Assembly (NCBI GenBank): GCA_016744905.1
Contig: JADGDM010000022.1
Coordinates: 1-40,009 of the forward strand
Direction of reading: 5' to 3'
Source: Sulfurimonadaceae bacterium
GTDB taxonomy: Bacteria; Campylobacterota; Campylobacteria; Campylobacterales; Sulfurimonadaceae
Length of the DNA stretch: 40,009 bases
The translations under genes and the position numbers were made by a program. Below the pieces are notes generated by a model. The model had not been told where the DNA came from. It was given only the letters and a program-made list of their open reading frames with translations, and searched no databases. This document shows, one piece after another, positions 1 through 40,009 of this stretch. How positions within the stretch are numbered: position 1 is the first letter of the stretch; every line of letters starts with the position of its first letter.

Positions 1-1336
1 AGATAATCTATACTATTTTATAGAGACTAAAGCCGGGGAATACACAGATGTGAATCCAGCGCGCCACAAGTTTTTTGCCTTTGATCCAACCAGCCTTTAC
101 AAACTTGCCAATGTCCTTAAAATGGACTTTATACAAGTCATCGTCATGATGGAATCTTGGCCAGATCTTGAGCATACGGTTAAAAATATTCGTACATTTA
201 AAGAAAAACTTCGTATTGTTGTTTTGGATAAATGGGACAGAGAATTTGATGATCCCAATCTTTTAACTATCGACTCCAATGAGTTGCTCGCTTCTCGTTT
301 GATTGACTACCTTCCCAATGTACCCGTTATTGCACAAAATGTAGGTATTGGTGAGGGTGAAATCATGGAGGTTTTAGTGCCTTTTGGAAGCTCTTTTGTT
401 TACCGCCATGTAGGGGTTATTGAGCAAAAAAGCTGGAGAATTGTCGCGATATATCGTAATCGTGAGCTGATTATGCCAACACGTAGACGCATGATTCAGC
501 CTAATGACCTACTTGTCTTAGTGGGTGAACCTACAGTGTTGAAGTCCGTATACCGTGCTATTAAACGTGAGTTAGGACAGTTTCCTGAGCCTTTTGGTAC
601 CAACCTGTATCTCTTTATCGATATGTTAAAAGATTCAGATGAAAAAAACTTAAAATTGGTCCAGCGCGCTCAGTATGCACATCGCCAGTTTAAACACTCA
701 CTTATCATCAAAATTTACAATCCAAGTAACCTTGCGACATTAGAAACTATCTTCTCGTATAGAAGTGACAATGTCATCATTGATGTCTGTTATGATGCTA
801 TAGGTTGTGATCTTGAGCCGATGATTTTGAGTGATATTAAAAAATACCATGTTGGTTTGGTTATGGTTTCACGTAAACTGTTCTCTTATTCAAGGATGAG
901 AGAGCTTCTTCATGAATGTAATGTTCCCGTTCTTAAAATTGCAAATAGGTCGTTTTCAAAACTGAGAGATGTTTTGGTTGTTGTTAATGATAACCGTGAT
1001 TTAGAAAAGGTTTCAACCACTGTTTTTGATATTTCTGCACAACTTAGTTTTAACCTTGAATTGTTTAATAATCTCAGTGAAGAACAAGAGGTAAAAGTAG
1101 ATATCAAAGAAAATTATAACAACCTCTCAACTATTTTTTCTAAAAATATTAAGATTACAGAAGTAGAAGAAAATACTATCAGATATCTTCGTAAAAGAGA
1201 CAACTTCTTACAGTGTTTGCCTTTTAGTGAAAAGATACTTATTAACCCATTTATGTCGCTATTCTCTACTGATAGTGAAAAACTTTACACACGTTTGGAT
1301 GATTATCACCAAATATTTATTCCCGTACAGATATAA
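1..1336 (+). CDS. TrkA-C/RCK-domain potassium-channel-like protein, 5' end outside the window
   Basis: The reading frame is open to the left edge, so the start lies upstream; a GTG at 50 is internal. The visible part runs from a probable nucleotide-binding (TrkA-N-like) segment into a TrkA-C-like domain encoded at about 340-590, with the pattern VLVPFGSSFVYRHVGVIE followed by LIMPTRRRMIQPNDLLVLVG. A C-terminal half of about 220 residues has a USP-like alternating beta/alpha look. No membrane segment is visible in this part. Such proteins sense a nucleotide or ligand to gate K+ uptake or efflux. In Helicobacter a protein of this kind precedes aroB, as here (recollection of gene order). The family call is fairly secure; the exact role is inference. 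Confidence 0.7.
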   Translation, partial: DNLYYFIETKAGEYTDVNPARHKFFAFDPTSLYKLANVLKMDFIQVIVMMESWPDLEHTVKNIRTFKEKLRIVVLDKWDREFDDPNLLTIDSNELLASRLIDYLPNVPVIAQNVGIGEGEIMEVLVPFGSSFVYRHVGVIEQKSWRIVAIYRNRELIMPTRRRMIQPNDLLVLVGEPTVLKSVYRAIKRELGQFPEPFGTNLYLFIDMLKDSDEKNLKLVQRAQYAHRQFKHSLIIKIYNPSNLATLETIFSYRSDNVIIDVCYDAIGCDLEPMILSDIKKYHVGLVMVSRKLFSYSRMRELLHECNVPVLKIANRSFSKLRDVLVVVNDNRDLEKVSTTVFDISAQLSFNLELFNNLSEEQEVKVDIKENYNNLSTIFSKNIKITEVEENTIRYLRKRDNFLQCLPFSEKILINPFMSLFSTDSEKLYTRLDDYHQIFIPVQI

Positions 1337-1361
1337 AAACATTTTTTAAGCCAATTTCAAG

Positions 1362-1367
1362 TATTAT
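1362..1367 (+). promoter_or_regulatory. candidate -10 box upstream of aroB
   Basis: TATTAT lies 35 bases before the aroB ATG in the 66-base gap after the TrkA-C-like gene. Campylobacterota sigma-70 promoters depend mainly on the -10 box. No clear -35 is visible, so this is a weak call. Confidence 0.35.
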
Positions 1368-1402
1368 CTATAGATATAAATTGAATAATTATGGACTAAA
1401 AA

Positions 1403-2449
1403 ATGACAGTAAATATCGATCTTAAAAAAGAAATAGACAACTCTTATGACATCACTATTGATGCTCTCCCAACCATTAAAATAGACAATAAAGTAGCTAT
1501 TATCACCAATCCAAAAGTCTCTGGACTTCATCTTGGATATTTACTTTCACGTCTTGAAGCAAAAGAACTTTATATTATTACAATTCCAGATGGTGAAAAC
1601 TATAAAACACTCTCTCAAATCGAAAATATCTTAGACAGACTTTTTGATCATAAATTTAATAGAAAATCAACTTTGATCGCTTTTGGTGGTGGTGTGATTG
1701 GTGATATGACAGGATTTACGGCGAGTATTTATCAACGTGGTATTGAATTTATTCAGATACCGACCACATTACTTTCTCAAGTTGATGCGAGTGTCGGTGG
1801 CAAAACAGGTGTGAACAATGATTATGGTAAAAATCTTATTGGTGCTTTTCATCAGCCGCAAGCAGTCTATATCGATCCATATTTTCTCTCAACACTCCCT
1901 GCTCGTGAGTTTGGAGCAGGTGTTGCTGAAGTTGTGAAAATGGCGGTAACATTTAACGCTGAGTTTTTTGAATTTTTAGAAGACAATGATCTTCGTGATT
2001 CTAAAAACCTTTTAATCGCACAACAACGCTCAGTCGAAACCAAAGCCTGGGTTGTTTCTCAAGATGAAAAAGAGAAGGGTCTGCGCGCTGCACTAAACTA
2101 TGGACACACGTTTTGTCACGTGGTTGAAAATGAGACCAACTACACTACCTACCTTCATGGTGAAGCGGTAGCTATTGGAATGATGATGGCAAATAAAGTT
2201 TCTGTTGAACTGGGCTGGATGAGTCAAGATGAAGCAGACCGAGTAGAAAATGTATTGAAAAAGTACGACCTTCCGACAACTTACCAAATCCAAGATGTAA
2301 ATGCTTTTTACGAGGCATTTTTCTTAGATAAAAAAAGTTCGGACAGCAGTATTACTTTTATTTTTGCTAAGGGTATTGGTGGAGTTGAAATTACTGATAA
2401 GGTGCCAAAAGAGACAATTATGAAAATTCTTAATGAGTATAGTGTCTAA
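1403..2449 (+). CDS. aroB: 3-dehydroquinate synthase
   Basis: This enzyme converts DAHP to 3-dehydroquinate, the second step of the shikimate pathway to aromatic amino acids, in the cytoplasm with NAD+ and a divalent metal. The 348-residue length is normal for the family. Visible family motifs are IPDGENYKTLSQ, the glycine-rich NAD loop GGGVIGDMTGF, IPTTLLSQVDASVGGKTGVN, LNYGHTFCHVVE and HGEAVAIGM. The last two carry the metal-binding histidines. The stop codon directly abuts the ATG of the MscS-like gene, indicating co-transcription. Start ATG at 1403 gives a full-length N-terminus. Confidence 0.96.
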   Translation: MTVNIDLKKEIDNSYDITIDALPTIKIDNKVAIITNPKVSGLHLGYLLSRLEAKELYIITIPDGENYKTLSQIENILDRLFDHKFNRKSTLIAFGGGVIGDMTGFTASIYQRGIEFIQIPTTLLSQVDASVGGKTGVNNDYGKNLIGAFHQPQAVYIDPYFLSTLPAREFGAGVAEVVKMAVTFNAEFFEFLEDNDLRDSKNLLIAQQRSVETKAWVVSQDEKEKGLRAALNYGHTFCHVVENETNYTTYLHGEAVAIGMMMANKVSVELGWMSQDEADRVENVLKKYDLPTTYQIQDVNAFYEAFFLDKKSSDSSITFIFAKGIGGVEITDKVPKETIMKILNEYSV

Positions 2450-4108
2450 ATGAAAGCTCTATTAAGCGCGCTCCTACTGTGCTCTAGTCTTCTATTTGCG
2501 GATACTCCAGTAGCAGAGGTTATTGCGCCTGAAAATAATGTCACAGCTGAAGATATCAACGAAACCCAGATCAGTTTAATGTTGGAGCGTCAAAAAGTTG
2601 TCCATCAGTATGAGATGCAACTGACACGTGTTGAGGCAAAACTCTCTAGTGAAAATCTTTGGACAAAAAGCCATAGTTCTTACCTTACCTATCTGGATTC
2701 AAAAAAAGAGTTAGAGACGATTAAAAAACGTATTGTTTTTCTTTCAAAACATGGTGATAGTATTGATTCGAGTAATGAACTCAGCGCGCTGGAGTCTAAA
2801 GAGAGTATCTTAGATGCGCAGTTGACTCTTCTTAGTGGAAAAGATCAAACACCATTCTCATCACTATTAAATCCAAAAGATATTGGTGAAACACCTGAAA
2901 TTACCAATCCTCTTGACCTTTTTACGGGAGTTTCATTTAAAAAACTTCTACGTGAAAACTTTGAGACTTATCGTGATCGTGAACGTTCTTTGGTGCAAAC
3001 CATTAACTTCTTACGTCAAAGAACCAAGATATTAAAAGATTTAGCACAGTTGGATGAAAGTAAATATACAAGTATTTATAACCTTTCTAACATCAAGTTA
3101 GATCGTTTTGAAGCAGCCTTAGATACAGTTAAATCAACGGCAGTTGTTTATGGACAGCATGTTGAGGAAGTTGAGCTAAAAGTTGAAGAGCAGATGAAAG
3201 TTCAAAGTTACAAACTGCTAAATATCGGAATTATTGTAACCGTAGTTTTTGTTCTTTTCTTTTTAATGAATCTAGGAATTAAACGCTATATTACAGACAA
3301 TGAACGTTTTTATATGGCAAATAAATTTCTTACCTTTGCCAAGTTTGTATTGATAGTACTCATCGTTGTTTTTAATTATATGGAAGATGTTAGTTACTTT
3401 ATCACCATATTAGGTTTTGCCTCAGCCGGTATCGCTATTGCGATGAAAGATTGGTTTATGTCAGTATTGGGATGGTTGGTTATCATCTTTGGTGGATCGA
3501 TTCATGTAGGTGATAGGATTCGTGTTGATATGGATGGTATTAAGTACGTAGGTGATGTTATGGATATTTCACTACTACGTATTACACTCCTTGAGGACAT
3601 CACTTTAACCACCGTGTATGAAAACCGTAGAGCTGGACGTATTTTGTTTATTCCAAATAACTATATCTTTACGCGTATGATTGCAAATTACTCGCATGAC
3701 TCTTTAAAAACAGTGTGGGATGGGATTGATATCAATATTACCTTTGATTCAAATCATAAAAAGGCAGTACATATTGCCAAAGAAGTAGCGCGTAAGTACT
3801 CTAAAGGATATACCGATATCACTCGTAAACAGTTAAATAAACTGCGTAATAAATACAGCTTGAAAAATACCAATGTAGAACCACGAATTTTCTCACTTCC
3901 TGAGGATTATGGTATCAAAATTAGTACCTGGTATTTGACCAATGCTTACGCAACATTGACCTTACGTTCAGTGATTTATGTAGAAATTATTGATGAGTTT
4001 AATAAAGCAGATGATATTCAAATTGCTTACCAAACACAACAACTTAATCTCTCACGGGGGAATTCGATTAAAGCCTCTGTTCCTTCTTCAGATATGGAGC
4101 TGGTATGA
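2450..4108 (+). CDS. MscS-family mechanosensitive ion channel
   Basis: This 552-residue exported and membrane protein begins with a signal peptide (MKALLSALLLCSSLLFADTP). A roughly 200-residue, charged, helical, probably coiled-coil periplasmic region follows, then membrane segments from about residue 255 to 355. The last of these is the MscS pore-type helix, with ASAGIAIAMKDWFMSVLGW and then IIFGGSIHVGDRIRV, which leads into the beta domain. The C-terminal cytoplasmic domain is present. Members release osmolytes during osmotic downshock. It sits directly after aroB without a gap and overlaps mtaB by four bases (ATGA). Confidence 0.9.
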   Translation: MKALLSALLLCSSLLFADTPVAEVIAPENNVTAEDINETQISLMLERQKVVHQYEMQLTRVEAKLSSENLWTKSHSSYLTYLDSKKELETIKKRIVFLSKHGDSIDSSNELSALESKESILDAQLTLLSGKDQTPFSSLLNPKDIGETPEITNPLDLFTGVSFKKLLRENFETYRDRERSLVQTINFLRQRTKILKDLAQLDESKYTSIYNLSNIKLDRFEAALDTVKSTAVVYGQHVEEVELKVEEQMKVQSYKLLNIGIIVTVVFVLFFLMNLGIKRYITDNERFYMANKFLTFAKFVLIVLIVVFNYMEDVSYFITILGFASAGIAIAMKDWFMSVLGWLVIIFGGSIHVGDRIRVDMDGIKYVGDVMDISLLRITLLEDITLTTVYENRRAGRILFIPNNYIFTRMIANYSHDSLKTVWDGIDINITFDSNHKKAVHIAKEVARKYSKGYTDITRKQLNKLRNKYSLKNTNVEPRIFSLPEDYGIKISTWYLTNAYATLTLRSVIYVEIIDEFNKADDIQIAYQTQQLNLSRGNSIKASVPSSDMELV

Positions 4109-5361
4109 GACAAAAAGTCTATTTTAAAACCTTCGGATGTCGTACCAACGTCTTTGACTCACAAGTAATGATGTCAGGTTTAGAAGATTTTGATGTTACT
4201 GAAAACGAAGACGAGGCAGATGTTGTTGTTGTAAATTCATGTACCGTCACCAATGGAGCTGATTCTCATGTGCGTACTTACATTAATCAAGTTGAGCGAA
4301 ATATTGGAGCTAAGGTCTTTTTAACAGGCTGTGGCGCGCACTCAAAGGGTGAGAGCTTATTTGAAAAGAACAAGGTCTTTGGTGTTTTTGGACAATCCGA
4401 GAAAAAAGAGATCAATACTCTACTTAAAAAAGATAGCCGTTTTTATCAGATCGGTGATCTGGATTTTATAGATGACTCCGTAGTCGATGATTTTGTGGGT
4501 AAAAGTCGTGCCTTTATCAAGGTTCAAGAGGGCTGTAATTTTCGTTGTTCATACTGCATCATTCCAGCTGTTCGTGGAGATGCACGTAGTATAGATGAAG
4601 AACTTATCTTAGATCAGGTTCGTCGCTTGGGTGAAAATGGTTTTGGTGAGTTTATTTTAACGGGTACGAATGTAGGCTCTTATGGTCACCGTGAGGGTCG
4701 CTCTATTGCGAGTTTAATGAAAAAGATGAGTCAGCTTAAAGGGGTTCGCCGTATCCGTGTGGGTTCAATGGAACCTATTCAGGTCAGTGATGAGTTTAAA
4801 GAAATTTTAGATGAACCATGGTTAGAACGTCATTTACACATCGCAGTTCAACACAGTTCAGATGATATGTTGCGTATTATGAATCGCCGTAACCGTGTTA
4901 AAAGTGATATTGAACTCTTTGAGATGTTAAATGATAAAGGTTTTGGATTGGGGACGGACTTTATTGTAGGACATCCTGGTGAGAGTGATGCATTATGGAC
5001 AGAGGCAATCGAAAATTTCAAAGCCTTGAAACTCACACATTTACATGCCTTTACTTACTCCAAGCGTGATGGAACACCTTCTGCTGAAATGAAAGAACAG
5101 ATTAATGGAAACATTTCTAAGGCGCGCATGCAAGAGTTAGAAAGTATTGTAACTCAAAATAATATAGCACTGCGTCAGTCCATAGAGAAACAAAATATCC
5201 CTCTTGAAGTTTTAATCGAGTCTCAAAAAGAGAACCTTTTTTATGGATATGATCAATACTTCAATAAAATTACTGTTGAAAGTAGTGATGACTTGAATGG
5301 AAATTGGATGAGTATAGAGAACTATGAGATTAGAGAGAAAAATAATTATGCCAAACTTTAA
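4105..5361 (+). CDS. mtaB: tRNA (N6-L-threonylcarbamoyladenosine(37)-C2)-methylthiotransferase MtaB
   Basis: This radical SAM methylthiotransferase adds a methylthio group to t6A37 in tRNAs decoding ANN codons. The N-terminal UPF0004 domain has its three cluster cysteines at residues 12, 46 and 76. The radical SAM CxxxCxxC motif is at 144, 148 and 151 (GCNFRCSYCIIPAVRG), and a TRAM-like tail begins near residue 365. The 418-residue length fits MtaB better than MiaB, and the first cysteine context (KTFGCRTNVFDSQ) is MtaB-like. It overlaps its upstream neighbour by 4 bases and the FtsH-like gene by 14. Confidence 0.9.
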   Translation: MRQKVYFKTFGCRTNVFDSQVMMSGLEDFDVTENEDEADVVVVNSCTVTNGADSHVRTYINQVERNIGAKVFLTGCGAHSKGESLFEKNKVFGVFGQSEKKEINTLLKKDSRFYQIGDLDFIDDSVVDDFVGKSRAFIKVQEGCNFRCSYCIIPAVRGDARSIDEELILDQVRRLGENGFGEFILTGTNVGSYGHREGRSIASLMKKMSQLKGVRRIRVGSMEPIQVSDEFKEILDEPWLERHLHIAVQHSSDDMLRIMNRRNRVKSDIELFEMLNDKGFGLGTDFIVGHPGESDALWTEAIENFKALKLTHLHAFTYSKRDGTPSAEMKEQINGNISKARMQELESIVTQNNIALRQSIEKQNIPLEVLIESQKENLFYGYDQYFNKITVESSDDLNGNWMSIENYEIREKNNYAKL

Positions 5362-6994
5362 AGGTAAATTTAGCGCTCTGTATATCTCTTCGGGGATACT
5401 GATACTACTTTTTCTTTATGCTTTTTTACGTGATACCACCTCTTTAGCAACATTAGCAAAGGTTAAAGATCTTCTTTATGAAAATAAGGTTGAGAAGATT
5501 GTGGCCAGTAAAGAGTATGTCTATATTAAAACTTCTGAGAAGACGTATAAAATCGCCTCTTCTCAAGTAACCCCACGTATGTTTGCCCATGTTACGGTTG
5601 AAATTGATGATAGCACCACCACGATGAAAATGTTTTTTATGTTTTTCATCTTTATAGTCATATTTTCACTGATTTTAAATATTTACAAAAAACGTGCTGA
5701 TTTTAGATTGGCTGAGGGTTCTAACGGGTTTTGTGGAAGTTCTAAAGAGTCCCACAGTGAAAGCATTATGGCAGTGAAATCTGATGTCTCTTTTGCGGAT
5801 ATCGGTGGAATTAGTGATGTAAAGATTGAACTTGAAGAAATTATCGATTTTTTAAAAAATCCCAATCGCTATAAAAGCTTTGGAGCGCGCTTACCTCGTG
5901 GTGTTCTTTTAGTTGGACCTCCTGGTGTGGGTAAAACAATGATTGCGAAGGCAGTGGCTCATGCCGCTGATGTTCCGTTTTACTATCAAAGTGGGGCTTC
6001 TTTTGTTCAAATATATGTTGGGATGGGTGCAAAGCGTGTACATGACCTTTTTGCTGCAGCACAAAAAAGTTCACCGGCTATTATATTTATTGATGAGATT
6101 GATGCCATTGGTAAAGAGCGTGATGGGTCTAGTAATGATGAGCGTGAAGCGACCCTGAATCAACTTCTAACTGAGATGGATGGTTTTGAAGACAGTAGCA
6201 ATGTTATTGTCGTTGCGGCCACCAATAAAATAGAAGTATTAGATTCTGCACTCTTGCGCGCTGGACGTTTTGATAGACGTGTTTTTGTGGACCTTCCAAC
6301 ACCGTTAGAACGCGAATCTATTTTAGAAAAATATCTCTCAAATATTCCACATAGTGTAGAGATCAAAAAAGTAAGTGATATGTGTGTTGGCTTTAATGGA
6401 GCCTCATTAGCTGCCCTTGTCAATGAAGCAGCACTTTTATCTTTACGTGAGGGTGATAAAGAGATTACGTATAAACATTTTCAAGAAATGAAAGATAAGG
6501 TACTTTTTGGAAAACGTCAAGTGGCGATTTTAAGTGATAAACAGCGCGCTTATCGTTCTTTATATCAAAGCGCTAAGGCACTGATAGCTACACATTTTGA
6601 TCTGAATTTTGAAAAAGTAGTACTCAGCAGTGATGTGATTAATCCTCCTGTGAATGAGCCTCTTTTAAAACATGAAATTTTAGAACATATGCAGATGCAT
6701 TTAGCCGGTATTTGTGCTTGTGAACTTCGTTTTGGTGAACATGCAAGTACAGCGGCTTCAGATGTTAAAGAGCTTAAAATAAAAGCAAGAGAGTTGATTG
6801 AAGAATTTGCTATGGGGGAACATTTTATAGGTAAAGAGAGTGATATCGAAGTACTTATAAATACCCAGCGCGCTGAGACCAAAGAACTTCTCTCTACTAT
6901 GTCTGCTGCACTAGATAAGATAGAAGTGAAGATGAGTGAAAATGAGTGTGTCTCAAAACTTGAAGTCAAAGAGATTATCAATGACTTTTTATAG
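5348..6994 (+). CDS. FtsH-like AAA+ membrane protein lacking the HEXXH protease motif
   Basis: Two membrane segments (about residues 10-27 and 96-115) flank a short periplasmic domain, as in FtsH. The AAA+ module is complete: Walker A GPPGVGKT at about 190, Walker B IIFIDEID at about 245, and the second region of homology ending LLRAGRFDRR. Where FtsH has HEAGH this protein reads YQSAK (406-410, in AYRSLYQSAKALIATHF), so both zinc histidines and the catalytic glutamate are gone. The aspartate-containing helix further on (ASDVKELKIKARELI) is recognisable. It should be an unfoldase or chaperone-like AAA+ protein without zinc-dependent proteolysis (inference). An ATG at 5324 is an alternative start, adding 8 residues. 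Confidence 0.88.
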   Translation: MPNFKGKFSALYISSGILILLFLYAFLRDTTSLATLAKVKDLLYENKVEKIVASKEYVYIKTSEKTYKIASSQVTPRMFAHVTVEIDDSTTTMKMFFMFFIFIVIFSLILNIYKKRADFRLAEGSNGFCGSSKESHSESIMAVKSDVSFADIGGISDVKIELEEIIDFLKNPNRYKSFGARLPRGVLLVGPPGVGKTMIAKAVAHAADVPFYYQSGASFVQIYVGMGAKRVHDLFAAAQKSSPAIIFIDEIDAIGKERDGSSNDEREATLNQLLTEMDGFEDSSNVIVVAATNKIEVLDSALLRAGRFDRRVFVDLPTPLERESILEKYLSNIPHSVEIKKVSDMCVGFNGASLAALVNEAALLSLREGDKEITYKHFQEMKDKVLFGKRQVAILSDKQRAYRSLYQSAKALIATHFDLNFEKVVLSSDVINPPVNEPLLKHEILEHMQMHLAGICACELRFGEHASTAASDVKELKIKARELIEEFAMGEHFIGKESDIEVLINTQRAETKELLSTMSAALDKIEVKMSENECVSKLEVKEIINDFL

Positions 6995-7493
6995 TGGTTT
7001 TTCACTCAAAGACGATATCTTAAATTTTGAGCAGTTTTTAAAGCCTAGTGATCTGACACTTTGCGGTTTCTCTTACGGGGCAATTAAAGCTTTTAAAGAA
7101 GCACTTGAAACTTCAAAACGTATCGATACCTTACAGCTTTTTTCTCCCGCTTTTTTTCAAAATAGAGATAAAAAATTTAAACGTCTTCAACTGATGGCCT
7201 ATAAAAAAAATCAAATAGCGTATACTGAACAGTTTATTGAAGCTTGTTTTGCACCACTTGAAGTGGGTAATCATACTCTAAATGCTTCAAATGAGAATGA
7301 GTTAGAAGAGCTTTTAACCTTTGTATGGGATGAGAGTGACTTAGAAAAGCTCATGCAAAGAGGTATAAAAATAGAAGTCTACTTAGGCTCTGAGGATAAA
7401 ATTGTAGATGCAAATATAGCATCTGAATTTTTTAGAAAGTATGCAACTGTCTATTATATCAATGGTGCAAATCATTTTTTACAAACCAAATAA
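6981..7493 (+). CDS. bioV: BioV-like pimeloyl-ACP methyl ester esterase
   Basis: This small alpha/beta-hydrolase of 170 residues has the nucleophile motif GFSYG (Ser31), a candidate acid Asp139 or Asp143 (GSEDKIVD) and a C-terminal His165 (NHFLQ). The layout, including FYSGF at the start, GAIKA after the nucleophile, FKRLQL and a very short C-terminus, resembles Helicobacter BioV. BioV removes the methyl group from pimeloyl-ACP methyl ester in biotin synthesis. The ATG at 6981 overlaps the FtsH-like gene by 14 bases; an in-frame ATG at 6936 would lengthen the overlap and is less likely. Hydrolase fold is secure; substrate is inferred from resemblance. Confidence 0.72.
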   Translation: MTFYSGFSLKDDILNFEQFLKPSDLTLCGFSYGAIKAFKEALETSKRIDTLQLFSPAFFQNRDKKFKRLQLMAYKKNQIAYTEQFIEACFAPLEVGNHTLNASNENELEELLTFVWDESDLEKLMQRGIKIEVYLGSEDKIVDANIASEFFRKYATVYYINGANHFLQTK

Positions 7494-7520
7494 TAAAGCA
7501 ATTAAAGGAAAAATATAAAT

Positions 7521-8057
7521 ATGAGTAAAAAACTAAAAATAGGTGTAATTACCGCAAGTGACCGTGCAAGTGCTGGAATCTATGATGATATCTCAGGTGT
7601 AGCTATTCAAGATACGATGAAAGATTATTTGACTTCTGAGTTTGAAATTGAGTACCGTTGTATCCCAGATGAACAAGATATTTTAGAGAAAACGATGATT
7701 GAATTGTGTGATGATGCGGATTGTTCTTTAGTTGTAACTACGGGTGGAACAGGCCCAGCACTGCGTGATGTAACACCAGAAGCGACTGAAAATGTTTGTC
7801 AAAAAATGATGCCAGGTTTTGGTGAATTGATGCGTCAAGTAAGCCTTCAATATGTTCCTACCGCTATCCTCTCTCGTCAAACCGCTGGTATTCGTGGTTC
7901 AGCATTGATTATCAATCTTCCAGGAAAACCTAAGTCTATTCGTGAGTGTTTAGATGCGGTATTTCCAGCGGTTCCTTACTGTGTCGATCTTATTGGTGGT
8001 GCGTATATAGAATGTGATGAGAGCGTTATGAAAGCATTTAGACCTAAGAGTAAATAA
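7521..8057 (+). CDS. mog: molybdopterin adenylyltransferase (MogA/MoaB family)
   Basis: The enzyme adenylylates molybdopterin before molybdate insertion in molybdenum cofactor synthesis. The 178-residue protein has the MPT-binding motifs TTGGTGPALRDVTPEAT and AGIRGSALIINLPGKPKS and the N-terminal GVITASDRAS. An AAAGGA ribosome binding site lies at about 7503. It follows the BioV-like gene after 27 bases and precedes the promoter of the heme-lipoprotein locus, so it probably closes the aroB operon. Confidence 0.9.
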   Translation: MSKKLKIGVITASDRASAGIYDDISGVAIQDTMKDYLTSEFEIEYRCIPDEQDILEKTMIELCDDADCSLVVTTGGTGPALRDVTPEATENVCQKMMPGFGELMRQVSLQYVPTAILSRQTAGIRGSALIINLPGKPKSIRECLDAVFPAVPYCVDLIGGAYIECDESVMKAFRPKSK

Positions 8058-8090
8058 AAAATTTAATTTAACTCAAAGTAAGACTTGATG

Positions 8091-8096
8091 TATAAT
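8091..8096 (+). promoter_or_regulatory. -10 box upstream of the heme lipoprotein gene
   Basis: A perfect TATAAT preceded directly by TG lies 27 bases before the TTG start at 8123. A weak -35-like TTTAAC is about 18 bases upstream. An AAGGG ribosome binding site follows at about 8112-8117. Confidence 0.55.
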
Positions 8097-8122
8097 ATAA
8101 AATTATATATTAAGGGACTGCT

Positions 8123-10687
8123 TTGAGAGATTTCTACCTACTTTTACTCCTTCTTTTTTTAAGTGCCTGTCGAGATAACAGTGAAATCACTGAACCACCA
8201 ATAGAAAATCCTCAAACACCATCCATTGTTATTATGGAATCAGAAAGTAATACTACAAACCTCTCTTGCATCAATAATTTTGAAACTTTTTTTAATGCTG
8301 AACTTAATGGCTGTGTGGCTTGTCATAAAGAAGGTGGTGTCGCCATCAATGCGAATGCACAGTTCCTACTATTTGATAATGATCCTTACGCAAACTATGC
8401 ATCAATGAAGTCCTATTTAGAACACTCTTCTGCGTTGTTTTTAAGTAAACCAACAGGTCTCAATCATCAAGGAGGTACTTTTATCACTCTTGATTCAGCA
8501 GAATATCAAAGTTTCGAGATTTGGATGCAGAAAATTAACGATGAGACATGTATCAAAAGTGAAAATTCAATTCTTGAAAGTAGTTACTATCAAGGAACAA
8601 CACTTTTAAGTTTAGAAGCGACGTATAAAAAAGCTTCTCTTTTATTACGAGGAACTCTACCTAATGTAAATGAGGTTGACCTTGTGAACATGATGCAAGG
8701 AAAAGGTTTTGATGCATTTTTAATGACCAGTGCGAATGATCAACTTTTAGTGAAAAAATATCTCAACGAAAATACTCAAGCGACGGAAATTTTAGACTCC
8801 TATCACTACCCAGAACTCACCAAACGTTTTGAACTCAGTATCATTAAGGATACTGCAGCATCTGTTGCTTATAACGAAGCGCTCATTCAAAATGCACCCG
8901 CTGATGAGTTAGAAACTAAACGATTACTTGCTGAAGTTGCTGGTGCAGAGTTGGACACCTCATTTTCAGAGACACAAGATGCATTGGTTTACGAACCTTT
9001 ACGTCTTATTGTTGATATTGTCAGTAATAATCGTCCTTATGGTGAGATATTAACGGCAGACTATATGATGTTAAACCCTTACAGTGCAGGTAGTTATGGA
9101 TCAACACTCAGTTTCAGTGATATGGATGATGTGGAAGACTATAAAAAAGGAAAAATTAATAAATACAATTTTTATTATCTTGATAATGATACTCCAGTAG
9201 GTTTAGACTCTAAAACTTATGATGCCCTACCTGTTGCAGGACTGTTGACTTCACCAATATTTCTAGCGCGCTACCCTTCAACGGCGACGAATAGAAACAG
9301 AGCGCGCTCACGTGCGGTATATAAACTTTTTTTAGGCTTTGATATTGAATCACTGGCCATCCGTTCCATGGACCCTGAAGAGCTTAAAAAAGCAACCAAT
9401 CCAAGTGACAGCAATAGCAGCTGTTATGCTTGCCATATTGTAATGGATCCCGTAGCCGGTGCTTTTTATAACTGGGGTGACAATGGCCATTTTAAAGAGC
9501 GCGCTTGAGTAGACTCTTTACCTGAAACCTATGTCTCAGAAGCACTCTATCATAGTGGCGATGTCTGGTATAGGGATAATTATATAAAAGCGGGTTTTGA
9601 AAAAGAGATCATGCCAACAACCCAAGAGTATGGAGAAGTTGCGGGAGAAAATGATGGAGTAGTGTGGTTGGCAAAAAAAATTGTGGCGGACAAGCGCTTT
9701 GCTGGTGCGACGGTTATGTTTTGGTGGCGCGCCATTTATGGTTCAAAACTAAGCAATAAACCAACCGTTTCAAGTGACAGTGATTTTGATAAAAAGCTCT
9801 CAATTTATAATCAAGAACAGCAAGAGATTAAAGAGGCAGCCGCTGTTTTTAGTGCAAGTAATCAAAATTTAAAAGAGATGTTTAAATATATGATTTTAGC
9901 ACCAAGATTTCGAGTACTATCGGTTGACGACAGTGCGCAGACTGACTTGTTAGAAGATGTGGGGATTGGTAGACTTTTAAGTCCTGAGGCATTAAATAAT
10001 AAAATCAAGGCAACAACAGGGTATCAATGGAGTCTGTTTTGGGATGAAAAACAAGATGAGTTACTGCGTAGTTATTATATGTTTTATGGGGGTATTGACT
10101 CTGATGGCGTGAGTGATAGACCTTTAGAACTCAATACCTTGATGTCAGCGGTAGTTGAGAGGATGGCAAATGAGATTGCTTGTCCGATTGCAATTAAAGA
10201 GTTAGATACCACTGTTGAAAATAGAAATCTATTTTCAGATATTAATCCAAGGTTAGAACCAATCAGTGACGCCAATATATTAAAAATAAAAACAGAGATA
10301 CAAAACCTACATAGTAGACTTTTAAAGGAAGAACTAAGTCTCAATAGTGTTGAGCTAAATGCGACGTATAATCTTTTTTATGAGATCTGGAATGAGCGTA
10401 AAAATTCTGTGAATAAAGATAATTATTCGATTGTTTTAGCCCACGATGAAGTAGAAAACCCTGATGGTAAATATGGTGAATTTTGTTTTTATAGTCCCGT
10501 AGTACGTTTTGATGAAAGTGTGTGGGTTGATGGCGTGATTGATTGGTCTAAAATCAATAACCATCAAAGTGACGCTGACTCTCCCAATACACTCTTAGGT
10601 GTCTTTATCTCACCAGAACAGACTATGCGCGCTTGGATAGCCGTTTTAACATACATGTTAAATGATTATAGATTTGTAGTAGAGTAG
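8123..10687 (+). pseudogene. heme-motif outer lipoprotein (PSD1/DUF1549-DUF1592-like), interrupted by an in-frame TGA
   Basis: One frame runs from a TTG start at 8123 to TAG at 10687 (855 codons) and is broken only by TGA at 9506-9508, codon 462. The N-terminus is a lipoprotein signal (LLFLSAC, Cys16). Heme-type CXXCH motifs are CVACH (64-68) and CYACH (434-438). Segments such as RGTLPNVNEVD, NRPYGEILTADYMMLNP and CHIVMDPVAGAFYNW recall the cytochrome-linked PSD1/DUF1549/DUF1592 families that are paired with DUF1501 proteins. Translation continues sensibly after the TGA (VDSLPETYVSEALYHSGDVW), and the next ATG in frame is at 9611. No frameshift is seen. It could be a recent nonsense mutation (TGG to TGA or CGA to TGA), a sequence error, or two expressed halves. 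Function is not established. Confidence 0.75.
9506..9508 (+). other. in-frame TGA inside an otherwise continuous reading frame
   Basis: Codons before and after the stop are in the same frame: FKERA, TGA, VDSLPE. The stop directly follows one copy of the AGCGCGCT palindrome (9498-9505). No convincing selenocysteine hairpin follows; the best pairing is AGAC at 9511-9514 with GTCT downstream, only four base pairs. Confidence 0.9.
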
Positions 10688-10696
10688 GGAGTTATT

Positions 10697-11965
10697 ATGC
10701 AAAGACGAGATTTTATAAAATTGTTAATGAGTTCATCTCTTATATCTCCTTCATTATTGAATGCAGGTGAAGCTTTTACGCCTTATACAGGAGAACTTTT
10801 TATAGTGGTTCACGCCAATGGTGGTTGGGATATTAGTAGTTTTTGTGATCCTAAGGCTGATCCATTAATCAATAACTGGGCGAAGACTCAAAGTATAGTG
10901 AATACTACTTCACAAATCAAATATGCCCCTTTTGCAAAAAACGCTAATTTTTTTGAAACCCATCATCAAGATATGTTGGTTCTAAATGGAATAGATACTC
11001 AGACCAATGCACATAATGCAGGTGTCCGTCATATGTTTAGTGGTAGATTTGATGAAGGTTATCCAGCCTTTGGTGCATTGTATGCCAGTATCAAAGCACC
11101 GAACCTTCCATTGAGTTACATCAGTAATGGGGCATATAATTACACCGCGTCTTTGAGTAACTTTACCTTAATGCAAAATCCAACTTCTTTGGGTAATTTA
11201 ATTGATACCAATGCTGCTCCTTATGGCAGTGCAGGTTTTCATCATAGCGCTCAAAATGATATCATTAAAAAGTATTCAGCTGCACGATTGGCGCGTGCGC
11301 AGGTGAATACCAAACTCTCCCCTAGACTGAAAAAAGCAGTCGACAGTTTTGCACAAGCTTCTCAATCAAAAGAGGAACTTTCTTTGTTGAAAAATTATCT
11401 TCCTTCGGCTGAAAATTTGGTACCTATTGTTGATGCCAATGATAATTATAATCCTTTACCTCGACAAGCGCAATTAACTTTAGTCGCTATGAAAGCAGGA
11501 TTATGCTCAACTGCTGATTTGAGACTTGATGGTTTTGATACGCATGATAATCATGATATTGAACATGGACTGGCACTGAGCAATCTTAGTGATGGTCTAA
11601 ACTTTTTATGGACGGAGGCGGAACGTTTAGGGATCAGTGATCGACTGACTGTTTTTGTTACCTCAGACTTTAGTCGTACGCCTTCTTACAATGACGGAAA
11701 AGGTAAAGATCATTGGCCCAGTTCAAGTGCTATCTTTATAAAGAAAAATGCTTCATGGGGAGGAAAGGTCTTTGGAGCGACGGATGATAATCTTGGCGCG
11801 CTGGCAGTGGATCAAAACATCGTACCCAGTGCGGGTGGAATTATTATCGAACCACGACATGTTCAAAGTGCATTAAGAAGCTTAGCTGGAATAGATCAAC
11901 ACGCGTATTCTCAGAAGTTTAACTTAGATAACAGTGATTTAGATCTTAAAAATATATTTTTATAA
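10697..11965 (+). CDS. DUF1501-type exported protein with Tat signal
   Basis: This 422-residue protein starts with a twin-arginine signal (QRRDFIK, then a hydrophobic stretch to about residue 24), so it is exported folded. Features of the DUF1501 family, which is distantly related to the alkaline phosphatase/sulfatase fold, are the early HANGGWD segment, NGIDTQTNAHNAG, DGFDTHDNHD and FVTSDFSRTPSYNDGKGKDHWPSS. The conserved Asp and His residues are suited to metal binding. It follows the interrupted heme lipoprotein by 9 bases with a GGGAG ribosome binding site. The two are co-transcribed, and a hairpin at 12042 terminates them. Its biochemical activity is unknown. Confidence 0.8.
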   Translation: MQRRDFIKLLMSSSLISPSLLNAGEAFTPYTGELFIVVHANGGWDISSFCDPKADPLINNWAKTQSIVNTTSQIKYAPFAKNANFFETHHQDMLVLNGIDTQTNAHNAGVRHMFSGRFDEGYPAFGALYASIKAPNLPLSYISNGAYNYTASLSNFTLMQNPTSLGNLIDTNAAPYGSAGFHHSAQNDIIKKYSAARLARAQVNTKLSPRLKKAVDSFAQASQSKEELSLLKNYLPSAENLVPIVDANDNYNPLPRQAQLTLVAMKAGLCSTADLRLDGFDTHDNHDIEHGLALSNLSDGLNFLWTEAERLGISDRLTVFVTSDFSRTPSYNDGKGKDHWPSSSAIFIKKNASWGGKVFGATDDNLGALAVDQNIVPSAGGIIIEPRHVQSALRSLAGIDQHAYSQKFNLDNSDLDLKNIFL

Positions 11966-12041
11966 TTTATTTGGAAATTAAAAGTAATTATTTGAATAAC
12001 AAAATTATTTTGTATTTAAAATTTGATTATTAAGTTTTATT

Positions 12042-12084
12042 AATAGATTTTAAATTTGATTTGTCAAATAAAATCTATTTTTTT
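12042..12084 (+). terminator. rho-independent terminator after the DUF1501 gene
   Basis: AATAGATTTTA (12042-12052) pairs perfectly with TAAAATCTATT (12069-12079). An inner ATTTGA/TCAAAT pair closes on a TTTG loop, and a T run follows. The right arm covers the stop codon of the convergent fecR-like gene. The T tract favours termination in the plus direction. Confidence 0.75.
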
Positions 12085-12659
12085 ATAAAATCGGCTTCTC
12101 TTCCGACATGGGCTTCTAACTGTATCAAATCTTCATCACTATGTCCTTGCCAGTCCATAGTGTATTTCACACCCTTGTCTGTAGCCCACATCATGACATG
12201 ATTATGGGTTGCAATATTTTCACTGAATTTTACAGTTTTCGAATGAATAGTTGTTTCTCCATAACAGGTACAAAAGTATGTTTTACCATCTTTAACTTCG
12301 GTATATGTTCCTGTTCCACGAATACCTGCAGTCATGTTTTTAGTTTCAATAGAGTGTTTTCCTCCACCACCAAAAACAGCAACCACGCCCCCATCAATAA
12401 TTTTAAGTACACGTTCACTACTACTTTTCTTCAACGTGAATTTACTTTTTCCCTTACTCATAAAAGCATCTTTACCGATGTTAAATCTTAAATGAGACCC
12501 TTTTGTTGTACTGATAATGTCACCCGCTTGGATACGAGTTTTATCTGTTAGCGGATGATTATTAACACGTATATCTCCATCAGATACAATTTTTTGATCA
12601 TTGGCTAAGAGAAGTGAAAATAGAGATAATGAGCTAATAAATAGGGCACTTTTAAACAT
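12075..12659 (-). CDS. FecR-domain periplasmic protein
   Basis: This 194-residue protein has a signal peptide (MFKSALFISSLSLFSLLLAN) and a single FecR domain. The domain shows the pattern of a low-complexity beta strand start (ISTTKGSHLRFNIG), KFTLKKSS, and the typical MTAGIRGTGTYTEV followed by a CTCYGE turn. Here there is no sigma factor or TonB receptor nearby. Instead the gene is divergent from a CHASE2 cyclase, a pairing that recurs in proteobacteria. A periplasmic sensory or ligand-binding role for the cyclase is inference. AAGGA ribosome binding site; its 3' end overlaps the terminator of the DUF1501 gene. Confidence 0.85.
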   Translation of the reverse strand: MFKSALFISSLSLFSLLLANDQKIVSDGDIRVNNHPLTDKTRIQAGDIISTTKGSHLRFNIGKDAFMSKGKSKFTLKKSSSERVLKIIDGGVVAVFGGGGKHSIETKNMTAGIRGTGTYTEVKDGKTYFCTCYGETTIHSKTVKFSENIATHNHVMMWATDKGVKYTMDWQGHSDEDLIQLEAHVGREADFIKK

Positions 12660-12689
12660 GCTAATCCTTACGTTTTTTGAAGTGGAATT

Positions 12690-12695
12690 ATTATA
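12690..12695 (-). promoter_or_regulatory. -10 box for the fecR-like gene
   Basis: Read on the minus strand this is TATAAT, 30 bases before the start codon, in the 46-base divergent gap. The plus-strand cyclase gene has no equally good box within the gap, so its own promoter is unclear. Confidence 0.5.
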
Positions 12696-12705
12696 TCATA
12701 AGCAC

Positions 12706-14619
12706 ATGAATAACAAATCAATATTTCTTATAATTGTTTTCTTTATTTTTTTACTACTGAGTACTTTAAGTTTAAATATATACACCATGGTTGACCCTTT
12801 TTCCAAGAGTATTCAAGCACAGATGTTTAAGTATCATGGTACCTCTAAAGCGAGTGATGAGATTACTATTGTTGATATCGATACAAGATCCTTACACGAA
12901 CTCGGCCAGTGGCCTTTCCCAAGAGATTATATGGGGAAAGTTTTGGAAAACTTAACGGCAGCAGGTGCGGGTATCATCGGGATAGATGTTGTTTTCTCTT
13001 CCCCTGATCGACTCTCTCCTAAAACTTTTGCAGCACGCTTGAATTTGGAGGGTGATTTTTTTGATAGTGATGCTTATCTAGCAGAAGTACTGAGTCGTAC
13101 CCCTACGATATTAGGTTATTTTTTTGATTTTGAAAAAAACAATTATCAAAGTGCACCTTTTTTACCTATAGAAATAATAGCGGATAAACCTCTTGATAGT
13201 TTAGATAGCATACCTGAAGCGATAGGGGTAGATAGAAGTATTGATATTATCTCCTCTGCAGCTTATTCTAGTGGTTTTTTTAATGTTTTAGAACATACCG
13301 CTATTTATATCAGTAAGATGCCTTTAATAATTAAATTTGATAAGGGATACTATACATCTTTGGCTTTTGAAATGTTGCGTATTGCTTATGGTTCATCTAG
13401 TGTGCATCTACATTATGATGATGTGCTTAAAGGTGTAGAATTAGGTGATTTGAGTATACCTACAGATGCTTTTTCAAGAATCAATTTAAACTATAGAGGA
13501 GAGGGTTTTACTTATAAGTATCTCTCTTTTGTGGATGTGTACAATAATGATTTTAATAGTAGTGATATTGAGGGGAAGTTTATTCTTATTGGCACGTCTG
13601 ATTATGGCTTAAACGATAGAGTAAACACACTTTATGATTCTCAAATGCCTGGGGTAGAAGTACACGCAACGGTGATTGACAATATATTAAATCAAGATTT
13701 TTTATATACACCAGAGAATGCGCATGTTATAGTCATTCTTGTTATTTTTGCTTTTACACTACTCTTTGGATTCTTTTTTTATAGAGTCAGTCTATTATTC
13801 AGCTTTTTATCTGCTCTGATATTTTTATCTATTTTGGTTTATATGACCTACTTCTCGATGTTTGAGTATGGCATAATTTTTGATATTTTTTATCCCATTA
13901 TATCTTTGTTTTTTACACTCCTTTTTCTCTCCCTAAGTAAGTTTTATGATGAAAATCAGCAAAAATCTCTCATTCGTGATAAATTTTCTAAAAAAGTATC
14001 CAGTGCTGTTGTGGATGATATCTTAAAAAATAGTGCATTGAATTTTGAAGGTGTTGATAGAGAATTGACTATATTCTTCAGTGATATTCGAGGCTTTACT
14101 CCCTTGTCTGAGAAACTCAATGATTCGAAGAAGTTAATTAAACTTTTAAATCGATATATGGAACCAATGATTGATGATATTATTGAACATAAAGGGACGG
14201 TTGATAAATTGATTGGTGACGCGGTAATGGCGTATTGGAATGCACCTACAAGATGTGAAAATCATGCTGAATTTGCAGTAAGCAGTGCATTGTCACAACT
14301 CGAAAAACTAGTAGAATTAAATATTGAGTTAAAAAAAGAGTTTGATGTTACGATAAAAATAGGTATTGGTATTCATACGGGTGATTGTGTGGTCGGTGAA
14401 ATGGGTTCTCATGATAGATCTGATTATACAATTATTGGCGATAATGTAAATTTGGCCTCACGTATTGAGGGACTATGTAAGAACTATGATCAGACATTGC
14501 TTATCTCTAAAAGTACAAAAGATTTATTGGGGGATGAATATCTGGCTACAAAAATTGACAGTGTCGTTGTTAAGGGAAAAAGTGAAGCGGTGGACATTTA
14601 TAGTGTTAAGAGACGTTAA
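12706..14619 (+). CDS. CHASE2-domain class III adenylate/guanylate cyclase
   Basis: A 637-residue sensor cyclase. The order is an N-terminal membrane helix (about 5-25), an extracytoplasmic CHASE2 domain (about 30-340, with GQWPFPRDYMGKVLENL and AGIIGIDVVFSSPDRL), three closely spaced membrane helices (about 345-425) and a catalytic domain. Metal-binding aspartates lie in FFSDIRGFTPLSEKL and LIGDAVMAYW; IGIHTGDCVVGEMGS and DYTIIGDNVNLASRIEG complete the site. The lysine of VDKLIGDAVMAYW is the adenine-selecting type, suggesting cAMP (inference). ATG at 12706 starts just before the first helix. It is probably linked in signalling to the divergent FecR-like protein. Confidence 0.9.
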   Translation: MNNKSIFLIIVFFIFLLLSTLSLNIYTMVDPFSKSIQAQMFKYHGTSKASDEITIVDIDTRSLHELGQWPFPRDYMGKVLENLTAAGAGIIGIDVVFSSPDRLSPKTFAARLNLEGDFFDSDAYLAEVLSRTPTILGYFFDFEKNNYQSAPFLPIEIIADKPLDSLDSIPEAIGVDRSIDIISSAAYSSGFFNVLEHTAIYISKMPLIIKFDKGYYTSLAFEMLRIAYGSSSVHLHYDDVLKGVELGDLSIPTDAFSRINLNYRGEGFTYKYLSFVDVYNNDFNSSDIEGKFILIGTSDYGLNDRVNTLYDSQMPGVEVHATVIDNILNQDFLYTPENAHVIVILVIFAFTLLFGFFFYRVSLLFSFLSALIFLSILVYMTYFSMFEYGIIFDIFYPIISLFFTLLFLSLSKFYDENQQKSLIRDKFSKKVSSAVVDDILKNSALNFEGVDRELTIFFSDIRGFTPLSEKLNDSKKLIKLLNRYMEPMIDDIIEHKGTVDKLIGDAVMAYWNAPTRCENHAEFAVSSALSQLEKLVELNIELKKEFDVTIKIGIGIHTGDCVVGEMGSHDRSDYTIIGDNVNLASRIEGLCKNYDQTLLISKSTKDLLGDEYLATKIDSVVVKGKSEAVDIYSVKRR

Positions 14620-14654
14620 ATCTACTTTTTAACCTTTAGCTAATAATAAAATCT

Positions 14655-14660
14655 TATAAT
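14655..14660 (+). promoter_or_regulatory. -10 box upstream of the three-heme lipoprotein
   Basis: TATAAT lies 31 bases before the ATG at 14691, in the 71-base gap after the cyclase gene. An AAAGGA ribosome binding site is at about 14680. Confidence 0.55.
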
Positions 14661-14690
14661 ATCTGCAATTAATATGATTAAAGGATTGTA

Positions 14691-15551
14691 ATGAATAAAT
14701 GGTTATTTCCAATAGTCGCAACTGCTGTTCTCTTTATGGGTTGTGATGATATTAGCGAAGAAGAGACCGTTTCTGATGATGGAGGAACTCTTGGACTACA
14801 AATACATCATCAAGGTGAAGCATGTTTAAGTTGTCATAACAGCGGAGGATCGCAAGATCCTGCTTTAAGTGCAGCAGGAACAGTGTTTACTGATGTAAAT
14901 GCAGATAATTCAGCAACAGCACTTTATGCAGTGGGTTATACAATGAGAATTATTTTAGAAGACAGTGCAAAGACAGTGATTAATTTTAGTGCTGGTAATG
15001 GTAGCGCCAATTCTAAAGTTTTTGCTTCAACAGCAGTTAGTACAAGCTTTACTGCGCAGGTTGTTAATGCAAGTGGAACGGTTGTTAATAGTTCTGGCCT
15101 GGCTTCTCATACAAGTGCTCAAACTAATTGTAACAGTTGTCATACCAGCTCTGGAACCAACAGTGCACCAGGACGTATCGTTAATTTTGATATTTCAAAT
15201 AATTTAACTGTCGTAGAAGATGATACAGGCACAACAACGACACCAGAAGCAAATACAACGACTACTGTAGTGACACGTTCATTTAGCACAGATGTTATGC
15301 CACTTTTTAGCTCATGTACCAGTTGCCATAGAGTTGGAGAAGAAGATTTTGTTGCCTCTTCGGATGTTACTATTACCTATAATAGTTTAGTAAATCACAA
15401 CCTATTTAATACAACAACACCTGAGAATTCATGGTTATTATTAAAAAATGATGGTACAAATTCACATTCTGGTGGTGTAAATTTTTCAAAGACTTCAGAT
15501 GCATATACAACGCTACGTGACTGGATAGAGCAGGGCGCTCTAAATAACTAA
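14691..15551 (+). CDS. three-CXXCH cytochrome-like lipoprotein
   Basis: This 286-residue protein has a lipoprotein signal (LFMGC, Cys18) and three c-type heme motifs: CLSCH (45-49), CNSCH (147-151) and CTSCH (209-213). A Thr-rich linker at about 178-196 separates the first two motifs from the last. The C-terminal part, ending in LRDWIEQGAL, looks like a small cytochrome c/PSCyt1-type fold. It is probably anchored in the outer membrane or facing the periplasm as an electron carrier. It leads a run with a TlpA-like protein and ApbE, consistent with redox maturation. Partners are unknown. Confidence 0.8.
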   Translation: MNKWLFPIVATAVLFMGCDDISEEETVSDDGGTLGLQIHHQGEACLSCHNSGGSQDPALSAAGTVFTDVNADNSATALYAVGYTMRIILEDSAKTVINFSAGNGSANSKVFASTAVSTSFTAQVVNASGTVVNSSGLASHTSAQTNCNSCHTSSGTNSAPGRIVNFDISNNLTVVEDDTGTTTTPEANTTTTVVTRSFSTDVMPLFSSCTSCHRVGEEDFVASSDVTITYNSLVNHNLFNTTTPENSWLLLKNDGTNSHSGGVNFSKTSDAYTTLRDWIEQGALNN

Positions 15552-15573
15552 AGATTAAATACAAGGAATAAAA

Positions 15574-16071
15574 ATGAAAAAAATATTATTAACATTAATG
15601 CTTATGGGTTCACTGTTTGCAGATGTAAAAGTAGGCGATAAGGCATTAGGTTTTGATCTTCAAGACTTTAGTAAAGAGAAATCATATACGATGGACTCTT
15701 TTAAGGGAGAAGTTGTTCTTCTCAATATCTGGGCGAGTTGGTGTTCAGGTTGTAAAGAAGAGATGCCAGAGTTCTTTGAACTGCAACGTGAGTACAAAAG
15801 TGGTTTTAAACTCGTCGCGATAAGTATTGATAAAAAATCAAAAGATGCTAAGAAGTTTTTAGCTTCAGTGGAGAAAAAACTGGGTTATGAAACACCATTT
15901 ATTGTCTTACATGATAAAAAGAAATCATCTGCAAAAGCATACAAATGTATTGGAATGCCTTCTTCTTATTTAATTGATAAAGAGGGCGTTATTCAAAAAG
16001 TCATTGTAGGTAGTTTAAATGCTAAAGATATTGTTGCACTTAAAGCAGATATTGATACATTACTAAAATAA
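15574..16071 (+). CDS. TlpA-family thioredoxin-like thiol-disulfide protein
   Basis: A 165-residue periplasmic protein with a signal peptide (MKKILLTLMLMGSLFAD) and a thioredoxin fold. The active site is WCSGC (Cys57, Cys60) in NIWASWCSGCKEEMPEF, and the cis-proline region is GMPSSYLIDKEG. TlpA/ResA/CcmG-type proteins reduce apocytochrome heme-binding cysteines before heme attachment. Directly following a three-CXXCH protein, that is the natural inference. An AAGGA ribosome binding site precedes the ATG. Confidence 0.88.
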   Translation: MKKILLTLMLMGSLFADVKVGDKALGFDLQDFSKEKSYTMDSFKGEVVLLNIWASWCSGCKEEMPEFFELQREYKSGFKLVAISIDKKSKDAKKFLASVEKKLGYETPFIVLHDKKKSSAKAYKCIGMPSSYLIDKEGVIQKVIVGSLNAKDIVALKADIDTLLK

Positions 16072-16080
16072 TAATTTACT

Positions 16081-16995
16081 ATGGCATTTTTTGAAAAGGT
16101 TTTAGAAGGTAAGGTGATGAGTACCTCCCTACTCATCCGTGCCAATGTTACCAAACGTGTTCTTTATGAGGCGTATAAAATTGCCACCGATTTCGAAGCG
16201 CGCTACTCAGCGTACAAAGAGGACTCATTCCTCTCAAAAATCAATCAAAATTCAGGTTTAAAGAGAATTGAATGCAGCAAAGAAGATAAAGAACTATTTT
16301 TCTCTTGCATTGAGTGCTCAAAAAAAAGTGATGGACTGTTTGACATTACTATGGGCGCGCTGAGTCATGGTGCTTATCACTTTGGTTTTGCAAATGAGAA
16401 GCTGGCCTCTGCTGATGAGATCTCTTCTTTAAAAAAGTTAGTAGACTATAAGATGATTGATATCAATGATGAAGGTATCTATCTTCAGAAAAAAGGTATG
16501 CGTCTTGATTTAGGAGGTATTGGTAAGGGTTATGTGGCTAAAAAAGTAGCGCAATATCTTCTGCAAAATAGAGCGACCAAACTGCTTGTCAATGTAGGAG
16601 GTGAGATTGTGACACAAGGTAAGTCTTATAGACTCTCTGTAAAAGACCCTTTTAGTGAAAAGAATATGGCACATATTTCTACTTCAAACGAGGCTACTTC
16701 TATTTCCACGAGTGGAGATTATGAACGTTTTATAAACTCTAGAGAGCATCATCATATTTTGGATAAAAAGAGTGGGTGTTCCGCCAATGGATATAGCTCT
16801 ATGACACTCCTTCAAAATGGACTGAATATTGATTTTCTTGATGCTTACGCTACTGCAATGTTTAGTGCAACACCAAGTGCGCTTAATAAGTTCTCACATA
16901 AACACAGTTTTTCTAGTATCACTATCAATAAAGAAGGTGAGCGTAACTTTATTAATATGGATGTTACCAACTTAAAAGCGGTAGATATTTTATAA
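16081..16995 (+). CDS. apbE: FAD:protein FMN transferase (ApbE family)
   Basis: ApbE attaches FMN covalently to Thr or Ser of target flavoproteins, using FAD and Mg2+. Family motifs are RLDLGGIGKGYVAKKV at about residues 141-156, LVNVGGEI, STSGDYERF and HHHILDKKSG. The 304-residue protein begins at EKVLEGKVMSTSLLI, which corresponds to the start of the catalytic domain, so there is no room for a signal peptide. It should act in the cytoplasm, unlike the usual lipoprotein ApbE. No clear ribosome binding site; it starts 10 bases after the TlpA-like gene, suggesting coupling. Confidence 0.88.
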   Translation: MAFFEKVLEGKVMSTSLLIRANVTKRVLYEAYKIATDFEARYSAYKEDSFLSKINQNSGLKRIECSKEDKELFFSCIECSKKSDGLFDITMGALSHGAYHFGFANEKLASADEISSLKKLVDYKMIDINDEGIYLQKKGMRLDLGGIGKGYVAKKVAQYLLQNRATKLLVNVGGEIVTQGKSYRLSVKDPFSEKNMAHISTSNEATSISTSGDYERFINSREHHHILDKKSGCSANGYSSMTLLQNGLNIDFLDAYATAMFSATPSALNKFSHKHSFSSITINKEGERNFINMDVTNLKAVDIL

Positions 16996-17775
16996 TTAGT
17001 CTAAATTGAGTTTAATTCCGACTGGACAGTGATCACTGCCTTCTACTTCATTAAGGATAAAAGCATCTTCTAGACATTCACTTAAATCTTCGCTGATAAA
17101 GAAATAATCAATTCTCCATCCTACATTCTTTAAGCGCGCCCCTGAGCGGTACGACCACCACGAGTAAGCGTCTACTACATCACCATGAACATATCTGAAA
17201 GTATCAACGTAACCATGATCAACCAACTTATCCATCCATTCACGCTCTATGGGCAAAAAACCTGAAGTTTTAGAATTGGCTTTCGGATTTTTAAGGTCAA
17301 TTTCTTTATGTGCAGTATTAACATCGCCACAGATAATAATGGATTTACCCTCTTCACGGAGTTTCTCACAATAGGTCAAAAGGTCATCGTAAAATTTCAT
17401 TTTGTAGGCCAAGCGTTCATCATTTTTTTGACCATTAGGAAAGTAGATATTAAAGAGAACAATGTCCCCATAGTGTTGTTCACAAATACGTCCTTCATGA
17501 TCCGTATCTATCTCAATATTATTTACTGTATGGTCTGGCTCAAAGTTAGAATAGACTGCCGTTCCTGAGTATCCTTTTTTTTCTGCACTATGGACTTGAC
17601 GGCTTAAAAATTCATGATCAAACAAACCCTCTGGAATTTGCTCTTCTAGCGCTTTAATCTCTTGGAAACATAAGATGTCAGGTTTTCGCTCATCGACCCA
17701 TTTAAGTGCCTCTTTGTTACCTACAGCACGTATTCCATTTACATTCCATGAGATTATTTCTACTGATCCTGTCAT
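16996..17775 (-). CDS. xth: exodeoxyribonuclease III (AP endonuclease)
   Basis: A 259-residue EEP-fold nuclease that cleaves at abasic sites and degrades DNA 3' to 5' in base excision repair. Motifs are IISWNVNGIRA, CFQEIKA (metal Glu), GTAVYSNFEPD, ICGDVNTAHKEIDL (catalytic Asp/Asn) and GSDHCPVGI (Asp/His pair). The length is normal. It is convergent with apbE, with which it is exactly adjacent (16995/16996), and divergent from the helicase-domain gene. Confidence 0.94.
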   Translation of the reverse strand: MTGSVEIISWNVNGIRAVGNKEALKWVDERKPDILCFQEIKALEEQIPEGLFDHEFLSRQVHSAEKKGYSGTAVYSNFEPDHTVNNIEIDTDHEGRICEQHYGDIVLFNIYFPNGQKNDERLAYKMKFYDDLLTYCEKLREEGKSIIICGDVNTAHKEIDLKNPKANSKTSGFLPIEREWMDKLVDHGYVDTFRYVHGDVVDAYSWWSYRSGARLKNVGWRIDYFFISEDLSECLEDAFILNEVEGSDHCPVGIKLNLD

Positions 17776-17840
17776 TTTAAGCCTTTTAAGTTTTAGTAAA
17801 AGGATTTTACCTTCTTTTTGTGAAACATTTCTGAGTTGGA

Positions 17841-17846
17841 TATAAT
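17841..17846 (+). promoter_or_regulatory. -10 box upstream of the helicase-domain gene
   Basis: TATAAT lies 29 bases before the ATG at 17875, with a TTAGGA ribosome binding site between. A small hairpin, GTAAAA (17796-17801) with TTTTAC (17805-17810), is also in this divergent gap; its role is unclear. Confidence 0.55.
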
Positions 17847-17874
17847 TCTAAAAATATTAATTTAGGAATAATTT

Positions 17875-18522
17875 ATGAGTGAACACAAAGAATTTAACGA
17901 CCCAGCAAGTATCTCTAATAGAACGGCGCAAATTTTACACCCTTTAGCAAAATTAGATAAGTCCAGCGCGCTGGCATATATCATCAAGCGAAATAGTGAT
18001 GGGCAAGCCGTAGTCATTACTAAAACAAAAAAGAGTGCTGATACTCTTTATAAGTTTTTAAAAGAACAAGAGCTTAATGTGGCTGTCGTTCATGGAAATA
18101 GTAGAATTGATCATAAAGAAGAGATGATCAATTCATTTAAACGTGGTGATCTAAATATCTTTATTACTACAGATATGATTTTAAACACTTCTGGACTGGA
18201 AGACTTGGATTGCATTATTAGTATTGATTTACCACTAGATGCTGAACAGTATATCAATCGTCTTGAGTCTCTTAATAAAGATGGACTTTCTGTTATTTTA
18301 TTTTCTGAAGATGAAGAGAAAAGTTTAGCAACTATTGAATGGTTGATAAAAGCTGAAATAGAGCAAACGGAGATAGAAGGGTATTTACCTAGTGCTTACA
18401 GTGATGAAGAGAGTGTCGTTCAAAAAGACAAGGTGAAAAAACCACGTCATAAAAAAAGTAAAAGTAAAAGTAAAAATAGTAAAACAGAAGAAAAGAAAAA
18501 AGAAGAAGATTTAGAAGGTTAA
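17875..18522 (+). CDS. stand-alone DEAD-box helicase C-terminal (RecA-like 2) domain protein
   Basis: This 215-residue protein matches only the second RecA-like domain of a DEAD-box RNA helicase. It shows motif IV-like VVITKTKKSADTLYKFL, motif Ia-V spacing with VVHGNSRIDHKEEMINSFKRG, and motif V-like FITTDMILNTSGLEDLD. At the motif VI position it reads YINRLESLNKDG (126-137), where helicases have HRIGRTGR, so the arginine-finger part is lost. There is no Walker A or DEAD box, and the upstream gap is too short to hold one. The tail from about 184 is Lys/Ser-rich and basic. It is unlikely to be an active helicase; an RNA-binding or competing partner role is inference. Confidence 0.8.
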   Translation: MSEHKEFNDPASISNRTAQILHPLAKLDKSSALAYIIKRNSDGQAVVITKTKKSADTLYKFLKEQELNVAVVHGNSRIDHKEEMINSFKRGDLNIFITTDMILNTSGLEDLDCIISIDLPLDAEQYINRLESLNKDGLSVILFSEDEEKSLATIEWLIKAEIEQTEIEGYLPSAYSDEESVVQKDKVKKPRHKKSKSKSKNSKTEEKKKEEDLEG

Positions 18523-18542
18523 AGAAGTTTTAAATAGCATAT

Positions 18543-18579
18543 ACTGATACCACCACCGCCAATGGAAAATGGTATCAGT
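18543..18579. terminator. hairpin between convergent helicase-domain gene and sdhE
   Basis: ACTGATACCA (18543-18552) pairs perfectly with TGGTATCAGT (18570-18579) around a 17-base loop. No T run follows on either strand, so it may be a weak bidirectional terminator or a 3'-end stabiliser. Confidence 0.5.
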
Positions 18580-18586
18580 TATCTGA

Positions 18587-19468
18587 TTATGCGAAAGTAA
18601 TTTCAGAAACGTGGTGTTTAAGACCAAGTTCTTCTACGCTACATCCAAGTGCCAGACCTAGCATTTGTTGCATGTGTAGTACTTCCATTTTAACATCACG
18701 ACCCATTGCGTGAGATGCGTGATCGTACTGAGTATCAAGTTTAAGGTGACATAGAGGACATGGTGTTACCATGAAGTCTGCATTACCATCCATTGCGCCT
18801 TGAAGTGCTTTACCAGTTAATAGTGCAGCAGTTTTTGGTGCTTGAAGCTCTGCGTGGAAACCACAACATTTGTTCTTTTCATCATAATCAACATTTTCAC
18901 CACCACAAGCAATGATAAGATCATCAAGTGAAGTAGGGTTGTAAGGATTTTCCTTCGTTTTATGAGACTCATTTTGAAGCTCTGAAGGACGGATATTGTG
19001 ACAACCATAAAATGGTGCGATGTTAAATTCGCTTAATGGTTTAACAACCATCTCTGAGATTTTATCCAAACCAAAGTCATCAATCAGTGCATATAAGAAG
19101 TGAGTGATTTGTGATGTACCTTTGTACTCTAAACCAACTTCTGCTAACTTCTCATTGACACGAGCTTTTAGTTTTTCATCATTATCAAGACGATGTTTAG
19201 TCATCGCTGTATTTAGTTGACATGTATTACAGATAGTCACCATAGTCATACCACGAGATTCTGCGTAACAGATATTTCTAGCATTAAGTACTAGAGATAA
19301 AAAGTCATCATAATCTTGAAGATGAGAAGCTCCACAACATGATGCTTCACTTAGTTCGATCAGTTCGATACCTAGTTTTTCAGCAACAGCGTACGTAGAC
19401 ATAAGTTGCTCAGGTGTACTCTCTTTTGCTGTACATCCTGTAAAAAGTGCGTATTTTAATTTTCCCAT
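18587..19468 (-). CDS. sdhE: type-E succinate:quinone oxidoreductase subunit E (heterodisulfide-reductase-B-like)
   Basis: This 293-residue cysteine-rich subunit associates with the membrane without spanning it and passes electrons between the quinone pool and SdhB. Two CCG-type domains are visible: LFTGCTAKESTPE, EASCCGASH and NTCQLN, then FYGCHNIRPSE, KCCGFHAELQ and TPCPLCHLKLD. These bind an unusual iron-sulfur cluster in HdrB/SdhE relatives. It is the last gene of sdhA-sdhB-sdhE, 9 bases after sdhB. It is related to MfrE of Wolinella and Campylobacter. Confidence 0.88.
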   Translation of the reverse strand: MGKLKYALFTGCTAKESTPEQLMSTYAVAEKLGIELIELSEASCCGASHLQDYDDFLSLVLNARNICYAESRGMTMVTICNTCQLNTAMTKHRLDNDEKLKARVNEKLAEVGLEYKGTSQITHFLYALIDDFGLDKISEMVVKPLSEFNIAPFYGCHNIRPSELQNESHKTKENPYNPTSLDDLIIACGGENVDYDEKNKCCGFHAELQAPKTAALLTGKALQGAMDGNADFMVTPCPLCHLKLDTQYDHASHAMGRDVKMEVLHMQQMLGLALGCSVEELGLKHHVSEITFA

Positions 19469-19477
19469 TATGATCCC

Positions 19478-20464
19478 CTAGTACTTTGACACTGATGATG
19501 ATTTAATTAAAGCTTGAATCTCATCTAGTTTGTCTGATTTTGGCATATTCCATGGAAGAACGATTTTGCCTTTTTTGAACATTTTAAGTGCCACTGGTAC
19601 ATGTTTAAGTACACCAATATTACCCTCAGAATAACGTACTAATTCACCCTCATCAAGTAAACCATGTTTCTTAATAGAGTGTGCAAAACCAACTGCATGA
19701 CGCTCAGCCACACCATTGTTACGAATATTTCCATCTTGGAAAAGCATGTTGTGTAGTTTGGTAATTTTTTCAATTGGATTGATCTCTTTTGGACATGCTT
19801 CCGCACATTCAAAACATTTAACACAATCCCAAACACCTTGTCCTGCTTGACCAAGTTCTTCAAGACGTTCATGGTGTGCATCGTCACGAACATCTGCTTC
19901 AAAACGGTAAGCCTTAACAAAAGCTGCTGGACCAAAAAAGTCTTCATTGAGTTCAACGACTGGACAAGCGTAGTGACAAGCACCACACTGGATACAAAGG
20001 TCTGCTTCCATTAGGTTTTCAGATTCATGAGGAGATACCGCACACTCCATCTCTGGATGCTCATCAATATGGCTGATTAGGTATGGGTGAACCGCATTGT
20101 GTTTTTCCCAGAAATCAGATTTATCAATAATCATATCTTTAATAGAACGTTTTGTACTTTGTGGCTCTAAAACCAACTCATCACCAAAAATATTGGTGAG
20201 TTCATGAGCATTCATTTTACATGCTAAAGTAGCTTTTCCATTTACTTGAACGGCACACGCACCACAGATACCGTGACGACAACTTCTTCTATAAGAGAAG
20301 CTTCCATCATGATCCCATTTAATACGGTCCATAACGTCAAGGATTACCTCTTCTGAAGTAACATCCATCTTATACTCTTTATAGTAAGGAAGATAGTCTG
20401 TATCAGAATTGAAACGAAATACTTTAAAAGTTACACTTTTTGTTGTTACTGAATTGTTTTCCAT
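19478..20464 (-). CDS. sdhB: succinate dehydrogenase/fumarate reductase iron-sulfur subunit
   Basis: This 328-residue electron-transfer subunit links the flavin of SdhA to SdhE. The N-terminal ferredoxin domain has CRHGICGACAVQVNGKATLAC for the [2Fe-2S] cluster. The C-terminal domain has CIQCGACHYACPV and CVKCFECAEACPKEINP for the other clusters. It is longer than classical SdhB (about 240), as usual for the SdhE-partnered type. It lies 9 bases after sdhA and 9 before sdhE. Confidence 0.94.
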   Translation of the reverse strand: MENNSVTTKSVTFKVFRFNSDTDYLPYYKEYKMDVTSEEVILDVMDRIKWDHDGSFSYRRSCRHGICGACAVQVNGKATLACKMNAHELTNIFGDELVLEPQSTKRSIKDMIIDKSDFWEKHNAVHPYLISHIDEHPEMECAVSPHESENLMEADLCIQCGACHYACPVVELNEDFFGPAAFVKAYRFEADVRDDAHHERLEELGQAGQGVWDCVKCFECAEACPKEINPIEKITKLHNMLFQDGNIRNNGVAERHAVGFAHSIKKHGLLDEGELVRYSEGNIGVLKHVPVALKMFKKGKIVLPWNMPKSDKLDEIQALIKSSSVSKY

Positions 20465-20473
20465 CTTGACTCC

Positions 20474-22186
20474 TTAGTAAGTTCTAGCTTTAAGTTCATG
20501 TTTGCCAAGAACGACATCCATATACTCTAAATCGATATTTCCATCTTTATCCATATAACCCATCGTATGTTTCAAGAAGTTTTCATCATCACGTGTGTCG
20601 AAGTCTTCACGGTAGTGCGCTCCACGACTCTCTTTACGCTCTAGTGCGCTTTTTACAATAAACAGTGAGTAATCAAGCATATGACCAAACTCGATAGCTT
20701 CTTGTAATTCAGTATTGAATATTTTTGATTTGTCATCAATACGGATATTTTTATAACGTTCACGAAGATCAGCAATATTTTTCATTTGAAGTTCTAAGGT
20801 CTCGTGTGTTCTAAATACACCAGCATTATCTGTCATACCTTGTTGAAGTTCTGTTCGCAGATGAGGAACGCGTTCTGTACCATTGTTCGTAAGTACCCAT
20901 TCAACTTCATCAAGCATAGTTTTTGCATCTTCTTGTGTAGCGACTTTAAGTTCGATACCATCAAGATCTTTAACCATAGCCTTACCAACATAACGTCCAA
21001 AAAGAAGTGCTTCAAGAACAGAGTTTGCACCTAAACGGTTTGCACCGTGAACAGAAACACAAGAACACTCACCAGCAGCGTAGAAACCTTCTACGAATTC
21101 TGTGTTGTTTTTACGAACATGTCCATCAACATCACAAGGAATACCACCCATAGAGTAGTGTGCGGTTGCAGAGATTAAGATTGGCTCTTTAATCATATCA
21201 AGACCTAGGAAAGTAATTGCAAGATCACGTAGCTCAGGAAGACGTTCCATAATCAGATCTTTTCCTAAGTGAACCAAGTCAATATAAACCGCATCTTTAC
21301 GAGGACCTACACCACGACCTTCACGAATCTCTTGGATAATTGCACGGGCTACAACATCACGAGAAGCAAGTTCAAGTGCGTTAGGTGCATATTTTTCCAT
21401 AAAACGTTCGCCTAGAGAGTTCAGTAGACGACCACCTTCTCCACGTGCAGCTTCAGAGATAAGAACACCATTTCCAGATAGACCAGATGGGTGAAATTGT
21501 ACAAATTCCATATCTTCTAATGGAAGACCATGGCGCGCTACAATTGAAAGGCCATCACCTGTGTTGGCATGTGCATTTGAGTTGATCTTGAATGAACGTG
21601 CGTAACCACCAGTTGCAAACATAACTTCTTTAGCATTGAAGATTGCTTTTTCCATGTTGCGGATATTAAATGCTGCAACACCATAAGCTTTTCCATCTTT
21701 ATAAAGAATATCAGCTGCGTACCATTCATCCCAAAAATCAACACCTTCACGAAGTGCTTGCTCATATACTGTTTGTAAAAGAGTCAAGCCGGTTCTATCT
21801 TTTGCATAACAGGCACGAGGAGAACTCTGTCCACCAAATGGACGTTGTGCGATCATACCGTTCTCTTGTCTACTAAATGCAGCTCCCATACGCTCTGCCC
21901 AACGGATAGTTTCTGGAGCATGTTTACACATAAACTCAACAACATCTTGATCCGCTAGATAATCACTACCTTTTACGGTATCAAACTCATGTAGTTCAAC
22001 ACTGTCTTCAGCACTAAATGCGGCATTAACACCACCTTGAGCAGCTCCAGAGTGTGATCTTAGAGGGTGTAGTTTTGTAATGACAGCAACTTTTTTACCA
22101 GACTTTTGCAGTTCACGTGCCGCAGCACTTCCTGCAAGACCAGCACCAACGATGACGGCATCATAGGTATGAATTGGAATACTCAT
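20474..22186 (-). CDS. sdhA: succinate dehydrogenase/fumarate reductase flavoprotein subunit
   Basis: The 570-residue catalytic subunit carries the dinucleotide fold at residue 12 (VGAGLAGSAAA) and the FAD-linking histidine in LRSHSGAAQGG (His46). Active-site segments are FVQFHPSGLSGNG, SEAARGEGG and HGANRLGANSVLEALLFGR. The N-terminus goes straight into the Rossmann fold, so the Tat signal of the periplasmic Wolinella/Campylobacter MfrA homologue is absent. The complex should therefore face the cytoplasm, serving the oxidative or reductive TCA cycle (inference). An AAGGAAAG ribosome binding site precedes the ATG. Confidence 0.94.
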   Translation of the reverse strand: MSIPIHTYDAVIVGAGLAGSAAARELQKSGKKVAVITKLHPLRSHSGAAQGGVNAAFSAEDSVELHEFDTVKGSDYLADQDVVEFMCKHAPETIRWAERMGAAFSRQENGMIAQRPFGGQSSPRACYAKDRTGLTLLQTVYEQALREGVDFWDEWYAADILYKDGKAYGVAAFNIRNMEKAIFNAKEVMFATGGYARSFKINSNAHANTGDGLSIVARHGLPLEDMEFVQFHPSGLSGNGVLISEAARGEGGRLLNSLGERFMEKYAPNALELASRDVVARAIIQEIREGRGVGPRKDAVYIDLVHLGKDLIMERLPELRDLAITFLGLDMIKEPILISATAHYSMGGIPCDVDGHVRKNNTEFVEGFYAAGECSCVSVHGANRLGANSVLEALLFGRYVGKAMVKDLDGIELKVATQEDAKTMLDEVEWVLTNNGTERVPHLRTELQQGMTDNAGVFRTHETLELQMKNIADLRERYKNIRIDDKSKIFNTELQEAIEFGHMLDYSLFIVKSALERKESRGAHYREDFDTRDDENFLKHTMGYMDKDGNIDLEYMDVVLGKHELKARTY

Positions 22187-22288
22187 TCACTTTCCTTAAA
22201 TATATATTGGGTTAAATTTTCCCGATTTTACATTAAAGTCGCTGTTGAGGAGATAAAAAATGTTTGTTGTGAGGGTAAAAGGGGGAGA

Positions 22289-22318
22289 TGTAACTATCGC
22301 ATATTACGAATAGTTACA
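22289..22318. promoter_or_regulatory. dyad upstream of sdhA, possible operator or terminator
   Basis: TGTAACTAT (22289-22297) and ATAGTTACA (22310-22318) are perfect inverted repeats around 12 bases. The dyad lies between the end of the GGDEF gene and sdhA, both on the minus strand. No T run follows it on the minus strand, so an operator for sdhABE is as likely as a terminator. Confidence 0.4.
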
Positions 22319-22335
22319 CTAGAAATATAGAGGAT

Positions 22336-23538
22336 TTATGCGTGTTCAGCCAAATCACGAATTTGAGCAATTTTATTACGTCCACCTTTAAGTGCAACTT
22401 GTAAAATTTCTTTTGCTTGAGTGATTGAATCATCTAGTGATTTATTACCTGGTTTGATGGCAAACCCACCACTAATGGTAACAGAGATAGTAGATCCTTT
22501 TGGTACTTTAAAAACAGTATCTTCAACACTTTTACGAATAAGTTCACAATCATTATAGGCAAGATCTTTACCTTTTCTAGAAAGTACTATAGCAAATTTA
22601 TCATAATCGATACGGGCGAGCACATCTGTATGTTGTTGATGTAGGGACATCATAAAACCGATCTTTTTAAGTACTGCTTGTGTGAACTCTTTTGGTAGCT
22701 TTTTGTCCATTGTTCGTAGATTGTCTACTTCAAATACACACACTCCTGTAAAGTTATTGGAACCTTTGAGCTTTTTATTTCCATACTCATGTAATAAACC
22801 TTTATAGTTATTCACACCTGTAATTGGATCCATCATGGCTGGATTTTCGCTTGTAGTAGGTTTTCTATTCATTCTCTTAGCTATAGCTTCAACGTCATGT
22901 GTAATTGGTGAAAAATTTGCTAAGTCAAAATCAACAGCGTAAAGAGAACGGATATCTTCCGCTATTTTGCTTAATTTTCTCGAGTACCACATAGTAATCA
23001 TCAACATTCCAAATACTAAAACAAAAGAGATGGTAAGTAGTGCTTCTACTTTTTGTAAAAAATAAGCATTATTGTTTTCCATAATTTGATCTATGTAATT
23101 AATTACAGACCACTGAAGACGTTTCATCTCCTCTTCTCTTTGCGGTAAATGCTTAGTGCTGGGATCATACCATGCATTTGCGGCCTCAGTAAACTCTACT
23201 GTGAGCTCTTCTAGGTGATCAAGTTCTTTAAAGTAATCATCTTTTTGTCCAAAAATATATTGAGCAGTTACATCATAATTAAAACGCTGTTTTAGGCGAT
23301 CAACTTCATTTACAAGTTGGGTGCTTTTCCCACGTAGTTGAATACTTGAAAGTTCAAGGTCTTCTCTCCCAAATGAAACAATTTTCTCAACGAGTATCTT
23401 TTGCATTTTTAAAATATTTATTTTTTCAAATGAGGTATGTACCTCTAAAATAAGAAGAAATAATACGATACCTGTAAAAGTAAGAAAAGCCAATTGTGAG
23501 CTTAAATTGTTAAAGACATTTTTTATAGATATAAGCAT
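22336..23538 (-). CDS. membrane protein with degenerate GGDEF domain
   Basis: A 400-residue inner-membrane protein. A first helix lies at about 15-32, a periplasmic helical sensor region of about 130 residues follows, then a second helix (about 165-185), a short linker and a GGDEF-type domain. At the active site (RxGGDEF) it reads ARIDYDKFAIVL, with D311-Y312-D313-K314-F315 in place of GGDEF. Both glycines and the catalytic acidic residue are lost, so c-di-GMP synthesis is unlikely. It may be a receptor or scaffold (inference). AGGA ribosome binding site; divergent from thiL. Confidence 0.85.
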   Translation of the reverse strand: MLISIKNVFNNLSSQLAFLTFTGIVLFLLILEVHTSFEKINILKMQKILVEKIVSFGREDLELSSIQLRGKSTQLVNEVDRLKQRFNYDVTAQYIFGQKDDYFKELDHLEELTVEFTEAANAWYDPSTKHLPQREEEMKRLQWSVINYIDQIMENNNAYFLQKVEALLTISFVLVFGMLMITMWYSRKLSKIAEDIRSLYAVDFDLANFSPITHDVEAIAKRMNRKPTTSENPAMMDPITGVNNYKGLLHEYGNKKLKGSNNFTGVCVFEVDNLRTMDKKLPKEFTQAVLKKIGFMMSLHQQHTDVLARIDYDKFAIVLSRKGKDLAYNDCELIRKSVEDTVFKVPKGSTISVTISGGFAIKPGNKSLDDSITQAKEILQVALKGGRNKIAQIRDLAEHA

Positions 23539-23607
23539 GGTGGATCCTGTTCGTTGTATTAGTATTTTTTATTATCGTCTTAATATAACATTTCTAAACT
23601 ACTTTCT

Positions 23608-23616
23608 TGCTATAAT
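23608..23616 (+). promoter_or_regulatory. extended -10 promoter of thiL
   Basis: TGCTATAAT is a perfect extended -10 element, 33 bases before the GTG start of thiL, preceded by a T-rich stretch. It probably drives thiL-truD-psd. Confidence 0.65.
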
Positions 23617-23648
23617 TTTACAAAAAAATCACAAATAGGTTATATCTA

Positions 23649-24476
23649 GTGAATAAAGAAGACTTTTTTATATCTCAATTTTCAAAAGCATCGATGAGAA
23701 TTGGTGATGATGGGGCTATTGTAGATAAGTATGTTTATTCGAAAGATGCTTTTTTTGAAAATATTCATTTTAAAAGAGCCTGGCTTAGTTTTTACGACAT
23801 CGCTAAAAAAGCGATGCTGGTAAATCTCTCTGACGCTATTGCTATGAATGCTGTACCCCGATATATTTTACTCAGTGTGGCACTGCCTGGCTCATTAAAT
23901 AGAAAAGATATTGCAGAGCTAGCGGATGGCTTTATAGACACTGCTGCCTTGTATAATATAGAGATAATTGGTGGCGATACGATATCAAATACAAAAATAG
24001 ATATTACTATTACTGTAATGTCTGAATTAATAACTAAACCTCTCGAACGCAGAGGTCTTCGTCATAATGATTTAGTGGCGTACACAGGAACATTGGGTGG
24101 ATCTAAAAAAGCATTGCGCTACCTTCTTAATGGAGGTAAAGCCCATACAAAATCAAAGTTTCGACATATCGAATTACGTGGATCCTTAATCTCAAACGCA
24201 GCGCGCTACTTGAGTGCAGGGATGGATGTATCAGATGGTTTGATGAGTGATTTGGATAAACTGTCGAAAATAAATCGGCTTGGGTTTCATTTTAATAGTA
24301 AAATGAATAAAAATACAATCTGTAGTGGAGAAGAGTATGAGATGCTCATCTCTTTTTCTCCCAGAGAGCGTAAGACTATGAAACGTAGAGCGCAAAAAGA
24401 GCGTGTAAAGTTAAATATCTTTGCGAAAGCTGTACGTAAAAAACATATTAATAGCTGTAAAGCAAATCACTTTTAA
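23649..24476 (+). CDS. thiL: thiamine-monophosphate kinase
   Basis: ThiL phosphorylates thiamine monophosphate to the active diphosphate. The 275-residue protein starts with GTG and has IGDDGAIV, the metal-binding LVNLSDAIAMNA, GGDTISN, AYTGTLGGS, MDVSDGLMSDL and SGEEYEML (GEDYELL in relatives). It is somewhat shorter than the E. coli enzyme (about 325), mainly at the C-terminus. No TPP riboswitch is recognisable in the 110-base leader region. truD starts 10 bases after its stop. Confidence 0.92.
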   Translation: MNKEDFFISQFSKASMRIGDDGAIVDKYVYSKDAFFENIHFKRAWLSFYDIAKKAMLVNLSDAIAMNAVPRYILLSVALPGSLNRKDIAELADGFIDTAALYNIEIIGGDTISNTKIDITITVMSELITKPLERRGLRHNDLVAYTGTLGGSKKALRYLLNGGKAHTKSKFRHIELRGSLISNAARYLSAGMDVSDGLMSDLDKLSKINRLGFHFNSKMNKNTICSGEEYEMLISFSPRERKTMKRRAQKERVKLNIFAKAVRKKHINSCKANHF

Positions 24477-24486
24477 AAGGCAAACA

Positions 24487-25572
24487 TTGGATAGATTTTA
24501 TTCACTTCAACACACCCCTATAGAGTTTCATTTTAGACAAAGTCCACGTGACTTTGTAGTCGATGAGATTCCACTTTATCCATTTAGCGGAGAAGGTGAA
24601 CATTTTGTATTTCAGTTGCGTAAAAAAAACCTTACAACATTAGAAGTTGTAGGGATGCTTTCAAAGCATTTGGGTGTAAAATCTAAAGAGATTGGTTACG
24701 CTGGATTAAAAGATAAAAATGCACTCACAAAACAGTACTTTTCTATCCACAAATCATTAGAAGAGAAGCTAAAGACTTTTGAAAATATTGGTGTGAAAAT
24801 ACTAGAAACCACCTATCATGATAATAAGATAAAAACAGGTCACCTTCAAGGAAATCGTTTTTTTATTCGTCTTAAAAAAGTGACGCCTCTCGCTGCTAAA
24901 AAGATGGATCAAGCGCTTAAAGAGATCAAGAAAAAAGGGATGCCCAACTTTTTTGGCTACCAAAGATTTGGTATGTTTGGTGACAACCATATTATTGGTG
25001 AAAAGATCGCTAAAGGCGAGAAGAGCGAGCGTAATAAAAAACTTAAACAAATTTATATTAGTTCATATCAAAGTCATCTTTTTAACCTATGGCTTTCAAA
25101 ACGTCTCGAGATCAGCGCACTGGTAAATAGCTTTGAAACTGAAGAACTTACGAACCTTTTAAATATGCCAAGTGAAAAAATAGAAGTGCTTAAAAAACAA
25201 GAACACCCATTTAAAATGCTACAAGGGGATCTTTTAATGCACTACCCTTATGGACGTGTTTTTTATCATGAGGATGAAGAAAACATCCAGCGATTTAATG
25301 AGCGTGATGTCTCTATCACTGGCTTACTTTGTGGTGAACGTGTAAAGCTAGCTCAAGATGATGCGTATACAATTGAAAAGCAATATGATGATGAAATTAA
25401 TGCAGATGGTGTTCGTCGTTATGCGTGGATTTATCCCACAGAGATTGAAAAGAACTATAGAGAAGAAGAAGCTTGGTATGAGTTACATTTCACACTGCCA
25501 AAAGGTGCGTATGCAACAGTACTTATAGAAGAACTTGCTAAAAGACCACTAAAGGAACATTTAAATGACTAA
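24487..25572 (+). CDS. truD: tRNA pseudouridine(13) synthase
   Basis: TruD makes pseudouridine 13 in tRNA. A TTG start at 24487, placed behind AAAAGG (24475-24480), gives 361 residues beginning at the usual N-terminus; an upstream TTG inside thiL is not supported. The catalytic aspartate is Asp76 in GYAGLKDKNALTKQYFS, and later motifs NFFGYQRFGMFGDNH and SSYQSHLFNLWLSKR are typical. It overlaps psd by 8 bases. Confidence 0.92.
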   Translation: MDRFYSLQHTPIEFHFRQSPRDFVVDEIPLYPFSGEGEHFVFQLRKKNLTTLEVVGMLSKHLGVKSKEIGYAGLKDKNALTKQYFSIHKSLEEKLKTFENIGVKILETTYHDNKIKTGHLQGNRFFIRLKKVTPLAAKKMDQALKEIKKKGMPNFFGYQRFGMFGDNHIIGEKIAKGEKSERNKKLKQIYISSYQSHLFNLWLSKRLEISALVNSFETEELTNLLNMPSEKIEVLKKQEHPFKMLQGDLLMHYPYGRVFYHEDEENIQRFNERDVSITGLLCGERVKLAQDDAYTIEKQYDDEINADGVRRYAWIYPTEIEKNYREEEAWYELHFTLPKGAYATVLIEELAKRPLKEHLND

Positions 25573-26386
25573 AAGACACTTCACCAGCGCAATATCTCAA
25601 TCATTTGGAAAATTTGCCTCAAAAGAATTTAATCCACTTTTTCAAACCTTTGTGAATGTTTGTTATGTGAAATTGATGGGATTGAATATGGATGAATTTG
25701 CTCCATACAATACATATCCCTCTTTAAATAAACTCTTTACAAGACACTTTACTAAGCCACGTGAGTTTAGCAATGATGATAAAGATTTTATCTCGCCATG
25801 TGACGCATTGATTACGGAGTTTGGTGATATATTAGACTCTACTGCACTTCAAATCAAAGGGATGAGTTATTATGTAAATGATTTTTTAGGTTCTGATGTG
25901 AGTGTCGAGAAAAAAGCGAAGCTTAAAAATGGTCAATTTATGAATCTTTATCTCTCTCCTAAAGATTACCATCGCTACCATATTCCAGCAGATATGAAGA
26001 TCACTAAGGTCGTACATATCCCTGGAAAGTTTTATCCGGTGAATATTCCAACCTTACGTAAAAAAGTAGATCTATTTAGTGAAAATGAACGGGTTGTAAT
26101 TGAGTGTGAATTGGCAAATGGTAAACTGATGTACATGGTACTGGTTTCTGCACTTAATGTTGGAAAAATGGTGGTAAACTTTGAACCGAAAGTGAATACC
26201 AATTCAGAAATTAGAACACCACAAGTATACACATATGACAATTTAGAACTTAAAAAAGGTGACGACTTTGGCTGTTTCGAGATGGGCTCAACCATTATTA
26301 TTTTAAGTGAAGAAGCTGTTTTTGATATGAATTTAACTCTTTTTGAAAAAGTACGGTACACTCAAAATATTGCTCGGATTAAGTAA
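25565..26386 (+). CDS. psd: phosphatidylserine decarboxylase proenzyme
   Basis: This enzyme forms phosphatidylethanolamine at the inner membrane. The 273-residue proenzyme should cleave itself before Ser242 (FEMGSTIIIL), leaving a pyruvoyl group on the small chain. SPCDALITEFG, LSPKDYHRYHIPAD and IPGKFYPVNIPTLR hold the other catalytic Asp/His residues. It overlaps the end of truD by 8 bases and ends the thiL-truD-psd run. Confidence 0.94.
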   Translation: MTKRHFTSAISQSFGKFASKEFNPLFQTFVNVCYVKLMGLNMDEFAPYNTYPSLNKLFTRHFTKPREFSNDDKDFISPCDALITEFGDILDSTALQIKGMSYYVNDFLGSDVSVEKKAKLKNGQFMNLYLSPKDYHRYHIPADMKITKVVHIPGKFYPVNIPTLRKKVDLFSENERVVIECELANGKLMYMVLVSALNVGKMVVNFEPKVNTNSEIRTPQVYTYDNLELKKGDDFGCFEMGSTIIILSEEAVFDMNLTLFEKVRYTQNIARIK

Positions 26387-26424
26387 TTTAAGAGCAAAAA
26401 CTTTTAAATAATATAAATTTATGG

Positions 26425-26430
26425 TATTAT
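26425..26430 (+). promoter_or_regulatory. -10 box upstream of the cold-shock-domain-like gene
   Basis: TATTAT lies 30 bases before the ATG at 26460, with an AAAGGA ribosome binding site at about 26449. The gene thus seems to have its own promoter. Confidence 0.45.
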
Positions 26431-26459
26431 TCTTTTATCAAACAATAAAAGGACCATAA

Positions 26460-26669
26460 ATGGCATATACAGGTACAGTGATCAATGTTAAAAATTTAGT
26501 AGCAATGAGTTGTTTCGGACGGATTAAACCAGATGAAGGTGGAAGAAGTATATTTGTGAGTGCAGTGAACTGTGATGAGTTTAAACTCGAAAATGGAATG
26601 CATGTTTCTTATGACCTTCAAAAAGGAGTACGTAGTAATTTTGCTATCAATGTAGAGGCCACATCTTAA
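26460..26669 (+). CDS. divergent cold-shock-domain (OB-fold) protein
   Basis: This 69-residue protein has the outline of CspA: it opens with GTV, carries FGRIKPDEGGRSIFVSAV where CspA has FGFI-P-DGG-DIFVH, and ends NVEA. RNP1 (KGFGFI) has become CFGRI, and RNP2 (VFVHFS) has become IFVSAV. Several stacking aromatics and the RNP2 histidine are therefore missing. Its affinity for single-stranded nucleic acid is uncertain. It could instead be a small OB-fold protein with another partner. Confidence 0.65.
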   Translation: MAYTGTVINVKNLVAMSCFGRIKPDEGGRSIFVSAVNCDEFKLENGMHVSYDLQKGVRSNFAINVEATS

Positions 26670-26696
26670 AATTGAAGCATTACATACTTAAATATG

Positions 26697-26745
26697 GCTA
26701 AGTTAGATATATCAAGTTTTATTGATTTTTTATATCTAATTTAGC
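26697..26745. terminator. long hairpin between convergent genes
   Basis: A 15-base arm (26697-26711) pairs with 26731-26745 with only one G-T wobble. Inside the loop TCAA and TTGA can extend it. The right part lies within the last codons of the convergent 199-residue protein. It is probably a shared terminator, although neither flank has a strong T run. Confidence 0.65.
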
Positions 26746-27318
26746 TAAAAGTTTCCCCTCTTCTTCATAAATTTCTATTTCAGAATTGACAGGATGCTTT
26801 TGACGATTTAGAACCCCTTGTACGGAGTGAAAAACGTGTTGAAACTTTTGAAACATTGGGGCAATAATATAGTCAATATGATCTCTCTTACATAGCTCAG
26901 CTAGGGCTTCAACCAAACAATAATAAATTGTTTTATTGATACGTCTTTGAATACGATAGCTTTTCATCATCTTTAAATTTTTTTCTAAAACATCTTTGGA
27001 CTCTTGATCTAGGGTCGTTTTGGTTTGTGCGCGCTCAATCATCAGATCAATTTCTTGAGTTATTTTATTAACAGACGCCTCTATTTTCTCTTCCAAATTT
27101 GAACAAAGTTTGTGTGCTTCATCTATTAGTGTCTCATTATCTACACGTTTATTGAGTGCATCATAAACATACTCTTTATCTTCGATATAGTCATGATTCA
27201 GTGCTTGATAAAGTTGATAGACGATATGTAAATAGACATATTTATCCTCTTTATTGTTGTCAAATGAGATACCGGTGTGTGAAATAATGGCTTTGGGGCC
27301 AACATATTTTATCTGCAT
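26719..27318 (-). CDS. conserved-looking 199-residue protein of unknown function
   Basis: I do not recognise a named family. The protein is soluble, with no signal peptide or membrane segment. An N-terminal part (to about 30) looks like beta strands with KYVGPKAIISHTGISF. The middle (about 65-125) is strongly helical and charged, probably a coiled coil, and the C-terminus returns to short strands. It has a strong AAGGAG ribosome binding site and its own promoter, divergent from nadK, so it is a real, expressed gene. Confidence 0.75.
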   Translation of the reverse strand: MQIKYVGPKAIISHTGISFDNNKEDKYVYLHIVYQLYQALNHDYIEDKEYVYDALNKRVDNETLIDEAHKLCSNLEEKIEASVNKITQEIDLMIERAQTKTTLDQESKDVLEKNLKMMKSYRIQRRINKTIYYCLVEALAELCKRDHIDYIIAPMFQKFQHVFHSVQGVLNRQKHPVNSEIEIYEEEGKLLAKLDIKNQ

Positions 27319-27338
27319 AACGCACTCCTTATGGGAAA

Positions 27339-27344
27339 ATTATA
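27339..27344 (-). promoter_or_regulatory. -10 box for the 199-residue protein gene
   Basis: TATAAT on the minus strand, 20 bases before the start codon, implies a very short leader with AAGGAG in it. Confidence 0.5.
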
Positions 27345-27383
27345 ACACAGTGCAATACATTTTAAAGAAATATTGCTTTAGTG

Positions 27384-27389
27384 TATAAT
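27384..27389 (+). promoter_or_regulatory. -10 box for the nadK operon
   Basis: TATAAT directly preceded by TG, 34 bases before the preferred TTG start of nadK at 27424. It would drive nadK-recN-small membrane protein-tatD. Confidence 0.55.
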
Positions 27390-27423
27390 TAGACAGATTT
27401 AAATACGTTTGGAGTCAGACATC

Positions 27424-28278
27424 TTGAAAATTGATAATATTAAAAAAGTAGGTGTTGTTTTGCGACCCTCCACCCCAGAATTACAAGAGATGTTTTTTGA
27501 AGTAAAAGCAATTTTTGAAAAATACAAGATTGAAGTTCTTATTGATAACAGCAGTGCTTCTATGATAGGACTGATGGGTCAAGAATTTAACATTATGTGT
27601 ACAGAGATTGATATATTGGTTACACTCGGTGGTGATGGAACTTTAATATCTGCAGTTCGTCGATCTTTTGATTTTCAGATTCCAGTCTTAGGTATTCATG
27701 CTGGAAAGTTAGGTTTTTTGGCAGATCTGGATTTTAATAATTTAGATGCTTTTGTTCAAAAACTCCTTATTGGTGATTATCGTGTTGATGAGCGCGCTGT
27801 ACTTGAAGCAATGATTAGAAGTAAAAATAAAGAGACACGTATTGTCGCTTTTAATGATATCGTTTTAACCCGACCTTCGATTTCAAAGATGATACATTTA
27901 GAGACCTTAGTCGATGAAAAATCTTTTAATACCTATTATGGTGATGGTGTCATAGTCTCAACGCCTACGGGTTCGACTGCGTATAATCTCTCTGCAGGAG
28001 GACCTGTGCTTTTTCCTTTAACCAATGTTTTTGCACTCACACCTATATCTCCACACTCGTTAACGCAAAGACCTGTGGTTCTTCCTGGTCATTTTGCTAT
28101 TAAGGTGATTACACCTGAGCCTAGCGCGCTGGCCGTGATTGATGGACAAGATATGTATGAGTTTGGTAAGGGTGATGTGATTGAAATGCGTTTGGCTTCT
28201 AAAAGTGCACTACTTATTCATGATAATGATTTTAACTATTTTGATGTTTTAAAAGAGAAATTAAGTTGGGGTGAGTAA
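27424..28278 (+). CDS. nadK: NAD kinase
   Basis: NadK phosphorylates NAD to NADP in the cytoplasm. Motifs are TLGGDGTLISAVR (catalytic GGDG), GIHAGKLGFLADL, DGVIVSTPTGSTAYNLSAGGP and the late VIDGQD. The start is chosen at TTG 27424 because GGAG (27411-27414) sits 9 bases before it. A TTG at 27409 would overlap that ribosome binding site and add five residues. Its stop overlaps the recN ATG by one base. Confidence 0.92.
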   Translation: MKIDNIKKVGVVLRPSTPELQEMFFEVKAIFEKYKIEVLIDNSSASMIGLMGQEFNIMCTEIDILVTLGGDGTLISAVRRSFDFQIPVLGIHAGKLGFLADLDFNNLDAFVQKLLIGDYRVDERAVLEAMIRSKNKETRIVAFNDIVLTRPSISKMIHLETLVDEKSFNTYYGDGVIVSTPTGSTAYNLSAGGPVLFPLTNVFALTPISPHSLTQRPVVLPGHFAIKVITPEPSALAVIDGQDMYEFGKGDVIEMRLASKSALLIHDNDFNYFDVLKEKLSWGE

Positions 28279-29819
28279 TGATTGAACGTTTTTATCTTAA
28301 AGAGTACCTATCTTTTAAAGAGTTAGAGTTAGAGTTTGACAAAGGTTTGGTTGTTTTTACAGGCCCCAGTGGTAGTGGTAAGTCTATACTGATGAACGCA
28401 ATTCTCAGCTCATTTGCGCAAGCTGACGCTGATGCTGCGGTGTGTGAATCTAATGTTAATTGGACCATTGATGAAGATCAGTTTGGAATTGAAAATGAAA
28501 GCTTGAATATATTTAAGCAAGTACGAAAAGAGAAGACACGCTATTTTGTAAACAATCAAAGTGTCTCTAAAAAATCTATTAAATTACTCTGTCAAGATTC
28601 ACTGCGACATCTCAGTCTCAAAGATTATAGTGACTTTGATAGTGCAAATATGTTGGATTTTTTAGATATTCGTGTGGGCCTGAAAAAGAAGAATTTTCCT
28701 AAAACACTCCTAAAGTATAAAGAGAGTTATATCCGTTATAAAGAAGCTCAAAAAGAACTTCATAAGTTAGAAGATGAAGAGAAAAAAATTATTGAACTTA
28801 AAGAGTTTGCTCAGTATGAGATTGCAAAGATTGACGAAATTGGACCAACTACAGGTGAAGATGAAGAGTTGATGCGTATTAAAAAAGAGCTTTCTAAAAA
28901 AGAAAAAATTTCAGAGCAACTTCAAGATGCGAGTAGTGTTTTTAATTACGAGCAGCAAGTCAGTAGCGCGCTGGAGCTTTTAGAGATTGACAGTGCCTTC
29001 TTTGATGATGCAATGAATACACTGCGTAGTGAGTTTGACAGTGCCACAGAACGTATGAATGACCTTGAAGATGTAAACGTGGAAGAAGTATTAGATCGTA
29101 TAGAAGCAATAGCAGGACTTCGTAAACGTCATGGAAGTATAGAAGAGGCGTTAAATTATAGAGATGAACGTTTGAGTGAATTGGCGCGCTATGAAAATAT
29201 AGAAATTACTAAAGATGATTTAGAAAAAGAGGTTAAATCACTACATCGAGTCGTAGATGAATTGGCACAAAGTATCTCTTTAAACCGTCTTGATGAGATT
29301 AAGAGTATGACAAAAGATTTAAATGGCTATTTGAGTCTTCTTTATCTACGTGACGCCGCATTTATTTTAAGCCAAGGAGAACTCACTGTAAGTGGTTGTG
29401 ATACCTTAAACTTGGAACTGCAAGGGATAAGTCTTCAAAAAATAAGTGCGGGAGAATTTAATCGTTTGAGATTGGCACTACTGGCACTTAAAACAGACTC
29501 TATGGGCGATAGCTCAGGCGTATTGATGTTAGATGAGATAGATGCGAATCTTAGTGGAGAAGAGTCTATGAGTGTGGCTAAGGTGCTGAGACATCTCTCT
29601 GCTAAGTTTCAGATATTTGTGATCTCTCATCAGCCACAACTTACCTCTATGGGAGATCAACATGTTTTGGTTTATAAAGATAAACACTCGCAAGTTAAGA
29701 TTTTAAATAAAGAAGAACGTAGTGCAGAGATTGCGCGTATGATCAGTGGTGAAGATGTGACGGATGAGGCAAAAAGATTTGCGGATGAATTATTAGTGAG
29801 AGCCGAATGTGTTTCGTAA
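28278..29819 (+). CDS. recN: RecN-like DNA repair ATPase
   Basis: A 513-residue SMC/ABC-type ATPase of double-strand break repair. Walker A is GPSGSGKS at 29-36. A long helical, coiled-coil stretch spans about 140-340. The signature region is ISAGEFNRLRLALLAL, with SAGE instead of the usual SGGE, and Walker B is VLMLDEIDANLSGEES. It is slightly shorter than E. coli RecN (about 550) and divergent, as in other Campylobacterota. It is coupled to nadK and overlaps the small membrane protein gene by 13 bases. Confidence 0.88.
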   Translation: MIERFYLKEYLSFKELELEFDKGLVVFTGPSGSGKSILMNAILSSFAQADADAAVCESNVNWTIDEDQFGIENESLNIFKQVRKEKTRYFVNNQSVSKKSIKLLCQDSLRHLSLKDYSDFDSANMLDFLDIRVGLKKKNFPKTLLKYKESYIRYKEAQKELHKLEDEEKKIIELKEFAQYEIAKIDEIGPTTGEDEELMRIKKELSKKEKISEQLQDASSVFNYEQQVSSALELLEIDSAFFDDAMNTLRSEFDSATERMNDLEDVNVEEVLDRIEAIAGLRKRHGSIEEALNYRDERLSELARYENIEITKDDLEKEVKSLHRVVDELAQSISLNRLDEIKSMTKDLNGYLSLLYLRDAAFILSQGELTVSGCDTLNLELQGISLQKISAGEFNRLRLALLALKTDSMGDSSGVLMLDEIDANLSGEESMSVAKVLRHLSAKFQIFVISHQPQLTSMGDQHVLVYKDKHSQVKILNKEERSAEIARMISGEDVTDEAKRFADELLVRAECVS

Positions 29820-29980
29820 TTGCGGTTGTTATGAGTGTGTTTGCACTTAATGCATTTTTAGCACAAGAGTATCTCCTCGGATCCAGCTCAGTGGTTGTAG
29901 CACTATTTTTTATTACTTTAATGGTACGCAATATTTTTGCAGTGAAAAAATTAAAAGAAGAGAAGAAAAATGATAATTGA
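29807..29980 (+). CDS. small two-helix membrane protein, 57 residues
   Basis: A short frame begins at ATG 29807 inside the end of recN and ends with TGA inside the start of tatD (13- and 11-base overlaps). The product has two hydrophobic stretches (about 2-20 and 28-45, the latter SSSVVVALFFITLMVRNIFA) and a basic tail KKLKEEKK. The exact fit between its neighbours and the AAGAAGAGAAG sequence serving tatD inside it argue for a real gene. The function is unknown. Confidence 0.6.
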   Translation: MCFVIAVVMSVFALNAFLAQEYLLGSSSVVVALFFITLMVRNIFAVKKLKEEKKNDN

Positions 29981-30746
29981 TACCCATATTCATCTTGATG
30001 ATGAGCGATATAGAGATGATTTAAATCTTGTGTTAGAGCGCGCAGTTGCAGATGATGTGCAGCGTTATATTATTCCAGGCGCTGATCCAAAGACATTAGA
30101 TCGTGCAGTAGAAATTAGTGAAAAGTATGAACATGTTTACTTTGCAGTGGGAGTACATCCTTATGACGCAGAGAATTTTGAAACACTAGACTTTGAAAAA
30201 TATGTTCATCATGAAAAGTGTGTGGCCATTGGAGAGTGTGGTTTAGACTATTTTCGTCTTGAGGGAAGTGAAGAGGATATCGCTGCTGAAAAGGCAATGC
30301 AACGTGATGTCTTTACTCAGCAGATTAATTTAGCTAAAAAGTATAACAAGCCTCTTATTATTCATATCCGTGATGCCAGTAATGATTCTAAAAGTATTTT
30401 ATTAGAAGAAAATGCAGGTGAAGTAGGGGGTGTCTTACACTGCTTTAATGCGGATGAACAACTTTTATCTCTCAGTGAACAGAACTTTTATTTTGGAATA
30501 GGGGGTGTTTTAACCTTTAAAAACGCTAGAAAATTGGTTCAAGTTCTGGATAAAATACCTAAAGATAAGTTACTTATTGAAACTGATGGTCCGTATCTAA
30601 CGCCTCAGCCTCATAGAGGAAAACGTAATGAGCCTGCTTATACAACTTTCGTAGCTCAAAAAGTATCAGAACTCCTTGATATAGACTATCTAGATGTTTG
30701 TAATAGTTCTACATATAATGCTCAAAAGCTATTTAATATTAAGTAG
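29970..30746 (+). CDS. tatD: TatD-family metal-dependent DNase
   Basis: A 258-residue TIM-barrel hydrolase with metal ligands in DTHIHLDDERY (His6, His8), GECGLDYFR (Glu), IIHIRDA (His), VLHCF (His) and ETDGPYLTP (Asp). TatD proteins trim DNA 3' ends and act in repair of oxidative damage. GAAGAG-type sequence inside the upstream small gene serves as ribosome binding site. It ends the nadK-led run; the next gene has its own promoter. Confidence 0.92.
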   Translation: MIIDTHIHLDDERYRDDLNLVLERAVADDVQRYIIPGADPKTLDRAVEISEKYEHVYFAVGVHPYDAENFETLDFEKYVHHEKCVAIGECGLDYFRLEGSEEDIAAEKAMQRDVFTQQINLAKKYNKPLIIHIRDASNDSKSILLEENAGEVGGVLHCFNADEQLLSLSEQNFYFGIGGVLTFKNARKLVQVLDKIPKDKLLIETDGPYLTPQPHRGKRNEPAYTTFVAQKVSELLDIDYLDVCNSSTYNAQKLFNIK

Positions 30747-30807
30747 TATTAGATAGGTAAATCCTACAGTGAATTAGTCTTTGAGCAGATTTTTAGCTTT
30801 TTTTGGA

Positions 30808-30813
30808 TAAAAT
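30808..30813 (+). promoter_or_regulatory. -10 box of the mltD-to-mrdA operon
   Basis: TAAAAT lies behind a T run (TTTTTTTGGA), the T-rich upstream pattern typical of Campylobacterota promoters, 35 bases before the TTG start of mltD. An AAGGAG ribosome binding site follows. Confidence 0.55.
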
Positions 30814-30842
30814 TAAAGTCCTAAAATCGCAAGGAGAACTAT

Positions 30843-32072
30843 TTGAGAGTACTTTTATTCCTATTTTTTATATATATTTTTAATGCTCCTGCTGCACTTA
30901 TCTTTGAACCAAACCATCAAAAAGAGATTGATCTTTTAAAAGCATTTGATATTGACCCTGCTTTTATCTACGAACCTCGTATGAATAAGATGAAAGAACA
31001 AAAACGTACCAAATATCAATACAAACATTTTTTTCAAGCGATGGATGATGCCTACCTTTACATTCCTATGATTAAAAATATTTTATCCGAATCAGATATT
31101 CCTGCAGAATTTTTATTTTTAGCGATGGCAGAATCAAATTTTTCTACCAAAGCATACTCAAAAAAGAAAGCTTCAGGCCTCTGGCAATTTATGCCTTATA
31201 CCGGTAAACGTTATGGACTTAAAATTGATGAGTATGTAGATGAAAGACGTGATTTAGTTAAATCTACCGAATCAGCAGTTAGATATCTCAATGTTCTTCA
31301 TAAGCGTTTTGGAAAGTGGTACCTAGCGGCGATGGCGTATAACTGTGGAGAGGGAAGACTTTCACGCTCTATTAAAAAGGCAGGAAGTGACGAACTTGAG
31401 GTTTTACTTGATGAGGATAAAAAATATTTGCCTCGTGAAACACGTAACTACATCCGTAAAATTGTTGCCTTGGCACTTTTAGGAACGGATGAGTCATTTT
31501 TAATTAACAGTGAGTATGCCTATCTTTTAAACCGTGCTAATGCCTATTCAATTGTAAGTATTGAAGTCCCTCGTGGTGAAAGATTAAGTCGTGTGGCAAA
31601 GATATTGTCTATGCCATTGAAAGATTTAAAAAGTTTAAATCGCCATCTTAAGTATGATTTTGTGCCACCGTATGCAAAAGCATATCACCTGTATATTCCC
31701 TATATTAAGCTTTCAGAATTCAAAACAAAGTATAAGCCGTCAAATATAAATGCGCTTTACTATGTACATATTGTGAGTTCAGGAGACAACCTCTCTGCAC
31801 TTGGTAAAAAGTATCATGTATCGTATAAGGTTATTAAAGAGTTTAATAATTTGAAGTCGAATCGTCTCTCTTTAAAGCAAAAATTGATTATTCCAAGCGC
31901 ACGCTTAGACTATAAAAAGAAAAAGAGAATAAAAAATGCTTATGTTGTCAAATCAGGTGATACCTTAGAATCTATTTCTCGACGATTTGGATTAAGCATC
32001 AGTAAATTAAAACGAAAAAATGGTCTAAAAAATGATCTGATTCGCATTGGAGATAGATTAAGTGTTAAATAA
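30843..32072 (+). CDS. mltD: membrane-bound lytic murein transglycosylase D, with two LysM domains
   Basis: This enzyme cleaves glycan strands of peptidoglycan non-hydrolytically. Starting at TTG behind a strong AAGGAG, it has a signal peptide (VLLFLFFIYIFNAPAA) and an SLT domain (about 80-210) with the catalytic Glu97 in AMAESNFS, and SGLWQFMPYTGKRYGL and YNCGEGRL. Two LysM repeats follow at about 308-355 and 362-409 (VSSGDNLSALGKKYHV and VKSGDTLESISRRFGL). The 409-residue length is normal. It overlaps rlpA by 11 bases. Confidence 0.92.
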   Translation: MRVLLFLFFIYIFNAPAALIFEPNHQKEIDLLKAFDIDPAFIYEPRMNKMKEQKRTKYQYKHFFQAMDDAYLYIPMIKNILSESDIPAEFLFLAMAESNFSTKAYSKKKASGLWQFMPYTGKRYGLKIDEYVDERRDLVKSTESAVRYLNVLHKRFGKWYLAAMAYNCGEGRLSRSIKKAGSDELEVLLDEDKKYLPRETRNYIRKIVALALLGTDESFLINSEYAYLLNRANAYSIVSIEVPRGERLSRVAKILSMPLKDLKSLNRHLKYDFVPPYAKAYHLYIPYIKLSEFKTKYKPSNINALYYVHIVSSGDNLSALGKKYHVSYKVIKEFNNLKSNRLSLKQKLIIPSARLDYKKKKRIKNAYVVKSGDTLESISRRFGLSISKLKRKNGLKNDLIRIGDRLSVK

Positions 32073-32883
32073 GATTGTTCTAACGATTCTACTGGCAACG
32101 CTAATAACGGGTTGTAGCACTCGTATGAGTAAGTCCTACCAGTCTAAACATGTTAAAGCCCGGACACAGACACCCAGTAGTATTTCATCACAACCTAAAT
32201 CAAATATACCTAAAAAACAGTATTCTCATCCAACGATGAAGCCATATACGGTGTTGGGTAAAAAATATTACCCGACCATAGTACGTGTTGGTGATGAGTT
32301 TAATGGGATTTCTAGCTGGTATGGACCTAATTTCAATGGAAAATTAACCTCTAATGGTGAAATTTACGACATGCACGCCATGACTGCTGCGCATAAAACA
32401 CTGCCTATGAATACGATTGTACGGGTCAACTCTTTAGACAGTGGAAAATCCACTATAGTTCGTATCAATGACAGAGGCCCTTTTGTAGGAACGCGTATTA
32501 TTGATCTTTCAAATGCAGCTGCCCATAAAATTGACATGGTAAAAAAAGGAACGGCAAATGTCCATTTAGAGATTTTAGGCTTTCAAGATGTTGGTCAAAC
32601 AGAAATCGGTGATATTAGTGACTTAAAGAAAAATGGACCGTCTGAGGTCTACCTTGGTTCTTATGCTGTACAAATTGCTTCATTTTCTAAGATGAGTGGT
32701 GCGATTATTACTCAAGAGAAGCATGATGGATTTGAAGGTCACAAAGCAATTATTAAAGACACTGGCTTTGGTGATAAACAACTTTATCGTGTTTGGTTAA
32801 GTGGTTTTAGAAGTGAAGATGAAGCACGTGACTTTGTTAAAAGTGATAAGTATCAATATGATTTTATAGTAAGGGATGAATAG
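32062..32883 (+). CDS. rlpA: RlpA-type septal lytic transglycosylase with SPOR domain
   Basis: A 273-residue lipoprotein (signal ending LITGC) with a double-psi beta-barrel at about 78-175, including SSWYGPNFNGKLTSNGE and VRINDRGPFVGTRIIDLS, whose His/Asp residues are catalytic in active RlpA. A C-terminal SPOR domain at about 195-273 binds denuded glycan. It starts with GTG behind GGAG, overlapping the end of mltD by 11 bases. The hisB GTG overlaps its stop by one base. Confidence 0.92.
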   Translation: MLNKIVLTILLATLITGCSTRMSKSYQSKHVKARTQTPSSISSQPKSNIPKKQYSHPTMKPYTVLGKKYYPTIVRVGDEFNGISSWYGPNFNGKLTSNGEIYDMHAMTAAHKTLPMNTIVRVNSLDSGKSTIVRINDRGPFVGTRIIDLSNAAAHKIDMVKKGTANVHLEILGFQDVGQTEIGDISDLKKNGPSEVYLGSYAVQIASFSKMSGAIITQEKHDGFEGHKAIIKDTGFGDKQLYRVWLSGFRSEDEARDFVKSDKYQYDFIVRDE

Positions 32884-33464
32884 TGGGAAAAATTATTAAA
32901 AAGACAAGAACAACAAAAGAGACAGATATATCGTGTGCATTAGAACTTTATACACAAGGAAGCTCTAAGATAAATAGTGGGGTAGGGTTCTTAGACCATA
33001 TGTTAGAAAGCTTTTCCAAACATGGACAGATTGATTTAACATTGACGTGTAAGGGTGACACCCATATTGATGATCACCATAGTGTTGAAGATGTGGCAAT
33101 AGTACTTGGTAGCGCACTACGCGAGGCTATCTTTCCAATTCAAAGTGTTGAACGTTTTGGAAGCGCAAACGTGGTTATGGACGAGGCAATGGTTTCGTGT
33201 GACTTAGATTTAAGTAACCGTCCTTTTTTACACTTCGATATTGATATTGATGGAAAAGTAGGGCAGTTTGATGTTGAGTTGGTGGAGGAGTTTTTTAGAG
33301 CATTGGTTCAAGCTTCTGGGATTACTGCACACATCGTACTTCAAAGAGGTAAAAATCGTCACCATATTATTGAAGCAGCGTTTAAATCATTTGCGGTAGC
33401 TCTACGTCGTGCCTTAGTGATGAATGAGCGCGCTGGAGTTCCTAGTACTAAAGGTATTCTGTGA
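32883..33464 (+). CDS. hisB: imidazoleglycerol-phosphate dehydratase
   Basis: A monofunctional 193-residue enzyme of histidine synthesis; the fused phosphatase domain of enteric HisB is absent. The two manganese-binding repeats are seen as DTHIDDHHSVEDVAI and KNRHHIIEAAFKSFAVALR, and FLDHMLESFSKHG is typical. It starts with GTG overlapping the rlpA stop and overlaps kdsC by 4 bases. A histidine gene within an envelope operon is functionally out of place. Confidence 0.94.
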   Translation: MGKIIKKTRTTKETDISCALELYTQGSSKINSGVGFLDHMLESFSKHGQIDLTLTCKGDTHIDDHHSVEDVAIVLGSALREAIFPIQSVERFGSANVVMDEAMVSCDLDLSNRPFLHFDIDIDGKVGQFDVELVEEFFRALVQASGITAHIVLQRGKNRHHIIEAAFKSFAVALRRALVMNERAGVPSTKGIL

Positions 33465-33955
33465 TTGAACTACTGGTTCTTGATGTTGATGGTTGTTTAA
33501 GTGATGGAAAAATCACATATAGCGCTCATGGAGATGAGATTAAATCTTTTAATGTAAAAGATGGTTTGGCCATCGCTACTTGGATTAAGATGGGTAAGCA
33601 GGTTGCTATTATTACGGGACGTGAATCTAAAATCGTTGAGCGACGTGCTAAAGAGTTGAAAATTCAACATCTTTTTCAAGGCGTGTCTACAAAATTAATG
33701 ACATTAGATGTCTTAGTGGATGAATTGGGTCTTGATATGAAAAATGTCGCGGCTATCGGTGATGATCTGAATGACTATAAGATGTTAGAGATGGTTGGTC
33801 ACTCTTTTACCCCAGATGATGGAGTTCGAGACATCACAGCCTTAGTAAATACCGTGCTTTCAAAAAAAGGCGGTGATGGTGCAGTCAGAGAGATGATTGA
33901 GATAATTATTGACAAAGACAACTTAAAAGAGGAGTTTCTTGCACAGTGGGTTTAA
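33461..33955 (+). CDS. kdsC: 3-deoxy-D-manno-octulosonate 8-phosphate phosphatase (HAD family)
   Basis: KdsC removes phosphate from KDO-8-P on the way to the LPS core. The small 164-residue cap-less HAD protein has the nucleophile DVDGCLSDG (Asp8, Asp10), IITGRES and GDDLNDYKML. It starts with GTG overlapping hisB by 4 bases and overlaps lptC by 10. Being followed by lptC and lptA supports the LPS role. Confidence 0.9.
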   Translation: MIELLVLDVDGCLSDGKITYSAHGDEIKSFNVKDGLAIATWIKMGKQVAIITGRESKIVERRAKELKIQHLFQGVSTKLMTLDVLVDELGLDMKNVAAIGDDLNDYKMLEMVGHSFTPDDGVRDITALVNTVLSKKGGDGAVREMIEIIIDKDNLKEEFLAQWV

Positions 33956-34473
33956 ATATTAATACCTTTTTATTTCTCATCAGTGCTATTTTATTTTCGA
34001 TTTTTGTATTTATCAAACCTTTTGATATTCATAAAGCAGAAACAAAAGAGGTAGCGATGCTAGAGCTTAATGACTTTGTTATTTATGAACTGGATACAAA
34101 GGGATTAAATACGAAGCTTATTGGTGCGCATGCCTTTAAATTTACCAATCGCTATGAAATTGATGATGTTGATTACACAGACAGTAAAAATGAATTAAGT
34201 GATAACTTAACGGCGAAATTTGGTAAGTATCAAGATGATATTATCGATCTTAAAGGTGAGGTGCATTATACCCGTGTTGATGGCATACACTTTGAGAGTG
34301 ATGAGGCACAATACAAAAATAAACTGGGTGTTGTGAGTACGCAAAAGGACTTTAAACTTTATCAAGACAAGAGTTGGTTCCATGGAACAAAACTATTTTT
34401 CAACACAAAAAAAGAGACCTATAATGCAAAGAGTGTTACAGGTTCATATCAACTATTAGAAGAGGGAACTTAG
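33946..34473 (+). CDS. lptC: LPS export periplasmic-bridge protein LptC
   Basis: This 175-residue protein has one N-terminal membrane anchor (about 5-25, INTFLFLISAILFSIFVFI) and a periplasmic beta-jellyroll-type region, as in LptC. LptC receives LPS from LptBFG and hands it to LptA. Sequence identity in this family is low, so the call rests on architecture and position between kdsC and lptA. GTG start; overlaps lptA by one base. Confidence 0.8.
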   Translation: MGLNINTFLFLISAILFSIFVFIKPFDIHKAETKEVAMLELNDFVIYELDTKGLNTKLIGAHAFKFTNRYEIDDVDYTDSKNELSDNLTAKFGKYQDDIIDLKGEVHYTRVDGIHFESDEAQYKNKLGVVSTQKDFKLYQDKSWFHGTKLFFNTKKETYNAKSVTGSYQLLEEGT

Positions 34474-34949
34474 TGAAAAAATATCTTATTTATTTTATTT
34501 TAACAGCTTTAACCACAATCAATGCAGATGAATTACGTATCAAGTCTGATGGATTTGAAGGTGATGATTCGAAGGGAATTACTATATTTACGGGCAATGT
34601 AGCAATTAAAAAGGGGATAGATGAACTCAATGCTTCTAAGGTAACCATCTATACGAATAAAGAGCATCAACCAACCAAGTATGAAGCGGTAGGTGATGTG
34701 AAATTTTATTTACAAAATGAAAATAATGCAACATATAAAGGTCGTGCTCAAAGAGTGATCTATTATCCTGTAAAACAAGAGTACCATTTTTATAAAGATG
34801 TCTACCTTGAAGAGATAGGGGATAAAAAAGTGATAGAGGGTGATGAAGTCATTCTTAGTGTAGAAGATGGAAAAGCTTCAGCCGTAGGCGCACCAACTAA
34901 ACCGGTGTTAATGATATTTAAAATAGCTGATAAAAATGAGACAAAATGA
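34473..34949 (+). CDS. lptA: LPS transport periplasmic protein LptA (OstA-like)
   Basis: A 158-residue exported protein with signal peptide (MKKYLIYFILTALTTINAD) and a single OstA/LptA beta domain. Typical segments are DDSKGITIFTGNVAIKKG, YEAVGDVKFYL and VEDGKASAVGAP. It forms the periplasmic bridge carrying LPS to the outer membrane. GTG start overlaps lptC by one base; it overlaps engB by four. Confidence 0.88.
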   Translation: MKKYLIYFILTALTTINADELRIKSDGFEGDDSKGITIFTGNVAIKKGIDELNASKVTIYTNKEHQPTKYEAVGDVKFYLQNENNATYKGRAQRVIYYPVKQEYHFYKDVYLEEIGDKKVIEGDEVILSVEDGKASAVGAPTKPVLMIFKIADKNETK

Positions 34950-35566
34950 TAGATATAGTCGACCCTAAATTTTTAATGTCTGCCGCAAATGTGGCAGGAG
35001 CCCCTGAGTCAAATGAACATAATGAGGTCGTTTTTATGGCGCGCTCCAATGTAGGTAAAAGTTCAATCCTTAATGCCCTAACCAATCACAAAGGCTTGGC
35101 TAAAGTTTCTGCAACACCGGGTAAAACACGCTTAATCAACTACTTTGATATAGATTTTTTAAATCGTGATGATGATTCGAGAATGCCGGCAAAATTTGTG
35201 GATTTACCTGGTTTTGGATATGCCAAAGTTTCTAAGTCTATTAAGTCTGATTGGGAAAAAAACTTAACACAGTTTATCTCTCGACGTAAACAGATTAAAG
35301 TTTTTGTCCATCTTATTGACTCTCGCCATACCAACTTAGATATTGATCATTCAGTCGATGATTATCTCTCAGAATTTTTAGAAGACAATCAGATTCTATT
35401 GCATGTATTTACAAAGATTGATAAGTTGAATCAAAAAGAGAAAACGGCACTTAGAAAAAAATTCCCTTATGCAATCTTAGTTTCAAACAGTAAAAAAACA
35501 GGAATTCCAGCACTTAGAAAAATTATTTATGATCTGTTAAATGAAGAGACTGATGATTCATTATAG
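34946..35566 (+). CDS. engB: ribosome biogenesis GTP-binding protein EngB/YsxC
   Basis: A 206-residue GTPase needed for large-subunit assembly. G1 is ARSNVGKSS (32-40), the switch region GKTRLINYF, G3 DLPGFGYAKVSK, G4 TKIDKLN and G5 VSNSKKTGI. It overlaps lptA by 4 bases and the acetyltransferase gene by 14. The engB-after-lptA order is conserved in Campylobacter as I recall it. Confidence 0.93.
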   Translation: MIDIVDPKFLMSAANVAGAPESNEHNEVVFMARSNVGKSSILNALTNHKGLAKVSATPGKTRLINYFDIDFLNRDDDSRMPAKFVDLPGFGYAKVSKSIKSDWEKNLTQFISRRKQIKVFVHLIDSRHTNLDIDHSVDDYLSEFLEDNQILLHVFTKIDKLNQKEKTALRKKFPYAILVSNSKKTGIPALRKIIYDLLNEETDDSL

Positions 35567-36011
35567 AAAAGCAACTTTAAAAGACATCGCCTCTATGCAG
35601 GCACTTGTTGCTCCTGAGGTAGAATCTGGTCTGATTTTATTACGCAGTGATGATGAAATTTCTACCAATATTAGATCCTATACCTTAGCGTGTGATGGAA
35701 ATACGTTGGTAGGTTTTGTTGCATTACATATCCACACTCCTTATTTAGCGGAAGTACGTTCTTTAATTGTTGATGGAAATTACCGGGGAGAGAGAATAGG
35801 TACTACATTTATAGAAAAAACCTTAAGTGAAGGTAGAGAACTTGGATTACAAAAAGTTCTATCACTAACATATGAGCCAAAGCTATTTGAGCGTATTGGT
35901 TTTGTTGAGATCCCAAAAGAGTCCCTGCCTGAACATAAAATTTGGGCTGATTGTATTAAATGTAAACACTTTCCTATATGCAACGAAGTTTCACTTATAA
36001 TCACTTTATAG
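35553..36011 (+). CDS. ArgA-like GNAT N-acetyltransferase (probable short-form N-acetylglutamate synthase)
   Basis: This 152-residue GNAT protein has the acetyl-CoA loop YRGERIGTTFIEK and ALHIHTPYLAEVRSLIVD before it. SLTYEPKLFERIGFVEI and the tail WADCIKCKHFPICNE, with three cysteines, match short NAGS-type enzymes, which supply N-acetylglutamate for arginine synthesis. ATG at 35553 is preferred because an AGAG-type ribosome binding site precedes it; ATG 35541 would add four residues. Substrate is inferred. Confidence 0.78.
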   Translation: MIHYRKATLKDIASMQALVAPEVESGLILLRSDDEISTNIRSYTLACDGNTLVGFVALHIHTPYLAEVRSLIVDGNYRGERIGTTFIEKTLSEGRELGLQKVLSLTYEPKLFERIGFVEIPKESLPEHKIWADCIKCKHFPICNEVSLIITL

Positions 36012-36430
36012 ATTATTTGATTATTTTTGTAGCGTTTATCGCTTATGAAAGTCTCTCAAATATCTATCTCTTTTTTCCACCACTGATCTCTTTACTACTG
36101 TGGTACATGATAAAATATGTGCGTACTGAACAGATGCCTGGACTTATATTGGTTGTCTTAATGACATTGGTATATGAGGTGGATAAGGGATACATCCTTT
36201 TTAGTGTCTTAATCTATTTTTTCTTAGTCATCTATTTTCTTTTGCCACGTATTGAACAGTATATTATTTGTAAATCTTGTATACGTTTTATTATAGTGCT
36301 GTTGGCGTATGTGGGTCTGTATATTTTTGCTTCTATTTTTGCACAGGCTTTTTGGTTAGATATGCCTGCTTTTACCTTTGCTATTTTTTACTATATTATA
36401 ATTGAATTTTTTATAGTGAGTCTATTATGA
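35978..36430 (+). CDS. MreD-like small integral membrane protein
   Basis: The 150-residue protein is almost entirely hydrophobic, with about five membrane helices and short charged loops (KYVRTEQ, LPRIEQ). No motif is diagnostic. Size, topology and the position directly before PBP2, overlapping it by 4 bases, suggest an MreD-type partner of the elongation machinery (inference). It overlaps the acetyltransferase gene by 34 bases, and no ribosome binding site is seen, so translation is probably coupled. Confidence 0.65.
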   Translation: MQRSFTYNHFIDYLIIFVAFIAYESLSNIYLFFPPLISLLLWYMIKYVRTEQMPGLILVVLMTLVYEVDKGYILFSVLIYFFLVIYFLLPRIEQYIICKSCIRFIIVLLAYVGLYIFASIFAQAFWLDMPAFTFAIFYYIIIEFFIVSLL

Positions 36431-38220
36431 TTCGTGTAAAAATTATACTTTTTGTTCTTTCCTTTGTCTGGATATCTCTGTTGGTACGGGTGTTTTATCT
36501 CTCTATTCAATCAAATAATTATTATGAGACTCTTTCTCATCGTAATACAATTAAAACTGAATTGCTCTCTCCGATTCGAGGCGAAATACATGACCGTAAT
36601 AATATTCCTATTGCCATTAATGAACTGGGTTTTAGAATTCAGGTTTTGCCACACTTAAGTGGAAAGAAAAATATTGAAAAACTAGAAGAAGAGATCTCTT
36701 TTATTGCCTCTTTAATTAAAGATATAAATCAGACAAAACTTATAAAAAAATATAAAAAGTATGACTCTTATTATAATCATGACAATATTGATGTGATTGA
36801 TTTTATCTCTTATCAAGATATTGTACCTATCTACTCAAAGCTCAACTTACGAGAAAACATAAAAATAGTCCCTTCTCCTAAGAGAAAATATCCTTATAAA
36901 GAGATTGCGGCACATGTTTTAGGTTATGTAGCAAAGGCCAATAAAAAAGATGTAGAGAAAGATCCCCTTCTTAAACTGATCGGCTCAGTAGGTAAAAGTG
37001 GAGTGGAACGATATTATAATCGTTATTTAGAGGGTGAAGCCGGTGAAAAGCAGGTGCAAGTGAGCGCTTCAAATGAACAGATTGAAGTGTTGAGTTCAAA
37101 GTCACCGATCGAAAACAGAAACCTTACTTTGAGCATAGATATAGAACTTGAAAAGTATATTTCTGAACTTTTTAAAGGGAAGACAGGAAGTGTTGTGGTT
37201 ATGGATATTAATGGTTCAATACTCAGTGCTTCAAGTTTTCCAGAATATGATCTAAATGCCTTTGTTTTTGGAATTTCTAGCAAAGATTGGAGAGAACTGA
37301 TTTCTAGTGTTGATTCACCTTTTACAAACAAACTGGTTAATGGTCTTTATCCTCCAGGATCTACCATCAAAACAGGATTGGGTCTGCTCTATATTACTTC
37401 TGGTATTAGCGAGTGGTGGTACGCAACATGTAGCGGTTCTATGACCTTAGGAAATCGTAACTTTAGATGTTGGAAACATGATGGACATGAAAAAACAACC
37501 ATCAGAAAAGCGATTAGAGAGAGTTGTGATGACTATTTTTATAAGGGAAGTTTAAAGGTTGGTATTGCCACGATGTCCCAAGGCTTGATGCGTTATGGAT
37601 TGGGTCAAAAGACAGGTATAGATCTACCCAATGAGTTTATTGGTACCGTACCCAGTCGTGCATGGAAACGACATAAATTTAATCAACCTTGGTATATTGG
37701 TGAAACGCTCAATACTTCTATTGGGCAGGGAGACTTTTTAACCACACCCGTTCAAATTGCGCAGTTTACAGCGTTAATGGCAACAGGTAAGTTGGTTAAA
37801 CCAACTATCGCTTATGAGATGAATGGAGAGCGAAAAAAACCTGAATTTAGTGAAGTACTTAATGCCTCAGAAAAAAAACGTTTACCAATTATACAGCGCG
37901 CTATGATTGATGTTTGTAATCATCCTAAAGGAACGGCGACACACTACCTACACTCTAAGGTCAAGATAGCTGGAAAAACAGGTACAGCCCAAGTTGTAGG
38001 TATTTCACAAGAGGTTGTAAAACGTCTTAAAGAACACGAGATGGAAAAATATCGACGTTCTCATGCTTGGTTCACAACCTATGGTCCGTACAAGCACCCT
38101 CAATATATTGTCACCGTCTTAGTCGAACATGGGGGACATGGTGGAGCAGCGGCAGGAAGTATCGTCTCCAAAATTTATAACAGACTTTACGAAGATGGTT
38201 ACATAACATCTCGCTATTAA
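36427..38220 (+). CDS. mrdA: penicillin-binding protein 2, elongasome transpeptidase
   Basis: A 597-residue class B PBP that crosslinks peptidoglycan during elongation with RodA. One N-terminal membrane anchor (about 5-25) is followed by the dimerisation/pedestal domain with LLSPIRGEIHDRNN. The transpeptidase domain has the nucleophile Ser312 in PPGSTIKTG, the SxD-type SCDDYFYKGS and KTGTA at 517-521. LGQKTGIDLPNE is PBP2-like. It ends the long overlapping run that began at mltD. Confidence 0.94.
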   Translation: MIRVKIILFVLSFVWISLLVRVFYLSIQSNNYYETLSHRNTIKTELLSPIRGEIHDRNNIPIAINELGFRIQVLPHLSGKKNIEKLEEEISFIASLIKDINQTKLIKKYKKYDSYYNHDNIDVIDFISYQDIVPIYSKLNLRENIKIVPSPKRKYPYKEIAAHVLGYVAKANKKDVEKDPLLKLIGSVGKSGVERYYNRYLEGEAGEKQVQVSASNEQIEVLSSKSPIENRNLTLSIDIELEKYISELFKGKTGSVVVMDINGSILSASSFPEYDLNAFVFGISSKDWRELISSVDSPFTNKLVNGLYPPGSTIKTGLGLLYITSGISEWWYATCSGSMTLGNRNFRCWKHDGHEKTTIRKAIRESCDDYFYKGSLKVGIATMSQGLMRYGLGQKTGIDLPNEFIGTVPSRAWKRHKFNQPWYIGETLNTSIGQGDFLTTPVQIAQFTALMATGKLVKPTIAYEMNGERKKPEFSEVLNASEKKRLPIIQRAMIDVCNHPKGTATHYLHSKVKIAGKTGTAQVVGISQEVVKRLKEHEMEKYRRSHAWFTTYGPYKHPQYIVTVLVEHGGHGGAAAGSIVSKIYNRLYEDGYITSRY

Positions 38221-38234
38221 TGGCAATTTGCCAT
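38220..38234. repeat. near-perfect palindrome immediately after mrdA
   Basis: ATGGCAATTTGCCAT has 7-base arms around one T and begins at the last base of the mrdA stop codon. No T run follows, so it may be a short terminator stem or a protein binding site ahead of the small gene at 38288. Confidence 0.45.
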
Positions 38235-38287
38235 GAAATGACAGATGCTATATAAAACAGTGTAGACTATTTTAAGGAATTATAATT

Positions 38288-38506
38288 ATGGTACAAACAA
38301 ATAAAAGAGAAAAAAAATATCAACCAAGTTCTGAGACATATATCAGTGAAAATCGTTATTTGTATGAGGGTAGAATTGTTGATTTGATTACAGTTTTTAA
38401 TGAAGGTAGTAACAGTATCGCTATTGTTGAAGATGAGAAGGGGAAACAGTTTGAAGTTTTTAAAAATAAACTTGTTAAAATTGAAGATACTGCTGTTTCA
38501 TCTTAG
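38288..38506 (+). CDS. small protein of unknown function, 72 residues
   Basis: I do not recognise a family. The protein is soluble and charged. A lysine-rich start (KREKKYQPSS) is followed by what look like four beta strands (YLYEGRIVDLITVF, SIAIVEDEKGKQFEVFKNKLVKI), an arrangement like a small SH3-type barrel. An AAGGA ribosome binding site lies at 38274-38278, so it is likely real. Confidence 0.6.
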   Translation: MVQTNKREKKYQPSSETYISENRYLYEGRIVDLITVFNEGSNSIAIVEDEKGKQFEVFKNKLVKIEDTAVSS

Positions 38507-38541
38507 AAAAATGACTTTAAGACTCTAAGTAAAGGATACAC

Positions 38542-38838
38542 ATGGACACACCTATACTATACTCCATATCTGGAATAATTGTTTTATTTATTGTTATAAT
38601 AATTACTTTCCAGTCTTCTAAAAAAAGCAAAAAATCAATAAAAACAAAATCCCAAAAGAGAGCAGAAATTCTTGATGCTTATCGGTCTGAATTAAAAGAT
38701 GCTTTGAGTGAAAGTAAAGAAGAAAATAGGGTGGCTGTTAAAACTGCTTTATTGAAAAAATTCAATCAAGAACTCTCTATGAACATCTTTTTTGATAAAG
38801 ATGAAATCAAAGAGATTATTTACGAATTAAATAAATGA
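38542..38838 (+). CDS. small single-helix membrane protein, 98 residues
   Basis: One N-terminal hydrophobic helix (about 6-26, ILYSISGIIVLFIVIIITF) is followed by a lysine-rich stretch and a charged helical cytoplasmic domain. No family is recognised. It has an AAAGGA ribosome binding site at 38531-38536. Its last 12 bases overlap the end of the convergent antiporter gene. Confidence 0.65.
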   Translation: MDTPILYSISGIIVLFIVIIITFQSSKKSKKSIKTKSQKRAEILDAYRSELKDALSESKEENRVAVKTALLKKFNQELSMNIFFDKDEIKEIIYELNK

Positions 38839-39744
38839 GTGTTCGACAAAAAGAGCGAGTAAAATGAGTAGAAAAACACCTGCTGATTTATTATAAAGAC
38901 GGTTCGCTAAGATAAGAAATAGTGCCAAAGATGCTGCAACCATCATAATGATGTCATAAGAGTTGGCCATTAAGTCTACGCTTAGAGGTGCCAGTAGTGA
39001 AGCACCTCCTAAAACCATTGCAAAGTTAGCAACGTTTGAACCGATAATATTTCCGATACTGAGGTCTGCATTGCCTTTTTTAATGGCTACAAGTGAAACT
39101 ACAAGCTCTGGGAGTGATGTTCCTAGTGATATCAAAAACAGACCAATGATCCACTCACTTACTCCAAACTGTCGCGCTATAGCTGAACCACTCTCGACTA
39201 CAAAGTGTGCACCACCGACGGTAAAGACAAAACCTACTGTTAAAAGAAGTAGTGTTTTACCCCATGCAAATTTCTCTTTATCTTCTTCATCATCCTCTTC
39301 TTGTTCTTCTGACGTGAAAAGAAAAAAGATAAAAGCACCCATGAGTGCTAAAAACATCACGCCATCAAAACGAGAAATAGTTCCATCAATAGACATCACT
39401 AAAAAGAGGATAACTGGAAAAATAATCCAAGCACTATCAAGTGCAAATAGGTTGCGCGCTGGGTTCATCTTTTTAGCAATAATAAAAACCATTCCTAAGA
39501 CAAGCGTAATATTAAACATCACAGAACCAATGACATTGGCAACAGCCATATCACTTTTACCTGCGGCACTTGCCATCATAGAAGCTGCCATCTCTGGTAG
39601 TGAAGTTCCCAGTCCAACAAGTGTTGCACCGATGATAAAGTGCGAAATATTAAAGTGAAGCGCAATACGCTCTGATTCGTTGATGATAAAGTCTGCTCCA
39701 TAAATGAGGGCAAACATTGCTGCTATAAAAATTCCGATATCCAT
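38827..39744 (-). CDS. calcium/sodium antiporter (CaCA family, YrbG-like)
   Basis: A 305-residue inner-membrane exchanger with about ten helices in two inverted halves. The alpha repeats are LVGLGTSLPEMAASMMA with NVIGSVMFNI, and ISLGTSLPELVVSLVA with NIIGSNVANF; their Glu and Asn residues bind cations. A very acidic loop (EEQEEDDEEDKEK) joins the halves. Its start codon adjoins the ybeY stop, so the two form one minus-strand unit. Confidence 0.92.
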   Translation of the reverse strand: MDIGIFIAAMFALIYGADFIINESERIALHFNISHFIIGATLVGLGTSLPEMAASMMASAAGKSDMAVANVIGSVMFNITLVLGMVFIIAKKMNPARNLFALDSAWIIFPVILFLVMSIDGTISRFDGVMFLALMGAFIFFLFTSEEQEEDDEEDKEKFAWGKTLLLLTVGFVFTVGGAHFVVESGSAIARQFGVSEWIIGLFLISLGTSLPELVVSLVAIKKGNADLSIGNIIGSNVANFAMVLGGASLLAPLSVDLMANSYDIIMMVAASLALFLILANRLYNKSAGVFLLILLALFVEHSFI

Positions 39745-40009
39745 TATAATCCTTGTTCTGTTCTAACTATTAAACTTTTTGGTAATTGAAACTGTTCTAT
39801 AAGTTCTGCTTCTTTGGTTCGCATCTCACCACTATCAACTTCATGATCAAATCCAAGAAGATGTAGCAGTCCATGGATAAAAAGAAGTTGTACTTCGTGA
39901 TCGAGTGTATGTCCAAATTTATCTGAGCCACGTTGGGCATAATCAACACTGATAACGATGCTTCCAAGTAGAGGCATATCAAGGTAAGGAAAGCTTAAAA
40001 CATCGGTGC
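39744..40009 (-). CDS. ybeY: endoribonuclease YbeY, 5' end outside the window
   Basis: The frame is open to the right edge; the ATG at 39977 is internal, since upstream codons read TDVLSFPYLD, a standard YbeY segment. The metal-binding motif is HGLLHLLGFDH. YbeY acts in 16S rRNA 3'-end processing and ribosome quality control. Only the C-terminal part of about 88 residues is visible. The stop overlaps or adjoins the antiporter start. Confidence 0.9.
   Translation of the reverse strand, partial: TDVLSFPYLDMPLLGSIVISVDYAQRGSDKFGHTLDHEVQLLFIHGLLHLLGFDHEVDSGEMRTKEAELIEQFQLPKSLIVRTEQGL

Follow-up and report, generated by a model that had tools for sequence, protein, structure and literature searches.

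A single in-frame TGA, probably a very recent nonsense mutation, interrupts a diheme lipoprotein gene in a Sulfurimonadaceae draft genome

Results

The lipoprotein gene and its DUF1501 partner

The window analysed here, a stretch of 40,009 nucleotides, corresponds to contig C116 in a draft genome of 3.0 Mb, which comprises 122 contigs and is rated 99.99% complete. It carries a heme lipoprotein frame that is divided by one TGA and followed by a DUF1501 gene (Table 1). This TGA is the sole in-frame interruption of the frame that runs from 8123 to 10687 on the plus strand, and the next in-frame stop is the TAG at 10685-10687. Besides the TGA, we found no second stop in the 854 codons of the frame, and no frameshift was seen past it, as the initial annotation had claimed. 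The coordinates likewise bear out its placement of the TGA, 23 codons beyond the second heme motif (CYACH, residues 434-438).

Table 1. Coordinates of the interrupted lipoprotein gene and its neighbour in the window
Feature	Position	Strand	Description
N-terminal part	8123..9505	+	TTG start; signal peptide with lipobox LSAC; two CXXCH motifs (CVACH, CYACH); match to DUF1592 (PSD4) below and to DUF1588 (PSCyt3) above cut-off
In-frame TGA, codon 462	9506..9508	+	Gly in the uninterrupted ortholog; gap in four other aligned homologues
C-terminal part	9509..10687	+	392 codons and TAG; conserved in the ortholog and paralogs
DUF1501 partner, intact	10697..11965	+	RR-type (Tat-like) signal MQRRDFIKLL, read by eye

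The lipobox and both heme motifs were read by eye. The N-terminal part matched PSCyt3/DUF1588 (Pfam PF07627) with 31 bits against a gathering score of 27, and the read-through protein did so with 28.8 bits, while the match to PSD4/DUF1592 (PF07631) stayed at 19.5 bits, below the gathering score of 23.3. For the C-terminal part, the Pfam search gave no match above cut-off; a weak DUF1585 (PSD2) match (E 0.0069) was obtained for one protein out of the six in the alignment. The first ATG, GTG or TTG codon of this part is located at 9611, 34 codons past the TGA, and no signal peptide was seen on it by eye. The downstream partner, which had been described as intact, matched DUF1501 (PF07394) with 74.6 bits against a gathering score of 27 and is indeed uninterrupted. 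Downstream of the DUF1501 gene, 12601-14619 encodes a protein with CHASE2 and adenylate/guanylate cyclase domains.

Ortholog and paralogs

When 60 genomes were searched, including the own genome of the window, only the own genome and G009 gave matches. A scan of genome contigs yielded one locus, WFNF01000078.1 of a Helicobacteraceae MAG, where the match is positioned as in the G009 contig. In all, one close ortholog was found (L015/L020, from a related MAG). It is a single frame of 889 codons, 58% identical to the window protein, and a Met in it aligns with the TTG start at 8123. The alignment across the junction is gapless (FKERA*VDSLP in the window, FKENLGIDSLP in the ortholog), so that a Gly codon stands opposite the TGA in an uninterrupted, full-length gene. 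Identity to the ortholog is 61.8% past the TGA (235 of 380 columns) and 55.4% ahead of it (253 of 457).

An insert past the second heme motif is shared by the window copy and its ortholog and is absent from the other four of the six aligned proteins. The TGA sits inside this insert, and the remaining four therefore have a gap at its position. The initial annotation had considered Trp, Arg, Cys or a gap at this site; the gap was found in these four, the ortholog has Gly instead, and Cys occurs in none.

The own genome contains two more full-length, uninterrupted copies, located on contigs C77 and C122, and each of them adjoins an ORF that looks DUF1501-like by eye. A short match to the heme region was found on C29. 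A second copy of the gene at the DNA level was not found in the own assembly among the 40 of 74 candidates scored. The pairs of the C77 type (L018 on C77, L126, L127 and L130) are located near a gene for a DUF3570 protein, identified by Pfam in L018 and by eye elsewhere, and a gene for a small CXXCH protein; some of these loci also have a thioredoxin-like gene. The direct neighbours of the window pair include none of these three genes.

It had been proposed that both halves look like one protein, and the ortholog and the two paralogs are indeed single uninterrupted frames. The codon score of the C-terminal part was 0.167, compared to 0.184 for the N-terminal part and 0.187 for the DUF1501 gene, and the two other frames scored −0.143 and −0.092. 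Judged from these sequence comparisons, the two halves are one protein rather than two ORFs that lie together by chance, because the ortholog aligns without a gap across the junction, the codon score is coding-like and the identity to the ortholog is retained past the TGA.

Age of the lesion

We examined the alignment columns that are fixed in the outgroup for signs of decay. In the C-terminal half (75 columns), the window copy alone deviated at 4, the ortholog alone at 5 and both at 32; in the N-terminal half (67 columns), these numbers were 1, 2 and 20. At these columns, where the counts are small, lineage-specific change was not elevated in the window copy. Of the 7686 possible single-base changes, 394 give a nonsense codon. 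Since a second stop is absent, the neutral substitutions per site accumulated since the event would be fewer than about 0.023, under a Poisson model in which all changes are taken as equally likely. The lack of decay in the gene implies that the lesion is either very young or not real.

Interrupted copies elsewhere in the family

For a family survey, 228 genomes including the own genome were searched at E 0.001 or better, with at most four candidates scored per genome. Matches were found in 30 of them, 18 of which gave short matches only. The remaining 12 genomes had long matches, from which we obtained 16 gene copies: 11 complete and uninterrupted, two cut by a contig end (G009 contig C20 and G153) and three interrupted. 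In a separate search for gene order, matches at E 1e-20 were found in one of 398 drawn genomes, the own one, with at most two candidates scored per genome and the window copy itself unlisted.

The interrupted copies are those of the window, G231 and G062, and their lesions are unrelated and of three kinds. In the G231 copy (L125), an A run is six bases long, compared to five in the intact relatives L132, L133 and L134. The extra A lies at about 2960-2975 on the minus strand of contig C17, approximately 10 codons past the second CXXCH, and results in a frameshift. This run reads AAAAAAC, which is a slip-prone sequence, and the frameshift is possibly an assembly artefact. In G062 (L126), positions 3429-3502 at the end of contig C196 repeat, in inverted orientation, a part of the gene that lies about 0.5 kb further upstream; the two copies were compared over 50 bases and are identical there. 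The remainder of the gene opens contig C154. This interruption is certainly a fold-back artefact of the assembly.

The initial annotation had named a natural two-gene form, in which homologues end and restart here, as the case against its reading. No such relative was found among the 16 copies, 11 of which are single full-length genes, while the breaks in G231 and G062 are an A-run difference and a fold-back end; moreover, the C-terminal part of the window copy lacks a start codon close to the TGA. We rejected this form. That three interruptions lie no more than about 25 codons from the second heme motif is a curious coincidence, and one of them is an assembly artefact.

Discussion

Origin of the TGA

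We regard the TGA as a probable nonsense mutation of very recent date, affecting one of three paralogous heme lipoprotein/DUF1501 pairs. The gene product would be a diheme lipoprotein that is exported, belongs to the PSCyt/PSD (DUF1588) proteins and is paired with a DUF1501 protein carrying a Tat-like signal. A single point mutation in the sequenced strain or population would have changed codon 462 to TGA, where RF2 is expected to terminate, leaving a lipoprotein with both heme motifs that is shortened by the last 392 residues. The C-terminal part would not be restarted usefully, because its first start codon comes so late and it has no export signal. The event would be so recent that the rest of the gene shows no visible decay, and the two uninterrupted paralogous pairs in the genome may explain why the loss is tolerated. 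That the base is real, that truncation abolishes function and that the paralogs make up for the loss are our inferences. Two pieces of published background were counted against a nonsense mutation. In-frame stops in bacterial genes are widespread, are argued to be often read through and are mostly short-lived, according to an excerpt of PMC7918605, and many internal-stop pseudogenes of public genomes are assembly errors, as stated in an excerpt of PMC11017572.

The main and serious rival, which we consider possible though less likely, is that the draft assembly is wrong at the TGA, through a base miscall or a consensus error, and that the gene is intact in the organism. A miscall would account for the absence of decay equally well. 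In line with such an error, the lesion is a lone substitution with no other visible damage, the C-terminal half is under similar constraint, and the assembly is a draft in many contigs. Low-coverage assemblies commonly contain spurious internal stops (PMC11017572, in excerpt), and the drafts of two relatives carry one certain and one possible artefact near the same place. To see how unusual the TGA is in this genome, we scanned 400 kb (13% of the genome) together with the window, 440 kb in total, for long coding frames that are split by one stop and have no start codon for 15 codons past it. The scan returned the TGA of the window and one candidate in the 400 kb; this candidate runs antisense to an ORF of 495 codons (permease-like by eye) and was rejected as a shadow frame. 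No other convincing in-frame-stop split was present in the 440 kb, in a scan that is blind to splits with an early start and to all frameshifts. This speaks against a miscall, since the scanned part of the assembly is not visibly error-rich.

A nonsense mutation and a sequence error are thus the two explanations of the initial annotation that stay viable. It had also listed stop readthrough and selenocysteine; dedicated readthrough or recoding found no support, and selenocysteine is very unlikely.

It appears improbable that near-cognate decoding reads the TGA through at a useful rate and yields some full-length lipoprotein. TGA has been described as a leaky stop (PMC7918605, in excerpt), and the constraint kept in the C-terminal half would fit such decoding. 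However, RF2 (prfB) is present with 501.7 bits against a cut-off of 370, and the corresponding codon of the ortholog is a sense codon. The base after the TGA, a G, is also found in 8 of 24 TGA-ended frames of at least 250 codons (400 kb sample and window, this TGA included), so the context is not unusual. These 24 frames reclose at a median of 3 codons and one of them stays open for more than 100. Furthermore, no stable structure follows the TGA: the RNA 9506-9566 folded with a z of +1.36, 188 of 200 shuffles being at least equally stable, and two nearby stretches gave −0.55 and −0.30.

A general reassignment of TGA was rejected, since RF2 is present and TGA ends ordinary genes. In the 400 kb sample it terminates 34 of the 283 long coding frames, and in the window 4 of the 37 genes that were hand-picked from 46 ORFs for the codon and stop counts by excluding both halves, shadow ORFs and a duplicate start. 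No UCA anticodon occurs among the 40 tRNA matches listed, a list that is incomplete because Ala and Ile are absent from it; this also argues against readthrough.

We think it very doubtful that the spot past the second heme motif is repeatedly broken or bypassed in the family, by the TGA here, the A-run frameshift in G231 and the contig break in G062, so that a short diheme form is made along with some full-length protein by low-level readthrough or slippage. Hardly credible, too, is that the truncated diheme lipoprotein functions alone and the gene has been functionally shortened. The stop does lie just past the DUF1588 domain, the match to which extends to residue 459 and to profile position 96 of 98, and the truncated protein retains both CXXCH motifs. 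On the other hand, the C-terminal part is present in 11 of 11 complete uninterrupted copies, it is as ortholog-like as the N-terminal part, and no further lesions have accumulated past the stop.

That the TGA encodes selenocysteine has a negligible probability, the only point in its favour being the codon itself. In the own genome, highly complete as it is rated, neither tRNA-Sec (best 39.2 against a gathering score of 47, at a place that ARAGORN calls tRNA-Leu) nor SelB (best 111 against 242.25) rose above cut-off, while among 14 control genomes tRNA-Sec did so in 5 and SelB in 2. No SECIS-like hairpin was apparent, a search of 8060-12080 gave no Rfam match at E 1, and homologues have Gly or a gap at the site and no Cys. 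We rejected selenocysteine on these grounds.

Comparison with known systems

The closest domain-level relatives of the pair are PSCyt/PSD proteins encoded beside DUF1501, with which the window gene shares DUF1588 above and DUF1592 below cut-off, heme motifs and the adjacent DUF1501 gene. It differs from them in being interrupted and in the insert past the second heme motif, which among the six aligned proteins it has in common with its ortholog only. A weak similarity to RoxC, putative relatives of rubber oxygenases (NCBIfam NF051462), covers residues 5-144 around the first heme region; it is confined to this N-terminal stretch and, at 22.2 bits, falls far short of the cut-off of 900. Most RoxCs are predicted to be lipoproteins (PMC10837239, in excerpt). 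A profile search against solved structures gave one weak match, to a ULP protease domain protein (E 0.015), which we disregarded, and structure prediction of the read-through protein from a two-row alignment gave no usable model (mean pLDDT 31.8). In the literature searched, no paper contained both DUF1501 and DUF1592, and no established function of the heme lipoprotein/DUF1501 pair was found, as judged by titles and the openings of abstracts.

For annotation, the two ORFs are one interrupted gene, which belongs neither among selenoproteins nor among recoding events. Should the TGA be real, one of the three paralogous heme lipoprotein/DUF1501 pairs of the organism has only just been lost. The case is most likely ordinary, with no special decoding signal. 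The gene resembles the spurious pseudogenes that arise from assembly miscalls (PMC11017572, in excerpt) in its internal stop, its draft assembly and the absence of other decay, and differs from them in that the 440 kb scanned here hold no excess of such stops. From the recent nonsense pseudogenes of bacteria no difference was seen: the window gene, as assembled, shares with them one in-frame stop, a frame that is otherwise intact and conserved, and intact relatives.
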